Assembly: GCA_022842465.1 (NCBI GenBank)
Contig: JALHPN010000005.1
Coordinates: 1-64,000, forward strand
Origin: Polyangiaceae bacterium
GTDB lineage: Bacteria > Myxococcota_A > Polyangia > Polyangiales > Polyangiaceae
Direction of reading: 5' to 3'
DNA length: 64,000 nt
This document shows, one piece after another, positions 1 through 64,000 of this stretch. Under the pieces are notes generated by a model that was not told the origin of the DNA, made no database searches, and saw only the letters and a list, made by a program, of their open reading frames with translations. Numbering within the stretch: the first letter of the stretch is position 1; every line of letters starts with the position of its first letter. Both the position numbers and the translations under genes were made by a program.

Positions 1-733
1 CGAAGAGCTCGACGGGCAGAGGGAGGGACACGCCGGAGGCCGGGGCGTGGACGCGGAGCGCGGAGGCGCACCCGGCGTCGACGACGACGAGGCGGTCCTT
101 GCCGCGGAGGAGCTCCGCGAGCGCGGACGCGCGCGCCTGGAACCCGCGCGTGTCGCCGGCGTGGAGGAGCGGCGCGCCGCAGCACGCGTCGACGAGCGCG
201 ACCGAGCCGCCGGTGAGGGACGCCGCCGCGCGGATCGCGTCCTTCGCGACCGCAGGCGCCTTCTGGGCGTAGGCGCAGCCGACGAGCAGGGCCGTCTTCG
301 CGCGCGGGTCCACGAAGCCAGGAACCGCGAGAGAGCGGACGGCATTCCGCGTGCGCCCTTCGTGGGCGGGGAAGTCTCCGGCCACGCGCCGCGCGGCCTC
401 CGGGGCGACGCCGGCCGCGGCGAGCGCGCTCCGGCCTTCGAAGAGCGTCCCGGCGACGTCGTTCTTGTGGTCGCAACTCTCCCGGCAGGCGAAGCAGCCG
501 GTGCAAGCCCACGCAGGGGCCGCGAACGCAGGCGCCGTCTCGACGCTCCCCGTGGCGACGAGATAGGTCGTCGTCATCTTCCCCCAAGGGGTCAGCGTCT
601 CTCGCGGCTCCGCGTTGGAGACGGGGCACGCGCTCCGGCACAGCTTCGGGCAGAAGACGCAACGCTCGAGCGTCGCGTGCCTCGGCTCGAGCTGGGGCAG
701 CCGCCGGAGCGGGCGTTCGTCGGGACGCGCCAT
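1..733 (-). CDS. Fe-S (4Fe-4S dicluster plus CCG domain) oxidoreductase subunit, 3' end beyond window
   Basis: I translated this frame by hand from the ATG at 733; it stays open to the left edge (244 codons seen). It begins with a ferredoxin-like pair of cluster motifs: CVFCPKLCRSACP near residues 29-41 and CTGCFACRESC about 40 residues later. A CCG-type cysteine-rich domain with a CCGAP motif follows near residue 190. This layout is that of GlpC, GlcF, LutA or HdrD-type electron-transfer subunits of membrane-linked flavoprotein oxidoreductases, which pass electrons from a FAD dehydrogenase towards quinone. No flavoprotein partner is visible. The next gene upstream on the same strand is the ketopantoate-reductase-like gene, 22 bases away, so the two are probably co-transcribed. 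No good Shine-Dalgarno is seen, so the start is moderately sure. Family assignment is firm; substrate is unknown. Confidence 0.8.
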   Translation of the reverse strand, partial: MARPDERPLRRLPQLEPRHATLERCVFCPKLCRSACPVSNAEPRETLTPWGKMTTTYLVATGSVETAPAFAAPAWACTGCFACRESCDHKNDVAGTLFEGRSALAAAGVAPEAARRVAGDFPAHEGRTRNAVRSLAVPGFVDPRAKTALLVGCAYAQKAPAVAKDAIRAAASLTGGSVALVDACCGAPLLHAGDTRGFQARASALAELLRGKDRLVVVDAGCASALRVHAPASGVSLPLPVELF

Positions 734-755
734 GCGGTCCAGACTCTATCGCACG

Positions 756-1688
756 TCAGCCCGCGACGGCGACGTCGAGGCGCCTCGCGAGCTCGGCGTA
801 GGCGCCGCTCGGCGCACCCTTCGCCACGGCGAGGTCCGCGATCTCGCGGGCCATCACGACGTGCTGGCGCTGGAGCTTCCGCCCGAAGTGCTCCTCGGCG
901 TAGAAGATCGCCTCCGGCGAGGCGCGGCGAAGGACGGCGAAGAAGAGCCGGAGCGCGAGCGGCGTCACGAACGCGGCGCCGAGCGCGGCGAGCGGATCGG
1001 CCCGGCCGATCCGGAGCCCGATCTCCCGGCCCTCGTGCGCGCTCCGGACGGCCAGCGCGAGGAGCTCGTCGTCGTCGACGAGCGCGGCGACGCTCCCCGC
1101 GAGCGCGATCGCCATCGCGATCCCGATGAACCCGACCGTCGTCGCCGGGTTCGTCTCGTGGACGCCGAGCTGGAGGTCGACGGGGAGCCCTGCCTCGCGG
1201 AGCGATCGCACGAGCGTGTGCACCGGGGCGGCCGCGGAGCCGGCGCGCGGCTCGTCCACCAGCGTCGGCCGCGGCGGGAACCACGCGCGGACGACGCCGT
1301 CCTCGCGCACGTACGACACGACCCCGGGCATCGCCGCGAGGACGCGGTCGCCGAATGCGCTCCGGACCTTTCGCCAGTCCTCGGGCATCATCGGCGTGAG
1401 GACCACGATCGGCGCCTCGGAGGCCCCCAGCGCCTCGCGCACGCCTTCGAGGTCCTCGGTACCCACCGCGAGCAGGACGACGTCGGCATCGCCGGGGACG
1501 ACGGCGGCCCGACGCGGCGCCTCGATCGTCTCGCGCGCTCCGCCGCGGACGGCCTCGAGGACGAAGGGTCTCGTCTCCTCGACTCGCGACGGACGCACGA
1601 CGAACGTGACGTCCTCGCGCGCACGCACCGCGAGGCGCACGCCGTAGAGGACTCCGAGCGCGCCGGCGCCGAGGATGGCGACGTGCAC
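756..1688 (-). CDS. Ketopantoate reductase (ApbA/PanE) family NADP-dependent oxidoreductase
   Basis: The 310-residue product opens with a Rossmann strand and dinucleotide loop, MHVAILGAGALGVLYGVRLA, typical of ApbA/PanE proteins. A conserved second half follows, with a helical C-terminal dimerisation domain from about residue 185. The family reduces 2-dehydropantoate to pantoate with NADPH in coenzyme A synthesis, but many myxobacterial paralogues act on other 2-oxo acids or are uncharacterised. The length fits the family (about 300). Its stop lies 22 bases before the Fe-S gene and its start 10 bases after the FHA gene stop, so it is the middle gene of a three-gene unit. Since neighbours are not pantothenate genes, a role other than vitamin synthesis is quite possible. 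Confidence 0.8.
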   Translation of the reverse strand: MHVAILGAGALGVLYGVRLAVRAREDVTFVVRPSRVEETRPFVLEAVRGGARETIEAPRRAAVVPGDADVVLLAVGTEDLEGVREALGASEAPIVVLTPMMPEDWRKVRSAFGDRVLAAMPGVVSYVREDGVVRAWFPPRPTLVDEPRAGSAAAPVHTLVRSLREAGLPVDLQLGVHETNPATTVGFIGIAMAIALAGSVAALVDDDELLALAVRSAHEGREIGLRIGRADPLAALGAAFVTPLALRLFFAVLRRASPEAIFYAEEHFGRKLQRQHVVMAREIADLAVAKGAPSGAYAELARRLDVAVAG

Positions 1689-1698
1689 GCGCCGCGGC

Positions 1699-2541
1699 TC
1701 AGCGGTACGTGAAGCGGAGATCGTGATCGCAGATGCGGAAGACGTCGCCTTCGGCGATCTGCTTCCGCGCGATGCGCTGGCCGTTGTACTCGACGCCGTT
1801 CGTCGAGCCCATGTCGACCATGAAGTAGACGCCGTTCTGGTACTCGATCATCGCGTGCTGCCGCGAGACGTTCGGGTCCTTCAGCGTCAGGTCGCTCGAC
1901 TGCTTGCCGCGACCGATCACGAAGCGGTCCTTCGTGATGGGGAACTTCTCGCCCTGGTAGATGATGTTGAGCGAGGTCTGCGTGCCGAGCGACGAGCCGT
2001 TGTAGCCGCCGCCGGGGATCGGCGGCATCGACGCGCCCGTGCGTCCGCCGCGATCCCCGCGATCGGGGATCGGAGGCGGCGCGCTGCGCGGTGAGCTCGT
2101 CGGGGGCTGAGAACGCCCTTGGGGCATTCCACCCATCCCGCCGCGTCCGGGCGGCGGCATCCCGAGGCCGCTCTGCATCGAGCCACCGCCACGCGGCGGC
2201 GGAGGAGGTGCGGGGAGGCCACCACCACGTGGTGGCGGCGGCGGGAGGCCTCCGGGGAGCGGACGCGTCGGCATCGCGCCACCACCACCACCGCGCAGCG
2301 ACGGCGGCGGACCCATCGGCGGCGGCGGTGCTCCGCCTCCGCTCGCAGGGAACGAGTCGTTCGTACGCGGGTACGGCGTTCGCTGGCCGTAGCTACGCTG
2401 ACGCGCGTACTGCTTCATCGCTTCGTTGATCAGGTAGTCGACCGAGCACTCGAGCTCGCGCGCCATCTGCTCGAACGTCTCCCAGAGCATGTCTCTGCAC
2501 TGGAAGGTGCGTGGGCTCTTCTTGTTCGGATCGGCGCTCAT
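1699..2541 (-). CDS. RHH-FHA fusion protein: N-terminal ribbon-helix-helix-like segment, Gly/Pro-rich linker, C-terminal FHA domain
   Basis: Residues 11-47 (TFQCRDMLWETFEQMARELE and on to INEAMKQYARQR) read like a ribbon-helix-helix DNA-binding unit: one strand followed by two helices. Residues 70-185 are a low-complexity Gly/Pro/Arg linker. Residues 204-280 form an FHA phosphothreonine-binding domain with the expected GR (VIGRG), SRQH and STNG signatures. FHA domains read Ser/Thr kinase output, and this window encodes three such kinases, so a phospho-dependent DNA-binding regulator is a fair inference. The start has a GAGG ribosome-binding site just upstream. A perfect 7-bp inverted repeat lies 23 bases before the start, fitting autoregulation. 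First gene of a probable unit with the two downstream minus-strand genes. Confidence 0.85.
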   Translation of the reverse strand: MSADPNKKSPRTFQCRDMLWETFEQMARELECSVDYLINEAMKQYARQRSYGQRTPYPRTNDSFPASGGGAPPPPMGPPPSLRGGGGGAMPTRPLPGGLPPPPPRGGGLPAPPPPPRGGGSMQSGLGMPPPGRGGMGGMPQGRSQPPTSSPRSAPPPIPDRGDRGGRTGASMPPIPGGGYNGSSLGTQTSLNIIYQGEKFPITKDRFVIGRGKQSSDLTLKDPNVSRQHAMIEYQNGVYFMVDMGSTNGVEYNGQRIARKQIAEGDVFRICDHDLRFTYR

Positions 2542-2564
2542 CCCTCGACCGCCCTTTGGGCCAT

Positions 2565-2585
2565 ACGAGAAAAATACGTTCTCGT
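2565..2585. promoter_or_regulatory. Inverted repeat ACGAGAA-N7-TTCTCGT in the leader of the RHH-FHA gene
   Basis: Perfect 7-bp arms separated by seven bases, in a locally AT-richer patch, 23 bases upstream of the RHH-FHA start codon. A second short dyad (GCCC-TTT-GGGC, 2551-2562) lies between it and the start. Ribbon-helix-helix proteins commonly bind such repeats at their own promoters, so this is a candidate autoregulatory operator. It could equally be an mRNA leader hairpin. Confidence 0.4.
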
Positions 2586-2677
2586 GGAACTCAGGAATCG
2601 TAACGCGATCGGCATGGCCCGCGCTGCCTTTTTTGCGAGACCGCGTGCGGACGAGCCGAGGAGCCCACCAAGGGCGC

Positions 2678-4282
2678 TCAGTGCTCCATCGTCTGGAGGA
2701 GGCAGAACTTCACGAATTCCCCGACGGTCTTGAGCTCCTTCGGCTCCATCTCCTTCGAGCCGGGCGCCTTCGGAACGTCGCACTGCCACGAGCACTCGTC
2801 CTCCTTCTCGCACTTCGGGAGGAGCGTCGGGTCGTCGGCGTGGCCCTGGACGGCGCCCTGGTCGGCCTTCTTGCCCTCCCAGAAGAACCCGAGCGCCGTG
2901 AGCTTCGCGCCGAGATCCTTGCTGCTCAGGTAGGGCTGGATGACGTCGCGCGGCTTCGGCTCGCCGGGCGCGGGCTCCATCTTCCGGATGAGCTCCCCGT
3001 ACGAGAGCGGCTCCGTCATGCCCATCTTCGTCGCCGACGTCTTCGGCAGGCGCGCCATGAAGTCGGGGACCTGCTTCGTGCCGACCGTGCGGAGGACGAG
3101 CGAGGCCGCGACCCAGCGCACTTTCCACTTCTTCGGCTCGAACAGCGTGTTGAGCTTCGGGAGGATCTGCTCCTTCGGGAACTCGCCGAGGCGCTGGAAG
3201 GCGACGTCGCGGACGGGATCGGGCGTTTCGTCGTTCTTCGCGATCCCGAAGACGCGCTCGAGGTCCTGCGGGTTGTTCTTGTCGACCCGGCCTTCGAGGG
3301 CGGCCAGCGCGAGGCGGCGCCGCTCGGGCGGCTTCTGCGCGTCGGCGGCGTACGTGAACAGCCACTCGACGACCGGCCTCCCGCCGACCTTCTTCATCGA
3401 CGGGAACACCTCCTCCGTGAGGCGGCGCTCCTGGATCTTGTCGACCTGGACGGCGACCTGCGCGTCGGTGGCGTTCGGGTTGTTCTTCGCGTTGTACTCC
3501 TTGACGACCTTCGTCTGCCCGTCGAGCCACTCCTTGGTGTTGTACCGGTTCGCGAGGGCGACGAGCGCCTCGGCCGTCTTCACCTTGGTCTGGTCGTCCC
3601 CGATGTCGGCGACGAGGGCGGCGATGCGGTCGAGCCGCGCCGTGTTCTCGTTGATGATCGACGGGAGCTTCTGCGAGCTCTCCGGACCGAGGTAACGCAT
3701 CATCTGCTCGACGCCGAACTGCTGCGAGCCGTTCTCGATGCGGTCCTCGAAGCCCGTCTGGACCCACTTGATCAGGGCCGAGCGGAGCTCCTTCCGGGTC
3801 GCGTCGTTCGAGACGAGCGTCGGCTCGTGGCTGAGCATCGCGAACGTCGCGTCCTTGAACGGGATGGTCGGGTCGGGCGGGAGGCGCCCCTCGGGCGTCC
3901 GCGGCGGGGGCGGATCCGACAGCGTCTTCACGAGGTCGTCCTTCATCGCGTCGACGAGCTGGCGTCGCGACTCCTCGTCGAGCTGCACCAGCGCGCCGTC
4001 GCGCTCCTCGCCCGCGTCGTCCTTGTACTTGTCGGTCAGGAACTTGATGCCCTGACGGACGCCTCCCCGCGGCGGCATCCGCACGAGGGAGATCGCCGCT
4101 TTCTTGCGGAGATCGAGGCTGTACTTGTCGTGCGTGATGACGGCGACGAGCTTGAACGGCCCGTGCTGCGTCGTCTCCCAGCGAACGACGTCGCTCTCTG
4201 CCACGCGGCAGCCGGTGGCAGTGGCCCCCAGCGCAGCCAGCGCAGCGAGGAGGATTGCCCGACCCCTCTTCCCTTCGATCAT
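2678..4282 (-). CDS. Large predicted lipoprotein with HEAT-like helical body
   Basis: The 534-residue product has a charged start (MIEGKRGR), a hydrophobic stretch and a lipobox-like TATGC ending at Cys25, so it should be exported and lipidated. No family is recognised with certainty. The body is rich in repeating helical units about 35-45 residues long (for example the segments around LVALANRYNTKEWLDGQTK, RRRLALAALEGRV and LNTLFEPKKWKVRWVAASLV), resembling HEAT repeats used for protein binding. The last 60 residues contain two close cysteines (CEKEDECSWQC), suggesting a disulfide. The gene stands alone on the minus strand, 136 bases ahead of the FHA gene and divergent from ftsK. Real gene; function unknown, probably an envelope scaffold. 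Confidence 0.8.
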   Translation of the reverse strand: MIEGKRGRAILLAALAALGATATGCRVAESDVVRWETTQHGPFKLVAVITHDKYSLDLRKKAAISLVRMPPRGGVRQGIKFLTDKYKDDAGEERDGALVQLDEESRRQLVDAMKDDLVKTLSDPPPPRTPEGRLPPDPTIPFKDATFAMLSHEPTLVSNDATRKELRSALIKWVQTGFEDRIENGSQQFGVEQMMRYLGPESSQKLPSIINENTARLDRIAALVADIGDDQTKVKTAEALVALANRYNTKEWLDGQTKVVKEYNAKNNPNATDAQVAVQVDKIQERRLTEEVFPSMKKVGGRPVVEWLFTYAADAQKPPERRRLALAALEGRVDKNNPQDLERVFGIAKNDETPDPVRDVAFQRLGEFPKEQILPKLNTLFEPKKWKVRWVAASLVLRTVGTKQVPDFMARLPKTSATKMGMTEPLSYGELIRKMEPAPGEPKPRDVIQPYLSSKDLGAKLTALGFFWEGKKADQGAVQGHADDPTLLPKCEKEDECSWQCDVPKAPGSKEMEPKELKTVGEFVKFCLLQTMEH

Positions 4283-4346
4283 GTCTCCCTCGGCGGAGAC
4301 CGAACTCTACTGAGCTTCGTGAAAATACCCAAGCCTGGTTCCAAGT

Positions 4347-4376
4347 TTGACTCGCCCCGAGGACCTCCGATAGCGT
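4347..4376 (+). promoter_or_regulatory. Candidate sigma-70-type promoter for ftsK
   Basis: TTGACT and TAGCGT are separated by 18 bases, with the likely transcription start close to the ATG at 4397. A near-direct repeat (GTCGATGTAG, GTCGACGTAG) lies between the -10 box and the start codon. The -10 box is a poor match, so this is only a candidate, though it is the best in the 114-base divergent gap. Confidence 0.35.
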
Positions 4377-4396
4377 CGATGTAGGTCGACGTAGGT

Positions 4397-7300
4397 ATGG
4401 CAATCCTCAGCCTCTTCGCAGGAAACCGAGCTCGGCGCGTCTCTCCGCCAGGCTCTTCCGACTCCGCCTCGCCGGACGAGCCCGTGTCCGAGGTGCTGCC
4501 GCGCGCACCCTCGGCGCGCGGAGGGGACGCGGTCTTCGCGCCGCGTCGGCCTGCGTTCGCGCTGCCGGCGAACACGAAGCTCCCGAGCGTCATCGGCTCG
4601 CAGCCGCCGACGTTCGCGCGCGGTCGCGAGGCGTGTGCGCTGATCCTCTGGACGTTCGCCGTCTTCCTCTCGCTCGCCCTCGCGTCCTACGCCGGCGATC
4701 CGCAGATCGCGCCCGGCGCGGTCCTCCCCGAGGGGGCGGCCGCGATCAAGGGCGAGGACTGGGTCGGCCCCGTCGGCGCGTTCTTCGCGCGCGGCATCGT
4801 CGGTCTCGTCGGCCTCGCCGCGTGGGTCATGCCGCTCGAGGCGCTCCTCCTCGGCATCCCGTTCGTGCGCAGCCGTCGGAGCAACGCCACGCCCGCGCGC
4901 ATGGCTGGCGACGTGCTGATGGTCGTGATCGGCGCCGCCCTCGTGCAGGTCGGTTGGCCGGGGAAGACGGCGTTCGGTCACCACCCCGCGGGCGGGCTCG
5001 TGGGCGAGCTCTTCGGCGAGGTCGCGCGCTCGCTCTTCTCGACCGTCGGCTCGTTCCTCGTCGGCTTCGCGATGATCGGGCTCATCCTGATCGGCCGCGC
5101 TTCGTTCTCGTTCATCGCCCTCATGCGATGGCTCGCGCGCATCTTCCACCTCTCGGCCGAGCGCACCGCGAACGGCGCCCGCTCCGTCGCCGACGCCTGG
5201 GCGAAGGCGCGCGAGCTGGAGCGCGAGCGCGCGGAGGAGCAGCGGAAGGCCGACGAGCCCGTCATCGCGATCCCCAGCGGCGACGAGGCGACGATCCTCG
5301 CCGGCGCAGCCGAGAGCGACGAGGAGCCGGGCTGGGAGGAGCCGAGCGCGCCGCGCCTCAAGGTGCGGCCCGCGCCGACCGAACCCTTCCCCGAGGTGAG
5401 CCCCCTCGTCGTCCCGTCTGCCGGGAGCGCTGCCCCGCTCGTCATCCCTCCGCCTGCGGAGGTGAAGAAGCTCCCGCGCGCGCGGCGCCGGATCCAGGAG
5501 AAGGAGGTCCTCGCGGCGGCGGGGACCGCGGATGCCGCCGCGATCGTCCTCGGCCCGGTCCTCGCGGAGGACGACGACGACGATGTGGCGCCGGAGTCCC
5601 TTCCCGACGCCGACGACGGCCTCGCGGTCGCCAAGAAGGGACGGAAGAAGGTGGGCGCCGCCTCCGGGACGCTCGCGCGTACGGCCGACGGCGCGAAGAA
5701 GCGCCGCCGCACGGACGACGAGGACGCGGACGCGAGCGAGGAGGTCCTCGCCGCAGCCGAGGACGGTCACGACGCCGACGCGGACGAGCCGGACGAGGAC
5801 GAGGACGCGCCGCCGACGAAGCTCGACGTGACGCCCCTCGAGGGCCTCGACGCCGCGAAGAAGCGACCCTCGCGCAACGCCGCTCCGAAGAAGGCCGAGG
5901 CGGGGATCACGATCGTCGACACGTCCGCCGCCCTCCAGAAGGACGCGCCGATCTCGCCCGCCTCGCCCGAAGCACCGGGCGAGCGCGAGATCGTCAAGGT
6001 GATCCCGGCGAAGAAGACGAAGAACGCGCCGTTCCAGCTTCCCCCGCTCGACATGCTCGAGCCTGCGCAGCCCTCGATCGGCCCGATGTTCGACGAGGCC
6101 AAGCTCCGCGCGAACGCCGAGCTCCTCGTCAAGACGCTCGCCGACTACAAGGTGATCGGGAAGGTCGAGGAGATCCTCCCTGGCCCCGTCGTCACCACCT
6201 TCGAGGTGTCGCCGGTCGCGGGCACCAAGGTCAGCAAGGTAGCGGCGCTCGCCGACGACCTCGCCCTCGCGCTCGCGAAGAAGGTCCGCATCGTCGCGCC
6301 GATCCCGGGCAAGAACCGGATCGGCTTCGAGCTCCCGAACGAGAAGCGCGTCCCCGTCATCTTGCGCGATCTCGTCGAGGATCGACGCTTCCAGAGCCTC
6401 GACGTCCCCCTCCCGGTGGTCCTCGGCCGCGACATCGTCGGGAACCCCGTCTACGCCGATCTCGCCAGCATGCCTCACGCGATCGTCGCGGGCGCGACCG
6501 GGGCCGGCAAGAGCGTCGGTCTGAACGTCATGCTCACGTCGCTCCTCTTCCGGCGCACGCCCGAGGAGCTTCGCATGCTCATGATCGATCCGAAGGTCGT
6601 CGAGCTTGCGCCGTACGACCGCATCCCGCACATGCTCCTGCCGGTCGTCACCGACATGAAGCAGGCGGCGACCGCGCTGAAGTGGGCCGTCGACGAGATG
6701 GAGCGCCGGTACCAGCTGTTCGCGGACGCCGGCACGAAGAACATCGGCACCTACAACGGCTGGGTGAAGAAGGTCCTCGCCGGCGAGATCAGAAACCCGC
6801 TCGGCAAGGCCATCGTCGGCAAGGACTTCAACGGGATCCAGGAGGTCCTGCGCGTCCGCGACGACGCCGAAGACGGCGAGCAGATGGTGCCCGAGATCCT
6901 GCCGATGATCGTGATCGTCGTCGACGAGTTCGCCGACCTCATGATGCAGCAGGGCAAGGAGGTCGAGGCGTGCGTCGCGCGTCTCGCGCAGAAAGCGCGC
7001 GCGGCCGGCATGCACGTCATCCTCGCGACGCAACGTCCGAGCGTCGACGTCATCACCGGCATGATCAAGGCGAACTTCCCGACGCGGATCGCGTATCGCG
7101 TCGCGCAGAAGATCGACTCGCGCACGATCCTCGACGAGCAGGGCGCCGAGCACCTCCTCGGCAAGGGCGACATGCTCATCAAGCTGAACGGCACGAACGA
7201 GACGCGTCGCGTCCAGTGCCCGTGGGTGAGCGAGGAGGAGGTCCAGCTCGTGACGGACTTCCTCCGCGCGCAGGGCGAGCCGGTCTACGACGACAACATC

Positions 7301-7543
7301 CTCAAGCCGCGCGACGACGACGAGGCCGCCGAGACGGAGGACGATGGTGAGCTCGATCCAATGTACGACGACGCCGTCCGCATCGTCGCCGACACACGCC
7401 GCTGCTCGACGTCGTGGCTCCAGCGAAAGCTCGGGCTCGGCTACAACCGCGCCGCCCGCATCGTCGAGACGATGGAGCGACGTGGGCTCGTCGGCCCCGC
7501 GAACGGCGCGAAGGACCGCGAGGTCCTCATCGCCACGATCTGA
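4397..7543 (+). CDS. ftsK: FtsK/SpoIIIE-family DNA translocase
   Basis: A 1048-residue septal DNA pump that moves chromosome ends through the closing division septum and activates dimer resolution. Four membrane segments lie at about residues 80-100, 128-155, 168-190 and 212-240. A long acidic, Lys-rich and probably disordered linker runs to about residue 560. The motor domain has Walker A GATGAGKS at residues 699-706 and Walker B IVIVVDEFADLM near residue 840. The C-terminal gamma winged helix (about 985-1045, with STSWLQRKLGLGYNRAARIV) reads polar KOPS-like sites. The segment between Walker A and B carries a charged insertion (about residues 790-835) ahead of VPEILP. Length is between E. 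coli FtsK (1329) and SpoIIIE (787). The ATG is the only convincing start. Confidence 0.97.
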   Translation: MAILSLFAGNRARRVSPPGSSDSASPDEPVSEVLPRAPSARGGDAVFAPRRPAFALPANTKLPSVIGSQPPTFARGREACALILWTFAVFLSLALASYAGDPQIAPGAVLPEGAAAIKGEDWVGPVGAFFARGIVGLVGLAAWVMPLEALLLGIPFVRSRRSNATPARMAGDVLMVVIGAALVQVGWPGKTAFGHHPAGGLVGELFGEVARSLFSTVGSFLVGFAMIGLILIGRASFSFIALMRWLARIFHLSAERTANGARSVADAWAKARELERERAEEQRKADEPVIAIPSGDEATILAGAAESDEEPGWEEPSAPRLKVRPAPTEPFPEVSPLVVPSAGSAAPLVIPPPAEVKKLPRARRRIQEKEVLAAAGTADAAAIVLGPVLAEDDDDDVAPESLPDADDGLAVAKKGRKKVGAASGTLARTADGAKKRRRTDDEDADASEEVLAAAEDGHDADADEPDEDEDAPPTKLDVTPLEGLDAAKKRPSRNAAPKKAEAGITIVDTSAALQKDAPISPASPEAPGEREIVKVIPAKKTKNAPFQLPPLDMLEPAQPSIGPMFDEAKLRANAELLVKTLADYKVIGKVEEILPGPVVTTFEVSPVAGTKVSKVAALADDLALALAKKVRIVAPIPGKNRIGFELPNEKRVPVILRDLVEDRRFQSLDVPLPVVLGRDIVGNPVYADLASMPHAIVAGATGAGKSVGLNVMLTSLLFRRTPEELRMLMIDPKVVELAPYDRIPHMLLPVVTDMKQAATALKWAVDEMERRYQLFADAGTKNIGTYNGWVKKVLAGEIRNPLGKAIVGKDFNGIQEVLRVRDDAEDGEQMVPEILPMIVIVVDEFADLMMQQGKEVEACVARLAQKARAAGMHVILATQRPSVDVITGMIKANFPTRIAYRVAQKIDSRTILDEQGAEHLLGKGDMLIKLNGTNETRRVQCPWVSEEEVQLVTDFLRAQGEPVYDDNILKPRDDDEAAETEDDGELDPMYDDAVRIVADTRRCSTSWLQRKLGLGYNRAARIVETMERRGLVGPANGAKDREVLIATI

Positions 7544-7563
7544 CCGCGCCGCGGGGCTCGACA

Positions 7564-7581
7564 CCTGCTCGCCCGAGCAGG
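7564..7581 (+). terminator. Perfect stem-loop after ftsK, possible terminator without U tract
   Basis: CCTGCTC-GCCC-GAGCAGG forms a 7-bp stem with a tetraloop 20 bases after the ftsK stop. No T run follows, so classical intrinsic termination is doubtful. It may be a Rho-assisted terminator, an RNA end-stabiliser or an operator for the kinase gene downstream. Confidence 0.35.
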
Positions 7582-7672
7582 ATACCCGGCCCGCAGGGAA
7601 CTCCGCGTCCGGTCGCGCTCTTTGGTACGCTCGGCGCGTGGGGGGCCTGTCGCGAACGAGGGTTCTTCGCCC

Positions 7673-8998
7673 GTGAACAGCGGGCGCAAGGATCCGGACA
7701 CGAACACCAAGAACCTGCGCATCATCGCAGGGGAGTGGCGCATCGCCCGTCGCCTCGGTCGCGGCGGCACGGCGAACGTCTACCTCGCGGTGCACGTCGT
7801 CGACGGGCGCCGCGCGGCGCTGAAGATCCTCCGGCGCGAGCTCGTCGGGCAGAAGCCCCTCGTCCGCCGCTTCCTCCGCGAGGCGGAGCTGACGGCCAAG
7901 ATCCGTCACCCGGGCGTCATCCACATCCACGGCCACGGCACGGTCCAGGACGGGCGACCGTACATCGTCGCAGAGCTCCTCGAGGGCGAGACGCTGGACG
8001 AGCGGAGGATCGCCTCCCCGCAGAAGCGACTCGACTGGCAGGAGGTCGTGTCCGTCGGCATTCGCATGCTCGAGGCGCTCGACGTGGCCCACGAGAAGGG
8101 GGTCGTGCACCGCGACGTGAAGCCGACCAACGTGTTCGTGACGACGACCGGGGTGGTGAAGCTCCTCGATTTCGGCATCGCGGGCCTCGGCGAGGACTCG
8201 AGCGTCCTCGAGAACGACAACACCCGCACGGCGCTCGGGATCGGCACCCCCCTCTTCATGGCGCCGGAGCAGCTCACGGGCGACGACGCGATCGACGGGA
8301 GGGCGGACCTCTTCGGGGTCGCCGCGACCCTCTTCCATGCGATGAGCGGTCGTGTCCCGTTCGGGACGTCGTCCTTCTCCGTCGGCGCGCTCATCGCGGC
8401 GTACGCGGGCGGGCCTGCCGACTTGCGCGAGCTCGTGCCCGCCGTGCCGCGCCAGGTCGCGCGGGTGATCACGCGTGCGCTCGCCATGCGGCCCCGCGAG
8501 CGCTTCGCGTCGGCGAACGACATGAAGGTCGCCCTCGAGACGGCGCTCGACGCTGCCGCCTCGCTGAAGCCGGTGACGCGGCCGCAAGTTTGGCTCGATC
8601 AGACCGCGCCGCTGCCGACGGTGCGGAGGATGGCGGTCGCTTCCGTGCATCCGCCGACGACCACCCCGCCGAGCGGCGAGGCGCCTGCCGCGTCGGCGGC
8701 CCGCTCTTCCTCGAACCCCGCGATCTCGGCGCCGGTCTCGTCGCCGCCGCTCACGCCGGCGAACCGGCTCGCGCAAGGCTACGGATCGATGCCGCCGGCC
8801 GACGAGATGAGCGCGCTGTCGCGTCCGCCGCGTCCGACCTCGCAGCGGCCGCATCCGGGCCCGCCTCCGCCCGATCTCTCGAACGTCATGCCTCCTCTGC
8901 AGCCGGCGGCTCGCCCGCCGACGTCGATGGCGGTCCCGTTCCTCATCGTCGCGCTCGTGCTCGTGGTCGCGACCGTGCTCGCGATGCGGCTCCGCTGA
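7673..8998 (+). CDS. Membrane-anchored eukaryote-like Ser/Thr protein kinase
   Basis: The PknB-type kinase domain covers residues 12-280, with glycine loop GRGGTANV, ATP lysine in ALKIL, catalytic HRDVKPTN (Asp148), DFG (Asp166) and APE as MAPEQ. A Pro/Ser-rich juxtamembrane tail follows, then one hydrophobic segment at the extreme C terminus (VPFLIVALVLVVATVLAM) that anchors the kinase domain in the cytoplasm with almost nothing outside. I chose the GTG at 7673 because GAGGG precedes it by 10 bases; an in-frame TTG at 7622 lacks a ribosome-binding site. All catalytic residues are intact. Substrates are unknown; the nearby FHA protein is a candidate partner by family logic only. Confidence 0.93.
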   Translation: MNSGRKDPDTNTKNLRIIAGEWRIARRLGRGGTANVYLAVHVVDGRRAALKILRRELVGQKPLVRRFLREAELTAKIRHPGVIHIHGHGTVQDGRPYIVAELLEGETLDERRIASPQKRLDWQEVVSVGIRMLEALDVAHEKGVVHRDVKPTNVFVTTTGVVKLLDFGIAGLGEDSSVLENDNTRTALGIGTPLFMAPEQLTGDDAIDGRADLFGVAATLFHAMSGRVPFGTSSFSVGALIAAYAGGPADLRELVPAVPRQVARVITRALAMRPRERFASANDMKVALETALDAAASLKPVTRPQVWLDQTAPLPTVRRMAVASVHPPTTTPPSGEAPAASAARSSSNPAISAPVSSPPLTPANRLAQGYGSMPPADEMSALSRPPRPTSQRPHPGPPPPDLSNVMPPLQPAARPPTSMAVPFLIVALVLVVATVLAMRLR

Positions 8999-9005
8999 GG
9001 GCCGC

Positions 9006-9827
9006 TCAGGCGATCGCGTCGACGGTCGCTTCGACGACCTCGCGTCGGGCCTCGAGCGTCGCGATCGGCCCGGGGCCGAGCCCGAGCGCGCGCGCGCTGG
9101 GGAGGTCTTCTACCGTCGCCGCGACGAGCGGCTCTCGCTTCATGAGCACGTCGGCGAGCGTGTCCGCGAGCATCACGATCGTGACGATCGAGTTCTTGGA
9201 CGCCTCCTTTCCGTGATGCGTCTCCGTCGAGGCGACGATGCCCGGTGACATCGACCACGAGCGGGCGATCATCCCGCCGACGCGCTGGTGGAGGCGCTCC
9301 ACCTCCGCGTCGAGCGTCTTGTCGTCGACCTTCAAGCCGTTCGCGCTCGCGAGGTCCGTCGCGAGCTGGAGGACGGCCGGCTCGCCGACGTCGTGCACGA
9401 GACCGCACAAGAACGCCTCCTCGGCGGGATGGCCGGTGAGCTTCGCGATCTCGCGGGCGTAGGCGCCGGTCGCGACTGCATGGCGGAGCATGCGTCGCGC
9501 GGCGGCGGCGCGGCCCTTCACGTCGAACGCGCGTGTCCGACAGACGACCACGAGCGCGATCTGGCTGATCTGGCTCGTCCCGAGCCGCGCGAGAGCTTGC
9601 TGGAGCGTCGTGATCGGCACCTTCGGCGCCACGAGCGGGCTGTTCGCGATGCGGAGCATGTGCGCCGCCAGGGTCGGATCCTTGTGGATGGCCTGCGCGA
9701 TCGCGCGCATGTCCACGTCGTCCCGCGCGCACAGGGAGAGGACCTCCGAGACGGATTGCGGGAAGATGGGGAGCTCGATCTCGCCCTGGGCGATACGTCG
9801 ATCGAGCAGCTGTGCCAGCGAGAGCAT
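9006..9827 (-). CDS. HDOD domain protein
   Basis: The 273-residue protein is nearly all HDOD domain (residues about 15-215), recognised by LPIFPQSVSEVLSLC, the segment DPTLAAHMLRIANSP, ITTLQQALARLG and FLCGLVHDVGEPAVLQ. HDOD proteins are relatives of HD phosphohydrolases that usually lack hydrolase activity and serve as signalling scaffolds linked to chemotaxis, c-di-GMP or stress control. No fused output domain is present. It is convergent with the kinase gene (7-base gap) and downstream of the DUF4920 lipoprotein gene on its own strand. Confidence 0.9.
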   Translation of the reverse strand: MLSLAQLLDRRIAQGEIELPIFPQSVSEVLSLCARDDVDMRAIAQAIHKDPTLAAHMLRIANSPLVAPKVPITTLQQALARLGTSQISQIALVVVCRTRAFDVKGRAAAARRMLRHAVATGAYAREIAKLTGHPAEEAFLCGLVHDVGEPAVLQLATDLASANGLKVDDKTLDAEVERLHQRVGGMIARSWSMSPGIVASTETHHGKEASKNSIVTIVMLADTLADVLMKREPLVAATVEDLPSARALGLGPGPIATLEARREVVEATVDAIA

Positions 9828-9861
9828 CCCGCCTGTGGGAACGGCGGAAGTCGCGCTCTCT

Positions 9862-10386
9862 TCAGAGCAGCTCGACGCCTTCCGCGACGAGCTCGAGCTT
9901 CGCGAGCGGGCGTCCGAGCTGGGACTCGGCCTCCGCCTTGCAGCCTCCGCCCTTGCCGTGTCCTCCGCCCTCGCAGGCGGGCTTCGGACCTTCGGCCTCG
10001 ACGAGCGTGGCCTTCACGCGCGCCTTCCTGCCCGAGGCCGTCTTCGGGACGAAGAAGGCGTGGCCGGCCATCTTGATGTGGGCCGCGCTCGCCTCGTCCT
10101 CGATTTCCATCCAGCAGCCCATGTGCTGGCAGACGGCAGAGACGGTGCCCGTCGTCGTGAAGGTCTTCCCGACGTAGGCGCTCGGCTTCTTGGCGACGTC
10201 GGCGAGGGCGACGGGGGAGTCCTTCGTCTCGATCGCGGCGCCGAGGCGGAGGACGCCCTCGGGCGGGGCGGGCTTCGCCGGCTCGGCCGCAGGCGGTTCG
10301 TGCTTCGCGACCTCGCCCGTCCGGCAGCCGAGCGCGGACGCGGCGAGCGAGACGACGGCGACGGACGCGAGGAGGAGGGAGCGCAT
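9862..10386 (-). CDS. DUF4920 lipoprotein
   Basis: Signal peptide MRSLLLASVAVVSLAASALGC with a clear lipobox predicts lipidation at Cys21. The remainder matches the DUF4920 pattern: an OB-like domain with VGKTFTTTGTVSAVCQHMGCWMEI, where the CQxxGCWM motif is the family signature, followed by an HIKMAGHAFFVPK segment. A Gly/His/Cys insertion (ACEGGGHGKGGGCK, about residues 138-151) could bind metal. Proteins of this family sit in the periplasm and have no established role. The 35-base gap to the HDOD gene allows co-transcription. Confidence 0.88.
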   Translation of the reverse strand: MRSLLLASVAVVSLAASALGCRTGEVAKHEPPAAEPAKPAPPEGVLRLGAAIETKDSPVALADVAKKPSAYVGKTFTTTGTVSAVCQHMGCWMEIEDEASAAHIKMAGHAFFVPKTASGRKARVKATLVEAEGPKPACEGGGHGKGGGCKAEAESQLGRPLAKLELVAEGVELL

Positions 10387-10405
10387 GCCCCCTTTTCTAG
10401 CACCC

Positions 10406-11416
10406 TCAGAACGTCTTCGTGAGGAGGAGCGGGAACGCAGCGCCGGGCGCCTGGGCGGCGGCTTCGGTGGTGCGGGTCGCCGTCCAGGCGGGCTGACGCA
10501 CGAAGGCGTCGAGCTTCGGCTTCGCGGCTGACGCCTCGGCCCTGCCCGAGCTCGACTGTTGGTCGATGTCCGTCGTGGAGCTGTTGAGGAAGACGACGAG
10601 CCCGAGCGCTCCGATGCCGGCGCCGACGGCCATCGTCACGAGGCCCGCGTCACGGAGATCACCGTCGCTGTTCCTGTAGCTGCTGCCGCCGTCGAGACCG
10701 ACGAGGGTCATGATGAGCCCGACGTAGGCCGTGGCGGCGCCGCCGTACGCCATCGTGCCACCGAGGAGGATACCCCCCGTCGAGGGCGGGTCGATGTGGA
10801 GGTCGACGGACCCGCCCGGTTGGGCCTGGAGCCGGAACTCCTTCGTCTGCGGCACGCCGTTGCCCGTGAGCCGGTAGGCGTCGCCGATCGGGAGCTCGAC
10901 GTCACACGGCGTCGCACACGCTTGCGACCACGCGTTCGAGCCCGCGGGCCGGCGGTAGAGGATGACGCGCTTGCCGCCCGAGATGTGCACGCGCGCCTTG
11001 GGGCCGACCATCGGCGCCTCGATCGCGGGCGTGCTCGGCGCGACGTACGGGACGGGGGTGCCCCCGCCCGCGGAGGGAGGGAGCGGGCCCGCGTACGAGG
11101 CGACGACCACCTTCTCGACGTCGGCCCAGGGCACCCTCTTCGTCCCGTCCCCCGGGACGGCGATGCTGACGTGGCTGTTCGGGAGGATCTCGAGGACCTT
11201 GCCCCGGTAGACCGTCCCGTTCCGCATCTGGAGGGTGTCGATCGTGCCCGACGTGCTCGGCGTGCTCGGCGTGGGTGCCGCCGCGGGAGCGGGCGCCGAC
11301 GTCGCCGGCTTCAGCGGGACGAGCGGGACCGCGTCGTCATACTCGTCCGCCTTCGCGACCGAGGGAGCGAGGAGCAGCGCCGACAGGAAACCTAGGCTCG
11401 CGAGCCGCCAGGACAT
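10406..11416 (-). CDS. Secreted protein with SH3/PEGA-like modules and C-terminal membrane segments
   Basis: The start at 11416 is supported by GGAGG nine bases upstream and by a good signal peptide (MSWRLASLGFLSALLLAPSVAKA). After a Pro/Ala linker comes a small beta segment, TLQMRNGTVYRGKVLEILPNSH and VPWADVEKVV, like those that bind short peptides or hydroxyl groups. A PEGA-like stretch follows (RVILYRRPAG to DLHIDPPST). Near the C terminus are two hydrophobic stretches (GGILLGGTMAYGGAATAYV and GLVTMAVGAGIGALGLVVFL). Similar architectures are common in myxobacteria as uncharacterised envelope proteins. No enzyme motif is seen. Confidence 0.85.
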   Translation of the reverse strand: MSWRLASLGFLSALLLAPSVAKADEYDDAVPLVPLKPATSAPAPAAAPTPSTPSTSGTIDTLQMRNGTVYRGKVLEILPNSHVSIAVPGDGTKRVPWADVEKVVVASYAGPLPPSAGGGTPVPYVAPSTPAIEAPMVGPKARVHISGGKRVILYRRPAGSNAWSQACATPCDVELPIGDAYRLTGNGVPQTKEFRLQAQPGGSVDLHIDPPSTGGILLGGTMAYGGAATAYVGLIMTLVGLDGGSSYRNSDGDLRDAGLVTMAVGAGIGALGLVVFLNSSTTDIDQQSSSGRAEASAAKPKLDAFVRQPAWTATRTTEAAAQAPGAAFPLLLTKTF

Positions 11417-11586
11417 GGGAAGAAGCCTCCGAGAGCGACGCCAGACTGCACGAGCCGCGCCAAACGGCGTCGACCTCCCTACCACCCCGATTTCCGTGCG
11501 CCACGCCGGGTCGTGCGGTCTCTCGCGGCGGGGGTGTGCATTCCGGTTCACGCGCGCCCTGTCCGTCAGGTCACCAACCGTGAACC

Positions 11587-11606
11587 GTCACTCACGCGTG
11601 AGTCAC
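11587..11606. promoter_or_regulatory. Dyad operator (alpha-glucan box 1) upstream of the six-hairpin glycosidase
   Basis: GTCACTCA-CGCG-TGAGTCAC, a near-perfect 20-bp dyad whose inner 14 bases are an exact palindrome. It ends 45 bases before the glycosidase start codon. It matches the pattern GTNACNCA-N4-TGNGTNAC also found before the second GH13 amylase and the maltoporin-like gene, with a weaker version before the first amylase. The shared position near the promoter suggests repression by one regulator. Confidence 0.65.
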
Positions 11607-11651
11607 TGGAGACTGGCGCCCCCTGGCCCCCGTGCTACCGGCAGACTCCCC

Positions 11652-14297
11652 ATGCGCGGCGCGCTCCGACCCTTCTTCCTCGCTTCCATCGCCCTCCTCG
11701 TCCCCGTGGCGCTCGCCTGCGGATCGGGCCGAGGCGACGTCTCGTCCCCTGACGGCCGAACGAGCGGGGACGGCGGACCCGGCTCGGTCGACGGCGACGC
11801 GAACGGCCTCGTCGAGGTGCCCGCCTGCATCGAGGCGCCCGGCCGCGATCCGTCCGCGAGCCGCGCCCTCGAGGACGGCGCCGGTGCGGCCTCGGTCACC
11901 GTCTCCGGGGCGGCCTGCGCGCGCACGTTCGTCCTCACGACGACGGCCGCCCGTCGCGACGACCTCCCGGCGAACCCGCGCACCATGACCGAGGCCGGGC
12001 GCACGACGATCTCGACCCGCAACGACCTCTTCGACGCGCTCTACCAGCTCGCTCTCGACGAGGCGAAAGAGAACAGCGTCGATGCGATCAGGGACGGCGC
12101 GTTCCGGAACGGCGCTCCGCTCCCGTGCGCCGGCGGCGGCTGCTTCGAGACCGGCCGGAAGTGGAACTACGTCTGGACGCGGGACACGTCGTACGCGGTC
12201 GACCTCGGCCTTGGCTTCATCGACCCTGCCCGCGCCCGGAGCTCGCTCGAGTTCAAGCTCTCGACGCGGCGCGACGGGTCGGACCTCCAGATCGTGCAGG
12301 ATACAGGCACCGGCGGCAGCTACCCGGTCTCGACCGACCGCGCCGTGTGGGCGCTCGCCGCGCGCGAGCTCCTGAACCACCTCTCCGGCGAGGCGCGGAC
12401 GGCGTTCCGCGATCGCGCGCTCGAAGCGATCGCGAACACGGCGGAGCACGACCGCGCCGTCGCGTTCGACGCGAGGGACGGCCTCTACCGCGGAGAGCAG
12501 TCCTTCCTCGACTGGCGCTCGCAGTCGTATCCGTCCTGGACGGTCCCCGACCTCGTCAACATCGCGACGAGCAAGTCGCTGTCCACCAACGTCGCGCACG
12601 TCGCCCTCCTCGCGACGGGCGCCGAGCTCGCTGCCGAGAAGGGCGACGCGACGCTCGCGACGACGCTCCGGACGCGCGCCGACGAGCTCCGCGCCGCGAT
12701 CCGGACGAAGCTCTGGCTGGGCGAGGACGAGGCCTTCTCGACGTACACGACCACCGAGCTCGATCCGGCGCCGGCGCGCCGCTTCGATCTCCTCGGGACG
12801 TCGCTCGCGGTGCTCCTCGACGTCGCGACCGCGGATCAGGCGAGGGCCGCGATCGCGAGCTATCCGACGCTCCCGAAGGGCCCGCCGGTGATCTTCCCGC
12901 AGCAGAAGGAGACGGCGATTTACCACAACCGCGCGATCTGGCCGTTCGTCACCGCCTACTGGGTGCGCGCGGCGAGGAAGGCCGGCAACGACGCCGCGTT
13001 CGACTCCGGCGTCCGCTCGCTCGTCCGCGGGGCGGCGCTCTTCCTCTCGAACATGGAGAACCTCGAGGTCGTCACGGGCAAGCCGTGGGTGGACGACGGC
13101 GCGTTCTCCGGACCGATCGTCAACTCGCAGCGGCAGCTATGGAGCGTCGCCGGGTACCTCGGGATGGTCCATGGCGGGCTCTTCGGCGTCGAGGCCCGGA
13201 AGGACGGGCTCCGCGTGGCGCCCTTCGTGACGAAGGCGATGCGCCGCACGATGTTCGCGGCGTCGGACGCGCTCGTCCTGAACGATCTGCGCGTCCGCGA
13301 GAAGAAGGTCTCCGTCGTCGTGCGCCTCCCCGCAGCGGGAGAGGGGGGCGGCGCCTACGCCGTCGCGAAGGTGCGCGTGAACGGGCAGGAGGCGCCGGAC
13401 GGCGTGATCGACGAGGCTCGCCTCGCGCCACGCAACCTGATCGAGGTCGAGCTCGCCGAGCCCCCCGCGCCCGGCGCGCCGCTACGCACGATCACGGACG
13501 TGACGGACTACCGCGTGCTCTACGCGCCACGCTCACCTTCGATCACGTCGGTGACGTCGTCGGCCGGCAAGCTGGAAGTCGGGATCGACCTCGCGGGCGA
13601 GGCCGCGGCCGACGTCACGGTGAGCGTCTATCGCGACGGCGTCCGCGTCGCCAAGGACCTGCCCGGCACTACCACCGTCTGGCAGGATCCGAGCACCGCG
13701 GGGGACGCGTCACCGAGCCACTGCTACACGGCGGAGCTCCGCTACGCGAGCGGCAACGTCTCGCAGCGCGCGCGTCCGATCTGCTTCTGGGGGCCGGGCA
13801 ACGGCCGCATCACCTCGATCCCCGCGACGAGCTTCACCGTCTCGGGCGGAGCGCAGACGACGGCGTACGGACGGACCTTCCACGAGGCGTGGGGCGATCC
13901 CGGCCACACCATCGTGGCGACCTTCACCGCGAGCCGCACCGGCGAGCACCTCGTCCAGGCCACGTACGGCAACGGGGCGGGCTCGCTGGAGACGGGCATC
14001 ACCTGCGCGGTGAAGAAGGTCGTCGTCGAGGAGGTCGGGCCGAACACGCCGGTCGCGACGGGCTATCTCGTGATGCCGCAGCGTGCGGACTGGGGCTCGT
14101 GGGGCGACTCGTCCTTCGTCCGCGCGCCGCTCTCCGCGGGCAAGCAGTACCGCGTGCGCCTCGAGACGGACGCGCGCGCGGTGAACATGTCCGCGTTCGC
14201 TCATTTCGCCGACTACACGGGAGGGACCGGCGGCTCGGGCGGCGCCTTCACGCGCGTCAACGTGGCCGAGCTGAAGGTGCTCTCGCTCGCCCCCTGA
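11652..14297 (+). CDS. Lipoprotein six-hairpin glycosidase (amylo-alpha-1,6-glucosidase/GH63-like)
   Basis: The 881-residue product starts with a lipoprotein signal (MRGALRPFFLASIALLVPVALAC, Cys23) and an Asp/Gly linker. The central part, about residues 110-560, has the look of an (alpha/alpha)6 glycoside hydrolase of the glycogen-debranching or GH63 kind, with KWNYVWTRDTSYAVDLGLGF, the segment PPVIFPQQKETAIYHNRAIW and LEVVTGKPWVDDGAF. The last 150 residues form a carbohydrate-binding-like beta domain (HEAWGDPGHTIVATFTASRT). Probably cell-surface trimming of alpha-glucans. A shared dyad operator upstream links it to the two GH13 amylases and the porin. I chose the ATG that gives the signal peptide; the open frame extends 139 codons further upstream but lacks coding character there. 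Confidence 0.88.
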   Translation: MRGALRPFFLASIALLVPVALACGSGRGDVSSPDGRTSGDGGPGSVDGDANGLVEVPACIEAPGRDPSASRALEDGAGAASVTVSGAACARTFVLTTTAARRDDLPANPRTMTEAGRTTISTRNDLFDALYQLALDEAKENSVDAIRDGAFRNGAPLPCAGGGCFETGRKWNYVWTRDTSYAVDLGLGFIDPARARSSLEFKLSTRRDGSDLQIVQDTGTGGSYPVSTDRAVWALAARELLNHLSGEARTAFRDRALEAIANTAEHDRAVAFDARDGLYRGEQSFLDWRSQSYPSWTVPDLVNIATSKSLSTNVAHVALLATGAELAAEKGDATLATTLRTRADELRAAIRTKLWLGEDEAFSTYTTTELDPAPARRFDLLGTSLAVLLDVATADQARAAIASYPTLPKGPPVIFPQQKETAIYHNRAIWPFVTAYWVRAARKAGNDAAFDSGVRSLVRGAALFLSNMENLEVVTGKPWVDDGAFSGPIVNSQRQLWSVAGYLGMVHGGLFGVEARKDGLRVAPFVTKAMRRTMFAASDALVLNDLRVREKKVSVVVRLPAAGEGGGAYAVAKVRVNGQEAPDGVIDEARLAPRNLIEVELAEPPAPGAPLRTITDVTDYRVLYAPRSPSITSVTSSAGKLEVGIDLAGEAAADVTVSVYRDGVRVAKDLPGTTTVWQDPSTAGDASPSHCYTAELRYASGNVSQRARPICFWGPGNGRITSIPATSFTVSGGAQTTAYGRTFHEAWGDPGHTIVATFTASRTGEHLVQATYGNGAGSLETGITCAVKKVVVEEVGPNTPVATGYLVMPQRADWGSWGDSSFVRAPLSAGKQYRVRLETDARAVNMSAFAHFADYTGGTGGSGGAFTRVNVAELKVLSLAP

Positions 14298-14307
14298 GGG
14301 AGGAGGT

Positions 14308-16209
14308 TCAGCGGAAGCGCATGCAGCGGGCGCCGTACGAGCCGCCCTTCATGCGCGGGGTCGTCTGCTGGTTGCGGTGGTGGACGGCGGTGCCGTACCC
14401 GATGCCGTACCCGCGCCAGTCGAAGCGGCCGTCGGGCCGGAGCACGGCCTCGAGGAGGTTGCCCTTCATGTCGCGCCAGCCCTCGTCGCCTCCGTTGATC
14501 CGCACGACGTCCGCCTCCACGCGACCCGGCGCGGCGATGCGGCTCGAGTCGTCCGTCGAGCCGCCGCCGCCCGGGTAGTAGTAGACGCCGATGCACGCCG
14601 TCGACGCGTCGCTGCCGGAGATGATGCCGTTCGTGCACGCGGGGATCGCGCCGTTCACGCGGAGGCGGGTGTTGCTCGTCCCCGCGATGTAGTCCATCAC
14701 CTCGGTCGTCGCGATCTGGCCGCCGTCCCACGCGCAGAGGGCGGCGAAGAGGCCGAAGGGAGAGCAGTTGAGCGCCTTCGTATCCATCACCTCCTGCGGG
14801 TGCGACTTGGACGCGTTGTCGGCGAAGTTGCTCGCCTTGGTCGTCGCGGCGTCGAACCAGTACGTCGGGTAGCCGTACGACTCCGGCGTGTTCGAGCAGT
14901 TGAGGCCGTGGCTCGCCGCGTAGTCCGGCGCGGGCCAGCCAGGGCCGGTCACGTACTCGGGGAAGAGGTGCGCCGCGCCGAGCGACGCCCGGATCCCGGC
15001 CTCGACCATCCAGGTGCCGCTCGCGACGGACCAGGTGTTCTGGGTCGGGTTGTTCGCGAGGTACTGATCCTGCCCCGGGTAGAGGAGATCGACGGTCGGG
15101 TTCTGGGTCGTGAAGCTGGCGAGCTGGCCGTTCATCGCGCTCGGGAGCGTGTTCTCCCAGCCGACGTTCCAGCGGGCCGGGCGCCGCGTGGACATGAACC
15201 CCTTCACGTTCGGCCCGCCCATCGCGGCGCCGACCGCCGCGAGGAACGCCCGCATGCGGCCCGCCGTGATCTCGTACTTGTCGACGTAGACCGTCTTCCC
15301 GTTCTGGCGCGGGTCCGCGTAGCCGGAGACCGGCAGCGAGCGGCAGCAGCTCTCGTGCGCGGCGCCCCCCTGGCCGACTTCGCCCGTCCCGCATGTCGTG
15401 CCGCCGTGGACGACCTTGCAGCTCGGACCCTCGACACACTGCATCGTCGGTCCGCACGCGGTCGACGCGCAGTCCGCGTCGGCGAGGCAGCCACGGCCCC
15501 AATCGCATTTGGGCGCGACGACGCCGCCGCAGTCCACGTCCGTCTCGTCGCCGTCCTTACGGCCCTCCTTGCGCGGCTCGCAGATCGCGTCGGTGCAGAA
15601 GCGGCTGTCGCAGTCGGGGCCGTCCGCGCACGCCTTTCCCGCGGCGCACTTCGGCGCGACGGAGCCGCCGCAGTCGACGTCGGTCTCGTCGCCGTTCTTG
15701 ACGCCGTCGTCGGCGGCCGGGACGGCGCACGTCTTGTCGTCCTTGCAGAGGGCGCTCGCGCAGTCTCCGCCCGCCTGGCACGTCTTGCCGTCGGCGCACT
15801 TGGGGGCCGCCGCGCCGCCACAGTCGACGTCGGTCTCGCCTCCGTTCTTGACGCCGTCGGTGGGGCTCGCCGCGATGCAGACGCCGTCCGTGCAGACGAC
15901 GCTCGCGCAGTCGGCGCCTGCCGTGCAGGTCTTGCCGTCGGCGCACGGCGGCGCGACCGGACCTCCGCAGTCGACGTCGCTCTCGCCGCCGTTCTTCGCG
16001 CCGTCCGAGGCGCTCGCCGCGTAGCACTTGCCGTCCGTGCACTTGAGACCGCCGCACTGGTCGTCCGTCGCGCACGCGTTGCCGACGATCGTGCCCCCGT
16101 CGGCGGACGCGGGGACGGACGGGGTCACGCCCTCGTCCTTCGAATCGGTGCTGCAGGCGGTGACGAGGGCGAAGGCGAAGATGGTCGCGAGGGAAGTCGT
16201 GCGCGTCAT
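14308..16209 (-). CDS. Cys-rich repeat lipoprotein with C-terminal sulfatase-modifying-factor (SUMF1/FGE)-like domain
   Basis: A lipoprotein signal (MTRTTSLATIFAFALVTAC, Cys19) precedes four repeats of about 49 residues (residues 69-259) built on the theme DGxKNGxETDVDCGG followed by paired cysteines. Such repeats are frequent in large-genome myxobacteria. Residues 283-633 resemble the C-lectin-like fold of formylglycine-generating enzymes: YVDKYEITAGRMRAFL at its start, a GNLLEAV segment near the end and a terminal GGSYGARCMRFR. The fold is used by real FGEs and by many non-catalytic binding proteins. Activity is uncertain because I cannot confirm the copper-binding cysteine pair. Convergent with the glycosidase gene, 10 bases away. 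Likely a surface binding protein. Confidence 0.88.
   Translation of the reverse strand: MTRTTSLATIFAFALVTACSTDSKDEGVTPSVPASADGGTIVGNACATDDQCGGLKCTDGKCYAASASDGAKNGGESDVDCGGPVAPPCADGKTCTAGADCASVVCTDGVCIAASPTDGVKNGGETDVDCGGAAAPKCADGKTCQAGGDCASALCKDDKTCAVPAADDGVKNGDETDVDCGGSVAPKCAAGKACADGPDCDSRFCTDAICEPRKEGRKDGDETDVDCGGVVAPKCDWGRGCLADADCASTACGPTMQCVEGPSCKVVHGGTTCGTGEVGQGGAAHESCCRSLPVSGYADPRQNGKTVYVDKYEITAGRMRAFLAAVGAAMGGPNVKGFMSTRRPARWNVGWENTLPSAMNGQLASFTTQNPTVDLLYPGQDQYLANNPTQNTWSVASGTWMVEAGIRASLGAAHLFPEYVTGPGWPAPDYAASHGLNCSNTPESYGYPTYWFDAATTKASNFADNASKSHPQEVMDTKALNCSPFGLFAALCAWDGGQIATTEVMDYIAGTSNTRLRVNGAIPACTNGIISGSDASTACIGVYYYPGGGGSTDDSSRIAAPGRVEADVVRINGGDEGWRDMKGNLLEAVLRPDGRFDWRGYGIGYGTAVHHRNQQTTPRMKGGSYGARCMRFR
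15433..16005 (-). repeat. Four in-frame tandem Cys-rich repeats within the SUMF1-like lipoprotein gene
   Basis: Period is about 147-150 bases (49-50 codons). Each unit encodes NGxETDVDCGG, a PxCAxGKxC segment and a DCxSxxC segment. Units are related at DNA and protein level and could change number by recombination. Confidence 0.8.
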
Positions 16210-16318
16210 GGTCCTCTCGCGCGCAGGAGGCGCTGGGCTTCATGCTAGCGCGGGGCCGCGCGTCCGCCGCGCGCTTCTCGCGTGGCGCGGGCTGTACGCG
16301 CATGGCATACACGCGCCC

Positions 16319-17398
16319 GTGCGTTTCTCGACCCTCGTCGTCCTCGTGGCCACCCTCCCCTTCGCCGCCTGCTCGTCCGCCGGCGGGGGCGATACGGCCG
16401 CGGGAGCGCCCGTCGGCGCTCTTCCCGAGACCGCGGCCGGGGAGGCGGACGCGGCGACGGAGGCCCGCGTCGCGGTGCACGCGGTGGTCGATCTCCCGCG
16501 GACGTTCGCGACCGAGGGGCTCTCGGCGACCTTCTACGACGCGGCCGACAACGTCCTCTACGCCCTCTCGGACACCCAGCCGAGCCTGACGCCGCTCCTC
16601 GGATCGGTCGACCACACGAGGTGGACACCCGGGACGCCGACGACCCTCACGAAGCGTCCGGGCGCAGCGTGGGACGGCGAGGGCCTCACCCGGATCGACG
16701 GCGACTTCCTCGCGCTCACGGTCGAGACGACGCCGACCCTCGAGCGCTTCGACGCGAAGGGTGTGTTCCTCGCGAGCGTCCCGTTGCCTGCGATCTACAC
16801 GCAGCAGCGCGCCGGCAACAAGGGGATCGAGAGCCTCGCGAGCTCGCCGGACGGCGCGTACCTCTTCGCCGCGAACGAGGCGGCGCTCGTCCCCGACGGG
16901 GAAGCGGCGTCGAAAGCGGCGGGCACGCGCGTCCGCATCCTCCGTCGCGAGCTCGCGACCGGGGTCGAGACGCAGCACGCCTACCTCACCGAGCCGCTCG
17001 GTCCCGGCAGCGGTGGTGACATGGGCGTCTCCGACGTGGCGGCGCTGTCGTCGACGGATCTCCTGGTCCTCGAGCGCGGCTTCCAGCCCGACTACGGGAG
17101 CACGGTCCGAATCTTCCGTGTCGACCTCGCCGGCGCCGCGGACGTCTCGGCTTCTCCAGCGCTCACGTCGTCGTCCCCCGTCGTCGCGAAGGAGCTCGTC
17201 GTCGATCTCCTCGATCTGCCTCCGAGCGGCGCGACCCATCCGGCCACGCAGCCGAGCCCGCTCCTCGACAACTACGAGGCGCTCTCCGTCGGCCCGACCC
17301 TCCCCGACGGCCGGCGTCTCCTCTTCGTCACCTCCGACGACAACGCGAGCAGGACTCAGGTCGCCCGCGTCCTCGTCCTCGCCGTGCGCGGCCTCTGA
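16319..17398 (+). CDS. Lipoprotein with phytase-like esterase beta-propeller domain
   Basis: GTG start at 16319 gives a 359-residue product with lipoprotein signal MRFSTLVVLVATLPFAAC (Cys18). The rest matches the Esterase-like activity of phytase family (PF13449 type): DGEGLTRIDGDFLALTVE, the hallmark NKGIESLASSPDGAYLFAANE, then SDVAALSSTDLLVLERGFQ and NYEALSVGPTLPDGRRLLFVTSDDN, i.e. a beta-propeller. Family members are secreted and hydrolyse phosphate esters or act as binding propellers. The start is chosen because the signal peptide begins there; in-frame upstream codons run into the divergent lipoprotein gene. The region between the two starts (16210-16318) probably holds both promoters. 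Confidence 0.87.
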   Translation: MRFSTLVVLVATLPFAACSSAGGGDTAAGAPVGALPETAAGEADAATEARVAVHAVVDLPRTFATEGLSATFYDAADNVLYALSDTQPSLTPLLGSVDHTRWTPGTPTTLTKRPGAAWDGEGLTRIDGDFLALTVETTPTLERFDAKGVFLASVPLPAIYTQQRAGNKGIESLASSPDGAYLFAANEAALVPDGEAASKAAGTRVRILRRELATGVETQHAYLTEPLGPGSGGDMGVSDVAALSSTDLLVLERGFQPDYGSTVRIFRVDLAGAADVSASPALTSSSPVVAKELVVDLLDLPPSGATHPATQPSPLLDNYEALSVGPTLPDGRRLLFVTSDDNASRTQVARVLVLAVRGL

Positions 17399-17426
17399 CT
17401 CGGAGCAAGTCGTCGCCCAGGGAGAG

Positions 17427-18356
17427 TCAGCGCGTCGCGAAGAGGGCCGGAGCCTCGTCGGTGGGGCAGACGGTGACCTCGATCGCGAGCTCGTGCTCTC
17501 CGCCGCCGAGGAGCACGCCGCGGAGCGGGATCACGTCGTCGTAGTCACGTCCCCAGCCGAGCGTCACGTGCTCGAGGGACGGGCGCATGCGATTCGTCGG
17601 ATCGGCGTCGACCCAGCCGACGTCGGGGCAGTAGACGCTCACCCACGCGTGCGAGGCGTCGGCGCCCACGAGCCGCTTCTTGCCGGGCGGCGGCTTCGTG
17701 AGGATGTAACCGCTCACGTACCGCGCCGCGAGGCCGAGCGAGCGGAGGCACGACAGCATGAGGTGCGCGAAGTCCTGGCAGACGCCGCGGCGCCGTTCGA
17801 AGACGTCCATCACGGGGGTCGAGACCGTGGTCGCCTTCGGGTCGAACGTGAAATCGTCGTGGATCGTCTCCATCAACGCGCGGACGCCCGCGAGGATCGG
17901 GACACCGTCGCGGAAGCACGTCGCCGCCCAGGCCGCGAGCTCGCGCTTGTTCCGCACGCGCATCGACTCGTAGAGGTAGCGCGTCGCCTCGAGGTCCTCG
18001 GGACGCGGCCTCCGGCCCGCGCGGTAGGCGAGTCGATCGCGGACGGTCTCCCAGGGCGGCGAGGCGTCGTCGTCCGGGAGGCTCCGCGCGCGGACCTCCA
18101 CCTGCGACTCGGCTCGGACGACGAGCTCGGCATGGTCTCTCTCGATCACGAAGGACGTGGTCGGGTTCCCGAACGTGTCCGTGGCGCGCGCGAGGATCTC
18201 CGCGCGGGGCGTGATGTCGAGGACGTGCTTCACGCAGCTCTGGTGCGGCATCGTCCGCGGCGTGAGGTGCACGATCTGCCGCGACAGCCCCACCGGGTGC
18301 TCGTACCGGTAACGCGAGTCGTGGACGACGACGTACTCGGCCCTCGGCGCGCTCAT
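17427..18356 (-). CDS. Transglutaminase-like cysteine protease family protein (BTLCP type)
   Basis: The 309-residue protein has the N-terminal beta domain typical of bacterial transglutaminase-like proteins, then the papain-like core with catalytic Cys193 (RRGVCQDFAH), His236 (ADASHAWV) and Asp252 (DADPTN). It is cytoplasmic, with no signal peptide. Its ATG overlaps the stop of the ATP-grasp gene (ATGA), so the two are translationally coupled. In such clusters the transglutaminase is thought to cleave or transfer a peptide product made by the ATP-grasp enzyme; this is a genomic inference in the literature and not seen here directly. Confidence 0.92.
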   Translation of the reverse strand: MSAPRAEYVVVHDSRYRYEHPVGLSRQIVHLTPRTMPHQSCVKHVLDITPRAEILARATDTFGNPTTSFVIERDHAELVVRAESQVEVRARSLPDDDASPPWETVRDRLAYRAGRRPRPEDLEATRYLYESMRVRNKRELAAWAATCFRDGVPILAGVRALMETIHDDFTFDPKATTVSTPVMDVFERRRGVCQDFAHLMLSCLRSLGLAARYVSGYILTKPPPGKKRLVGADASHAWVSVYCPDVGWVDADPTNRMRPSLEHVTLGWGRDYDDVIPLRGVLLGGGEHELAIEVTVCPTDEAPALFATR

Positions 18357-20845
18357 CGCTTCTCGACACCGAGCGGCACCGGGCTCGCCGCGTGGTTGAA
18401 GAAGCGCCGTTGCAGGTCATCCGACAGCGCGAACGCGGCGGCCTCCACGCGACCGAGCAGCCCGGCGAGCTCCTTCGCCGCCGCCTCGACACCTGGCCCC
18501 TGCTCGCCCTCGAAGCCCGCGAGCGTCGCCGACCCGAGCTCCTGAACGATCGGGCCGAGCACGTCCGAAGCAAAGGCGCCGAGGTCGACCGCGATCCGCT
18601 GCACGAGCCCGACGAGCTCCTTCACCTGGAAGACCACGGCGTGCGGATTCGTGTCGTCCATCACGACGAGGTGGAGGACGGGGAGGAGCTCGGGCGCCCT
18701 CCGGTAGCGCGCGCGGAACGTGACGATCGAGTTCGCTGCCTCGAGGAGCCACTCGAGCGACGCCTCGCGCTCCTCCGCGCTCGTCCCGAGCACGATCGCG
18801 ACGAGGCGCGCGAGGTGCGCGAGCCGCTCGAGGCGGCGCCCCACGAGGAGGAAGTGCCAGCTCTCGTCGCGCGTCATGTCGTCCATCGCGAAGCCCGCGA
18901 GCGACACGCACGCCATCATGACGTCGTCGAGCCACACGAGCGCGGCAGAGGCGGCGGTGCCGCCCGAGGGCATGCGCTCACCGAGACGGTTCATGACGTG
19001 CCAGTTGTCCGTCGACATCCGCTCGCGCACGTTGTTGGCGGCGAACCCGAGGCGGAGCACGTCGGAGGCGAGGCTGCCCGCCTTCGTCCGATCGAACACG
19101 GCAGAGACGAAGTCGCGCGCCGCGCGCTCGTCGCCGTCCTCCTCCTCCCCGAACAGGTCGAGCTCCTCGCACGCGTGAACGAGCGTCGCGACGGCGCGTG
19201 ACGTCTCCTCCGCGGAGGCGTCGACGATCCGTACGAGCGCGGCGCGGAGCAAGCGCGCGTGACCCTCGCAGCGCTCGGCGTAGCGGCCCATCCAGAAGAG
19301 GTTTTCTCCGACGCGCGACGCGATGTCGACGACGCTCCGCGCGACGTCCGCGACGCCGAGCCGAGGCCTGCGGAGCCCCTGCCGAGCCTCGGGCTTGCGC
19401 GCGATCGTCCACGTGTCCTTGCTCGCGCCGCCGCCTTGCATCGAGACGACGTCCGTGTCTCGCCGGGCGACGCGCGTGAGGCCTCCGGGCATCACGACCC
19501 ATCCCTTCGGCGACGCCACCGCGAACACACGTAGCGTCGTCGCGCGCGGCACGAGGCGGCCGGTCGAGCGCTGCCACGTCGGCGACTGGGAGAGATGGAT
19601 CCACTCCTGCGCCACGTAGGCATGCGGCTGCGCGCGCATCTTCGCGACCAGCTCCTCGCGGGCGCGGGCCGAGAGCTCGTGACCGAAGACGGGCTCCATC
19701 CGCATCGAGGGGTAGGCGGACTTCACGACGAGCTCGTCGAGGTGATCGATCACGTGCGCGAGGGCGGGACCTTCGCCGCACCACCACGTCGCGATCGACG
19801 GGAGCTCGAGGTCTTCGTCGAAGAGGCGCCGGCTCACGGCGGGATAGAAGCCCGAGAACGCGCTCGTCTCGAGGAGCCCGCTCCCGAGCGCGTTTGCGAC
19901 GAGCACGTTCCCCGCCCGGATCGCGTGGACGAGCCCCGGGACCCCGAGCGCGGAGTCGGCTCGGAGCTCGACCGGATCGCAGAAGTCGTCGTCGAGACGC
20001 CGCAGGATCGCGTGCACGCGGCGGAGCCCGCGCAGCGTCTTCAAGTAGACGCGGTCGCCACGGACGAGCAGATCCTGCCCCTCGACGAGCGGGAAGCCGA
20101 GGTGACGCGCCAAGAACGAGTGCTCGAAGTACGTCTCGTTGTACGGGCCGGGCGTGAGGAGCACGGCGAAGGGCTCCTCGCCGTCCGCCGGCGCCGCGTC
20201 GTAGAGCGCGTCTTCGAGCGCGCCGAAGAAGGGGCCGAGCGGCTCGACGTTGACCTTCGTCAGCGCGTCGGGGAAGGCGCGCGCGATCGTCATCCGGTTC
20301 TGGAGGGCGTAGCCCGCGCCGGAGGGGCCGCGCGTGCGGTCGCCGAGGATCCAGAAGCGGCCGTCCGGCGAGCGCGCGACGTCGGCGGCGTAGACGTGGA
20401 GGCGGGTCTTGCCCGGCGGCTCGACCCCGAGGAGCGGCCACATGAACGCGCGCTGGCCGTAGACGAGCGCCGGTGGGACGAGCCCGTCCGCGAGGAGCTC
20501 CTGCTTGCCGTAGAGATCGGCGAGCACGGCGTCGAGGAGGCGCGCCCGCTGCGCGACCCCGGAGGCCACCCGCGCCCACTCGTCGGGCGGGAGGATGAGG
20601 GGCAGGAGGTCGAGCTCCCACGGGCGGCTCGTTCCCTTCGGGTCGGCGTAGACGTTGTAGGTGACGCCGTCCGACTTGATCGCCGCCTCGACGAGGTGGC
20701 CGCGACGCGCCATCGTCTCGCGCGGCAGCGCGACGAGGTGCTCGAGGAACGCGCGCCAGTGCGGGCGCGGGATCTGGATGTCGTCGACCATCTCGTCGTA
20801 GCGAGATCCGTCGGGCTCGTAGCTACGGAGGATCGTGCCGGACAT
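18353..20845 (-). CDS. Circularly permuted ATP-grasp and alpha-E domain fusion protein
   Basis: An 830-residue fusion. Residues 1-480 match the circularly permuted ATP-grasp family (COG2308): GVTYNVYADPKGTSRPWELD, the stretch YGKQELLADGLVPPALVYG, then LTPGPYNETYFEHSFLARHL and WVVMPGGLTRVA. Residues 505-820 match the alpha-E family (COG2307), an all-helical domain starting VGENLFWMGRYAERCEGHARLL. ATP-grasp enzymes join a carboxylate to an amine through an acyl phosphate. In most genomes the two domains are separate neighbouring genes; here they are one polypeptide. The ATG shares its A with the TGA of the DUF2126 gene (TGATG), and the far end overlaps the transglutaminase start, so all three are coupled. 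Confidence 0.92.
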   Translation of the reverse strand: MSGTILRSYEPDGSRYDEMVDDIQIPRPHWRAFLEHLVALPRETMARRGHLVEAAIKSDGVTYNVYADPKGTSRPWELDLLPLILPPDEWARVASGVAQRARLLDAVLADLYGKQELLADGLVPPALVYGQRAFMWPLLGVEPPGKTRLHVYAADVARSPDGRFWILGDRTRGPSGAGYALQNRMTIARAFPDALTKVNVEPLGPFFGALEDALYDAAPADGEEPFAVLLTPGPYNETYFEHSFLARHLGFPLVEGQDLLVRGDRVYLKTLRGLRRVHAILRRLDDDFCDPVELRADSALGVPGLVHAIRAGNVLVANALGSGLLETSAFSGFYPAVSRRLFDEDLELPSIATWWCGEGPALAHVIDHLDELVVKSAYPSMRMEPVFGHELSARAREELVAKMRAQPHAYVAQEWIHLSQSPTWQRSTGRLVPRATTLRVFAVASPKGWVVMPGGLTRVARRDTDVVSMQGGGASKDTWTIARKPEARQGLRRPRLGVADVARSVVDIASRVGENLFWMGRYAERCEGHARLLRAALVRIVDASAEETSRAVATLVHACEELDLFGEEEDGDERAARDFVSAVFDRTKAGSLASDVLRLGFAANNVRERMSTDNWHVMNRLGERMPSGGTAASAALVWLDDVMMACVSLAGFAMDDMTRDESWHFLLVGRRLERLAHLARLVAIVLGTSAEEREASLEWLLEAANSIVTFRARYRRAPELLPVLHLVVMDDTNPHAVVFQVKELVGLVQRIAVDLGAFASDVLGPIVQELGSATLAGFEGEQGPGVEAAAKELAGLLGRVEAAAFALSDDLQRRFFNHAASPVPLGVEKR

Positions 20846-23800
20846 CAGCGCTTGGCCGCGGTGCGGAGATCGAGGGTGAACGGGTACTCGAGGCTCGGCG
20901 TCGGCGTGAGCGGCGTCCTCCCGTCGCCTCGGCCGATCCGCTGGAAACGCGCGCGCCGCCGTCCGGCGGCCTCGAGCGCGTTGACGGGGCGCTCGTCCCA
21001 CGAGCGCCCGCCAGGATGCGTCACGTGATACGTGCAGCCGCCGAGGCTCTGCCCCGTCCATGTGTCGTGGAGATCGAAGACGAGCGGCGCGTCGACGTCG
21101 AGGTGCGGGTGGAGCGAGCGCGGCGGCTTCCACGCGCGGTACCGAACGCCGGCCACGTGGTGCCCGACTCGCCCCGTTCCTCGGAGCGGCGCGCTCACGC
21201 CGTTGCAGGTGACGAGGTAGCGATCGGACGGCATCCCCGTCACCTCGATCTGGAGGCGCTCGAGCGACGCGTCCACGAAGCGCGCCGTCCCGCCGGGAGT
21301 GCCGTCCTCGCCCGTGACGTGCCACGGCTCGAGGGCCGTCCGCAGCTCGAGGCGGATCCCGCGGGTCTCGAAGTCCCCCGCCTTCGGGAACCGAAACTCG
21401 AAGTGCGGGAGAAACCACGAGGGTTCGAGCGGGTAGCCGGCGTGTGCCATGTCGTCGAGGACGTCCTCGAAATCCTGCCACACGAAGTGGGGGAGCATGA
21501 AGCGGTCGTGGAGCTCCGTTCCCCAGCGCGTGAGGCGCGCGGGGGCGAATGGCTTCTTCCAGAAGCGGGCCACCATCGCGCGGAGGAGGAGCTGCTCGGC
21601 GAGGCTCATGCGCGCGTGCGGAGGCATCTCGAGGGAGCGGAGCTCGACGAGGCCGAGCCGTCCCGACGCGCTGTCGGGGCTCCAGAGCTTGTCGATGCAG
21701 ATCTCCGTGCGATGGGTGTTGCCCGTCACGTCGGTGAGCAGATCACGGAAGAGGCGGTCGACGAGCCACGGGGGCGGCGCGTCCTTCCGGCCGAGGCGCT
21801 CGACCTCACGGCAGGCGATCTCGAGCTCGTAGATCGAGTCGTTCCGCGCTTCGTCGAGGCGGGGCGCCTGTGAGGTCGGCCCGATGAAGAGCCCCGAGAA
21901 CAGGTACGAGAGCGACGGGTGCTGGTGATGGTAGGCGAGGAGGCTCCGGAGGAGATCGGGCCGCCGGAGGAACGGGGAGTCGTCGGGCGAAGCCCCGCCG
22001 AGCACGACGTGGTTGCCGCCGCCCGTGCCGACGTGTCGGCCGTCGACGAGGAACTTCTCGGCCGTGAGCCGCGTCGCGTGGGCGGCCTCGTAGAGGTGGG
22101 TCGTGTTGTCGACGAGCTCGTCCCACGACGCCGACGGATGGATGTTCACCTCGACGACGCCAGGGTCGGGGGTGATGCTCAGCGAGCCGAGACGCGGATC
22201 GCGGGGTGGCGCGTAGCCCTCGAGCACGACGGGAACGTTCTCGTCGGCCGCGGCGCGCTCGACCGCGAAGACGAGCGTGACGAAGTCCGAGGCGGTCTCC
22301 GTCGGCGGCAAGAAGACGTGGAGGACCCCGTTCCTCGCCTCTGCGCACATCGCGGTGCGGAGGAACGGGGTTTTCTCCGGCAGAGCTCGAGGAGCCGCCC
22401 CGTGCGCGGCGGCGAGCTCGGCTCGGGAGGGAAGAGGCGGGCGCTCCGCGGACGGGTCGAGCTCCACGAACGTCTCGCGCTCGTCCTCGGGCTCGTACGG
22501 ATGGCTCGCCAGCGGGAGGCGGAGCCCCATCGGAGAGTCGCCCGGGAGGAGGAGACACTGCTCTCCGCGGAAGGGCCAGCGCCCGCTCCGCAGCGTGTCG
22601 CCGCGCCGTCCGACGGGGAGCACCCAGCCGACGACGGCGCCGATCCCGCGACCGAACACGCGCCGAAGGCGCTCCCGCTCCAGCGGATCCCCGAGCTTCG
22701 CGTCGAGCGGATCGACGTTCACAGGCAGCTTCTGCTCGCGCCACAGGTAGTGGAGCCAGTCCTCGTACGCGGGGATGACGTGGTCGGGGCCGAGGCCGAG
22801 ATGCGTGGCGACGCCGCGGAGGACGCGATGCGCGACGGCCTCCGTCACGCCGCGTGGCTGCTCGTCCGACACGAGATCGTCGCGCTCCCAGAGCGGGACG
22901 CCGTCTCTTCGCCAGAAGAGCGAGAGCGCCCAGCGCGGGAGCTGCTCGCCCGGGTACCACTTGCCCTGCCCGAAATGGACGAGTCCCTTCGGCGCGTGGC
23001 GCGCGCGGAGCCGCTTGAAGAGCTCGATCGCGCGTGCCTTCTTCGTCGGGCCGACGGCTTCGATGTTCCACTCGGCGGCGTCGAGATCGTCCACCGCGAC
23101 GAAGGTGGGCTCTCCGCCCATCGTGAGGCGGACGTCGTTCTCCGCGAGGTCACGATCGACCGCGCGGCCTAGCGCGACGATGTCGTTCCACGTGTCCTCC
23201 TCGTAGGGCTTCGTCACGCGCGGCGTCTCGTGGATGCGAGTCACCCGCATCTCGTGATCGAGCACTGCCTCGCAGGGCTCCACGAGCCCGCTCACGGGGG
23301 CGGCGGCCTGCGGCTCGGCGCTGCAGGCGAGGGGAAGGTGACCCTCGCCGGCGAGGAGACCCGACGTCGGGTCGAGCCCGATCCATCCCGCGCCGGGCAA
23401 GTAGACCTCGCACCACGCGTGGAGATCGACGAAGTCTGCGGCCGGCCCCTTCGGGCCTTCGAGCGGCGCGACGTCGGCCGTGAGCTGCACGAGGTACCCC
23501 GACACGAAGCGCGTCGCGAACCCGAGCTGGCGCAGCACGTGGCAGAGGAGCCATCCGCTGTCGCGGCAGGAGCCGGACGCCTTCGCGAGCGTCTCGTCCG
23601 GCGTCTGGAGGCCGGGCTCGAGCCGGACGCGGTACGCGATGTGGCTCGCGAGCTCCTGGTTCAGCGCGACCAGGAAATCGCTCGTGCGCTTCGTCTCGCG
23701 CGGCACCTTCGCGACGAAGGCGTCGAGGAGCGGCGAGGACACCGTCACGCGGTACGGTGCGAGCTCGGCCTGGAGCGCCTCTTCGTAGGCGAACGGCCAC

Positions 23801-24102
23801 TCCTCCACGTAGGGCTCGAGGAAGAAGTCGAACGGGTTGTAGGGCTCGATCTCGGCGACGAGGTCGACCACGATCTCGAGGACGTCGGTCTTCTCGGGGA
23901 AGACGAGGCGCGCGAGCCAGTTCGACTGCGGATCCTGCTGCCAGTTCAGGAAGTGCGTCTCGGGCGTGACCGCGAGCGCGTAGCTCCCGACGCGCGTCCG
24001 GCAGTGCGGGGCGGGCCGGAGGCGAACGGTCTGCGGGCCGAGCGCGACGGGCCGCGCGTAGCGGTACGTCGTCCGGTGATGGAGCGCGACGTGGATCGTC
24101 AT
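20845..24102 (-). CDS. Transglutaminase-DUF2126 fusion protein
   Basis: The 1085-residue product starts with a transglutaminase-like domain (catalytic Cys179 in ASGSCRDSGWL, His228 in DLHAWCE, Asp244 in GLDPTSG). About 800 residues of DUF2126 (COG4196) follow, with RLTMGGEPTFVAVDDLDAAEWN, VVEVNIHPSASWDELVDNT, GRHVGTGGGNHVVLGG and RTEICIDKLWSPDS. DUF2126 has been proposed to be related to glutamine-synthetase-fold amidoligases; I cannot confirm that here. The start at 24102 begins the conserved MTIHVALHHRTTYRY; earlier in-frame codons look non-coding. First gene of the coupled three-gene cluster. The direct repeats in the gap upstream may control it. Confidence 0.92.
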   Translation of the reverse strand: MTIHVALHHRTTYRYARPVALGPQTVRLRPAPHCRTRVGSYALAVTPETHFLNWQQDPQSNWLARLVFPEKTDVLEIVVDLVAEIEPYNPFDFFLEPYVEEWPFAYEEALQAELAPYRVTVSSPLLDAFVAKVPRETKRTSDFLVALNQELASHIAYRVRLEPGLQTPDETLAKASGSCRDSGWLLCHVLRQLGFATRFVSGYLVQLTADVAPLEGPKGPAADFVDLHAWCEVYLPGAGWIGLDPTSGLLAGEGHLPLACSAEPQAAAPVSGLVEPCEAVLDHEMRVTRIHETPRVTKPYEEDTWNDIVALGRAVDRDLAENDVRLTMGGEPTFVAVDDLDAAEWNIEAVGPTKKARAIELFKRLRARHAPKGLVHFGQGKWYPGEQLPRWALSLFWRRDGVPLWERDDLVSDEQPRGVTEAVAHRVLRGVATHLGLGPDHVIPAYEDWLHYLWREQKLPVNVDPLDAKLGDPLERERLRRVFGRGIGAVVGWVLPVGRRGDTLRSGRWPFRGEQCLLLPGDSPMGLRLPLASHPYEPEDERETFVELDPSAERPPLPSRAELAAAHGAAPRALPEKTPFLRTAMCAEARNGVLHVFLPPTETASDFVTLVFAVERAAADENVPVVLEGYAPPRDPRLGSLSITPDPGVVEVNIHPSASWDELVDNTTHLYEAAHATRLTAEKFLVDGRHVGTGGGNHVVLGGASPDDSPFLRRPDLLRSLLAYHHQHPSLSYLFSGLFIGPTSQAPRLDEARNDSIYELEIACREVERLGRKDAPPPWLVDRLFRDLLTDVTGNTHRTEICIDKLWSPDSASGRLGLVELRSLEMPPHARMSLAEQLLLRAMVARFWKKPFAPARLTRWGTELHDRFMLPHFVWQDFEDVLDDMAHAGYPLEPSWFLPHFEFRFPKAGDFETRGIRLELRTALEPWHVTGEDGTPGGTARFVDASLERLQIEVTGMPSDRYLVTCNGVSAPLRGTGRVGHHVAGVRYRAWKPPRSLHPHLDVDAPLVFDLHDTWTGQSLGGCTYHVTHPGGRSWDERPVNALEAAGRRRARFQRIGRGDGRTPLTPTPSLEYPFTLDLRTAAKR

Positions 24103-24140
24103 GCGTCGGCCGTCGACGTTAGGGCATCGGCGGCCCCGCG

Positions 24141-24219
24141 CCTCGTCGAAACACGTCACCTCGCGCGATCTCGGAAGGGGCAACGCACGCGCGGGGGATC
24201 TCGGAAACCTCGTCGAAAC
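24141..24219. repeat. Interleaved direct repeats in the divergent promoter of the ATP-grasp cluster
   Basis: CCTCGTCGAAAC occurs at 24141-24152 and 24208-24219. GATCTCGGAA occurs at 24167-24176 and 24197-24206. Two exact pairs in a 150-base gap between divergent genes look like regulator-binding direct repeats, or the trace of a short duplication. Confidence 0.5.
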
Positions 24220-24254
24220 GGTGCGGCACGCCGCGTGCTTCCACCGCGTCCATC

Positions 24255-25004
24255 ATGCGCCTCGCCGCTCTCCTCCTCGCCGGATCCTTCCTCACGCCCA
24301 TCGGCTGCGCTTCCCCCACCGACGAGGATGCCGGGCAGGCCTCGGGCGCGCAGCTCGGCGGGGGCGCGTCGGCATCGCCGGACGTCCGCATCGTGGCTGT
24401 CGGCGAGCGCCTGCCCTCGACGACGAGGCCAGGCACGGAGTGCGTGGTAGAGGGAGCGATCGCGGTCGTGTCCGGCGCGCCGGCCGACGCCGCGCTCAAC
24501 TTCGCGCTCGCGCCCCGAGAGCTCGACGAGATCCGCGCCGGGCGCTGCAGCACGCCGTTCGCCGTCCGCACCACGCCGACCGTGACCCTGAACGCGCACG
24601 GCATCCTCACGGTCGAGACGCGCATCACGTTCACCCGGGAAGGCGTCACCGAGAGCCAGAACGTCGCGCGGAGCTATTTCGTCGAGGACGGCCGCGCGGT
24701 GGTCTCCTCCTCCGTCTTCGATCGCGTCGCCCTCGGCACGCTCTTCCCGAGCGCGCTCACGCGTCGCGGGGGCCCCTACGCGGACGTCGCGAAGCAGTAC
24801 GGAGACGACCTCGCCCTCGAGGCCGACTACGTGGGCTTCGCCATTCGCCCCGACGGTCTCCTCTTCGACTTCGGGACCTACGTGAAGAGCACGAACGCGC
24901 CGCTCGCAGCGGCCCTCCTCGGTCGGCCCCTCCTCTTGACGTGGTCCGAGCTCGAGAGCGCGCTCCTTCCCGAGAGCCCTGCCCGGGCGCTCTGGGCGCG
25001 CTGA
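24255..25004 (+). CDS. Predicted lipoprotein of unknown function
   Basis: 249 residues with signal MRLAALLLAGSFLTPIGC (lipobox IGC, Cys18) and an Ala/Gly/Ser linker. The mature part (about residues 45-245) is a mixed beta-rich domain with two cysteines (TECVVEG and RCSTPF) probably forming a disulfide. I recognise no family. It is divergent from the DUF2126 gene and its stop abuts the convergent beta-propeller gene. GC and codon use match the neighbours. Confidence 0.75.
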   Translation: MRLAALLLAGSFLTPIGCASPTDEDAGQASGAQLGGGASASPDVRIVAVGERLPSTTRPGTECVVEGAIAVVSGAPADAALNFALAPRELDEIRAGRCSTPFAVRTTPTVTLNAHGILTVETRITFTREGVTESQNVARSYFVEDGRAVVSSSVFDRVALGTLFPSALTRRGGPYADVAKQYGDDLALEADYVGFAIRPDGLLFDFGTYVKSTNAPLAAALLGRPLLLTWSELESALLPESPARALWAR

Positions 25005-27083
25005 TCAGTCCCAGTCGTCCGCCGGAGGCCCGCCGCGCGGGGCGAACGAGAGGCGTGCGCGCTCGCCCAGGCGGTCGCCGTCGACCCTGCCCTCGACGAG
25101 CTCGTAGCCCATGAGCGCGAAGATGCGGCCCTTCGCGAAGATCGGTCGCGCGTTGCCGTACCAGTCCACGCACGAGGCGCGGCAGCCGTCGTGGTTGGTC
25201 GTGAGCGGCGCGGCTTCGAGTGCGCCGAGCTCGGAGAAGCCGAGATCTCTGTGCGACAGGAAGAGGACCGACGCCGAGCCCTCCACCAGGTAGCGCGCGC
25301 CGCGAGCGCCTGCCGAGCGAATCGGGAGGCCGACGACGCCCTCGCGCGTCTTGCCCTGCGCAGGCTTGTAGAAGAAGCCGTGGCTCCGGAGCTCTCCCTG
25401 CGCCGCGTCGTGACGGACGAAGTCGCGCCGGGCGCGCGCCTCCTTCCCGAGCTCGATGGGGGTGAACACGAGGTCGCGATCGCGTGAGCCGACGACGACG
25501 GCGTCTCCGCCCATCGCCTCGATCCGATCGACGCCCTGGTCGAGGACGAGGACGCTCGGCTCCTCCTCGGAGGCGACCTTCACCGCGTAGAGCTGACCCT
25601 GACCGCGATGGTCCGTCACGTAGCCGCGACCCGCGCCGTAGAGGAGCCACGGGCCGACGAAGCGGTTCTGCACGGCGTAGCCGTCGGGACGCGGCATCGC
25701 GCGGTAGCGCGACTTGGACGCGACGGGGACCCCCTGCGAGAAGAGGTCCTTCGGGAGGCGAAGGAGCGCCGACGAACCGGCCGTCGCCTCGCTCGCGAAC
25801 ATCGCGTCCCCGTTCGACTGCGAGCGGACGAGGACGTCGAGGTGCCCATCGGCTTCCTCGTCGAAGGAGAACTGGTCGGTCGGCATCCCGGAGACGCGCA
25901 CGGCGGTGACCGTACCCTTGCCTCGTGTGATGGGGAGCCTCGCGAGGAGACCCAGCGGCCGATCGCCCTTCTGCGGCGTCCAGTCCTGTGTCCACACGTA
26001 GACGTTCGACGGGGAGACGTAGAAGACCCGACCCGGGGGGCCGAGGACGCCGATCGACTCGCACGCGAAATCGGGCGTACGGAGATCGCACGACGTCACC
26101 GTGTGGAGGGCGGCCATCCCCGACGACGGGAGCTCGTCCTCGATGCGGTAGAGCCTCGTCGGCGTGAGCGTGCGCGTGAAGTCCGTCGGCTTCGCGTCCT
26201 TCCTCCACCGTCGCACGGCGGGGAAGCGGCTCGGAAGATCGCGCTCGGAGGCGTTCAGATAGAGCGGCGCGTAGAAGACGAGGCGACCGTCCACGATGCG
26301 GCTCGCGTAGTTCCGGGCCGAGTAGTAGTCGTTCGAGCGGAGGTGCCAGGTCCCGCGGTAGGTGAGGCCGCCCTTGTCGTCGATCCGGAAGAGGCCGATC
26401 TCGGTGCCGCCTCGCGCGTAGCTGAAGCCGACGACGACGACGTCGTCTCCCTCGACGACCATCTCGTCGTACCAGGTGCCGCGCGGATCGATGTCGGGCC
26501 CGAAGGCGTCGAGCACGCGGCTCGTCTTCGCGCGGTCGCCCGCGAGCGACAGCGTGAAGATCCTCCCGCGGCGCAGCACGACGAGGTGGTCGCCGTGGAG
26601 CTTCACGATGTCGCCCTCGTCGACATCGGCGTGCTGGTTGTTCGTGATCGACTCGCCGCCCTTGCTCGTGGACGTGGACTTCGACTCGCGGTCGGCGGTC
26701 GCGCGTGCCGCGGGCGCGGCCGCTGCCGGGCTCGGCGTCACGCTCGCGAGCGGCGGCGCTCCACCGTCGACGCCGCCGGGACCGCCCATCGGGTAGGCCT
26801 TCATCGGGGGCCGCATCCGTGCGGCGGCCTTCTCCTCCTCGTTCGCCTTCCAGCGCGCCGCGAACGACGCGATCTCCTCGTCGTCACGGAAGGCGACAAG
26901 CCGACCCGTGGCCTTCTCCTCCGGGAGCGTCGGCGGAGGTGCGGGCGCCTGCGCGGCGCTCGGCAACGGAACCCCGCCGTCCCCCGTGGTCGCCGAGGTC
27001 GACACCGGTGCGGGGCTCGGCCGGCACGCCGCCACGAGGAAGAGGAGGGAGCCGAGGAGCCGGAGACGAGCGGGAGGCGCCAT
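25005..27083 (-). CDS. Secreted lipoprotein with C-terminal beta-propeller domain (PF09826 type)
   Basis: The start at 27083 gives a lipoprotein signal (MAPPARLRLLGSLLFLVAAC, Cys20) and a Pro-rich linker. The family signature follows at about residue 155: ITNNQHADVDEGDIVKLHGD, matching the NVQxxGVDEADIVKTDG theme of the secreted beta-propeller family distantly related to WD-40. Repeating blades run to the end, with SPSNVYVWTQDW, DQFSFDEEADGHLDVLVRS and RPIFAKGRIFALMGYELVEG. Such proteins are extracellular and probably bind partners; no enzyme residues are known. An in-frame extension upstream of the ATG lacks a signal peptide and was rejected. Confidence 0.88.
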   Translation of the reverse strand: MAPPARLRLLGSLLFLVAACRPSPAPVSTSATTGDGGVPLPSAAQAPAPPPTLPEEKATGRLVAFRDDEEIASFAARWKANEEEKAAARMRPPMKAYPMGGPGGVDGGAPPLASVTPSPAAAAPAARATADRESKSTSTSKGGESITNNQHADVDEGDIVKLHGDHLVVLRRGRIFTLSLAGDRAKTSRVLDAFGPDIDPRGTWYDEMVVEGDDVVVVGFSYARGGTEIGLFRIDDKGGLTYRGTWHLRSNDYYSARNYASRIVDGRLVFYAPLYLNASERDLPSRFPAVRRWRKDAKPTDFTRTLTPTRLYRIEDELPSSGMAALHTVTSCDLRTPDFACESIGVLGPPGRVFYVSPSNVYVWTQDWTPQKGDRPLGLLARLPITRGKGTVTAVRVSGMPTDQFSFDEEADGHLDVLVRSQSNGDAMFASEATAGSSALLRLPKDLFSQGVPVASKSRYRAMPRPDGYAVQNRFVGPWLLYGAGRGYVTDHRGQGQLYAVKVASEEEPSVLVLDQGVDRIEAMGGDAVVVGSRDRDLVFTPIELGKEARARRDFVRHDAAQGELRSHGFFYKPAQGKTREGVVGLPIRSAGARGARYLVEGSASVLFLSHRDLGFSELGALEAAPLTTNHDGCRASCVDWYGNARPIFAKGRIFALMGYELVEGRVDGDRLGERARLSFAPRGGPPADDWD

Positions 27084-27228
27084 GGCGGGCTTCGACGCGC
27101 CACACGCAGGAAAGATCTGCGCCGCGTCGAGGAAGAGCGCCGACCTCGAGGACGTATCCGAGTGACGGCTTGCGCCAACCTTTCGCATCGACAGGGCAGG
27201 GCGCGTCCGGTACGCGAAGTGCGCCCCG

Positions 27229-28281
27229 ATGAAGGTGTTCCACTGCGACCACTGCGGTCAGCTCCTCTTCTTCGAGAACGTCACGTGCATGCGCTGTGGG
27301 CGCGCGCTCGCGTTCGTCCCGGAGCTCGCCGACGTGGTGTCCCTCGAGCAGGTCTCGAGCGAGGAAGGGCTCTTCGACACGCGGTCGGGCACGCGCGTCC
27401 GGCTCTGCACGAACTACGTCCGCCACCAGGTCTGCAACTGGGCGATCGCGCTCGGGAGCCCCTCCGATCGCGGCCCGATGTCCCTCTGCCGCGCCTGCGA
27501 GCTGACGCGCACGATCCCGAACCTCGGCACCGCGGGCAACGATCGCCTCTGGTACAAGCTCGAGGCGGCGAAGCGCCGACTTGTCTACACGCTCGATCAG
27601 CTCGGCCTCGGCTTCCGCAGCAAGCGCATCGATGCCACGGGCGGCCTCGCGTTCGACTTCATCGAGGGCGTCGTCACGGGGCACGCGAGCGGCGTCATCA
27701 CCGTCGCCCTCGAGGAGGCGGACGACGCCGTGCGCGTGAAGCGCCGCATCGAGCTGAACGAGCCCTACCGCACGATCCTGGGCCACCTGCGTCACGAGTC
27801 GGGCCACTACTACTGGTCCGAGCTCGTCGACGGCACCCCGCGCATCGAGCCCTTCCGCGCCCTCTTCGGCGACGAGCGCGCTTCCTACGAGGAGGCGATC
27901 CGTCGCCACTACGCCGAGGGCGCGCCCTTCGCCTGGCAAGACGGGTTCGTCAGCGCCTACGCGACGATGCACCCGTGGGAGGACTGGGCCGAGACCTGGG
28001 CGCACTACCTCCACATGGTCGACACGCTCGAGACGGCGTCCGCGTCCGGCATCTCGATCACGCCTGCTCGAGCCGACGAGCCCACGGTTCGGTCGGTGCC
28101 GGACCCGACCGCGAGCCGCGCGACGTTCGAGCGGATGCTGGAGAGCTGGGGCCCGATCACCTACGTGCTCAACAACCTGAATCGCGGCCTCGGCAACGAC
28201 GACGCGTACCCCTTCGTGCTCTCGACGAAGTCGACCGAGAAGCTTCGCTTCGTCCACGAGACCATCGCGGCATCGCGCTGA
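27229..28281 (+). CDS. Zinc-ribbon zinc metallopeptidase (putative zinc-binding metallo-peptidase family)
   Basis: 350 residues, no signal peptide. The N terminus holds Cys pairs C6/C9 and C20/C23 (a zinc ribbon), then C60, C69 and C87/C90. The metzincin-like site HESGH is at residues 189-193 inside RTILGHLRHESGHYYWSELV, followed by the family-typical YEEAIRRHYAEGAP, FVSAYATMHPWEDWAETWAHYLHMVD. This matches the widespread uncharacterised zinc-binding peptidase family with an N-terminal ribbon. The conserved segment EDWAETWAHY supplies the likely third ligand. Monocistronic by spacing. Confidence 0.93.
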   Translation: MKVFHCDHCGQLLFFENVTCMRCGRALAFVPELADVVSLEQVSSEEGLFDTRSGTRVRLCTNYVRHQVCNWAIALGSPSDRGPMSLCRACELTRTIPNLGTAGNDRLWYKLEAAKRRLVYTLDQLGLGFRSKRIDATGGLAFDFIEGVVTGHASGVITVALEEADDAVRVKRRIELNEPYRTILGHLRHESGHYYWSELVDGTPRIEPFRALFGDERASYEEAIRRHYAEGAPFAWQDGFVSAYATMHPWEDWAETWAHYLHMVDTLETASASGISITPARADEPTVRSVPDPTASRATFERMLESWGPITYVLNNLNRGLGNDDAYPFVLSTKSTEKLRFVHETIAASR

Positions 28282-28314
28282 CGCCCCCGACGAGCCGAGT
28301 CGCTCGCACCACGG

Positions 28315-28337
28315 CTCGCCGACGGGGAGACGGCGAG
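28315..28337 (+). terminator. Possible stem-loop after the metallopeptidase gene, within a 306-base gene-free gap
   Basis: CTCGCCG-N9-CGGCGAG, 34 bases after the stop, has no U tract, so termination is uncertain. The rest of the gap (28282-28587) shows no coding bias or recognisable RNA gene. It must contain the promoter of the following protease gene, but I cannot point to boxes. Confidence 0.3.
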
Positions 28338-28587
28338 GGTCATCATCTTCAAGGGGAGCACCTTCGGTGAGGCGCCTGCCGCCGTCGCGGGCTCAGGCAG
28401 CGCGCGTGGATACCCGATACGATCCTGGAGCGCATGGCGAGCTGCGGCCTCGGCGCGCGCGCGCAAGCACCAGCCCACGTGATCCACGGGCGAAGTCGAC
28501 TCCGCGCGAGAAACCAGCGGAGCGCGCGCGTTGCCTCGCGGGCCCCGAACCCGTCCGCGCGGCACGCACCGTGCTGGCGTCGCGGTC

Positions 28588-29451
28588 ATGCGCCCGCGCG
28601 AAGTCGTCACGCTCGTTCGCGGCCTCGCCGTCGTCGCGCCGCTGATGGCTTGCGGCAACGACTCCGCCACCACCACCACGGCGGACGAGCCGATCCTCGC
28701 CGGCACCGCGACGAGCCGCCCGGAGGTGGCGCTCCTCGCCAACGCGTCGGACGCGCAATCCTGCACCGGAGCGCTCCTCGCGCCGAACGTCGTCATCACG
28801 GCCGCGCACTGCGTCGTCGGCAGCGAGTGGGCGTACTTCGGATACTCGAAGCGGACGCGCGATCCGAACGAGAGGATCGCCTCGAGCGCGCCGCCGGGTG
28901 TACAGCGACGCCGCGTGGTCGAGAGGGCGCGGATGCCCGGCTTCGTGAACGGCGGATGCCCCATGCGCGGCGCAGCGGACGTGGGGCTACTCCGCCTCGA
29001 CCGCCCCGTCGAAGGCGTAGAACCGGCGGTCCTCGGCGCGCTCCCCGCCGTGGCCGACGAGTGTCTGGTCGTCGGCTATGGTCGGCACAACGCCGATGGG
29101 AGCGTCCAGAGCGTCGAGGCGACGGAGTCCGAGTACCGCTACAACGAGCAGCGGGGAGCTCGCGTGCGCATCGCGGCGAACGCGACCGTGAACGGCCAGC
29201 TGCCAGGGCCGGCGTGGTTCACCGCGAGAGGGCTCGACGGCGCGCACTCCCAGGGCGACTCGGGGGGGCCCCTCTTCTGCAACGGCCGCATCGGCGGCAT
29301 CGCCTCGTGCTCGCCGGATCGAACGCGCTCGGTGCTCGAGCTCGTCAAGGTCTACGCGAGCGTCGACCAGGCGCGCGAGTTCGTCGACACCACCGTCGCG
29401 CGTTGGTCGCAGCGAGCCGCCGACGCCGGGGCCGTCGACCCGAGCGAGTGA
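28588..29451 (+). CDS. Trypsin-like serine protease, lipoprotein
   Basis: Chymotrypsin-fold (S1) protease of 287 residues. The start at 28588 begins a lipoprotein signal ending PLMAC (Cys22). The triad is intact: His74 (VVITAAHCV), Asp131 (ADVGLLRL) and Ser225 (GDSGGPLF). The S1 pocket cannot be judged with confidence. Cys pairs flank the active site, as in secreted bacterial trypsins. It should work at the cell surface as a scavenging or defence protease. A second S1 lipoprotein in the window (40686-41465) is only distantly similar. Upstream in-frame codons are Arg/Gly-rich and non-coding in look. Confidence 0.92.
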   Translation: MRPREVVTLVRGLAVVAPLMACGNDSATTTTADEPILAGTATSRPEVALLANASDAQSCTGALLAPNVVITAAHCVVGSEWAYFGYSKRTRDPNERIASSAPPGVQRRRVVERARMPGFVNGGCPMRGAADVGLLRLDRPVEGVEPAVLGALPAVADECLVVGYGRHNADGSVQSVEATESEYRYNEQRGARVRIAANATVNGQLPGPAWFTARGLDGAHSQGDSGGPLFCNGRIGGIASCSPDRTRSVLELVKVYASVDQAREFVDTTVARWSQRAADAGAVDPSE

Positions 29452-29461
29452 TCGCCTCCCG

Positions 29462-31837
29462 CTACTTCGCGGTGAAGATCGCGGCTTCGCCCGCGCCGAG
29501 CACCAGCGTCGGGCTCGCGCCGCCGCTCAGGGAGCCCTTGCCGAGCGGGGCGTCCCAGCCGGTGACGCCGGCGAGGTCGAGGCCGCTCGTCGGGATCGCG
29601 CGGCTCACGGCGGGGCCGCGGTTGACGGCGACGACGGCGACCTCCTTCGGGCCGGCCTGGTAGGCGTAGACCCAGAGGTCTCCGTCGTTGCCGACGAGCG
29701 TGACGCGCTCGCCGCGCCGGAGCGCGCGTGATCCCGAGCGGACCTCGCCGAGCTTCCGCACCCAATCGCGCTGCGCGACTTGCTGGGCGGTGAGCGGGAC
29801 GGTCTGTGCACCGGGCCTCGTCATGTGGACCGCCTGGAGCTCTGCCTCGGCGAAGCGCATGTCGCGGCGCATGTCCGGATCGGCGCCGCCGCCGAACGCG
29901 ACCTCGTCGCCCGCGTAGAGGTAGGGGACGCCAGGAAGGGTGTAGAGTACAGTCAAGGCGCGTTCGAGGCGCGTGTAGACGACCGGATCGGCGTAGGCCG
30001 TCGGCGGCAGCTGGTCCCCGCGGCAGCCGCTGGCCCAGGTGCAGGCGAGCTTCTCGTCGTCCCGCGCCGCGATGCTCGCGATGCGAGGGTTGTCGTGTCC
30101 GTTGAGGAAGCGCACGTGGCGGTTGCCCGGTCGGTACCGCGTCTCGGACTTGCGGAGCTCGCCCTCGACCTCGTTCATCGGCTTGAGTCCGCTCACGAGG
30201 CCGTCGGCCATGTTGTGGCGCGTCGGGAAGTCGAACTGCCCGTCGAGCGCGTTCGCCCCCGTGTACGCGTCGATCCACTCGAAGCCGTTCGCGAAGGACT
30301 CGCCGAAGAAGTTGCCGGAGTCGTTTTCGCCTACGGCCGTCTCGCCGACCATGAAGACGCGCGCGCCGCCCTGCTCGAAGCGACGCGCGACCTCGGCGCG
30401 CATGTTGTAGATGCTGTTCGACTCGACGTGCTTCACGGCGTCCACGCGGAAGCCGTCGAAGTCGTACTCGGTGAGCCAGAAGACGGCGTCGTCGACGAAG
30501 CGCTGCTCCGCGCCGGGGACCTTCCAGTTGATGTCGGGGAGGTAGAACTGGAAGAGACAGTCGAAGGGGCGCTGGCTCCAGCCGCAGCCGTTCGCGTCGT
30601 CCCCGCACTTGCAGGCGGTGCGGAACCAGTCCTGGTGGGGCGCGACGTACTCGTGATCCTCGTGGACCTGGTTGTTGATGAGATCGAGGAGCACGCGGAG
30701 CCCGCGCTTGTGGGCTTCCTCGACGAACGCGCGGAGCGCGGCGTCGCCTCCGAAGCGCGGCTCGACCTCACGGGCACGCACCGGCCAGTAGCCGTGGTAG
30801 CCGCTGAAGAGCTTGTTGCCGTCGCCCGTCTCGTACTTGCTCGTCTGCTTGTTCAGCGGCGAGAGCCAGATCGTGCGCACGCCGAGCTTCTCGAAGTAGC
30901 CGCTCTTCATGACGGCGAGGGCGCCCTCCATGTCGCCGCCGTGGAAGTCGGCGTCGTACTCGACGGGGGCACCGACGGGCGCGTCGTTCGCCTTGTTGCC
31001 GTTGGCGAAGCGGTCGATCATGAACATGTAGAGGACGCCGTCGCGGTAGTCGAAGGGCTCGTCTTCGACCCAGAAGGGCAGATCGAGCGGCGCTGCCGTG
31101 CGCCCCATCGCGTCCTCCGCGCGGACCGAGAGCGTGTGCTTGCCCTTCGGAAGGCCCTTCAGCGCGAAGGAGACGGTGCCGTCCTTCGCCGCGGTCCACG
31201 TCCCGGCGGGGATCGCCGTGCGGTCGAGGCTGACTTCGAGCTTCGACGGAGGCTCACCGGTGCTCGCCGCTAGGACGGTGATCTTCGCGGTCACATCACC
31301 GGCCGCCGTCGCCGCCACCGTCTCGGTCGCGAGCTCGGGGCCTGCTTCGCAGTCCGGCATGCGGAGCGCGGAGTTCATCTGGTCGCCGACGATCTTGCGG
31401 TGCGTTCCTGCGGGATCGAGGCGCCACTGCTCGTCGATCACGAGCTTGTAGGCGTAGAGGCCACCCGGCTCGAGGCCGTTCGCGCGCCCGAGGACGAGCT
31501 CGAAGCCGTCGCCCGTCTTCGTCATCGGCAGCGCGCCGTTCGCCCAGCCGGTGAACTCGCCGGCGACCTTCACCGCCGCGGCGCTGCCCTTGAACCGGAG
31601 CGTGAGGTCGCAGCTCCGCGCCGCGAACGCCGTTCCCTCCGGGAAGGTGATGTCCGTGCTCGGCGGCTCGCCCGTCGCGGGCCCGCCGTCCTTGCCGCCC
31701 CCGACGACGGGGCCGCCCGGATCCGGCTGGCCCGGCGATGCGTCGCCGTTGTCGGCGCAGGCGGCCGAGAGGGTGGCGGTCGCGAGCGCGGCGCCGAGGA
31801 GGAGAACGAGGGATGACGATCGGATCAGGGGGCGCAT
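29462..31837 (-). CDS. Lipoprotein GH13 alpha-amylase family enzyme with N-terminal CBM48-like domains
   Basis: 791 residues. The lipoprotein signal ends LSAAC (Cys27). A glycogen-binding-like beta domain (residues 75-145, with VKVAGEFTGWANGALPMTKT) and a second beta domain come before the GH13 barrel from about residue 255 (DGVLYMFMIDRFANGNKAND). Catalytic Asp466 (DGFRVDAVKH), Glu499 (MVGETAV) and Asp582 (LNGHDNPRI) are all present, as is the ILDLINNQVHEDH region. A C-terminal beta domain ends the protein. The layout suits maltogenic or neopullulanase-like enzymes acting on soluble maltodextrins at the outer surface. A dyad related to the alpha-glucan box lies 28 bases upstream. Confidence 0.94.
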   Translation of the reverse strand: MRPLIRSSSLVLLLGAALATATLSAACADNGDASPGQPDPGGPVVGGGKDGGPATGEPPSTDITFPEGTAFAARSCDLTLRFKGSAAAVKVAGEFTGWANGALPMTKTGDGFELVLGRANGLEPGGLYAYKLVIDEQWRLDPAGTHRKIVGDQMNSALRMPDCEAGPELATETVAATAAGDVTAKITVLAASTGEPPSKLEVSLDRTAIPAGTWTAAKDGTVSFALKGLPKGKHTLSVRAEDAMGRTAAPLDLPFWVEDEPFDYRDGVLYMFMIDRFANGNKANDAPVGAPVEYDADFHGGDMEGALAVMKSGYFEKLGVRTIWLSPLNKQTSKYETGDGNKLFSGYHGYWPVRAREVEPRFGGDAALRAFVEEAHKRGLRVLLDLINNQVHEDHEYVAPHQDWFRTACKCGDDANGCGWSQRPFDCLFQFYLPDINWKVPGAEQRFVDDAVFWLTEYDFDGFRVDAVKHVESNSIYNMRAEVARRFEQGGARVFMVGETAVGENDSGNFFGESFANGFEWIDAYTGANALDGQFDFPTRHNMADGLVSGLKPMNEVEGELRKSETRYRPGNRHVRFLNGHDNPRIASIAARDDEKLACTWASGCRGDQLPPTAYADPVVYTRLERALTVLYTLPGVPYLYAGDEVAFGGGADPDMRRDMRFAEAELQAVHMTRPGAQTVPLTAQQVAQRDWVRKLGEVRSGSRALRRGERVTLVGNDGDLWVYAYQAGPKEVAVVAVNRGPAVSRAIPTSGLDLAGVTGWDAPLGKGSLSGGASPTLVLGAGEAAIFTAK

Positions 31838-31865
31838 GAACGACCGACCACGCGGTGCCGGAGGC

Positions 31866-31885
31866 GTACCTCACGGCAGAGTCAC
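31866..31885. promoter_or_regulatory. Degenerate alpha-glucan dyad (box 2) upstream of the first GH13 amylase
   Basis: GTACCTCA-CGGC-AGAGTCAC departs from GTNACNCA-N4-TGNGTNAC at one position in each arm and matches box 1 at 15 of 20 positions. It ends 28 bases before the amylase ATG, the same place as the other boxes. By itself it would not be convincing; position and context carry it. Confidence 0.4.
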
Positions 31886-31931
31886 GAGCAAGGCGACCCC
31901 GGCGTTTCCGGCCGTCTGATGCGCGTCTCGG

Positions 31932-32198
31932 TCAGTCCCTCGTGGCGGGCGCCGTGTCGCGCGTCGCGCGGACGACGAGCAGCGCGGGCGGATCTGCGGC
32001 GAGGCGCGCGCGATCGGCGCCTTCCGGGGGCGAGTCGGTGTCCTCCGCGTCGCGCTCCTCGGCGTCGCCGCCGGAGGGGGAGCGGAGCTCGAAGTCGCTC
32101 GCCACCGGCCGCGTGTCCGCCGTGCAGGCGGCCGTCGCGCTCGCGAGGGCGAGGGCGGCCGAGAGGAGGAGGCGATCGACGAGAGCCGTGCGGCGCAT
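31932..32198 (-). CDS. Small predicted lipoprotein
   Basis: 88 residues: a strong lipoprotein signal (MRRTALVDRLLLSAALALASATAAC, Cys25) followed by a short Asp/Glu-rich, probably disordered mature part. Nothing identifies a family. It lies 94 bases upstream of the amylase on the same strand, with the amylase's candidate operator between them. The clear signal peptide and the minimal reading frame argue for a real gene. Confidence 0.6.
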   Translation of the reverse strand: MRRTALVDRLLLSAALALASATAACTADTRPVASDFELRSPSGGDAEERDAEDTDSPPEGADRARLAADPPALLVVRATRDTAPATRD

Positions 32199-32375
32199 GA
32201 CTCCTGTTTTCGAAGCAAGACGGAGGCCATGGTCGATCTGGGGCTAACCCCATGATCTCGCGTGGTAGCAGGGTGCACTCCGCGGGTGGATCGGCACCGG
32301 AGAGGCGATCCGGCGATCCATGAAGCGCAGAAAAGTTCACCGATTCTGTTCGGATCGGGCCGCGCGGGGGACCTC

Positions 32376-32413
32376 GTGTCCCCGGGGCCACGCGGGAACC
32401 CCGTGTGGGACAC
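32376..32413. other. Bulged stem-loop in a 338-base divergent gap
   Basis: GTGTCCC pairs with GGGACAC, and inside it CGGGG pairs with CCCCG, leaving a three-base bulge and an 11-base loop. The gap 32199-32536 separates divergent genes, so a terminator has no obvious gene to serve. A small dyad GGGG-CTAA-CCCC also occurs at 32240-32251. No coding sequence is supported in the gap. Confidence 0.4.
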
Positions 32414-32536
32414 GATCCATGAGGATCCCACGTCGCGTGCCCGGCGCCTCTCGGCCATGTCGGCGACATCGCGGCAGAAGCCGGATCGCAGGCCCGCAGC
32501 TGCCAGGGGGGCCCATCGCTTGCAGCCTCGGGGCGC

Positions 32537-32887
32537 ATGCTCCCGATGCGAAGCTCTCCCGTGCCCCGCGATCCGCGACACGTCGTCGTGCAGGTGCGTG
32601 CGCCCAAGGCGGGTCTCTCCTTCGTCGCCCTCGCCGCGCGCGTGACGGCCGACGAGATCGCCCTCGCGACCTTCGTGGATCTCGAGGCCGGTCTCGCCGT
32701 GATCCTCGACGTGGAGGCCGGCGACGGCGATCCTCCCCTCCAGGTGCGCGGCACGGTCTCGCTTCCGCGCGACGACGAGGGCACCGTGCTCGTCTCCCTC
32801 GACGCGGTGGACGACGCCGCGCGCGAGCGCCTCTCCCTCCTCGCCTTGCCCGAGAGCGGGACGACGCGCGCGGCCCAGGTCGCCTGA
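32537..32887 (+). CDS. Small soluble protein, possibly a degenerate PilZ-like barrel
   Basis: 116 residues without signal peptide or membrane segment. The sequence alternates short beta strands (HVVVQVRAPKAGLSFVALAAR, LAVILDVEA, LQVRGTVSL, GTVLVSLDAV), resembling a PilZ-type six-stranded barrel. The RxxxR and DxSxxG c-di-GMP motifs are absent, so ligand binding is not predicted. ATGs at 32537 and 32546 are both possible. Convergent with the LEA2-like gene. Confidence 0.6.
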   Translation: MLPMRSSPVPRDPRHVVVQVRAPKAGLSFVALAARVTADEIALATFVDLEAGLAVILDVEAGDGDPPLQVRGTVSLPRDDEGTVLVSLDAVDDAARERLSLLALPESGTTRAAQVA

Positions 32888-32893
32888 TCTCGT

Positions 32894-33415
32894 TCAGCGC
32901 GGAGCGGCCGTCGGGAGGGCGAAGGGGAGCTTCCCGAGCGAGTTGATCGCGGCGCGCTTCAGCTGTTCCTGGGTGACGACCCCCGAGACGGAGTAGGGCA
33001 CGTCCACGGAGAGCTTCTCTCCTCCGATGCCGACGGTGCCCGTGACGGTGAAGGGGAGGTCCTTCCCGCTGAGCGCTTGCGCGCCGAGCGCGTTCACGCC
33101 CGACCAGCGCGCCGTCATGGGGACCCTCACGAGCGTGGGTGTGCTCGGAGGGAGCGTGATCGCCTGGACGATGTTCACCTCCCCGAGATCGCTCCCGTCC
33201 GCGAGGACCACGCGCGCCTTCACGCTCTGCACGGAGACGCTGAAGCCGTTGGGGTTCGTCATCTCCACCGTCATCTCGACGGTGAGGCCCTGGGGATCGA
33301 CCCCGACCACCTGCACCGCCTTCGGCACGAGCGTCGGAGGCTTCGGCTTCGAGCACGCCACGAAGGCGAGAGCGAGAGCGATCAGGAGCAGGGCGAGCGG
33401 ACGGAGGGAGTGCAC
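32894..33415 (-). CDS. LEA type 2 (WHy/LEA14-like) lipoprotein
   Basis: 173 residues with lipoprotein signal MHSLRPLALLLIALALAFVAC (Cys21). The mature part is a single LEA14/WHy-like immunoglobulin-fold domain: VQVVGVDPQGLTVEMTVEMT, NPNGFSVSVQSVKARVVLAD, the stretch LGEVNIVQAITLPPSTPTLV, VPYSVSGVV. Bacterial members are desiccation or envelope-stress-associated and structurally simple. The NPNGF motif is characteristic. Separated by 19 bases from the upstream lipoprotein gene on the same strand, so co-transcription is likely. Confidence 0.88.
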   Translation of the reverse strand: MHSLRPLALLLIALALAFVACSKPKPPTLVPKAVQVVGVDPQGLTVEMTVEMTNPNGFSVSVQSVKARVVLADGSDLGEVNIVQAITLPPSTPTLVRVPMTARWSGVNALGAQALSGKDLPFTVTGTVGIGGEKLSVDVPYSVSGVVTQEQLKRAAINSLGKLPFALPTAAPR

Positions 33416-33434
33416 GACTCCGTTATAACGCGCG

Positions 33435-34292
33435 TCAGTTGCATTCGCTTCCGAGCGGCGGATCGGGGTTGCAGTAGAGGAAGCCGCCGCCGGCCGTCTC
33501 GGTCACGAGCACGAGCGTGTCGGCCCGCAGCTCCGCCCCGAGCGTCTTCCAGACTCGCTCGGTCGCCGCCGCTGCGGCCGCATCGACCGCGAAGACGTGG
33601 AGGATCTGCCGCACCCACTTGTCTGCAGGAGCGACGCGGACCGAGCTGCGGTTGATGCCCTCGAGCTTCTTCGTCAGGAGCGCCGCGAGCTCCACGTCGG
33701 TGAGCGGCATCGACTTCGGCTTGTACGCTCGCGTGACGCTCACGCCGACCTTCTTGCCGTCGATCTCGACGAGGAGATCCGTGATCGAGGGCGCCCCGGC
33801 GTCGTCCGCCACGTACGCGATCGCGGTCTCCGTCTTGAGGAACGTCGCGCCCTCGCACGTTCGGAGGACCTCGTAGCTCATGACCTCGGACTCGCCCGAG
33901 CTGCCGCCCGCGTTCGGCGCGTCGAAGAGCGTCTGCCCGCCGGGCGAGAGCGCGTCCTTCGTGTACGTCTCGCCAGCCGCGAAGGTGAGCCTGTCGTGCT
34001 CGAGGGCGGGCGCCGGGTCGGCGAGCCGCGCCCGGAGAGCGCCGCACGAGCCCGAGAGGGTGCCGAGGATCCCGTCGTCCGTGGCGGCGTCCGGCGTTCG
34101 GGGCGTCGCGCCGTCCCGCTGGGGGGCGCCGCCGTCGGCCTGGGCGCCGCGCTCCGTCCCTTCCTCCGGGGCGGCCTGCTCCGGTGCCCCGTCCGGCGCG
34201 GCGTCGTTCCCGTCACTCGAGCTGCAGGCCGCACCTGCGATGCCGGCGGCGAGCAACGTGGACGCGAGGAGGAGGCGGAGGGCCTTCTGCAC
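33435..34292 (-). CDS. Predicted lipoprotein of unknown function
   Basis: 285 residues with signal MQKALRLLLASTLLAAGIAG and lipobox AAC (Cys23), then a 55-residue Ala/Glu/Gly-rich linker. The remaining folded part (residues 80-285) is alpha/beta, with two close cysteines at its start and end (SGSCGAL, LYCNPD, GSEC). I do not recognise a family. Same strand as the LEA2 gene, 19 bases upstream, probably one unit. Confidence 0.75.
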   Translation of the reverse strand: MQKALRLLLASTLLAAGIAGAACSSSDGNDAAPDGAPEQAAPEEGTERGAQADGGAPQRDGATPRTPDAATDDGILGTLSGSCGALRARLADPAPALEHDRLTFAAGETYTKDALSPGGQTLFDAPNAGGSSGESEVMSYEVLRTCEGATFLKTETAIAYVADDAGAPSITDLLVEIDGKKVGVSVTRAYKPKSMPLTDVELAALLTKKLEGINRSSVRVAPADKWVRQILHVFAVDAAAAAATERVWKTLGAELRADTLVLVTETAGGGFLYCNPDPPLGSECN

Positions 34293-34365
34293 GCGCGCAC
34301 TCTGACCCGCAGATCGAGGTCGCGCAACCCAGGCGCGCTGCCCCGCATCTTGAAGGAGGCGCGCC

Positions 34366-36201
34366 TCAGCGCCTCGCTTCGGCCTCGGGGACGTAGATGG
34401 CGGAGCGCTGCGCGGGGATCGTGACGCGGATCTCGCCGTTCGCAGGGACGGTGATCGACTGACCCTCCGGGTTCAGCACGTCGACGAGGACGGCGCCCGG
34501 CCTCGAGAGCTTCATCACCTTCGCGCCGTCGGCCGTCACGCTCGCCTTCCGCGAGTTCGTGTTCACGACGACGAGGGCGTACGAGTCCTCCGCGTCGCCG
34601 CCCGTGCGCTCGAACGCGAACATTCCCGCGTCCTCCTCCGCCTTCGTGTGCGTCGAGGACCACACCACGGTCGTGTCGCCGTACTTCAGCGCGCGCGACT
34701 CGCGGCGGAGGCGCGCGAGCTTGGAGATGTGCCGGAAGGTGTCGCCGTTGGTCGGGAAGCCCGTGTCCCAGAGCACCTCGCGGTTCGCCGGATCGTTGCC
34801 GCCGGCAAAGTCCTGCTCCGTGCCGTAGTAGACGCAGGGGATGCCCTCCTCCGTCATGAGGAAGGTGAGCGCGTTCCGGAGCGCGTCCTTGTCGTTGTTC
34901 GCGAAGAAGAGGAAGCGCGCGACGTCATGGTTGTCCATGAAGTTCACGAGCGCCTTCGACGGCGCGATGCCGATGCCGCCGGGCTGCGGCGTCGTGCGGT
35001 AGTTCTTCGGGCGCTCTGCCCAGAGATCCGCGATCTGCTTCGTCGGCTTCTGCTGGTTCTCGTCGTACGCGTACTGGAAGACGTCGCGGAAGACCGAGTA
35101 GTGCTGCGAGAAGTAGAAGACGCTGTCGAGCATCCCCTCCTGCGTGTAGCTGCCGAGGAGCTGGTCGTCGCCGTCGAAGGCCTCGCCGAACATGAGGAAG
35201 CGCTGCTTGCCCTGCCGGGCGAGGCGCTCACGCACGCCGGCCGAGAACTCCTTCCAGAACTCGTACTCGACGTGCTTGACGGTATCGATGCGGAAGCCGT
35301 CGAGGTCGGCCGTCTCGACCCAGCGCGTGTACTTGTCGATCATCTCCGCGCGGACCGCGGGGAGCTCCGTGGCGACGTCCTTCAGGCCGCCGGGAAAATC
35401 GCCCAGCATGACCTGCTTGTCGTCCTCGTAGCTCACGATGCGGCCGAAGCCGTGGTACGCGGCGGCGGTCCCGAGGATGCCGGGCGGCGGCACGCGGTTG
35501 ATCGACGGGTCCTGGACGAAGACGAGCGGCGCGCGGCCGGCGAGGCCGAGCGAGGTCCAGGCCTGCACGCCGCGCGGATCCCAGTCGGGGTCGAACTCGG
35601 TGATGCGCGTGACGGGCGAGCTCACCCCCTGGCATCCCGGCTGGCCGGGCACGCACTGCCCGGTGCCCCCCGCGTTGATGTCGGGGTTGCCGTTCAGGTT
35701 GATGTCGTAGAAGAAGACCTGCCCCATGTGGTTCGTGACGATGTCGAGGACCACCTTGAGGCCGCGGGTGTGCGCGGCGGCCGTCAGCTGGCGGAGGTCC
35801 GAGAGCGTCCCGAAGTGCGGGTTGACCTCCGTGAGGTCCTGCGCCCAGTAGCCGTGGTAGGCGTCGACGTCGGCGTCGGTCTCGACGTTCTTCACGACCG
35901 GCGAGATCCAGAGCGTCGTGACGCCGAGCTCCTTCACGTAGTCGAGCTTGTCGATGAGGCCGCGCCAGTCGCCGCCCTGGTAGCGCGCGAGGAAGCCGGG
36001 CCGGACGAGGTAGTCGTTGTTCACGTCGCCGTTCGCGAAGCGATCGACGAGGACCTGGTAGATGACCTCGTCGCGCCAGTCGCCGACGTGGGTGGCGATC
36101 GCCGGCTGCGTCCCGTCGGCCGGGACGGAGACGCAGCCCGTCACGGCCGGCGCGGCAGAGGCGGCGAGGGCGAGGGCGGCCAAGACGGTGCGCGCGAGCA
36201 T
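34366..36201 (-). CDS. Lipoprotein GH13 alpha-amylase/cyclomaltodextrinase-type enzyme
   Basis: A 611-residue product with lipoprotein signal MLARTVLAALALAASAAPAVTGC (Cys23) and the GH13 barrel from about residue 40 (WRDEVIYQVLVDRFANGDVN). Catalytic Asp306 (DGFRIDTVKH), Glu340 (LMFGEAFDG) and Asp426 (NFMDNHDVARF) are present. LDIVTNHMGQVFF carries the calcium-region Asn and His. A Cys pair (GQCVPGQPGC) sits in a loop. It ends with a short beta domain. The ATG at 36201 gives the better signal peptide; an in-frame GTG at 36219 is an alternative. The shared dyad lies 44 bases (or 26) before the start. Confidence 0.94.
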   Translation of the reverse strand: MLARTVLAALALAASAAPAVTGCVSVPADGTQPAIATHVGDWRDEVIYQVLVDRFANGDVNNDYLVRPGFLARYQGGDWRGLIDKLDYVKELGVTTLWISPVVKNVETDADVDAYHGYWAQDLTEVNPHFGTLSDLRQLTAAAHTRGLKVVLDIVTNHMGQVFFYDINLNGNPDINAGGTGQCVPGQPGCQGVSSPVTRITEFDPDWDPRGVQAWTSLGLAGRAPLVFVQDPSINRVPPPGILGTAAAYHGFGRIVSYEDDKQVMLGDFPGGLKDVATELPAVRAEMIDKYTRWVETADLDGFRIDTVKHVEYEFWKEFSAGVRERLARQGKQRFLMFGEAFDGDDQLLGSYTQEGMLDSVFYFSQHYSVFRDVFQYAYDENQQKPTKQIADLWAERPKNYRTTPQPGGIGIAPSKALVNFMDNHDVARFLFFANNDKDALRNALTFLMTEEGIPCVYYGTEQDFAGGNDPANREVLWDTGFPTNGDTFRHISKLARLRRESRALKYGDTTVVWSSTHTKAEEDAGMFAFERTGGDAEDSYALVVVNTNSRKASVTADGAKVMKLSRPGAVLVDVLNPEGQSITVPANGEIRVTIPAQRSAIYVPEAEARR

Positions 36202-36245
36202 CGACCGAGGCCGTAGCACGGGCCTGCCGAGCGTCCCACCGAAAG

Positions 36246-36265
36246 GTCACTCAGACCTGCGTTAC
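36246..36265. promoter_or_regulatory. Dyad operator (alpha-glucan box 3) upstream of the second GH13 amylase
   Basis: GTCACTCA-GACC-TGCGTTAC. The 23-base stretch 36245-36267 is identical to that before the porin gene except for three spacer bases. It fits GTNACNCA-N4-TGNGTNAC exactly and sits 26-44 bases from the start codon, depending on the start used. Confidence 0.7.
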
Positions 36266-36274
36266 GGTCGCGTC

Positions 36275-36655
36275 TCAGGCCTCGGGGATGACGATGTCGC
36301 CCGCGCGCACGACGTCGGCGCACACGATGAAGCCGTCCTCTTCGAAGGAGGCGACGACGCGCTTCAGCGGCGCGTCGCCGTGGAAGGCGTAGACGAGGCT
36401 TTCGGCCCTGCCGAGGATCGCCTGGAGGGCGTCGGCGTTCGCATCCGTGAACGCGCGGAGCGCCTTGAGGAGCTCGTGCGCGCGTCCCTTCGGCATCGGA
36501 TCCTCCGGGAGCCGGCCTTCGATCTCGACGAGCTCCTGATCATCCTTCCGCAAGAACCACGCCGGGCGGTCGCCGAAGCCCTTCACGAGGCCGGCGGGGA
36601 GGTAGCCTCCGCCGCGCTCGCGTCCTCGCGGGTCGCAGGCGCCTGTCGGCGACAT
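36275..36655 (-). pseudogene. Truncated duplicate of the 138-residue conserved gene at 38495
   Basis: From 36275 to about 36606 the DNA is about 90% identical (by eye) to 38495-38826. The encoded C-terminal 109 residues (YLPAGLVKGFGDRPAWFL to the stop) are nearly the same. Upstream of YLPAGL the homology stops, and the conserved N terminus (MAENDDTPEESETEE) is replaced by an unrelated Arg/Gly-rich sequence. An ATG at 36655 could still give a 126-residue protein, and most differences within the conserved part look synonymous. A functional chimera is therefore possible. I call it a probable remnant. Confidence 0.6.
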
Positions 36656-36723
36656 CCGGCCGTCGTTGCCGCCGCGAGGACGAGCGCGACGCGGAGCGAC
36701 GCCCCCCTCGCCACCGGTTCTGA

Positions 36724-37836
36724 TCAGTTCGCCGCTCCGGTGGCCGGCGGCTCGGCGGGCGCGGACTTCACGACCGGGTAGTACCCGATGCCCGTGTTCG
36801 TCCGGCGGAAGGGCTCGGTGCCCTTCACCTTCGACGAGAGCGGCACGTCGAACGAGTAAATCTGGCTCGCGGCGCGCGCCTTGCCGGGGATCTCCGGGTA
36901 AGAGACCACAATCGAGATGCGGTCGCCCTGCATCGCGGGCACGAGCTGATCGCCCGCGCCGGCGTTGCTCATCTTCTCGAGCGTCACCGTCGCTGCCGGG
37001 TCGCCCTCGCTCGACATACGCGTGTTGATGAACCTCACGGTGGCGTTCCGCGGGAAGGCGGCGAGGCCGAGCACCTTGATGAAGGTCTTGCCGTCCTTCT
37101 CGAAGGCCGGCGTCGTGTAGACGTTCTCCATCTTCACCCACGGCTTGTACGGCGCGACGAGCGTACCGCCGGTCGTGGTCGTCTCGGTGATCGTCGCGCG
37201 GCGGGCAGGGTCGTAGGACTGGGCGACCGCCCTGGTCTCCTGGAGGCCCTCGGCGGTCGTGCGAACCGGCGTGAGCGGCCGGTTGAAGATGTCGCGGCCG
37301 CGGAGCGTCAGCGGCGCGTGCGTGCCGAGGTAATCCGGCTTGTCCACGGTCACGGTCTGCTTCGGGCCGGCGACGTCCGCCGTGGTCTCGAAGAGCGGCG
37401 TCTCCTGGACGGCCTTGCCGACGTTCGCGGCGAGCTCCCGGTTGAAGTCGGCGTTGACCTCCTTGCGGACGGCGGCGCTCCGGGACGGGATCCGTATCGA
37501 CGCCGGGATCTGCACCTTCTGCGACGGCGCCTGGACCGTCATCTGGAGCTCCGTCCCGCGGTGAACGCCCGTGATCTCCGCCTTGTAAGGGTCGACCCGC
37601 TGGACGGGCTGCGGGTGATGCTGCACGACCGTCTCCTTCTGGACCTCCCAGCTCTGGACGCGGACCTGCGGCGTCTGCTGCTTCGGCATCGCGTAGGACG
37701 GCCTCGCGGGCGCGTCGGTTCGGATCGCGGGCCCCGTCGGCACCCTCGGCGGCGCCACGCTCGGCCCCTCGGCGAACGCAGGGATGGTGGCGAAGAGCAG
37801 GGCGAAGAGAGCGGACGACGAGAGGGAGAGGCGCAT
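36724..37836 (-). CDS. Secreted protein of unknown function, Pro/Thr-rich
   Basis: 370 residues starting with a cleavable signal peptide (MRLSLSSSALFALLFATIPAFA) and no lipobox. The mature sequence is Pro/Gln/Thr-rich at first, then forms beta-strand-rich units (TVTVDKPDYLGTHAPLTLRG, ATVRFINTRMSSEGDPAATV, DRISIVVSYPEIPGKARAAS) without known motifs. It lies 68 bases upstream of the duplicate fragment on the same strand. Secreted and soluble in prediction; nothing more can be said. Confidence 0.75.
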   Translation of the reverse strand: MRLSLSSSALFALLFATIPAFAEGPSVAPPRVPTGPAIRTDAPARPSYAMPKQQTPQVRVQSWEVQKETVVQHHPQPVQRVDPYKAEITGVHRGTELQMTVQAPSQKVQIPASIRIPSRSAAVRKEVNADFNRELAANVGKAVQETPLFETTADVAGPKQTVTVDKPDYLGTHAPLTLRGRDIFNRPLTPVRTTAEGLQETRAVAQSYDPARRATITETTTTGGTLVAPYKPWVKMENVYTTPAFEKDGKTFIKVLGLAAFPRNATVRFINTRMSSEGDPAATVTLEKMSNAGAGDQLVPAMQGDRISIVVSYPEIPGKARAASQIYSFDVPLSSKVKGTEPFRRTNTGIGYYPVVKSAPAEPPATGAAN

Positions 37837-38494
37837 CGTAGGACCTTTGGTGTGAGGCGTAGGTGCGAGATGTCGTGCATTCTGCGTGCCTCTTGCGCCG
37901 CCGACGCCGACGAGCGCCAAGCGCGCGGAACGAGGTTCCTGCGGTGGCCCGCGCCGCCTTCGCGATCCCGAATCGTGAACTCCTCGCGTGACGCGAAAAC
38001 TCGACGTACGGCCGAGAACGTCGGGCTCGCCTCCACGCGTCCGACTCCTTGCGAGAGGGAGACTCTTGTCTTGTCGCGCGGAGGTGGCCGCTCCCTGCGT
38101 GGCCCCGCGGCTTCCGCAAGGACGAGAGCGCCGACAGCTACATCGAGTTCGTGGGCGGCTACTGGCCTGGTCGACGCAGATGGGGTTCGCGAACGCGACC
38201 GACGGCGATGGCTGAAACGACCTCGAGGCGGAGATCGAGTCGACCACTCTCAGAGGGCGGTTTTCGCGTGCGATCGTCAGGTCAGGACGACGAGCTTGGC
38301 CCGATCGAGCGGCGACCAGTCCCCGACCAGGCGCCCGTCGTCCTCGTCGCACGTCGGTGTGCGGCCGAGGACGTGGCCCGCCTGCAACGGCGGCGTCGCG
38401 GTCGAGTGCACACCTCAGCCCGCGAGCACCCGCGCGATCGCGAGAGCCGAGGAGCGCATCCGGTGAGGAACACGGCGCTGGTGAGCCGCTTGGG
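37837..38494. other. 658-base gap with no supported gene
   Basis: No convincing protein or RNA gene. On the minus strand a 44-codon frame (38277-38411, starting GTG, with GDWSPLDRAKLVVLT at its end) shows good codon bias. It is separated by one in-frame TGA from an upstream start-like stretch (ATG at 38459). This may be the wreck of a small gene lying between the two copies of the duplicated gene. The promoter of the secreted-protein gene must lie near 37840-37900. Confidence 0.35.
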
Positions 38495-38911
38495 TCAGGC
38501 CTCCGGGACGACGATCAGGCCCGCGCGTACCACGTCGGCGCACACGATGAAGCCGTCCTCCTCGAAGGAGGCGACGACGCGCTTCAGGGGCGCATCGCCG
38601 TGGAAACCGTAGACGAGGCTGTCGGTCGGCCCGACGATCGTCTGGAGGGCGTCGGCGTTCGCATCCGTGAAGGCGCGGAGCGCCTTGAGGAGCTCGTGCG
38701 CGCGACCCTTCGGCATCGGATCCTCCGGCAGCCGGCCTTCGATCTCGACGAGCTCCTGATCGTCTTCCCGTAGGAACCACGCCGGGCGGTCGCCGAAGCC
38801 CTTCACGAGGCCGGCGGGGAGGTAGCGTCCGAGGTCTCCGAGCGTCGCCACCACGACGGCCGGCGTCTCCTCCGTCTCGCTCTCTTCGGGGGTGTCGTCG
38901 TTCTCGGCCAT
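38495..38911 (-). CDS. Conserved small acidic protein of unknown function (intact copy of a duplicated gene)
   Basis: 138 residues, soluble. A disordered acidic N terminus (MAENDDTPEESETEETP) leads into a compact domain with FGDRPAWFLREDDQELVEIE, the helix GRAHELLKALRAFTDANADAL and a C-terminal beta region (VASFEEDGFIVCADVVRAG). No family is recognised. The start lies two bases after the stop of the porin gene, so it is almost surely translated from the same mRNA. A truncated near-copy lies 2.2 kb away at 36275. The link to the porin suggests a supporting role in carbohydrate uptake, but that is inference. Confidence 0.8.
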   Translation of the reverse strand: MAENDDTPEESETEETPAVVVATLGDLGRYLPAGLVKGFGDRPAWFLREDDQELVEIEGRLPEDPMPKGRAHELLKALRAFTDANADALQTIVGPTDSLVYGFHGDAPLKRVVASFEEDGFIVCADVVRAGLIVVPEA

Positions 38912-38913
38912 GG

Positions 38914-40599
38914 TCACGGGTACGAGCTGAAGTTGAACCACCACTCCGTCGAGATGCCGGCGAAGTGCTCGACCGAGCGCTGCGCGAAGGGATCCAGGGC
39001 GGGGTAGAGAGCGCGCGTGCCCGAATCGCGGGCGCTCGCGAGGTACACGAGGCGGATCTGCGGGCGTCGGAAGCTGCCCTTCCCCGCCGGCGAGAAGTAC
39101 GGCATGACGCCGAGCTTCGCGACCGAGGCCGTGAGCGGATCGTTCGTCCCCGGCTGGAGGAGCTGGAGGCGCCGTTGCTGGTAACTGCCTTCGACGCTGA
39201 CACCGAAGTGCTCGCCGAGGAAGACGCTCGGACGCGCCACGATCGCGCCCTCGTCGTACTTCTGCGTCGACGTCTCCGCCGCCGATCCGTCGCGGAAGAA
39301 GCGGACGTAGCCAGCGCCCATCACGGAGAAGTGCTCGGTCTCGTAGTTGCCGGCGATCGCGATCTGCGTCTCGCTCGCGCTGCCCGTCGTGCGGTCGAGC
39401 GCGAAGGTGATCGGCACCGCGAGCGGATCGTAGGCGGCGATCCCGCGGGCGTGACGCATGAAGAGGGTCGCGTAGGTGTCCCTCTCGCCCTTGAACCACG
39501 TCAGCTGCGAGCCGACGAGGAACCCCGTGTCGGAGGGGAGCCCGCGGTCCTGATTGACCAACGGATCGCGGAAGACGCCCGCCGCGATCTGGTGCGCCTC
39601 GCCGTAGAGGACGGCCTTGAAGCCCGACGGGCCGCCGCCGGAGGGCCGGATGAACTGCGTGAGCTTCAGCGTCTCGATCGTGCGGGGGCGATCGAGACGC
39701 GTGACGTCGACGGTGCCGAAGCCGAAGGGGGCGACGACCGGGACCTGCTGGAACTGGTACGGGTTGTCGAGCCGTTGCTGGCCCGCGTGGAGCTGGAGGA
39801 TCGTCTCGTACGCGCTCCGCCCGGGGGGCGCTGCCCCCCCGTCCCCCCGCCCGGTGCTCTCCTCCGGCGTGCTCTTCCAGACCGGGAAGGCGACGCCGCC
39901 GCCGACGGTGTTCTGGTTGTCGAGCGGCCACCAGTTGAGGAGGTAGATGTCGTCGCCGCGGTACATCCGCGAGCCCGCCCAGATCGTGACCTTGTCGTAC
40001 GTCCCCTGGGCGTAGAGGTTCCGGACACCGATCGCCTGGAGCGCCTTGCCCGTGAAGTGGAAGAAGGGCGGGAAGAGGCCGACGGTCGTGACGATGCGGC
40101 CCGAGACCTTCTCGCTCCAGCGGTCCTCGCGCCGGAGCTCGAGCTCCGCGTAGCTCCCTTCGTCGACGAGGCGCGGGCCGAACGCGACGACGTTGGTGCC
40201 GCGGCCGGTGCCGCCGCGGAGATCGCTGCCGACCTGGACGCGTCCGTAGGAGCCGAACTCGAACCGCCCCTCGTGGCCCGAGGGGGCCGCCTGCACCGTG
40301 CGGCCCGGCTCGGATCCGCTCGCCGCGGGCGTGTTCTTCGCATCCGCGCGGCCGGGCACCGACGGCGCGCTCGAGTCGTGGACGACGGGGGCGTCGGGCT
40401 TCGCGATGGGATCGGTCGCGGTGGTCGCCGGCGCGGTCGTGCTGCCCGTCGCTGCGCTCGAGCCGCTCACGGTGGGGGAGGCGGGAGGAGGCGTGGGAGG
40501 CGGCTCCGCCTGCGCGAGGGCGCTCCCGGCCGCGAGCGCGAAGGCGAGCGCAGGCGCGAGACAGGCGAGCGAGCGGCGGAGACGAGCGGCGCGGCGCAC
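38914..40599 (-). CDS. Maltoporin-like carbohydrate porin
   Basis: 561 residues. GTG at 40599 gives signal peptide MRRAARLRRSLACLAPALAF with cleavage after SALA; a GTG at 40620 is possible. A long Thr/Ala/Pro linker leads to an outer-membrane barrel that starts FEFGSYGRVQVGSDLRGGTG and carries the LamB-like stretch WAGSRMYRGDDIYLLNWWPL followed by GGGVAF, matching the maltoporin constriction region (R-x-x-R-x-D). It ends WWFNFSSYP with an aromatic C terminus, as outer-membrane barrels do. It is the first gene of a unit with the 138-residue gene, and a dyad operator upstream links it to the amylases. Substrate maltodextrin is inferred. Confidence 0.85.
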   Translation of the reverse strand: MRRAARLRRSLACLAPALAFALAAGSALAQAEPPPTPPPASPTVSGSSAATGSTTAPATTATDPIAKPDAPVVHDSSAPSVPGRADAKNTPAASGSEPGRTVQAAPSGHEGRFEFGSYGRVQVGSDLRGGTGRGTNVVAFGPRLVDEGSYAELELRREDRWSEKVSGRIVTTVGLFPPFFHFTGKALQAIGVRNLYAQGTYDKVTIWAGSRMYRGDDIYLLNWWPLDNQNTVGGGVAFPVWKSTPEESTGRGDGGAAPPGRSAYETILQLHAGQQRLDNPYQFQQVPVVAPFGFGTVDVTRLDRPRTIETLKLTQFIRPSGGGPSGFKAVLYGEAHQIAAGVFRDPLVNQDRGLPSDTGFLVGSQLTWFKGERDTYATLFMRHARGIAAYDPLAVPITFALDRTTGSASETQIAIAGNYETEHFSVMGAGYVRFFRDGSAAETSTQKYDEGAIVARPSVFLGEHFGVSVEGSYQQRRLQLLQPGTNDPLTASVAKLGVMPYFSPAGKGSFRRPQIRLVYLASARDSGTRALYPALDPFAQRSVEHFAGISTEWWFNFSSYP

Positions 40600-40647
40600 G
40601 GAGGGACTCGGCAGTAGCACGAGGTCCCAGGGTCGTCCCGGGAAAAG

Positions 40648-40667
40648 GTCACTCAGGGATGCGTTAC
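40648..40667. promoter_or_regulatory. Dyad operator (alpha-glucan box 4) upstream of the maltoporin-like gene
   Basis: GTCACTCA-GGGA-TGCGTTAC, both arms identical to those before the second GH13 amylase and preceded by the same AAAGG. It lies 48 bases before the GTG at 40599, or 27 before the alternative at 40620. Confidence 0.7.
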
Positions 40668-40685
40668 GGCCGGGAGGCCTTCGTT

Positions 40686-41465
40686 TCAGCGCTCGTAGGC
40701 GTCGCGCTGCGCGAGGATCCACGCGCGCTCGGCCGCCACGTCGGCGTTGCGCTCGTAGGCGATGCCGAAGGCGTAGCCTCCGCTCGTCACGCCTGCGAGC
40801 ACGTTCGTGCCACGGACGAAGTGCGGACCGCCGGAGTCGCCGGTGCACGTCGCCTGCCCGAAGCGGAAGCCGAGGGCGCCGTCGTAGCTCGCCTTCCGCT
40901 TGTGACCGTCGGATCGGTTCGAGCACATGACGCCGAACGACGGCGCCTCCCCCCACGAGCCGTAGCCGAACGTGTCGTACCGCCCGCGCGGGGTCGTGTC
41001 GTCCGCGAGCGTGGCGAAGAGCACGTCGCGGACCGGCACGCCGAGCTGCACGGTGGCGAGGTCACGGCTGCGCGTGGGCGCTTCGCGCGGGGCGAGGACG
41101 TCGCAGCGCGTGGCCGCGTGGCGCTCGGCCCGCGCGTCGTGCGTCCCCGCGCCGACGCGATCGACGAAGGCGGTCACCTTGCATCCGCCGCCGTCCGACA
41201 AGCTCGTCTCGAGGCAGTGGCGGGCCGTCACCACCGTGCGTGGACCGATCAACGTCCCCGTACACGTGAAGAACCGTCCATCTTCCTCGATCGAGAGGCG
41301 CACGACGGAAGGATGCTCCCCGTCCGCGTACCGGTTGCCGACGATGGCGTCGGGCGCGTCGGCTTCGTCGTGACCGCTCTCGGCCGTGTCCGCGCCGCAC
41401 CCGAGCCCCCCCGCGGCGAGCGCGAGGCCGAGGGCCGCCAGGACGGAGACGCGAGCCGGGGACAT
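40686..41465 (-). CDS. Trypsin-like serine protease, lipoprotein
   Basis: 259 residues from the ATG at 41465, with signal ending GGLGC (Cys23). The S1 triad is complete: His83 (VVTARHCL, with Arg in place of the usual Ala before His), Asp135 (RSRDLATVQL) and Ser211 (CTGDSGGPHF). An IVGNRYADGEHP segment at residue 41 resembles the activation-site N terminus of trypsins (IVGG), so it may be made as a zymogen. Cys pairs are conserved around His and Ser. Exported, at the cell surface. Divergent from the lipoprotein gene at 41629. Confidence 0.91.
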   Translation of the reverse strand: MSPARVSVLAALGLALAAGGLGCGADTAESGHDEADAPDAIVGNRYADGEHPSVVRLSIEEDGRFFTCTGTLIGPRTVVTARHCLETSLSDGGGCKVTAFVDRVGAGTHDARAERHAATRCDVLAPREAPTRSRDLATVQLGVPVRDVLFATLADDTTPRGRYDTFGYGSWGEAPSFGVMCSNRSDGHKRKASYDGALGFRFGQATCTGDSGGPHFVRGTNVLAGVTSGGYAFGIAYERNADVAAERAWILAQRDAYER

Positions 41466-41589
41466 GCGGACGGAGACGTTTGCAAGCGTCGGGCCGACCA
41501 CCCGCCTGGCGTTCCCCGCGAGATCCCGCGGTCCCCGTGGACGACGCCGGTCCGTCCGACCAGGGGGCTGTCACCCGCCGACGTCGATT

Positions 41590-41624
41590 CCGTGATGACG
41601 GAGGCCCCCCGCCACGCATCACGG
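41590..41624 (+). promoter_or_regulatory. Leader hairpin reaching into the ribosome-binding site of the next gene
   Basis: CCGTGATG and CATCACGG form a perfect 8-bp stem around a 19-base GC-rich loop. The right arm ends within GGAGG (41623-41627), the only Shine-Dalgarno before the GTG at 41629, so pairing would limit ribosome access. Could also be a protein-binding dyad. Confidence 0.4.
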
Positions 41625-41628
41625 AGGC

Positions 41629-43038
41629 GTGGACCTCCTCACGCCGATCCGCGGGATCGCGCTGGCCGCCCTCCTCGCCGCCTGCGCACCCTCACCCGAT
41701 CCTGCCCGCTCTCCCGCTCCCGATCCTGCCCGCTCTCCCGCTCCCTCGCCGGCCCCCGAGGATCTCGATCTCCGCCTGGACGACGGCTTCGCGCGCGCCG
41801 CGCACGTGCACGCGAACGGTGATCTCGCCCTCGTCGTCGAGCGTCCGGTCCACCTCCATACCCGACACGGGCGTCCCGACCGCAGGATCCTCCTCTTCGA
41901 CTCGACGGGCGCTCCACGCGGCCAGGTGGAGGCGGCCCCGTCGCGTACGCTCCTCGACGTCGCCGTCCACCCGTCCGGCGAGGGGACCGTCCTCGAGGCG
42001 GGCGACGACGGCTACCACCTCGTCCGCATCGATCGCGCGGGCGCGCGGCTCCGCGAGGTCCTGCTCGTCGATCCCGCGATCGCGACCGACCCTCCTCTCC
42101 TCCGCGACGGCGAGCCGTCGGGGCCGATCGAGCTCCACACCCGTGATACCGGACGCCTCGTCGCCGACGGCGAAGGGCTGGTCGTCGCGACACGCACGGG
42201 GCGCCACTCGGTGGTCGCCTATCGCGTCTCGGCGGCCCTCGTCGTCGAGGCGCGGACGCTCGTCGTGCCCGCCCATGCGATCTACCCCGTCGGCCTCACC
42301 GGCGGCAGCTACGACACGTTCGGACAGCTCGACGCGCACTACGGCGTCCACGTGGCGCGCGACGCGAGCGGGGTCGTGTACGTCGGAGTGCAGCATGCAC
42401 GCGTCGACTCCCTCGCGCTCGTCGAGGCGCTCAGCTCGGTCTTCGGTGACGTCGTCTTTGGCGATCCGGACGGGCGTGATCTCTACGTGACGCGCATCGC
42501 TCCGGACGGACGACGCCTCGGCGTGGTCGCGGTGGGGACCGCGGAGGAAGATCAGCTCTACGGCTTTCGCGCGACCGAGGACGGCGTACTCCTCGTCGGG
42601 CGCTCCGAGATCCCCGACGAGACCGGGACCGGCTTCGAGGCGCTCGTCGCGCGCGTCGACGGGAAGGGCGTCGCCTCGGTGCAGCGGTTCGACGTGGCGC
42701 GCGGGGACGTGGCGTTCGACGCCGTGCCTGTTGCCGGAGGCGTCCTCGTGGTCGGCGCGAGCGCCTATGTGCAGAACCCGCACGGCGCGAGCATCAGCGA
42801 GGAGGCGACGTCGTTCGCAGGGGTCCTCGCCTCGAGCGCGACCTCGCTCCACGCGGAGCTGGCCTCGCTCCCGGCGAGCCCTCGTCAGTCGCAGGTGCGA
42901 TTCGCCGTGCCCCTCGCGGACGGCCGCGTGCTCGTCGGGGGGATGCTCGACGGTCCCGGCACCCATTCGGCGGACCTCGATCCAGCGCTCCTCCGCGCCC
43001 GCGGCTTCGTCACGGTTCGAGCGCTGCCCTCGCGCTGA
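41629..43038 (+). CDS. Predicted lipoprotein with beta-propeller-like repeats
   Basis: 469 residues starting at GTG with a lipoprotein signal MDLLTPIRGIALAALLAAC (Cys19). A linker with an exact 8-residue tandem duplication (DPARSPAP twice) follows. The rest consists of about seven repeating beta units carrying D-A-G or D-G turn motifs (DLALVVERPV, LLDVAVHPSGEGTVLEAGDD, VYVGVQHARVDSLALVEALS, DGVLLVGRSEIPDETGTGFE), so it should be a propeller. No enzyme motif or named family. Four bases after its stop a frame runs into sppA; co-transcription is likely. Confidence 0.8.
   Translation: MDLLTPIRGIALAALLAACAPSPDPARSPAPDPARSPAPSPAPEDLDLRLDDGFARAAHVHANGDLALVVERPVHLHTRHGRPDRRILLFDSTGAPRGQVEAAPSRTLLDVAVHPSGEGTVLEAGDDGYHLVRIDRAGARLREVLLVDPAIATDPPLLRDGEPSGPIELHTRDTGRLVADGEGLVVATRTGRHSVVAYRVSAALVVEARTLVVPAHAIYPVGLTGGSYDTFGQLDAHYGVHVARDASGVVYVGVQHARVDSLALVEALSSVFGDVVFGDPDGRDLYVTRIAPDGRRLGVVAVGTAEEDQLYGFRATEDGVLLVGRSEIPDETGTGFEALVARVDGKGVASVQRFDVARGDVAFDAVPVAGGVLVVGASAYVQNPHGASISEEATSFAGVLASSATSLHAELASLPASPRQSQVRFAVPLADGRVLVGGMLDGPGTHSADLDPALLRARGFVTVRALPSR
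41697..41744 (+). repeat. Exact 24-bp tandem duplication in the lipoprotein linker
   Basis: Two perfect copies of a 24-base unit encoding DPARSPAP. In frame, so copy-number change would only lengthen or shorten the linker behind the lipidated cysteine. Confidence 0.85.
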
Positions 43039-43076
43039 CCGCCGTGCGGTCCGCGCGGGAGCTAAGGTGGCGCGAG

Positions 43077-44831
43077 ATGGTGCTCCTCCGAGTCCTGGGC
43101 CTCCTCGTCGACGTCCTCTTCTTGCCCCTTCGCTGGCTCTCGCGCAGGCGGGCCGTCCGCGACGGCTCGTACGTGTCGCTCGTCGTCGACGGAGGCGTCG
43201 CCGACATGGTCGCGCCGGAGCCCGTCTGGCGTCGCTTCGTGTCGGGCCGTGGAGAGGCGAGGACGACGTCGATCCATGCGGTGACCGAGCTCGTAGACGC
43301 GCTCGTGTCCGACGCGCGCATCCGCGGCCTCGTCGTGACCCTGAAGCACCTCGCGTCGGGGATGGCGAGCGCGACGTCCCTCCGCGAGCAGCTCCATCGC
43401 GTGCGCGCGGCGGGCAAGGAGGTGGTCGTTCACCTGCCCGTCGGGGGGAGCACGAAGGAGGTCTACGTCGCGAGCGTCGCGACGAGGCTCGTGGTCGGGC
43501 CGGCGGCGCAGCTCTCGCCACTCGGCTTCCTCAGCGCGAGCCGGTACGCGAAGCGCGCCGTCGACAAGGCGGGCCTGGACGTGGAGATCTTCGCCTGCGG
43601 CGACTACAAGAGCGCGGGCGAGACGCTCGTGCGAGACACGATGAGCGACGCGCAGCGCGAGCAGATAGGCGCGCTCCTCGACGGTCACGACCACGCGCTC
43701 GTGTCGGCGATCGCCGAGGGCCGCGGCATCCCGATCGAGCGCGCGCGCGCCCTCGTCGACGGAGCGCCGTACTTCGGGCGCGCGGCGGTCTCGGCCGGGC
43801 TCGCCGACGGCGTCGCGTACGAGGACGAGGTCGCCGCCTCGCTCGCGCCGAAGGATCCGAGCCGCGAGGACGCCGGCCCGAGGCCGGTTCGCGGCGTCCT
43901 CTCGGCGGTAGCGTATCTCCGGGCGGCGAAGCGGCCGCTCCTCCGACGGATCCGCCGCCGTCCGATCCTCGCCGTCATCCCGGTCCACGGCACGATCGCG
44001 CACGCCGACGGTCCCCTCGGCACCTTCGCGACGGACGAGCGCGTGACCCGGATGGTCCGCGCCGCGCGGCTCGACCGGCGCGTGGTCGGCGTCGTCCTCC
44101 ACGTCGACTCGCCCGGAGGGAGCGCGCTCGCGTCCGATCGCATGTTCCACGAGATCGCAGAGCTCGCGCGGCACAAGCCCGTCGTCGCGTGCTTCGCGAA
44201 CGTCGCCGCGAGCGGCGGCTACTACGTCGCGGCGCCGGCGCACCGCATCGTCGCAGAGCCCACCACCGTGACCGGATCCATCGGGGTCGTCGCCGCGCGC
44301 GTCGGCCTCGAGCCGCTCCTCGAGCGTCTCGGGATCCGCACGGAGGTCGTCCGGCGGGGAGCACGGGCAGGGCTCCTCTCCCCGTCGCTCCCGCTCGGCG
44401 ACGACGAGCGCGCGGCGCTCCGGCGCGAGCTCGACGCGACGTACGACGCGTTCCTCGGGATCGTGAGCGAGGGGCGCAAGCTCCCCCGCGAGGAGGTCGA
44501 GCGGCTCGCTCGAGGGCGGGTCTACACCGGTGTGGAGGCCCACGCGGCGAAGCTCGTCGACGTGCTCGGCGGCTTCGACGTCGCGCTCCGCGAGCTCCGC
44601 GCGCTCGTTCCCGACACGCGGGCGCGCGAACGCGCCGAGGCGCATCTCGTCCGTGCTCCCAGGCAGGCGCTGCCGGTGCTCGAGCCGCCGGCGCCAGCGC
44701 GCGCGCTCCTCGACGGCCTCCGCGTGCTCCTTGGCGGGTCGGCCGTCGAGACGGACATGATCGCGCTCGCGCTGGCGGGAGAGCGCGTTCTCCTCCTCGA
44801 AGCGAGACACGTGGTCGCCGCCGCGGGATGA
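43077..44831 (+). CDS. sppA: Signal peptide peptidase SppA (protease IV), long form
   Basis: 584 residues from the ATG at 43077, preceded by GGAG and AGG; a GTG at 43044 is less likely. An N-terminal hydrophobic stretch (VLLRVLGLLVDVLFLPLRWL) anchors it. The two-domain S49 layout carries the general base Lys178 (CGDYKSAGETLV) in the first half and nucleophile Ser379 (NVAASGGYYVA) in the second, 201 residues apart as in E. coli SppA. The typical TVTGSIGVV follows the serine. It degrades cleaved signal peptides in the membrane. The many lipoproteins and secreted proteins around it fit but do not prove a link. Confidence 0.95.
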   Translation: MVLLRVLGLLVDVLFLPLRWLSRRRAVRDGSYVSLVVDGGVADMVAPEPVWRRFVSGRGEARTTSIHAVTELVDALVSDARIRGLVVTLKHLASGMASATSLREQLHRVRAAGKEVVVHLPVGGSTKEVYVASVATRLVVGPAAQLSPLGFLSASRYAKRAVDKAGLDVEIFACGDYKSAGETLVRDTMSDAQREQIGALLDGHDHALVSAIAEGRGIPIERARALVDGAPYFGRAAVSAGLADGVAYEDEVAASLAPKDPSREDAGPRPVRGVLSAVAYLRAAKRPLLRRIRRRPILAVIPVHGTIAHADGPLGTFATDERVTRMVRAARLDRRVVGVVLHVDSPGGSALASDRMFHEIAELARHKPVVACFANVAASGGYYVAAPAHRIVAEPTTVTGSIGVVAARVGLEPLLERLGIRTEVVRRGARAGLLSPSLPLGDDERAALRRELDATYDAFLGIVSEGRKLPREEVERLARGRVYTGVEAHAAKLVDVLGGFDVALRELRALVPDTRARERAEAHLVRAPRQALPVLEPPAPARALLDGLRVLLGGSAVETDMIALALAGERVLLLEARHVVAAAG

Positions 44832-44847
44832 GCTAGCCTTCCCGAGC

Positions 44848-45705
44848 ATGATGGGGGTCGTCGGATGCGCCAGGGTCATCGGCGTCGCGGGGGCGGCGAC
44901 GGCGCTCGTCCTCGCGGCGTGCAGCGCGTTCTCGGGCGAGGACGAGCCGGACGCGCCTCCTGCGTCGGCCGACGCGGCGACAGAGGACGCGTTCGAGCCT
45001 TCGCCGGCGGACGCGGGCACCGAGGGCGCCGTCGTCGGCGACGCGGGCACGACGCTCCTCAGGGAGGACTTCTCGGGGCCGCTCGGGTCCGCGCACTTGT
45101 GGCAGCCGCCGGAGGAGGTAGGCGGATCGACCGTCGCGGTCGAGACGTTCCCGTGGTCGTCGGGGCCGAGCGGATCGCTCGTCGCGAGGGGGCCTGCGAC
45201 CGTCGCGGGCGACGGCGCCATCCGGGGCCGGATCGAGTCCGCGCGGCTGGAGCCGCCGCCCGGAACGAAGATGGTACGCGTCGAGATGCGCGTCTCCCTC
45301 GCGCCGCTGGCGCTCGACGGCGGCCTTGGCACGTTCACGCGTCTCGCCGTGCTCGGGCCCCCGCCGGCGACGGAGGGCAACGAGGTGGCTCTGCGCATCG
45401 ACAACAGCGGCGTGCTCAGCTTCGGGATCACGTGTGCGCAGGGGGCGACGTGTCCTGCGGGCGTCGACTCCGCCGCCCGGCCCGGCGAGCACGTGCTGGC
45501 GATGGAGGTCCTGGCGGACGTGCCGATCCCCGGTCAAGCGACCGTGCGGGGAGTGATCGACGGCAAGGCGTTCAGCGCGAGCACGACGGGCTTTCCGATC
45601 GGGCTCCTGCATCTCGCCTTGGGCGCGGTCAACACCCCGGGAGCGCGCCCCGCCGTGACCGTCGCCTTCGACGACATCCGCGTCACGGCGTTCCCCGCCC
45701 CCTGA
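44848..45705 (+). CDS. Predicted lipoprotein with concanavalin-like beta-sandwich domain
   Basis: 285 residues with lipoprotein signal ending VLAAC (Cys25), an Asp/Glu/Ala linker and a beta-sandwich domain resembling LamG/concanavalin-type folds: LLREDFSGPLGSAHLWQPPE, KMVRVEMRVSLAPLALDGGL, EVALRIDNSGVLSFGIT and the ending VAFDDIRVTAF. Two cysteines (ITCAQGATC) probably pair. A frameshifted relative occurs at 55847-56373, sharing the order of strands and the final AHFDDVLV. Follows sppA by 16 bases. Function unknown; a binding role is likely. Confidence 0.78.
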   Translation: MMGVVGCARVIGVAGAATALVLAACSAFSGEDEPDAPPASADAATEDAFEPSPADAGTEGAVVGDAGTTLLREDFSGPLGSAHLWQPPEEVGGSTVAVETFPWSSGPSGSLVARGPATVAGDGAIRGRIESARLEPPPGTKMVRVEMRVSLAPLALDGGLGTFTRLAVLGPPPATEGNEVALRIDNSGVLSFGITCAQGATCPAGVDSAARPGEHVLAMEVLADVPIPGQATVRGVIDGKAFSASTTGFPIGLLHLALGAVNTPGARPAVTVAFDDIRVTAFPAP

Positions 45706-45797
45706 TCTCCGCGTCCGCTCCGCTCGCGGTCCGCCGCGTCACCTGGGGCAACGTGTGGCACGAACCGCGCAGCGCGTGCTACACACCGGGTCCCTCG

Positions 45798-46505
45798 ATG
45801 CTCGCTACGCTCAGCTTCTGCGTCCTCGGATTCGCGAACGGCGTGCGCCATGCGCTCGAGCCGGATCACCTCGCGGCCGTGTCGACGCTCGTGGCGGATC
45901 AGCCGAGCCCGCGCGCGTCCTTCCGCTACGCCGCCGCGTGGGGCGCGGGGCACGCCGCCATGCTCGTGCTCGTCGGCGGCGCGCTCTCGGTCATGGAGCG
46001 GGAGCTCCCGCCCGCGGCGTCCGATGCGCTCGAGCTGGTCGTCGCCGTCGTCCTCGTCGCGCTCGGCGTGCGCGGCATCCTCCAGGCCGTCCGGGCCGGT
46101 CGCGCCGCCACGCCTGCGTTCACGCACGCGCACGCCGGCGAGGAGCACGTCCACGGCGGCGCGGTCGACCACGTCCACGTCCGCAGCGCCACCGTCGCGC
46201 GTCTCCCGTTCCTCGTCGGCATCGTCCACGGCCTCGCCGGCAGCGGCGCGATCGCGGCGCTCGTCGCGAGTCACGTGAGCCAGGCGGGCGGAGCGGCGAC
46301 GGGCGTCTCCTTCATCGCGATCTACGCGATCGGCGCCGCCGCCGGGATGTCCGCGCTCGCCGGCGTCCTCGGCTGGCCCCTGGCGCGCGTCACGCGGTCG
46401 GGCAGAGGCCTCGCGGCGGTGGTCGCCGTCAGCGCGGTGGTCTCGCTCGTCGTCGGCATCGCCTGGGGCGCACCCATCCTCGCGCGCGCGTTCGCCGCCG
46501 GCTGA
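45798..46505 (+). CDS. NicO/UreH-type nickel or cobalt permease family membrane protein
   Basis: 235 residues with about six membrane segments. The first helix carries the metal-transport signature HALEPDHLAAV, corresponding to HX4DH of nickel/cobalt permeases. A loop at about residues 110-130 is His-rich (THAHAGEEHVHGGAVDHVHV), a common metal-binding feature. GIVHGLAGSGAIAALVASHV in the middle is typical of the UreH/NicO group. Substrate could be Ni, Co or another divalent metal; no urease or hydrogenase gene is present here to decide. Start chosen at the ATG giving the conserved N terminus. Confidence 0.88.
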   Translation: MLATLSFCVLGFANGVRHALEPDHLAAVSTLVADQPSPRASFRYAAAWGAGHAAMLVLVGGALSVMERELPPAASDALELVVAVVLVALGVRGILQAVRAGRAATPAFTHAHAGEEHVHGGAVDHVHVRSATVARLPFLVGIVHGLAGSGAIAALVASHVSQAGGAATGVSFIAIYAIGAAAGMSALAGVLGWPLARVTRSGRGLAAVVAVSAVVSLVVGIAWGAPILARAFAAG

Positions 46506-46520
46506 GTCGAACCCCGCGCG

Positions 46521-48830
46521 TCACCGCACGGTGAAGGTGCCGATCCGCACGAGGTCGTCGCTCGCGTCGACCTTGCCCTGGTCAATCACCTTCGCGCGTC
46601 CGCGCCGCCCGGAGACGTGACCGACGCCGACGAGCACGTCCCACTCACCAGGCGCGGCCTTGTCGAGGTGGACGCCGAACGCGTCGTCGACGAGCGCCCC
46701 TTCGGGCGCGTCGGACAGGAAGAAGCTCCGCGCGACGACCTGGTGGTCCGCGTTGAAGAAATCCTGCGGCTCGTTCTCCTTGTCCTTCTCGCGCGTCGTG
46801 TCCTTCGGGAGCTTCTCGCGTCGCTCGACGTGCACGAAGATGGACGTCGTGCGCGGGATCGCACCCGTTCGCCGCAAGAACAGATCGACGTAGAGGTTCG
46901 CGCGCTCGTCCGGAGGGCGGAGGACCACCCCTTCGAGGACGACGGGGACGTCCCATCGCGTCCCGAAGCGGCGCGCGTCGTCCGGCATCGCGGCCACGAT
47001 CGCGGGCGCGCCGTTCGCGTTGCGCGGGACGGGCACGGGCCACTTCGGCTCGTCCCACCCGAGCCGCATCACGCCGAGGACGAGCCACGGCGCCGCCGCG
47101 AGCCCGAGCGCGATCGCCGTCGTTCGCCTCCCGAACGCGGGTCGGCCTCCCCGGAACATCACTCCGAGACCGACGAGCGAGAGGAGCGCGACGAGCGACA
47201 CGAGGCCGCCCGTCTTCGCGGATCGAGGCTGGAACGAGAGGACGACGTCGTGCTCGCCCGCCGGGAGCTCGACGGCGAGGAGCCCGTCCTCCGAGACGAC
47301 GGCGCCGACGTTCGCGCGCCAGCCCGGGTGCCAGTTCTGGTTCACGAAGAGCTTCGCCGCGCGCGAGAGCGACGCGCGCACGGTGACCCGGTTCGGCGAC
47401 CACGCCTTGCGCGTGACCGTGCCCGCCGTCTCGTCCTCGAGGTACTCCTCCTTGTCGAGATCGCCTCGCAGCCGGGAGCTCTGGACGACGGGGTGGACCT
47501 CCCAGCACGAGAGCGAGCCGAGGTTCTGCGCCTGCACGTGGGCCGCGAGCCAGCGGTTTCCCCGGCTCTGACGGAACGCGGAGTCGGCCGGCGCGGCCTG
47601 GAGGGCGCCCAGCGTGCGCGCACCGGCGGCGCGGTGGAAGGTCCGGATCTGCCCGACGAACGTGATCGCCAGCCCCGCGGCGAGCACGACGATCGATCCA
47701 GTGCGCCAGCGCGCCCCGTCCCCGAGCGTCGGCACCTTCTCCAGCGCGCGCGCGCAGGGCTCCGACGCGAAGAGGATCGCGAGCCAGAGGAACCGCTCCG
47801 GATACCGCAGCGCGGAGAGCACGGGGAGCTCACGGAGCAGCGCGAAGAGCGCCGGCTTCCGCGCGTAGCCCGCTGCGAGCCACACGAAGAGGATCGCGAC
47901 GATCATCGCGCGCACGCTCCTGCGGTCGGAGCCGCCGAGCGCCGCGAGCGCGAGGAAGATACCGCCGACGTAGAATTGACCGGCGAGCTCGACGTCTCCG
48001 TTCTTCGCCTCGAGGGTGCCCACGAGCATCGCCAAGATCGACTTCGGCGCGTGGCCCGGCGTCCCCGCCATGATGCGCGGGGCAGCCTCGAGCGTCTCCG
48101 CGACCGGGAAGAGACGGAAGAACGAAGCCGTCACGAGGAACGATGCCGTGAGCGCGAGCATCCCGATCGCGCGTCGCGTGCGCGCCGGACCTTCGATCTC
48201 GGACAGCGTCCGGAGCGACTCGAGCGCGACGGCGACGGCGACGAGCGGCGCCGCGAACGTGCCGCCGAAGCCGAGCACGGCCGCGAAGGCGATCGACGCG
48301 AGGACGACACCTGACGCGCGGCCTCGCGCGGCGAGCGTCACGCCGCAGAGCACCCACGGGACGAGCTCGAACCCCCAGAAGTTCGTCCACCCGCGGTAGT
48401 ACGACACCGCGAAGTGGCCCGAGAGGGCGAAGACGGGCGCCGCCAGAGCCGTCGCCCACGCCGTGCGCACGCGGAGCGAGAGCCAGCGGTAGGTCCCCTC
48501 CATCCCGAGGACGGCGAGGAGGAAGGCGACGAGCACCTCCGCCCGCTGGGCCCCGAGCCAGAGCGTCGCGAGGAACGTCGGCGACGCGAAGCGAGCCTGC
48601 GGCGCGCCGAGCGCGTACATGCCCCCGCAGTACCAGGGGTTCCACAGCGGGAGCTCGCCGAAGGCTCGCACCGTGGTCTCCGCGGCGCGCTCGTGGAGGA
48701 ACATCACTTGCGCATCGCGGAACTCGTTCAGCGCCGCCGCGCTCGCGAGCGCGGGGAACACCATCGCGAGCGCGAGGAGCGCGTAGACCGCGAGGCGGGC
48801 CGGCGAGTGCGCGGCGAGGCGGGCGAGCAT
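46521..48830 (-). CDS. YfhO-like GT-C-type integral membrane protein
   Basis: 769 residues with 10 or more membrane helices and a periplasmic C-terminal beta region. The stretch LPLWNPWYCGGMYALGAPQA and the DAQVMFLHERAAE before it match the YfhO family of predicted membrane glycosyltransferases, which use a lipid-linked sugar. Last gene of the minus-strand unit; one base separates its start from the preceding stop. The soluble end (about residues 600-769) has jelly-roll-like strands (WDVPVVLEGVVLRPPDERAN). Donor and acceptor are unknown. Confidence 0.85.
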   Translation of the reverse strand: MLARLAAHSPARLAVYALLALAMVFPALASAAALNEFRDAQVMFLHERAAETTVRAFGELPLWNPWYCGGMYALGAPQARFASPTFLATLWLGAQRAEVLVAFLLAVLGMEGTYRWLSLRVRTAWATALAAPVFALSGHFAVSYYRGWTNFWGFELVPWVLCGVTLAARGRASGVVLASIAFAAVLGFGGTFAAPLVAVAVALESLRTLSEIEGPARTRRAIGMLALTASFLVTASFFRLFPVAETLEAAPRIMAGTPGHAPKSILAMLVGTLEAKNGDVELAGQFYVGGIFLALAALGGSDRRSVRAMIVAILFVWLAAGYARKPALFALLRELPVLSALRYPERFLWLAILFASEPCARALEKVPTLGDGARWRTGSIVVLAAGLAITFVGQIRTFHRAAGARTLGALQAAPADSAFRQSRGNRWLAAHVQAQNLGSLSCWEVHPVVQSSRLRGDLDKEEYLEDETAGTVTRKAWSPNRVTVRASLSRAAKLFVNQNWHPGWRANVGAVVSEDGLLAVELPAGEHDVVLSFQPRSAKTGGLVSLVALLSLVGLGVMFRGGRPAFGRRTTAIALGLAAAPWLVLGVMRLGWDEPKWPVPVPRNANGAPAIVAAMPDDARRFGTRWDVPVVLEGVVLRPPDERANLYVDLFLRRTGAIPRTTSIFVHVERREKLPKDTTREKDKENEPQDFFNADHQVVARSFFLSDAPEGALVDDAFGVHLDKAAPGEWDVLVGVGHVSGRRGRAKVIDQGKVDASDDLVRIGTFTVR

Positions 48831-48831
48831 C

Positions 48832-49239
48832 TCAGTCGTACACCGGACGCGGCTTGCACGGCACGGCGCGGGCGCCGCGAGGGTCTCCCACCACGCCAGG
48901 TCGCCGCGCCGACGCGCGGACGTCCTCGTCGACGGCGCGGAGCACCTGCTCGACGGGGATCTTCTGCTTCTCGGACAGATCCTTCACGCGGTCGCGCTCC
49001 TGCGCGTGGAAGTCGTCGCGCTGAGACCAGAGGTCACCGGGGAAGGACTCGACGGACTTGTTCCGCCAGTGCGGCTCGTCGGTCGCGACCGAGCCGGCGA
49101 AGTACCGCGCCTCGCCGACGGTCGCGCGGCGACCGACGTCCGGCCGCGGCGCGCTCTCCGCGCGTGAGGCGACGAAGACCACGGAGCCCGCGAGGACGAC
49201 GAGCGACGCGATCGTGACCTTCCGAGCGATGACGGTCAC
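48832..49239 (-). CDS. Small single-pass membrane protein
   Basis: 135 residues. GTG at 49239 starts the conserved-looking N terminus MTVIARKVTIASLVVLAGSV with one hydrophobic segment, followed by a periplasmic charged region (WSQRDDFHAQERDRVKDLSE). No family is recognised. It is tightly packed: four bases after the stop of the TMTC-like gene and one base before the start of the YfhO-like gene. It is probably an accessory factor of the two glycosyltransferase-like proteins. Confidence 0.75.
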   Translation of the reverse strand: MTVIARKVTIASLVVLAGSVVFVASRAESAPRPDVGRRATVGEARYFAGSVATDEPHWRNKSVESFPGDLWSQRDDFHAQERDRVKDLSEKQKIPVEQVLRAVDEDVRASARRPGVVGDPRGARAVPCKPRPVYD

Positions 49240-49243
49240 GCGG

Positions 49244-51457
49244 TCATTCCTTCGGCCCCTCGTTGTACCCTCGCGGACGGTACTTCGGATCGACGCCCTT
49301 GTGCTCTTCACCGTGCTCGAGCACGTCCTTCGCGAGGTAGTCGAGCCACGATCCGGGGTGCTTGCTCGCTACCGCCTCGAGCTCGTCGCGTAGCTTCGTG
49401 TCCTCCTGGAGCGCCTTCTCGTCCCACATGCACTGGAGGGCGAGGCCGATGAGGTTGACGTCGTTCGGCGCGAGCTCGAAGCCGCGCACGTAGTGAGGCC
49501 ACGCCTCGCTCGTGCGATGGAGGCGGCACAGCGTGTCGCCGAGGTACGTGCTCGCCATGGGCCACTGTGGCGCGAGCTCGAACGCGGTGCGGTTCGCGTC
49601 GAGGCGCGCCTGGAGGTCGCCGCGCGCGCCCTTCATGACGGAGTAGTTCAAGTGGGCCTTCGCGCTGCGCGGCACCGCCTTACGCGTGGAGGCCCAGAAC
49701 GTGAGGTCGTCGGCGTAGTCGTTCGCGTGGAGGCGCGCCGACACCATCTGGAGGCCGAAGTAGGCCGCGAGGAAGGCGACGCCGAGGTTCTTGAGCCCGC
49801 GCTCCTCGAGCGCCGCGCCGACCTTCCCGAAGAGGATCCCGAGCACGAGGCTCGTCCCGATGACGGGGAAGTACCAGAAGCGCTCCGCGCGCACCGTCGG
49901 GAGCAGGACCGGGATGTTCGACACCGGAAAGTACGAGACGACGATCCAGAGGAGGCCGACGCCGACGACGGGCCGTACGTCGGGGACCGGCGTCTCGTCG
50001 TCCGGCAGGGGATCGGCGCCGAACCCTGCGAGGACCCCGGTCGGGTCGAATTTTCGGCGCTCCGAGAGGCCGAGCGCGACGAGCACCAGGCCGACGAAGA
50101 GGACGACGAGCGAGAGCGCGAGGGACTTCCACGGGCCGAGCCAGAAGCGCGGCGCGAACGCGAGGATCGGCGCGAACGTCGCGACAGGGCCCCCGACGAG
50201 CAGGAGGCGTCGCCAGGTCGGCGTCACGGGCCGGTGCTCGCGCGTCGCGCGTTCGTCCGCTCGCACGCGCCACCACGCGGTGAAGCCAGCCCAAGCCGCG
50301 ACGGGGAAGGGGAGCGCCATCGCGAGCGCCCCGAGGACGCTCGTGGGGGAGACCGCGGCGGCCGGGATCGGCTCCTGCGGCGCGGAGTAGTCGCCCGAGA
50401 GCGTCCACGGGAAGACGACCTGCCCGAGGCCGCTGAGGTAGACGCGGAGGGCGCCGGCCAAGCGAAGGGGACCGGACGCGGTCACGAGCGGGTTGTTCAG
50501 CGGATCGCGCGGCAGCGTCGGCTGCGCGTACCAGCGGAGGATCGCAGCGAAGACCCTCTGCGCGGCCGGCTTCGTCGCGACGGCCTCGACCGAGATCTCC
50601 TGCGGGAGCGGCGCGGGAAAGAGACGCCGGCGCGCCTCGACGTAGAGCAGGAAGGCCGCCGTCGCGCCGATCGCCGCGACGATGGCGCGGAGCCAGCGGC
50701 GCGGCCGGTCGGGATGCGTGATCTGCGCGGTGAGGAGCGCCGTGAGCGGGACGAGGGGCACGCAGCAGAGCGCGCTCTCCTTCGAGTAGAGCCCGAAGAG
50801 CGTCGCCCAGAAGACGAGGACGCCCATCCACGGCATCGGCGTCGTCAGCGCGAGGATGGCGAGGAGCGCGCCCGTCGCGCCGAGTACGTCGGCGATCCCG
50901 ACGACGCCGCTCACGGCCTCCGTCAGGAGCGCGCTGGCGGTGAAGCACGCGCCCGCGAGCCACGCCGTGTTGCGGTGCTTCGTGAACCGCATGGCGATCA
51001 CGCACACGAGCGCGCCGTTCACGCCGTGGAAGATGATGTTCACCCAGTGGTGGAGGAACGGGGTCTGCTCTCGCGCGCCGAGCGCCCAAAGCGCGCGCCA
51101 GACGAGGTTCGGGATCGGCCGATAGGAGCCGATGCTGCGCTCCGGGCCGAGGCCCCAGAAGTCCCGCACGAAGGCGTCCGCCCAGCCGAACTTCGGCGTC
51201 ACGTCCGCGACGCTCCGCACGTACGGGTTCGCGAGCAGCGCCTCCTGCTCGTCGAAGATGAAGTTCGTCTTCAGCGGATGCCGCGTGAAGAGGAGCATCG
51301 AGATCACGCAGAACGGGACGACCGCGACCGCGAAGCTCGGCCTCTCGCCGAAGAAGTACCCGCGCAGCGTCTCGCGCAGGAACGCGAGACGGCCCTTCGG
51401 CGCGAAGAGCTGCGCGGGCTCCGCCTCGGTCTCCTCCTGCGGCGCTTCCTGCGTCAC
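49244..51457 (-). CDS. TMTC-like GT-C membrane protein with C-terminal TPR repeats
   Basis: 737 residues, about 10-12 membrane helices, then a soluble C terminus. Typical TMTC/PMT-like marks are: NFIFDEQEALLANPYVRSV, the region SYRPIPNLVWRALWAL, NPLVTASGPLRLAGALRVYL with FPWTLSGDYSA, and SYFPVSNIPVLLPTVRAERF. After about residue 600 the helices WASTRKAVPRSAKAHLNYSV and ASTYLGDTLCRLHRTSEAWP suit tetratricopeptide repeats. In animals TMTC proteins O-mannosylate cadherins; the bacterial relatives are thought to transfer sugar to proteins or lipids. The start is four bases after the SDR stop. Confidence 0.88.
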   Translation of the reverse strand: MTQEAPQEETEAEPAQLFAPKGRLAFLRETLRGYFFGERPSFAVAVVPFCVISMLLFTRHPLKTNFIFDEQEALLANPYVRSVADVTPKFGWADAFVRDFWGLGPERSIGSYRPIPNLVWRALWALGAREQTPFLHHWVNIIFHGVNGALVCVIAMRFTKHRNTAWLAGACFTASALLTEAVSGVVGIADVLGATGALLAILALTTPMPWMGVLVFWATLFGLYSKESALCCVPLVPLTALLTAQITHPDRPRRWLRAIVAAIGATAAFLLYVEARRRLFPAPLPQEISVEAVATKPAAQRVFAAILRWYAQPTLPRDPLNNPLVTASGPLRLAGALRVYLSGLGQVVFPWTLSGDYSAPQEPIPAAAVSPTSVLGALAMALPFPVAAWAGFTAWWRVRADERATREHRPVTPTWRRLLLVGGPVATFAPILAFAPRFWLGPWKSLALSLVVLFVGLVLVALGLSERRKFDPTGVLAGFGADPLPDDETPVPDVRPVVGVGLLWIVVSYFPVSNIPVLLPTVRAERFWYFPVIGTSLVLGILFGKVGAALEERGLKNLGVAFLAAYFGLQMVSARLHANDYADDLTFWASTRKAVPRSAKAHLNYSVMKGARGDLQARLDANRTAFELAPQWPMASTYLGDTLCRLHRTSEAWPHYVRGFELAPNDVNLIGLALQCMWDEKALQEDTKLRDELEAVASKHPGSWLDYLAKDVLEHGEEHKGVDPKYRPRGYNEGPKE

Positions 51458-51461
51458 GCCG

Positions 51462-52298
51462 CTACTCCTGGTTGATCTCGTCGATCAGCGTCGGCGGCGG
51501 CGCGGGCTCGTCGTCCGGGAGCATCCAGTTGTCGCCCCAGAGATGGGCCCCGCCGTCGATGTACCAGGTCTCGCCCGTGACGAAGAACGCGGCGTCCGAG
51601 GCGAGGTACGCGATGAGCTGCGCGATCTCTCCGGCGCGCGCGACGCGCTTCATCGGGGTGCGCTTCCGGCTCATCTCGACGAGCTCGGGCGGGTACTGGT
51701 CGGTGCCGCTCGTCCGCACGATGCCGGGGGCGACGGCGTTCACCTGGACGTTGCTCGGCGCCCACTCGACGGCGAGCGTCTTCGTCATGTTCTCGACGCC
51801 TGCCCGCGCGGCGCCGGTGTGGATCATCCCGGGGAAGCCGCGCGCGATGTTCGCGATGACGTTCACGATGCGCCCGCGGCGCGCGGGGAGCATGTGGCCT
51901 TTCGCGATCGCCTGGGTCATGAAGAAGGTGCCGTTGAGGTTGTTCCGGATCACGGCCTCCCAGCCGCGCGGGGAGAGCGTCTCGGCCGTCGTCGGGAACT
52001 GCCCCCCGGCGTTGTTGACGAGGATCGTCGCCGTCCCGAGCTTCTCCTTCACCGCCGCGGAGAACCCGTTCACCTGCTCGACCTCGCGGATGTCGCAAGG
52101 AGCGCCGAACGCGTCGACCCCGAGCGCGCGGAGCTTGGCCTCCGCCGCCGCGACCTTGTCCGCGCTCCGGCCGCAGATCGCGACCTTCGCGCCCAGCTCG
52201 CCGAGGACCCGCGCCGTGGACAGGCCGATGCCGCTGCCGCCGCCGGTGACGACGGCGACGTGACCTTCGAAGAGACCGCTCCGGAAGATGCTCGCCAT
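51462..52298 (-). CDS. Short-chain dehydrogenase/reductase, PECR/dienoyl-CoA-reductase-like
   Basis: 278 residues with cofactor loop TGGGSGIGLSTARVLGEL, NNAGGQFPTTAETLSPRGWE and the C-terminal GTDQYPPELVEMSRKRTPMK. The usual YxxxK active site is not seen: the aligned segment reads GMIHTGAARAGVENMTKTLA. This is the pattern of peroxisomal trans-2-enoyl-CoA reductase, 2,4-dienoyl-CoA reductase and AtuG-like proteins, which reduce double bonds in CoA esters. It sits between an acyltransferase and a TMTC-like gene, with a gap of three to four bases on each side. The substrate is probably an acyl or isoprenoid thioester; a sugar-modifying role is less likely. Confidence 0.92.
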   Translation of the reverse strand: MASIFRSGLFEGHVAVVTGGGSGIGLSTARVLGELGAKVAICGRSADKVAAAEAKLRALGVDAFGAPCDIREVEQVNGFSAAVKEKLGTATILVNNAGGQFPTTAETLSPRGWEAVIRNNLNGTFFMTQAIAKGHMLPARRGRIVNVIANIARGFPGMIHTGAARAGVENMTKTLAVEWAPSNVQVNAVAPGIVRTSGTDQYPPELVEMSRKRTPMKRVARAGEIAQLIAYLASDAAFFVTGETWYIDGGAHLWGDNWMLPDDEPAPPPTLIDEINQE

Positions 52299-52301
52299 CG
52301 C

Positions 52302-52892
52302 TCAACCGTGGGCGACGACGCCGTCCTTCTTCACGAGGGTCCGCCCGCACGTGCACGTTCCGCGGCCGGTGGCCTCGTCGAGCGCCACGCGCTGTCCGCA
52401 CGAGCAGACCCACGCGTGGAAGCGCGCGGGGTTCCCCATCACGAGCGCGTGATCGGGGACGTCCTTCGTCACGACGGAGCCCGACGCCACCATCGCCCAG
52501 CGGCCGACGGTCACGTCGCACACGATCGTCGCGTTCGCCCCGAGGGCGGCGCCCGCCTTCACGAGCGTCTTGCCGACGGTCCAGTCGTGCGCGCTCTTCA
52601 TCGACATGTCCGGGTTGACCGCGCGCGGCACCTTGTCGTTCGTGAAGCAGACGTGCGGTCCGACGAAGACGCCGTCCTCCACCGTCACGCCCACGTAGAG
52701 CGAGACGTTGTTCTGCACCTTCACGTTGTCGCCGATGACGACGTCCGCGTCGACGTAGACGCCCTTGCCGAAGATGCAGTTCTTGCCGATCTTCGCGCCT
52801 TCGCGGACCTGGCAGTTCAGCCAGATCTGCGTGCCGTCGCCGATCTCGGCCTTGTCGGAGACGACGGAAGAAGAATGGATGCGGACGCCCAT
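52302..52892 (-). CDS. Left-handed beta-helix acyltransferase with C-terminal zinc-ribbon-like tail
   Basis: 196 residues. Hexapeptide-repeat units (IHSSSVVSDKAEIGDGTQIW, VREGAKIGKNCIFGKGVYVD, VVIGDNVKVQNNVSLYVGVT) fold as a left-handed beta-helix typical of acetyl-CoA sugar N- or O-acetyltransferases (WbpD/WlbB-like). The loop FTNDKVPRAVNPDMSM is close to the active-site loop of these sugar acetyltransferases. The C terminus has CSCGQR and CTCGRT, two CxC pairs that probably form a zinc ribbon. It opens the tight part of the unit: three bases before the SDR. Confidence 0.9.
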   Translation of the reverse strand: MGVRIHSSSVVSDKAEIGDGTQIWLNCQVREGAKIGKNCIFGKGVYVDADVVIGDNVKVQNNVSLYVGVTVEDGVFVGPHVCFTNDKVPRAVNPDMSMKSAHDWTVGKTLVKAGAALGANATIVCDVTVGRWAMVASGSVVTKDVPDHALVMGNPARFHAWVCSCGQRVALDEATGRGTCTCGRTLVKKDGVVAHG

Positions 52893-52934
52893 GGCGCGCG
52901 CAGCATAGCCCCGTGGGGAGGGATCGTCACGCCT

Positions 52935-53639
52935 TCACGCGCGGGCCGGCAGGCGCGATCGCCCCGTCTTGACGGCCTCGCGCGCGAGCTCGTCGGCGCG
53001 CTCGTTCAGGGGGACGCCCGCGTGCCCGGGGACGTAGACGATGCGCCAGTCCGTTCGCGTCGCGAGCGCGCTCTTCACCGAGGCGACGAGCTCCTGGTTC
53101 GCCTTCGCCTTCCACCCCTTCGTGAGGACCCCGATGGCGTACTGGCTGTCGGTGTGGACCACGGCGGCCTGACCCTCGGGCACGATCTCGGCGGCGCGGA
53201 GGATGGCCGTCAGCTCGGCGACGTTGTTCGTCGCGTTGCCGAGGAACTCGAAGCCGTCGTGCATCTTCCCGTCGGGCGCGACGAGCACGATCCCGAGGCC
53301 TGCCGGGCCCGGATTGCCGGAGCACGCGCCGTCTGCGTAGACGGTCCACGCCCCCGCGGGCACGGCGCCGGGCGCGAGCGCCTTCGCGGCGGCGGCCGTC
53401 TTCCGCTCCGCGGACAGTGAAGCCTTCGAAGGCACCGCCTCGCCGGGCGCACACGCATCGTCGGGGAGGACGGCCTCGCCCGCGATGCGCTCGAGGTTCC
53501 GCTCCCCGGCCTGGTACGCGCGACCGTCGTTCGGCTTGTACCGGATCTCGACGCGCCCGCCCTGACTCGCGAAGGAGCCGTCCTCCTTGGCGCGAGCGAG
53601 GACCTTCTGACCACGGAGGAGCGCGGGGACCCAGGGCAC
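52935..53639 (-). CDS. rnhA: Ribonuclease HI with N-terminal extension
   Basis: 234 residues: about 95 residues of extension and then a canonical RNase HI domain. Catalytic residues are Asp103 (YADGACSGNPG), Glu142 (NNVAELTAIL), Asp164 (VHTDSQYAIG) and Asp216 (NERADELA), with His206 nearby in VPGHAGV. It cuts the RNA strand of RNA-DNA hybrids, clearing primers and R-loops. The extension does not look like the known RNase H hybrid-binding domain; it contains charged strands (GRVEIRYKPNDGRAYQAGER) and a short Ala-rich linker. It is 42 bases upstream of the acyltransferase gene. Confidence 0.95.
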   Translation of the reverse strand: MPWVPALLRGQKVLARAKEDGSFASQGGRVEIRYKPNDGRAYQAGERNLERIAGEAVLPDDACAPGEAVPSKASLSAERKTAAAAKALAPGAVPAGAWTVYADGACSGNPGPAGLGIVLVAPDGKMHDGFEFLGNATNNVAELTAILRAAEIVPEGQAAVVHTDSQYAIGVLTKGWKAKANQELVASVKSALATRTDWRIVYVPGHAGVPLNERADELAREAVKTGRSRLPARA

Positions 53640-53701
53640 GAGAGGGACGTATCCCCGCTTCGCATCGGACTCAACGGTCGTCTGCTACCTTCGAGCGCGG
53701 G

Positions 53702-54397
53702 ATGGCGATCGAGCTTCGGCAGATCGTACGGCACAAGCGGGTCGGTGTGCTCCAGCGACTCGGTGTACCCCGCATCCCGTCGCTCTTCGTCGTCCTCGCC
53801 GTCGCCTCCGTCGTGCTCGGCATCGCGCTGAGCCCGATGTCCGGCTTCCTGCTCTTCTTCGTCGGCTCCGTCGTACTGGGCAACTGGCTCGACAAGGTCG
53901 ACTCGCGCGCGAGGCCGCGCGAGGTCGTGCACGAGCAGTCAGCGCTGCTCGGTCGCGACGGGCTGCGGCACCGTACCGGCTTCGTGCCCCGGTCAGAGAT
54001 GCGCGTCTTCGAGGCGACGCGGGACGTCGTCACCATCAAGACCTACGGGGGCGAGCGCTTCGAGCTCACCGGGACGCCCAAGGCGCTCGCGGAGGCGAAG
54101 CACCTCGCGTCGGCACGTCTCGAGGGCACACGCGACGAGGAGCTCGAGAAGCTGGTCGTGCGCGCCGCCGAGCAGCCGCGCGCGTCCGGGCCGGGGTACC
54201 GCGCGGGCCAGCTCGTGAGCCCCGAGCAAGTGCTCGCCGTCGTGGAGGATCCGCGCTGCCCGCCGAAGGTGCGGATCGCGGCGCTCACGCTCGCTCCCGA
54301 CGAGCCCGACGTGCGCGTGCGCATCGAGGCCGTGGCGGACGACACCGCGCACCCCGAGGTGGAAGCCGCGCTCAGGGCCGCCGTCCGACGGGACTGA
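53702..54397 (+). CDS. Membrane protein with cytoplasmic C-terminal region, function unknown
   Basis: 231 residues. Two hydrophobic segments close together (SLFVVLAVASVVLGIALSPM and FLLFFVGSVVLGNWLDKV) form a hairpin near the N terminus. The rest is soluble with charged helices (LTGTPKALAEAKHLASARLE) and a helical tail. No known domain is found. The ATG at 53702 gives the first likely membrane helix; no clear Shine-Dalgarno. Ahead of the AraC gene on the same strand by 45 bases. Confidence 0.75.
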   Translation: MAIELRQIVRHKRVGVLQRLGVPRIPSLFVVLAVASVVLGIALSPMSGFLLFFVGSVVLGNWLDKVDSRARPREVVHEQSALLGRDGLRHRTGFVPRSEMRVFEATRDVVTIKTYGGERFELTGTPKALAEAKHLASARLEGTRDEELEKLVVRAAEQPRASGPGYRAGQLVSPEQVLAVVEDPRCPPKVRIAALTLAPDEPDVRVRIEAVADDTAHPEVEAALRAAVRRD

Positions 54398-54442
54398 GTC
54401 GCCGAGCTCTCCTGACGCGAGCGTCTTGCACAAGCGAGGTCG

Positions 54443-55471
54443 ATGCTGGAGGCTGAGGAGATGTCGGTCGCAGACGCGACGGTACCCGCCGGCATCGCAC
54501 GGGCGATCCTCTCGGCCGCCGAGGCGCGCGGCGTCGCGCGCGACGAGCTCGTCGCCGCCTCGGGCTTCGACCCCGACCTCCTCGAGGACGGGGACGCGCG
54601 CGCGCCGGCCGTGTCCGTCGCCCGCCTCTGGCACGAGGCCGGCCGCCTCACCGGAGCGGACACCTTCGGCCTCGATCTCGGCGCGGCGTTCTCCGAGAGC
54701 ACGATGCCGCTCGCCGGGCGACTCATCTGCGCGAGCGGCTCGCTCGGCGAGGGGCTCGCGCGCGTCTTCGAGTACTACCGCGTGTTCAACGACGTCCACC
54801 CGGCCGACATCAAGGCGGAGGGAGACCAGGTCGTCGTCGAGGTCCATACGAAGGCGATCCCGCTCGCCCTGCCGAGGCATGCGGTCGAGTTCGCCTTTTC
54901 GTGGTTCGTCGCGGTCGCGTCGAGGGCGGTCGGCGAGCGTGTGCATCTCACCCGCGTGTCCTTCCAGCACGGTCCGCCTCGTGACGCGGGCGCGCACGCG
55001 AGGGTCTTCGGGTGTCCCGTGGCGTTCGACGCCGACGAGACGCTGATGGTCGTACCGATGCACCTCCTCGAGCGGCCCAACGCCTCACCCGATCCGTATC
55101 TCGTCGAGCTCCTCGCGAGCCACGCGCAGAACCTCCTCGCGAAGCTCCCGGCGCGCGCGAGCACGGTCGCGCGCCTGCGCGCCGTCCTCGCCGAGCTCCT
55201 CCCCCGCGCAGACGCGAGCATCGAGCTCGTCTCCGAGGCGATGGGGGCGAGCCCGCGCTCGCTCCAGCGGAAGCTCCGGGAGGAGGGGACGACGTTCAGC
55301 GAGGTCACGGACGACCTCCGGGCCGATCTCGCCAAGGAGCACCTCCGAGGGCGCGCGAAGTCGATCGCGGAGATCGCGCTCCTCGTCGGCTTCTCGGATC
55401 AGAGCGCCTTCCACCGCGCGTTCGTGCGGTGGACCGGGAAGACGCCGGGCGAGTTCCGGAAGGGTTCGTGA
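54443..55471 (+). CDS. AraC family transcriptional regulator
   Basis: 342 residues. The N-terminal 190 residues resemble the arabinose-binding-like sensor domain of OruR-type AraC proteins (AGRLTGADTFGLDLGAAFSE and a FSWFVAVASRAV stretch), which sense small hydrophobic molecules. The C-terminal 100 residues are a double helix-turn-helix with ASIELVSEAMGASPRSLQRK, AEIALLVGFSDQSAFHRAFV and RWTGKTPGEFRKG. It may control one of the adjacent genes. The ATGs at 54443 and 54461 are both possible. Nothing connects it to the alpha-glucan boxes. Confidence 0.93.
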   Translation: MLEAEEMSVADATVPAGIARAILSAAEARGVARDELVAASGFDPDLLEDGDARAPAVSVARLWHEAGRLTGADTFGLDLGAAFSESTMPLAGRLICASGSLGEGLARVFEYYRVFNDVHPADIKAEGDQVVVEVHTKAIPLALPRHAVEFAFSWFVAVASRAVGERVHLTRVSFQHGPPRDAGAHARVFGCPVAFDADETLMVVPMHLLERPNASPDPYLVELLASHAQNLLAKLPARASTVARLRAVLAELLPRADASIELVSEAMGASPRSLQRKLREEGTTFSEVTDDLRADLAKEHLRGRAKSIAEIALLVGFSDQSAFHRAFVRWTGKTPGEFRKGS

Positions 55472-55783
55472 TCACCGCTCTTCGCGGCAGTCTCGGCACC
55501 GCGGGCTCGTGACCTTCCGTGCGAGCGCGCCGACGGAGGTCGCGCACGCGAACCAGGTCGGTACGAGGACGAGGTTCAGCGGCAGCATGATCGCGGCGCA
55601 GGCTCCGAAGAAGAGGAGGAGGGCCCACGTCGGCACGACGACGAGCCACCAGGCGGGGTTCGGTCGCGCGAGCCCGCTCGTTCCTCGGCACATCGGACAC
55701 GCCGCGTGCTCGACCACATCGTCTCTCGTCGTCTCGGCGCGCAGGTCTCCCTGCACCGCGACACCCAGCGCGGTCTCGGTCAT
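55472..55783 (-). CDS. Small Cys-motif membrane protein
   Basis: 103 residues from the ATG at 55783. A Cys pair (CPMCRGTSG) precedes two membrane helices (WWLVVVPTWALLLFFGACAA and LPLNLVLVPTWFACATSVGA). A second pair closes the protein (CRDCREER), so a four-Cys zinc site across the protein is likely. It is convergent with the AraC gene, stops adjoining. No family known. Confidence 0.75.
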   Translation of the reverse strand: MTETALGVAVQGDLRAETTRDDVVEHAACPMCRGTSGLARPNPAWWLVVVPTWALLLFFGACAAIMLPLNLVLVPTWFACATSVGALARKVTSPRCRDCREER

Positions 55784-55846
55784 CGTCGTCACCTCCCTGG
55801 TGCCCGCCTTCCTGGGGTCGACCGGTACGCGCGAGCTTGTCCCCGC

Positions 55847-56373
55847 GTGCCACGGAACTTGGCCGCGCGCGCCAAGGAGCTTCCGGGAGCCTCGGTCGAA
55901 CCCTATCCTTCGGTCGTGCCGCTCGAGTCCGTGAACGGGGGGACGCTCGCGCGGACCACCGCGTTCTTCGCCTCTCCCGCGCACGCGATGGTGGTTCGGC
56001 TCACGGGGCAGGCCGACCCGAGCGGCGACGCCACCGCGGTCGGCTCCTTCTTCTTCGACGCGGTCGGCGCCCTGGTCGGCGAGCTGAAGGTCCGCATCGA
56101 CGAGCGGACGCCGCCGGGGGCGAACGAGATCGCGCCGTCGTCCCCGACCAGGAGTGGACGACGCTTCGGCTGACGATCGACGTCCCGGCGCGAACGGCGG
56201 AAGTGCGCCGCATCGACGCGAGCGGCTCCCCGGTCCTCGCGTCCGGAACGATGTCGCCGCCGGGTACGCCGACCTTTCCGACGCGCTGGAAGATGAACGT
56301 CGGCCTCTACGCCTACGGCGTCCAGACGGGACGGCGCGCCCACTTCGACGACGTCCTCGTGCGGAGCCCCTGA
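55847..56373 (+). pseudogene. Frameshifted beta-sandwich domain gene, relative of the lipoprotein at 44848
   Basis: The first part, from a GTG at 55847, reads VPLESVNGGTLARTTAFFAS and on to KVRIDERTPPGANEIAPSS in one frame. The continuation EWTTLRLTIDVPARTAEVRR to AHFDDVLVRSP is in another frame, one base back. One extra C in the run CCCC at 56142-56145 would restore a continuous gene (APSSPDQEWTTLRLTIDVP). It is therefore a one-base deletion, a sequencing slip, or a phase switch. No signal peptide precedes the first part, so the 5' end may also be missing. Confidence 0.7.
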
Positions 56374-56407
56374 CGATCCGCGCCCCGCCTGCGCTATGGT
56401 CCCAGGC

Positions 56408-57946
56408 ATGGTCGCCCACGCTCGTCCGCGTCCTCTCGTCCTCGTGATCCTGGATGGCTTCGGTGAGCGCGCCGAGGTCTCTGCGAACGCCGTCCGCCTC
56501 GCGAAGACGCCGCACCTCGACGCCCTCTTCGCCCGTTACCCGCGCGGTCTCATCGGCACGAGCGGCCCCGACGTCGGGCTGCCGCCGGGGCAGATGGGCA
56601 ACAGCGAGGTCGGTCACCTGAACTTCGGCGCGGGCCGCATCGCGCTCATGGACATCATGCGGATCGACGCGGCCGTCGCGGCGGGTGACCTCGGCAAGAC
56701 GCCGGTCATCAGGGACGTGATCGGCAAGGCCAGCGCGTCCGGCGGAAAGCTCCACCTCTTCGGCCTCGTCTCCGACGGCGGCGTCCACAGCATGAACACC
56801 CATCTCTACGCCCTCGTCGACGCCGCGGCGGCCGCGGGCGTGCCCGTCGTCGTCCATGCCTTCCTCGACGGCCGCGACGTGCAGCCCGGCACCGCGCCCG
56901 GCTATCTCCGCGCGCTCGAGGAGAAGCTCGCGGGCAAGGGCGTCGTGGGGACGGTGAGCGGTCGCTACTGGGCGATGGATCGCGACAACCGCTGGGAGCG
57001 GGTCGAGAAGGCCTACCGCGCGATCGTGGAGGGCGTCGGCCCGAAGCAGCCGGGCGCCGTCTCGGGCACCGAGGCGAGCATCGCCGCGGGGAAGACGGAC
57101 GAGTTCGTCGAGCCCTTCGTCGTCGGGGGCTACGGCGGCATCGACGGCGCGAAGGACGCGGGCCTCCACTTCAACTTCCGGCCGGATCGCGCGCGCGAGC
57201 TGACGCGGGCGCTCGCGTCGACGGACTTCACCTTCTTCGCGCGGAGGGGCGACGCGCCGCCGCTCCGCGTCTACGCCTGCATGACGACGTACGACGCGAA
57301 GCTCGGGCTGCCGGTCGCCTTCCGGAAGGAGACCTATCCCGACATCTTCCCGGAGGTGCTCGCGAAGGCCGGCCTCACGCAGTTCCGCTGCGCGGAGACG
57401 GAGAAGTACGCGCACGTGACGTACTTCTTCAACGGCGGTCGCGAGGAGCCATTCGAGGGCGAGGAGCGGACGATGATCCCGTCGCCGAAGGACGTCGCGA
57501 CATACGACGAGAAGCCGGAGATGAGCGCCGCCGCGGTCGCGGATGCGGTCGTGAAGGCGGTGGAGACCGACTCGTTCGACTTCGTGCTCGTGAACTTCGC
57601 GAATCCCGACATGGTCGGTCACACGGGCGTCCTCCCCGCCGCGGTGACCGCCGTCGAGGCGGTCGACGCCGGGATCGGCCGCATCGCCGACGCGGTCCGG
57701 GCGAAGGGCGGTGCGATGCTCATCACCGCGGACCACGGCAACTGCGAGCTCATGATCGATCCCGTCACCGGCAACCCGCACACGGCGCACACCTTGAACC
57801 CGGTCCCGCTCGTCCTCGTCGACGACAGCCGCAAGGACGTCGCGCTGAAGCCCGGCGGCCGCATCTGCGACGTCGCTCCCACGATGCTCGCCCTCCTCGG
57901 GATCGAGAAGCCGGCTTCGATGACCGGCGTGTCCCTCCTCGGATGA
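56408..57946 (+). CDS. gpmI: 2,3-bisphosphoglycerate-independent phosphoglycerate mutase
   Basis: 512 residues from the ATG at 56408; an ATG four codons upstream is an alternative. Interconverts 3- and 2-phosphoglycerate in glycolysis. The alkaline-phosphatase-fold domain starts VLVILDGFGERAEVSANAV. The phosphoserine nucleophile lies in GQMGNSEVGHLNFGAGR. The phosphotransferase domain carries YALVDAAAAAGVPVVVHAFL and WAMDRDNRWERVEKAYRAIV. Metal ligands occur in PDMVGHTG and ADHGNCE. Length (about 510) is normal. The gene overlaps the kinase downstream (ATGA), an unusual partner for a glycolytic enzyme. Confidence 0.96.
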   Translation: MVAHARPRPLVLVILDGFGERAEVSANAVRLAKTPHLDALFARYPRGLIGTSGPDVGLPPGQMGNSEVGHLNFGAGRIALMDIMRIDAAVAAGDLGKTPVIRDVIGKASASGGKLHLFGLVSDGGVHSMNTHLYALVDAAAAAGVPVVVHAFLDGRDVQPGTAPGYLRALEEKLAGKGVVGTVSGRYWAMDRDNRWERVEKAYRAIVEGVGPKQPGAVSGTEASIAAGKTDEFVEPFVVGGYGGIDGAKDAGLHFNFRPDRARELTRALASTDFTFFARRGDAPPLRVYACMTTYDAKLGLPVAFRKETYPDIFPEVLAKAGLTQFRCAETEKYAHVTYFFNGGREEPFEGEERTMIPSPKDVATYDEKPEMSAAAVADAVVKAVETDSFDFVLVNFANPDMVGHTGVLPAAVTAVEAVDAGIGRIADAVRAKGGAMLITADHGNCELMIDPVTGNPHTAHTLNPVPLVLVDDSRKDVALKPGGRICDVAPTMLALLGIEKPASMTGVSLLG

Positions 57947-59337
57947 GCGAGGTCCGCTTCGGCGCCTACCGCATCGTCGAGACGATCGGCCAGGGAGCCG
58001 TGACGACGCTGTACAAGGCGGTCCAGGAGCCGCTCGGTCGGGTCGTCGCGGTCAAGGCGCTGAAGACGCAGATCGCGCCGACGTCGTCGTTCGGCGCGCA
58101 GATCGAGCGCGAGGCGAAGATCCTCGCCGGGCTCGCGCATCCGAACGTCGTCCTCGTTCTGGACCACGGTCGCGGGGCGTCGGGACGACCCTATCTCGCG
58201 CTCGAGCACGTCGATGGGCCGTCTCTCGACGCGCTCCTCGCGAAGCGCAAGCGGCTCCCGGTCTCGGTCGCGATCGCGATCGCGATTGGCATCACGCGCG
58301 CGCTCGAGCACGCCCACGAGCGCGACGTCGTGCATCGTGACGTGAAGCCCGGCAACGTCCTCCTCGCGAAGAGCGGTGTCGTGAAGCTGGTCGACTTCGG
58401 CATCGCGCACAAGACGCGAGGGGAGGTGGAAGGCGAGGAGCACGGCGAGGTCCTCGTCACCCCCTCGGGGCGGGTCACGGAGGAGCCGCTGGGCGACGGC
58501 TTCGGAACGCCCGCGTACATGTCGCCCGAGCAAATCCTCGGCGACTTCGTCGACGGGCGCTCGGATCTCTTCTCGCTCGGCGTCGTGCTCTATCAGATGC
58601 TCACCGGGACGCGCCCGTGGGAGTCCACCGCCGAGCGGACCCCGGGGAAGCGCGCGGGGCCGCCGCTCCAGCGCCGTGCGCCCCCCGTACCGCTCCGCGA
58701 GCGCGCGCCCGACGTACCGCGCGCCATCGACCGGATCGTGATGCGTCTCCTCGAGTCGGCTCCCTCGTCTCGCTATGCGAGCGCGGCGGTCCTCGGTGAG
58801 AAGCTCGAGGCCGCGCTCCGCGGGTCGACCCGCGAGCCGCCGCCGTCGGTCATCCGCGCGGCGCTCGTCGAAGCGGGGTTCGTCGCCGCCGTGCGCGGAC
58901 GCCCGAGCTCCGCGGGCGTGGAGATCTTGCCCGCGCAGCCGTGGTCCTTGGGCCGCGTCGTCCTCGGGTTCGCCCTCGTCCTCGGGCTCTTCCTGGCTTC
59001 CGTCCTCCTCGTTGCGCGGCCCTCGCGGGCGGGGAGCGCGCGCGTCGGCTCGGCGCCCGAGTCGCTCCTCGCGACGACCGAGGGCGCGAGCGGCGGCGGT
59101 CTGAGGGTCGTCGCGTCTCCGTGGGCGCACGTGCGGGTCGACGGTGTCCTCGTCGAGACGACGCCGTTCGCCCGGCCGATCCCGCTCGTGCCGGGCCGGC
59201 ACTGGGTCCAGCTCGGGCATCCCGATTCCCCGCCGGTGGAGCGCGAGGTCGAGATCGGTGAGGGCCAGATCGTGACGATCGACGTGACGATGCCGGTGGG
59301 CCTCTCCGACGCCGGCACGGGGAGGGAGTCGCCGTGA
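57943..59337 (+). CDS. Eukaryote-like Ser/Thr protein kinase with transmembrane segment and PEGA-like C terminus
   Basis: 464 residues. The kinase domain (about 1-290) has GQGAVTTL, AVKAL, catalytic Asp133 (HRDVKPGNVL), DFG at about 151 and MSPEQ. The loop after DFG is enlarged by about 25 residues. A transmembrane helix (GRVVLGFALVLGLFLASVLL) at about residue 345 is followed by an outer PEGA-type beta domain (RVVASPWAHVRVDGVLVETT and so on). All catalytic residues are present. Its ATG lies within the gpmI stop and its stop overlaps the LysM start, so the three are translationally coupled. Outside sensor plus inner kinase suggests envelope sensing. Confidence 0.94.
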   Translation: MSEVRFGAYRIVETIGQGAVTTLYKAVQEPLGRVVAVKALKTQIAPTSSFGAQIEREAKILAGLAHPNVVLVLDHGRGASGRPYLALEHVDGPSLDALLAKRKRLPVSVAIAIAIGITRALEHAHERDVVHRDVKPGNVLLAKSGVVKLVDFGIAHKTRGEVEGEEHGEVLVTPSGRVTEEPLGDGFGTPAYMSPEQILGDFVDGRSDLFSLGVVLYQMLTGTRPWESTAERTPGKRAGPPLQRRAPPVPLRERAPDVPRAIDRIVMRLLESAPSSRYASAAVLGEKLEAALRGSTREPPPSVIRAALVEAGFVAAVRGRPSSAGVEILPAQPWSLGRVVLGFALVLGLFLASVLLVARPSRAGSARVGSAPESLLATTEGASGGGLRVVASPWAHVRVDGVLVETTPFARPIPLVPGRHWVQLGHPDSPPVEREVEIGEGQIVTIDVTMPVGLSDAGTGRESP

Positions 59338-60266
59338 GACGAAGCAAGGTGATGGGGGTGCTCTTCGCGGCCTCGCTGTGCTGCCTCCTCGGGTCCGAGG
59401 ATGCTTCCGCGTTCGTGCACGTCGTGACGAAGGGCGAGACGCTCGCGCAGCTCTCGACGCGTGTGTACGGGACGCCGCGCTTCGAGACCGCGCTCGCGGG
59501 CGCGAACCGCCTCGACGCCTTCGGCGGGAGCGCGGTCGTCCCCGGGCAGCCGCTCGAGATCCCGGCCCCCTCCCATGCGCGGGTCAAGGCGGGCGACACG
59601 TGGCCCGACCTCGCGCGCGTCCACCTCGGGGACGCGCGCCGCGCCGACACGCTCGCGCGGGCGAACGGGGCGGTGCCGTGGGTGCCGCCAGCGGAGGGGC
59701 AGGAAGTCGAGGTCCCTGCCGTCCTCGCGCACATCGTCGCGGAGGGAGAGACGATGGCGGCGATCGCGCAACGCTACCTCGGTGACTCGAACCGCGGCTG
59801 GGAGCTCGAGTCCTACAACGGGCGGCCGACCGACGGCGGCCCCTCCAGGCTGAACCGCGGGGACGTCCTGCTCGTTCCGCTGCTCGATCTCTCGCTCACC
59901 GAGGACGGGAAGCGCGAGGCGCGTGGGTCCGCCGACCGCACGCGTACGGAGGGGGGAGGACAGGCCTTCGAGGCGCAGCGTCGCGCGGAGTCCGAGGTGC
60001 CTCCGCTCCTCGCGGACGTCCGCGCCGGGCGCTACGTCGACGCGGTCGCGCGCGGCAACAAGCTCCTCGGCTCGGGGGAGCTCACGAAGCCGCAGCTCGC
60101 GGCGGTGCACCGCTCCCTGGTCGAGGCCTACGTCGCGCTCGAGGCCCCCGGGCTCGCGGCGGGCGCGTGCGCCGCGTGGCGGGCGAACGCGGTCTCCTCC
60201 GCGGACCTGAAGCTCGATCCGCGGTCCACCTCACCGAAGGTGAGGGCGGCCTGCGCATCGAGGTAG
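59334..60266 (+). CDS. Secreted LysM-domain protein
   Basis: 310 residues. GTG start overlapping the previous TGA (GTGA). Signal peptide MRRSKVMGVLFAASLCCLLG ends near DASA. LysM motifs, which bind N-acetylglucosamine glycan, occur at about residues 30-80 (VVTKGETLAQLSTRVYGTPR), 82-130 (RVKAGDTWPDLARVHLGDAR) and 130-185 (HIVAEGETMAAIAQRYLGDS). The rest is a helical tail with TPR-like regularity (GKREARGS to the end). It is between two membrane kinases, so it may deliver cell-wall information to them; this is inference. Confidence 0.92.
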   Translation: MRRSKVMGVLFAASLCCLLGSEDASAFVHVVTKGETLAQLSTRVYGTPRFETALAGANRLDAFGGSAVVPGQPLEIPAPSHARVKAGDTWPDLARVHLGDARRADTLARANGAVPWVPPAEGQEVEVPAVLAHIVAEGETMAAIAQRYLGDSNRGWELESYNGRPTDGGPSRLNRGDVLLVPLLDLSLTEDGKREARGSADRTRTEGGGQAFEAQRRAESEVPPLLADVRAGRYVDAVARGNKLLGSGELTKPQLAAVHRSLVEAYVALEAPGLAAGACAAWRANAVSSADLKLDPRSTSPKVRAACASR

Positions 60267-60267
60267 G

Positions 60268-61527
60268 ATGCGAGCCGTGACTTCCGTGGGCGAGGTGATC
60301 GCCGGCCGCTACGAAGTGAAGGGGGTCCTCGGCGAGGGCGGCACCGGGATCGTGTACGACGCGGTCCGGCGAGAGGACGGGCGCGCCGTCGCGCTGAAGG
60401 TCATGCACCACGAGCTCGCCGGCGACGGTCAGGTGCGCGGGCGCTTCCAGCGCGAGGCGGTCATCCTCCAGCGCCTCTCGGGCCCGCACATCTGTCCCAT
60501 CCTCGACCACGGCGAGGTCCCCGGCGTGAAGACGGGGCGAAACATCGTCTACCTCGCGATGGCGAAGCTCGACGGGCCCTCGCTCGAGCGCGTCCTCCAG
60601 GACGAGGGGCCGCTGCTCCCCGCCCCGCGCGTCCTCGACCTCGTCCTCGACATCCTCGCCGCGCTCCGGGCTGCGCATGCGCAAGGCGTCATTCATCGCG
60701 ACCTCAAGCCGGCGAACGTGATCCTGGAGGGCGGCAAGCGCGTCGTCGTCGTCGACTTCGGGATGGCGAAGATCGTGACGGGCTCCGGCACAGGCACGAC
60801 GAACCTCACCGCGCACAACATGCTCTTCGGGACGCCCGAGTACATGTCCCCCGAGCAAGCGCGCGGCGACGATCCGGACGCGCGGTGCGACGTCTACGCG
60901 GTGGGCGTGATGCTGTACGAGATGCTCACCGGGAAGAGGCCCTTCACCGGCGCGACCCCCCTCGCGGTGCTCACGTCTCATCTCACGAGCGACCTCACGA
61001 GCCCGCGTACGGTCGCCCCCGATCGCCTCACGCCGGCGCTCGAATCGGTGGTCCTCCACGCGCTCGCGCGTGATCGCGAGCAGCGCTATCCGACGGCGGC
61101 CGCGCTCGCAGCGGCGCTCATGCATGCGCGGGCGATGCCGGACGACGTCGTCTCCCTCCGCCCCGAGGCGTTCTCGGCGCGGCCGGAGGGGACGGACGCC
61201 TTCGCGTTGACGATGCCGGCGATCACGACGCCGATCTCGCCGGACTCGTCGCCCCCTCTGCCCAAGCCTCTCCCCGTGAGCGACGCCTTCGCGAAGACGG
61301 TGGAAGGGACCGCGTCGGCGCCGGCGCCGGCGCCGAAGCCCACGGCCCCTTCCGGCCGCGTCACGCCGCCGCCCTCACGTGTCTCCGGCGCACCGGTGTC
61401 GTCGCCGGGGGAAGAGGCGAAGCGCCTCCGCGCGCGCGAGCGGGCCGAGCGGCGGAAGTGGCTCCTCGTCTGGCTGCTCGTCGCCTGCGTGAGCATCGGC
61501 GCCGGCGTGCTCCTCGCGCTCCGCTGA
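60268..61527 (+). CDS. Eukaryote-like Ser/Thr protein kinase with C-terminal transmembrane anchor
   Basis: 419 residues. The kinase domain (about 10-285) carries GEGGTGIVYD, ALKVMHHEL, catalytic HRDLKPANVI (Asp145), DFG as VVDFGMAKI and MSPEQA. A Pro/Ser-rich linker (about 300-390) ends in one transmembrane helix (WLLVWLLVACVSIGAGVLLA), with only a few residues beyond, so it faces the cytoplasm. One base separates it from the LysM stop. The kinase is distinct from the one at 57943, which has an outside PEGA domain. Last gene of the operon; the next gene runs the other way. Confidence 0.94.
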   Translation: MRAVTSVGEVIAGRYEVKGVLGEGGTGIVYDAVRREDGRAVALKVMHHELAGDGQVRGRFQREAVILQRLSGPHICPILDHGEVPGVKTGRNIVYLAMAKLDGPSLERVLQDEGPLLPAPRVLDLVLDILAALRAAHAQGVIHRDLKPANVILEGGKRVVVVDFGMAKIVTGSGTGTTNLTAHNMLFGTPEYMSPEQARGDDPDARCDVYAVGVMLYEMLTGKRPFTGATPLAVLTSHLTSDLTSPRTVAPDRLTPALESVVLHALARDREQRYPTAAALAAALMHARAMPDDVVSLRPEAFSARPEGTDAFALTMPAITTPISPDSSPPLPKPLPVSDAFAKTVEGTASAPAPAPKPTAPSGRVTPPPSRVSGAPVSSPGEEAKRLRARERAERRKWLLVWLLVACVSIGAGVLLALR

Positions 61528-61532
61528 GTGTC

Positions 61533-62495
61533 TCACGTCCACGCCGCGGGGATCGGCCACGGCTCTCTCCGCCAGGTCCCGAGCGTGTGGAGATCGGGCG
61601 CGAGGCCCGCGGCGATCGCGCGCGCGGTCGTGGGAACGGGCGCCTCCGCGAGCCCGAGGCCGTGCGCGAGCGTGCCGAGGACGGACTCCGGGGAGAGGCC
61701 GCGCGCGCGAAGATCCCTCACCGTCGCGCCGCGCGCACGCTTCGCGAGGCGCGCCCCGTCCGCCCCCACGACGAGCGGTACGTGCGCATAGCGCGGCCCC
61801 TCTGCGTAGCCGAGGAGACGCGCGAGGAGCAGCTGCCGCGCGGTGGACGCGAGGAGGTCGTCGGCGCGGACGACGACGTCGATCCTCATCTCCGCGTCGT
61901 CGAGCGCGACGGCGAGCTGATAGGCGAAGATGCCGTCTCCGCGACGGAGGACGAAATCGCCCGCCGCCGCCGCCACGCGCTCTTCGTTGCGCCCGCGGCA
62001 GAGATCGTCGAACGCGATCGTCTCGGCCGCCGGGACGCGCAGGCGGAGCGCCGGCGGTCGCTTGAAGGCGCGATCCTGCGGCAGCTCCCGACAGGTCCCC
62101 GGGTAGACGAGCTCCTCGCCGGCATGCGGCGCGCTCGCCGCGCGCGCGATCTCGGCGCGAGAGCAGTCGCAGCGGTAGACGAGCCCCTCGCGCTCGAGGT
62201 GCTCGAGCGCTCGGATGTAGCGGTCCGAGCGCGCCGACTGTGTGTAGGGTGCATGGTCGCCGCGCTCGGGCTCGACGAACGGCGGCGGTCCCTCGTCGGT
62301 GTCGAGCCCGAGCCACACGAGGTCTTCGGCGATCCGCTCGGCGGAGCCGAGGACGACGCGCGGCGTGTCGATGTCCTCGACCCGGAGCACGGTCCTACCT
62401 CCCGTCGCGCGGGCCACACACCACGATGCGAGGGCCGTCCACGCCCCTCCGACGTGGAGGTCTCCCGTCGGGGAGGGGGCGAACCGGGTCCTCAT
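61533..62495 (-). CDS. gluQ: Glutamyl-Q tRNA(Asp) synthetase
   Basis: 320 residues. A truncated class I synthetase without the anticodon-binding domain, which attaches glutamate to the queuosine of tRNA(Asp). HIGH-type motif SPTGDLHVGGAWTALASW, zinc ligands C-x-C (YRCDCSRAEI) and the later PGTCRE, and an ARLAKRARG variant of KMSKS are visible. DDAEMRIDVVVRADDLLAST matches the GluQ consensus. I begin at the ATG at 62495, which places the conserved TRFAPSPTG at the N terminus; 15 further codons upstream are unsupported. Confidence 0.95.
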   Translation of the reverse strand: MRTRFAPSPTGDLHVGGAWTALASWCVARATGGRTVLRVEDIDTPRVVLGSAERIAEDLVWLGLDTDEGPPPFVEPERGDHAPYTQSARSDRYIRALEHLEREGLVYRCDCSRAEIARAASAPHAGEELVYPGTCRELPQDRAFKRPPALRLRVPAAETIAFDDLCRGRNEERVAAAAGDFVLRRGDGIFAYQLAVALDDAEMRIDVVVRADDLLASTARQLLLARLLGYAEGPRYAHVPLVVGADGARLAKRARGATVRDLRARGLSPESVLGTLAHGLGLAEAPVPTTARAIAAGLAPDLHTLGTWRREPWPIPAAWT

Positions 62496-62560
62496 CGGGG
62501 TCCATCCTACGACCGATCGCGGACAAGGCGCGCCCCGCACGCTATGGTGCAGCCGCGCGC

Positions 62561-63169
62561 ATGCGGCACCGGGCTCTAGTCGGCGGGCTTCTCCTCGCGG
62601 TCCTCGTGCTGCTCTACGCCACCCTCCGTCGTCCGTTCCCGTCGGATCAGACGCCCGAGGGCGCCTACCTGCGCATCGCGAAGGCCGTGGCGAAGGACGA
62701 CCCGCGCGCCGCGTTCGCGTACCTCGAGGACGAGGCGCAGTGGGCGTCGTTCACCGTGCGCGACATGCGACGACGCGCACGCGAGCGCATCGCCGCGAGC
62801 TATCCCGAGCCGGAGCGCACGGAGCTCCTCGCGCGTCACGCGGAGATCGCCGCGGCCGAGGACGGGAGCGACGCGTTCGCGCTCCTCTATCGCCAGCGTG
62901 GGTGGGCGAAGCGCCTCCGGAAGGATCTCTCCGGCGTCGAGAGGGTGGAGTCCGAAGGCGAGCGCGCGAGCGTCGTCACGGTGCAGGGGACGCGCTGGCC
63001 CTTCCGCCGGCGGAAGAACGGGATCTGGGGGCTCACCATCTACACGGCGGAGCTCCTCGCGGAGAGCGAGAAGGCGACGCGCGACCTCGCGGTCGTGACG
63101 TCGGCGGCCGACGACTACGACCGCGCGGGGTCGGCGGGCGGGAGCGGCATCGGCCGGACCATCCCGTAG
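62561..63169 (+). CDS. Small single-pass membrane-anchored protein
   Basis: 202 residues. ATG at 62561 starts MRHRALVGGLLLAVLVLLYA, an uncleaved anchor. The soluble part is helical with many Arg residues (FTVRDMRRRARERIAASYPE) and a beta hairpin near the end (SVVTVQGTRWPFRRRKNGIW). No family known. Its 3' end overlaps the convergent oxidoreductase gene by 55 bases. Divergent from gluQ with 65 bases between starts. Confidence 0.7.
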   Translation: MRHRALVGGLLLAVLVLLYATLRRPFPSDQTPEGAYLRIAKAVAKDDPRAAFAYLEDEAQWASFTVRDMRRRARERIAASYPEPERTELLARHAEIAAAEDGSDAFALLYRQRGWAKRLRKDLSGVERVESEGERASVVTVQGTRWPFRRRKNGIWGLTIYTAELLAESEKATRDLAVVTSAADDYDRAGSAGGSGIGRTIP

Positions 63170-64000
63170 GGCTTCGGCCAGGCGAGCCCCGTGAAGCCCC
63201 GCTCCTTCGCGGCGAAGAGCGTGAAGTTCGGGTTCTCGAGGTGCGGCCGCGCGAGCGCGCACAGATCGGCGCGCCCGCTGAGGACGAGCGTGTTGATCTG
63301 ATCGGCGCTGGAGATGCCGCCGACCGCCATCGTCGGGATCTTCACCTCGTTCTTCACCATGTCGCTGAAGGAGGCCTGGTACATGCGCCCGTAGAAGCGA
63401 GGCTTCGAGTCCGGCGTCGTCATGCCGGCGGAGCAGTCGATGACGTCCGTGCCGCGCTCCTTCAGCGCGCGGGCGAGCGCGAGGACGTCCTCGTCCGTGA
63501 TCCCGCCGGGCACCCAGTCCGTCGCCGAGATACGGACCGAGAGCGGTCTCTCCTTCGGCCACCTGGCGCGCACGGCCTCGAGCACCTCGAGCGGGTACCG
63601 CATCCGCGCCTCGGGCGAGCCGCCGTAAGCGTCCTTCCGCACGTTGGTGAGCGGCGAGAGGAAGCTCGCGAGGAGGTAGCCGTGCGCCATGTGGAGCTCG
63701 AGGAGATCGAAGCCTGCCTCGGCGGCGAGCTCCGTGCTCCGCACGAACTCGGCCTTGACGCGATCCATGTCGGCGCGGTCCATCTCGCGCGGCACCTGGC
63801 TGTCCGGGAAGTAGGGCAGCGGCGAGGCGCTCATGACGGGCCAGTTCCCGGTCTCGAGCGGACGATCCGAGCCCTCCCACATGACCTTGGTCGACGCCTT
63901 CCGGCCGGCGTGCCCGAGCTGCATGCCGAACTTCGACGACGACTGCGCGTGGACGACGTCCACGATCCGCTTCCAGGCCTGCATCTGCTCGGGCGTGTAC
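63115..64000 (-). CDS. Old Yellow Enzyme-type FMN oxidoreductase, 5' end beyond window
   Basis: The C-terminal 295 codons of an NADH:flavin oxidoreductase of the YqjM/NamA group. FGMQLGHAGRKAST is the FMN-binding strand, ELHMAHGYLLASFLSPLTNV the conserved active-site His region, SVRISATDWVPGGITDEDVL and the phosphate-binding IPTMAVGGISSADQ follow. The ending is unlike short NamA proteins (DLCALARPHLENPNFTLFAA). It recalls the oxidoreductase half of bifunctional salicylyl-CoA 5-hydroxylase proteins, so the missing 5' part could hold a second domain. This cannot be decided here. The protein should reduce an activated C=C bond. Confidence 0.85.
   Translation of the reverse strand, partial: YTPEQMQAWKRIVDVVHAQSSSKFGMQLGHAGRKASTKVMWEGSDRPLETGNWPVMSASPLPYFPDSQVPREMDRADMDRVKAEFVRSTELAAEAGFDLLELHMAHGYLLASFLSPLTNVRKDAYGGSPEARMRYPLEVLEAVRARWPKERPLSVRISATDWVPGGITDEDVLALARALKERGTDVIDCSAGMTTPDSKPRFYGRMYQASFSDMVKNEVKIPTMAVGGISSADQINTLVLSGRADLCALARPHLENPNFTLFAAKERGFTGLAWPKPYGMVRPMPLPPADPARS

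Follow-up and report, generated by a model that had tools for sequence, protein, structure and literature searches.

The window, by which we mean the whole stretch of 64,000 nucleotides analyzed here, contains an open reading frame with an ATG start (1699..2541, minus strand) that encodes a protein of 280 aa. This protein combines in one chain a predicted N-terminal ribbon-helix-helix (RHH) domain (residues ≈10–48; 2398..2514, minus strand), a Gly/Pro-rich linker (residues ≈56–186; 1984..2376, minus strand) and a C-terminal FHA domain (residues 208–270; 1732..1920, minus strand). The preceding gene on the same strand encodes a HEAT-like predicted lipoprotein of 534 aa (2678..4282, minus strand), and beyond it lie the divergent neighbor ftsK (4397..7543, plus strand) and a gene for a Ser/Thr protein kinase (7622..8998, plus strand). 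The stop codon of the HEAT-like gene and the start codon of the RHH-FHA gene are separated by a leader of 136 bases, which includes the inverted repeat ACGAGAA-N7-TTCTCGT (2565..2585). An earlier note on this DNA had proposed that RHH and FHA are fused in one protein, and this proposal is backed by the predicted structure, by the comparison of profiles and by the conservation of the pair in the phylum.

The FHA domain was found by Pfam (PF00498, E 3.4e-17; 63 bits against a cut-off of 20.7) and again in a search of the organism's own genome. Seven of its residues (G210, R211, S226, R227, H229, N248, and G249) are invariant in all 109 distinct FHA segments of relatives. The residue types Arg, Ser and Asn are named as forming the phosphothreonine pocket in the accessible part of PMC10470591, and they correspond to R211, S226, and N248 here. 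As these pocket residues are invariant in the 109 segments, the domain has very likely retained the ability to bind phosphothreonine. Of 154 open reading frames with the N-terminal domain, 130 also have the FHA domain; the FHA counts leave out the other 24, which lack a good FHA match. In 22 of these the frame runs to the end of its stretch, whereas the two in loci L047 and L087 end before that and possibly carry a frameshift. In the relatives the RHH and FHA domains are spaced 30 to 426 residues apart, with a median of 129. The window's own genome has 93 FHA matches, i.e., a large phosphothreonine-reading set.

A Pfam scan of the whole 280 aa protein returned FHA-type domains only, with nothing at the N-terminus and no RHH family. 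The N-terminus was modeled with AF2. A model that included the disordered tail reached a pLDDT of 74, and 33 of its 36 Foldseek matches were RHH proteins by title; the prediction was then rerun without the tail. The resulting monomer model of residues 1–52, made with an alignment (A3) of the window protein and 28 diverse homologs, has a mean pLDDT of 90.8 and consists of an extended stretch (residues 10–16), helix A (17–30) and helix B (34–48); DSSP assigns no strand in this monomer. The earlier note had set a two-helix RHH dimer at the N-terminus beforehand as one of the points on which its proposal should stand or fall, and as far as the monomer goes the model is favorable.

The best PDB match to the residues 1–52 model in Foldseek was CopG (probability 1.00, E 0.11), and 43 of the 50 top matches listed, out of 91, were RHH proteins by title. 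None of the Foldseek matches to PDB reached an E-value of 0.001 or better, which can be attributed to the small size of the domain. VIA gave Z scores of 6.0–6.8 over 43–47 residues against PutA, Arc, CopG, CdbA, and StnY, where Z scores below 8 may reflect merely a common arrangement. In both Foldseek and VIA the RHH structures cover model residues 7–52, and for CdbA (structure 6sbw, Z 6.0) VIA aligns these with CdbA residues 5–50.

Profile comparison pointed in the same direction. With hhalign, A3 matched an RHH_1 alignment built from RHH_1 proteins of related genomes (probability 91, E 1e-6). A PDB sequence search with A3 placed designed repeat proteins at the top, which is an artefact, followed by the RHH protein StnY (E 0.022) and CopG (E 0.33); the same search with alignment A1 gave chance matches only. 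Single sequences scored poorly. With residues 1–52 of the window protein, the matches to RHH_4 (E 0.072) and to RHH_1 (E 0.11) stayed below the Pfam cut-offs, and none of 29 members passed a Pfam RHH cut-off, the best values being 0.0028 (Antitox_RHH) and 0.0035 (RHH_4). The families most often matched over the 29 members, always weakly, were RHH_4 (11 members) and Antitox_RHH (5 members). Since no single sequence exceeds the Pfam RHH cut-off, the modeled N-terminus would represent a divergent branch of the RHH proteins.

The residues of the putative strand were compared in a leader set of 80 proteins, comprising the window protein and 79 relatives (locus L012 was dropped as the start lies outside the locus). 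All 80 proteins have R at position 11, F at 13, C at 15, and R at 16, while the outward positions 10, 12, and 14 are clade-specific (MHY in 30 proteins, A/P-T-Q in 35 and other residues in 15). This alternation fits what is expected for an RHH strand, in which the side facing the core is fixed and the side that reads DNA changes, although strand positions vary more among the distant members of the diverse alignment. Among 25 aligned members K8 and S33 do not vary at all and K7 hardly does. Because P, A, or M mostly occupies the exposed position 10, sequence-specific binding cannot be taken for granted. One N-terminus (L076, 3576–3740) looks like a hybrid of the two clade types, with an MHY strand and helices of the Polyangiaceae type, and possibly comes from a chimeric metagenome contig.

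The earlier note had suggested a search for the domain pair in other myxobacteria, and it was found there. A profile of residues 1–52 detected the N-terminal domain in 143/377 sampled genomes of the phylum and in 95/104 of those belonging to the class. By rank, the carriers are 34/35 genomes in the family, 36/36 in the rest of the order, 25/33 in the remainder of the class (among them four weak matches, with E-values of 3e-5 to 5e-4) and 48/273 in the remainder of the phylum. The best 80 of 84 matches of a contig profile search include Sorangium, Polyangium, Minicystis, Labilithrix, and Kofleriaceae, and Myxococcus xanthus is not among these 80. The gene is mostly single-copy, with one copy in the window's genome. 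One family (f4; L145, L146, L147, and L200) has two tandem RHH-FHA paralogs downstream of the HEAT-like lipoprotein gene, and their products could form heterodimers.

The strongest new fact is that the HEAT-like gene and the RHH-FHA gene form a conserved two-gene unit, a link absent from the earlier note. The HEAT-like gene is adjacent, co-directional and upstream in 107/125 loci, which are not independent counts because loci L081–L110 (L083 being the window) partly duplicate contigs already counted. Counted from coordinates, the two genes are next to each other on the same contig and strand in 67 of the 70 carrier genomes of the order, the exceptions being G036, G089, and G226. Within the order the RHH-FHA gene is almost always accompanied by the lipoprotein gene of 2678–4282 (minus strand). 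Of the 33 other genomes of the class, 18 have the HEAT-like gene. The partner is not exclusive, as weaker matches are found where no RHH-FHA gene is present (e.g., genome G001, E 8e-42), and beyond the class the two can stand apart (e.g., G007). A gene with a metallo-beta-lactamase fold lies downstream of the RHH-FHA gene in 10 loci (Lactamase_B E 9e-06 for the member in L133); outside the class such a gene often follows the RHH-FHA gene, in which case the lipoprotein gene does not precede it (L133, L135, L137, L141, L142, L143, and L116).

The HEAT-like assignment comes from a HEAT_2 match below the cut-off (E 0.00039), and the prediction as a lipoprotein from a lipobox with Cys25. Gly24 and Cys25 of the lipobox are invariant in five diverse members, and a lipobox was detected in 76 of the 78 HEAT-like homologs with the anchor motif. 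The leader between the two genes is ≤30 bases in 9/79 relatives, 31–100 bases in 31 and 101–300 bases in 39. A box pair picked out by eye, TTGGGT-17 bases-TAGAGT (4304..4332, minus strand), may be a sigma-70-type promoter of the two-gene unit, and a similar pair is visible before the HEAT-like gene in L005. The divergent ftsK (FtsK_SpoIIIE, E 7.9e-66) is on the opposite strand in all 44 loci that have both ftsK and a close HEAT-like homolog. Three window neighbors of the RHH-FHA gene were scanned and none of them is toxin-like.

The earlier note had also placed several kinases nearby. A scan for the catalytic-loop motif found three kinases in the window, all on the plus strand. The nearest (7622..8998; Pkinase, E 1.6e-36) is three genes and 5 kb away from the RHH-FHA gene and bears the statement out, but the other two, whose kinase domains (57967–58794 and 60310–61107, both on the plus strand) were located by the catalytic-loop motif and a kinase search, lie at 58–61 kb, i.e., ≈55 kb away. 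Three kinases in 64 kb are not striking, since the genome of 9.57 Mb has at least 154 kinase matches (a lower bound, as 150 of 280 candidates were scored), or one per 62 kb or more.

The nearest kinase is not a conserved neighbor either. Twenty stretches from relatives were examined, of which L182, L183, L187, L194, and L195 were left out because they have no called RHH-FHA gene and L197 has no ftsK; a kinase stands beside ftsK in only one (L186) of the 14 relatives with that region. An open reading frame with a kinase motif directly flanks the RHH-FHA gene in 5/130 loci, and here, too, the counts are not independent owing to the partly duplicated contigs. A kinase as constant operon partner was rejected on these two counts. 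There are individual exceptions, which favor a kinase link: in L143, notable among these five loci, a Pkinase gene (3014–4786, plus strand, E 3.1e-54) ends ≈130 bases upstream of the RHH-FHA gene on the same strand, and in L138 (5483–8203, minus strand) and L139 (5588–8323, minus strand) Pkinase genes are found upstream on the same strand, ≈0.6 kb from the RHH-FHA gene. The L138 and L139 kinases are fused to a sulfatase-modifying-factor-like domain.

The architecture can be compared with several known systems. The RHH repressors CopG, Arc, and PutA resemble the window protein in predicted fold and in the strand-helix-helix register, but they have no FHA domain. The operators of these repressors are known. 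The FHA-containing sigma-54 activators of Myxococcus also join an FHA domain to a regulator, but the other domains are AAA+ and Fis-type rather than RHH. EmbR from Mycobacterium tuberculosis, as described in the accessible part of PMC9239209, has a DNA-binding domain and a C-terminal FHA domain that joins Ser/Thr kinases to transcription; it differs in having winged-helix-like SARP-family and BTAD domains and in being encoded in an operon with the kinase PknH. Such EmbR-type domains are absent from the window protein (Pfam, AF2, Foldseek), which instead has the predicted RHH N-terminus and a low-complexity linker, and in the window no kinase is linked to it. SisArnA from Saccharolobus islandicus is an archaeal transcription regulator in which an N-terminal DNA-acting domain is joined by a flexible linker to a C-terminal FHA domain, with a zinc ribbon in the place of the RHH domain (PMC10470591, from the part accessible). 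EmbR and SisArnA can be regarded as precedents, since in both a transcription regulator carries an FHA domain.

The closest comparison within the myxobacteria is CdbA from Myxococcus xanthus. The available text of PMC7156744 describes an RHH protein with the same split between exposed (K8, S10, Y12) and buried (L11, F13) strand residues; this protein is small, binds c-di-GMP through the RHH domain and, as far as that text goes, has no FHA domain. RHH proteins with extra domains are known, as are FHA domains joined to DNA-binding domains. It is the pairing of RHH with FHA that looks new: no prior description was found in the literature searched, where the two co-mentions of these domains were unrelated.

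We consider it probable that we are dealing with a lineage-core regulator of the Myxococcota, which would sit on DNA as an RHH dimer, be tied to Hanks-type kinase signaling by the FHA domain and be co-expressed with the lipoprotein. From the computed fold, architecture, conservation and gene linkage we infer dimerization, DNA and phosphopeptide binding, co-expression, a kinase link and a direction of control, which might combine as follows. Residues 10–48 would form the RHH dimer, and its two-stranded ribbon would contact DNA with the exposed residues 10, 12, and 14. The two FHA domains of the dimer, held on flexible Gly/Pro tethers, would bind a phosphothreonine carried by a kinase, by a substrate of a kinase or by the linker of the protein itself, and phosphorylation would thereby recruit a partner to the DNA or alter DNA occupancy. 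The RHH-FHA gene is probably co-expressed with the preceding HEAT-like lipoprotein gene, and the lipoprotein may share the pathway. The protein would probably act at operators other than the repeat in its own leader.

This last point runs against the earlier note, which regarded the repeat as an obvious site for autoregulation. The repeat does exist as described, with perfect arms and 23 bases ahead of the start codon, and the protein could in principle be a local autorepressor that binds it, with phosphorylation causing its release or recruitment. Further points can be raised in favor of this reading: at ≤1 mismatch the window's own genome has 4 sites (the exact one and three others) versus 1 for a reversed control, one relative (L006) keeps one repeat half with an A/T spacer by eye, and perfect inverted repeats of unrelated sequence are present in 20/80 leaders (the window included) versus 104/1600 shuffles, an excess that may be overstated because the relatives are not independent. 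However, a perfect inverted repeat (arms ≥7, spacer 0–10) also arises in 199/2000 dinucleotide shuffles of the 136-base leader, so that one shuffled leader in ten equals it, and the window has 139 perfect repeats of this class, 18 of them with a spacer of 7. None of the 79 relatives' leaders comes within 2 mismatches of the repeat, even though close relatives share the exposed RHH residues; the best have 3 mismatches (5/79; L002, L003, L022, L044, and L071), compared with one leader at 2 and one at 3 mismatches for the reversed control. There is no second exact copy in the 9.57 Mb genome, and the three one-mismatch copies each fall within a long open reading frame, which in two cases has the best coding score. 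Across 57 genomes the repeat is not enriched (12 exact sites versus 13 for the reversed control), and among the carriers only the window's copy shares a contig with the RHH-FHA gene. The shuffles, the relatives' leaders, the own genome and the 57 genomes together led us to reject the repeat as an operator; it is probably due to chance, and we hold autorepression through it to be highly improbable. An RNA hairpin was rejected as well, as the fold of the leader is not notable (z −1.32).

The operator of the RHH-FHA protein is probably a sequence other than the 2565–2585 repeat. No motif common to the whole group was found in the leaders, and before the lipoprotein gene no 8-mer occurs in more than 11 of 74 upstream stretches. 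A palindrome, TTGAAA-TTC-TTTCAA, precedes the two-gene unit in the Sorangium loci L041, L047, L057, and L065 and in shorter form in L039. Judged from these sequences it is a candidate operator within that Sorangium clade only.

That a shared operator was found neither in the leaders nor before the lipoprotein gene agrees with a different reading, in which the protein is a low-specificity nucleoid-associated protein like CdbA whose FHA domain brings phosphorylated partners to the chromosome. The predicted fold is near that of CdbA, the gene is near-universal and mostly single-copy in the class and linked to ftsK and the lipoprotein gene, and CdbA itself, in the part of PMC7156744 available, is essential and binds multiple sites with moderate specificity. 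Likeness of fold does not show function, though, and the exposed position 10 is not basic whereas CdbA has K8, so that we think this reading rather unlikely. The mostly uncharged position 10 could also mean that the RHH domain serves for dimerization or protein contact only, as in antitoxins, which would make the protein a bivalent phosphothreonine adaptor that does not bind DNA. Several of the RHH structure matches are antitoxins, and GarA and OdhI are FHA proteins that work without DNA. The scanned neighbors that are not toxin-like speak against such an adaptor, as does the invariance of K8 and S33 and near-invariance of K7, since in RHH proteins the DNA backbone is contacted by the loop between the helices and by the beginning of the second helix (PMC7156744, in the part accessible). 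An adaptor of this kind therefore seems quite improbable to us.

The regulator reading that we favor can be extended more speculatively. The protein might be a phosphothreonine-gated global regulator of chromosome or transcription that serves as a common downstream reader for the many kinases that myxobacteria have, with a clade-specific face (T/Q versus H/Y) that co-evolved with its operators and a pathway shared with the HEAT-like lipoprotein; we offer this extension tentatively and regard it as doubtful. To our knowledge, few routes are known that lead from myxobacterial Ser/Thr kinases to DNA. A near-universal and mostly single-copy protein that combines a predicted DNA-binding fold with a phosphothreonine reader would be a testable candidate for such a kinase-to-DNA route, in a genome rich in kinase matches.
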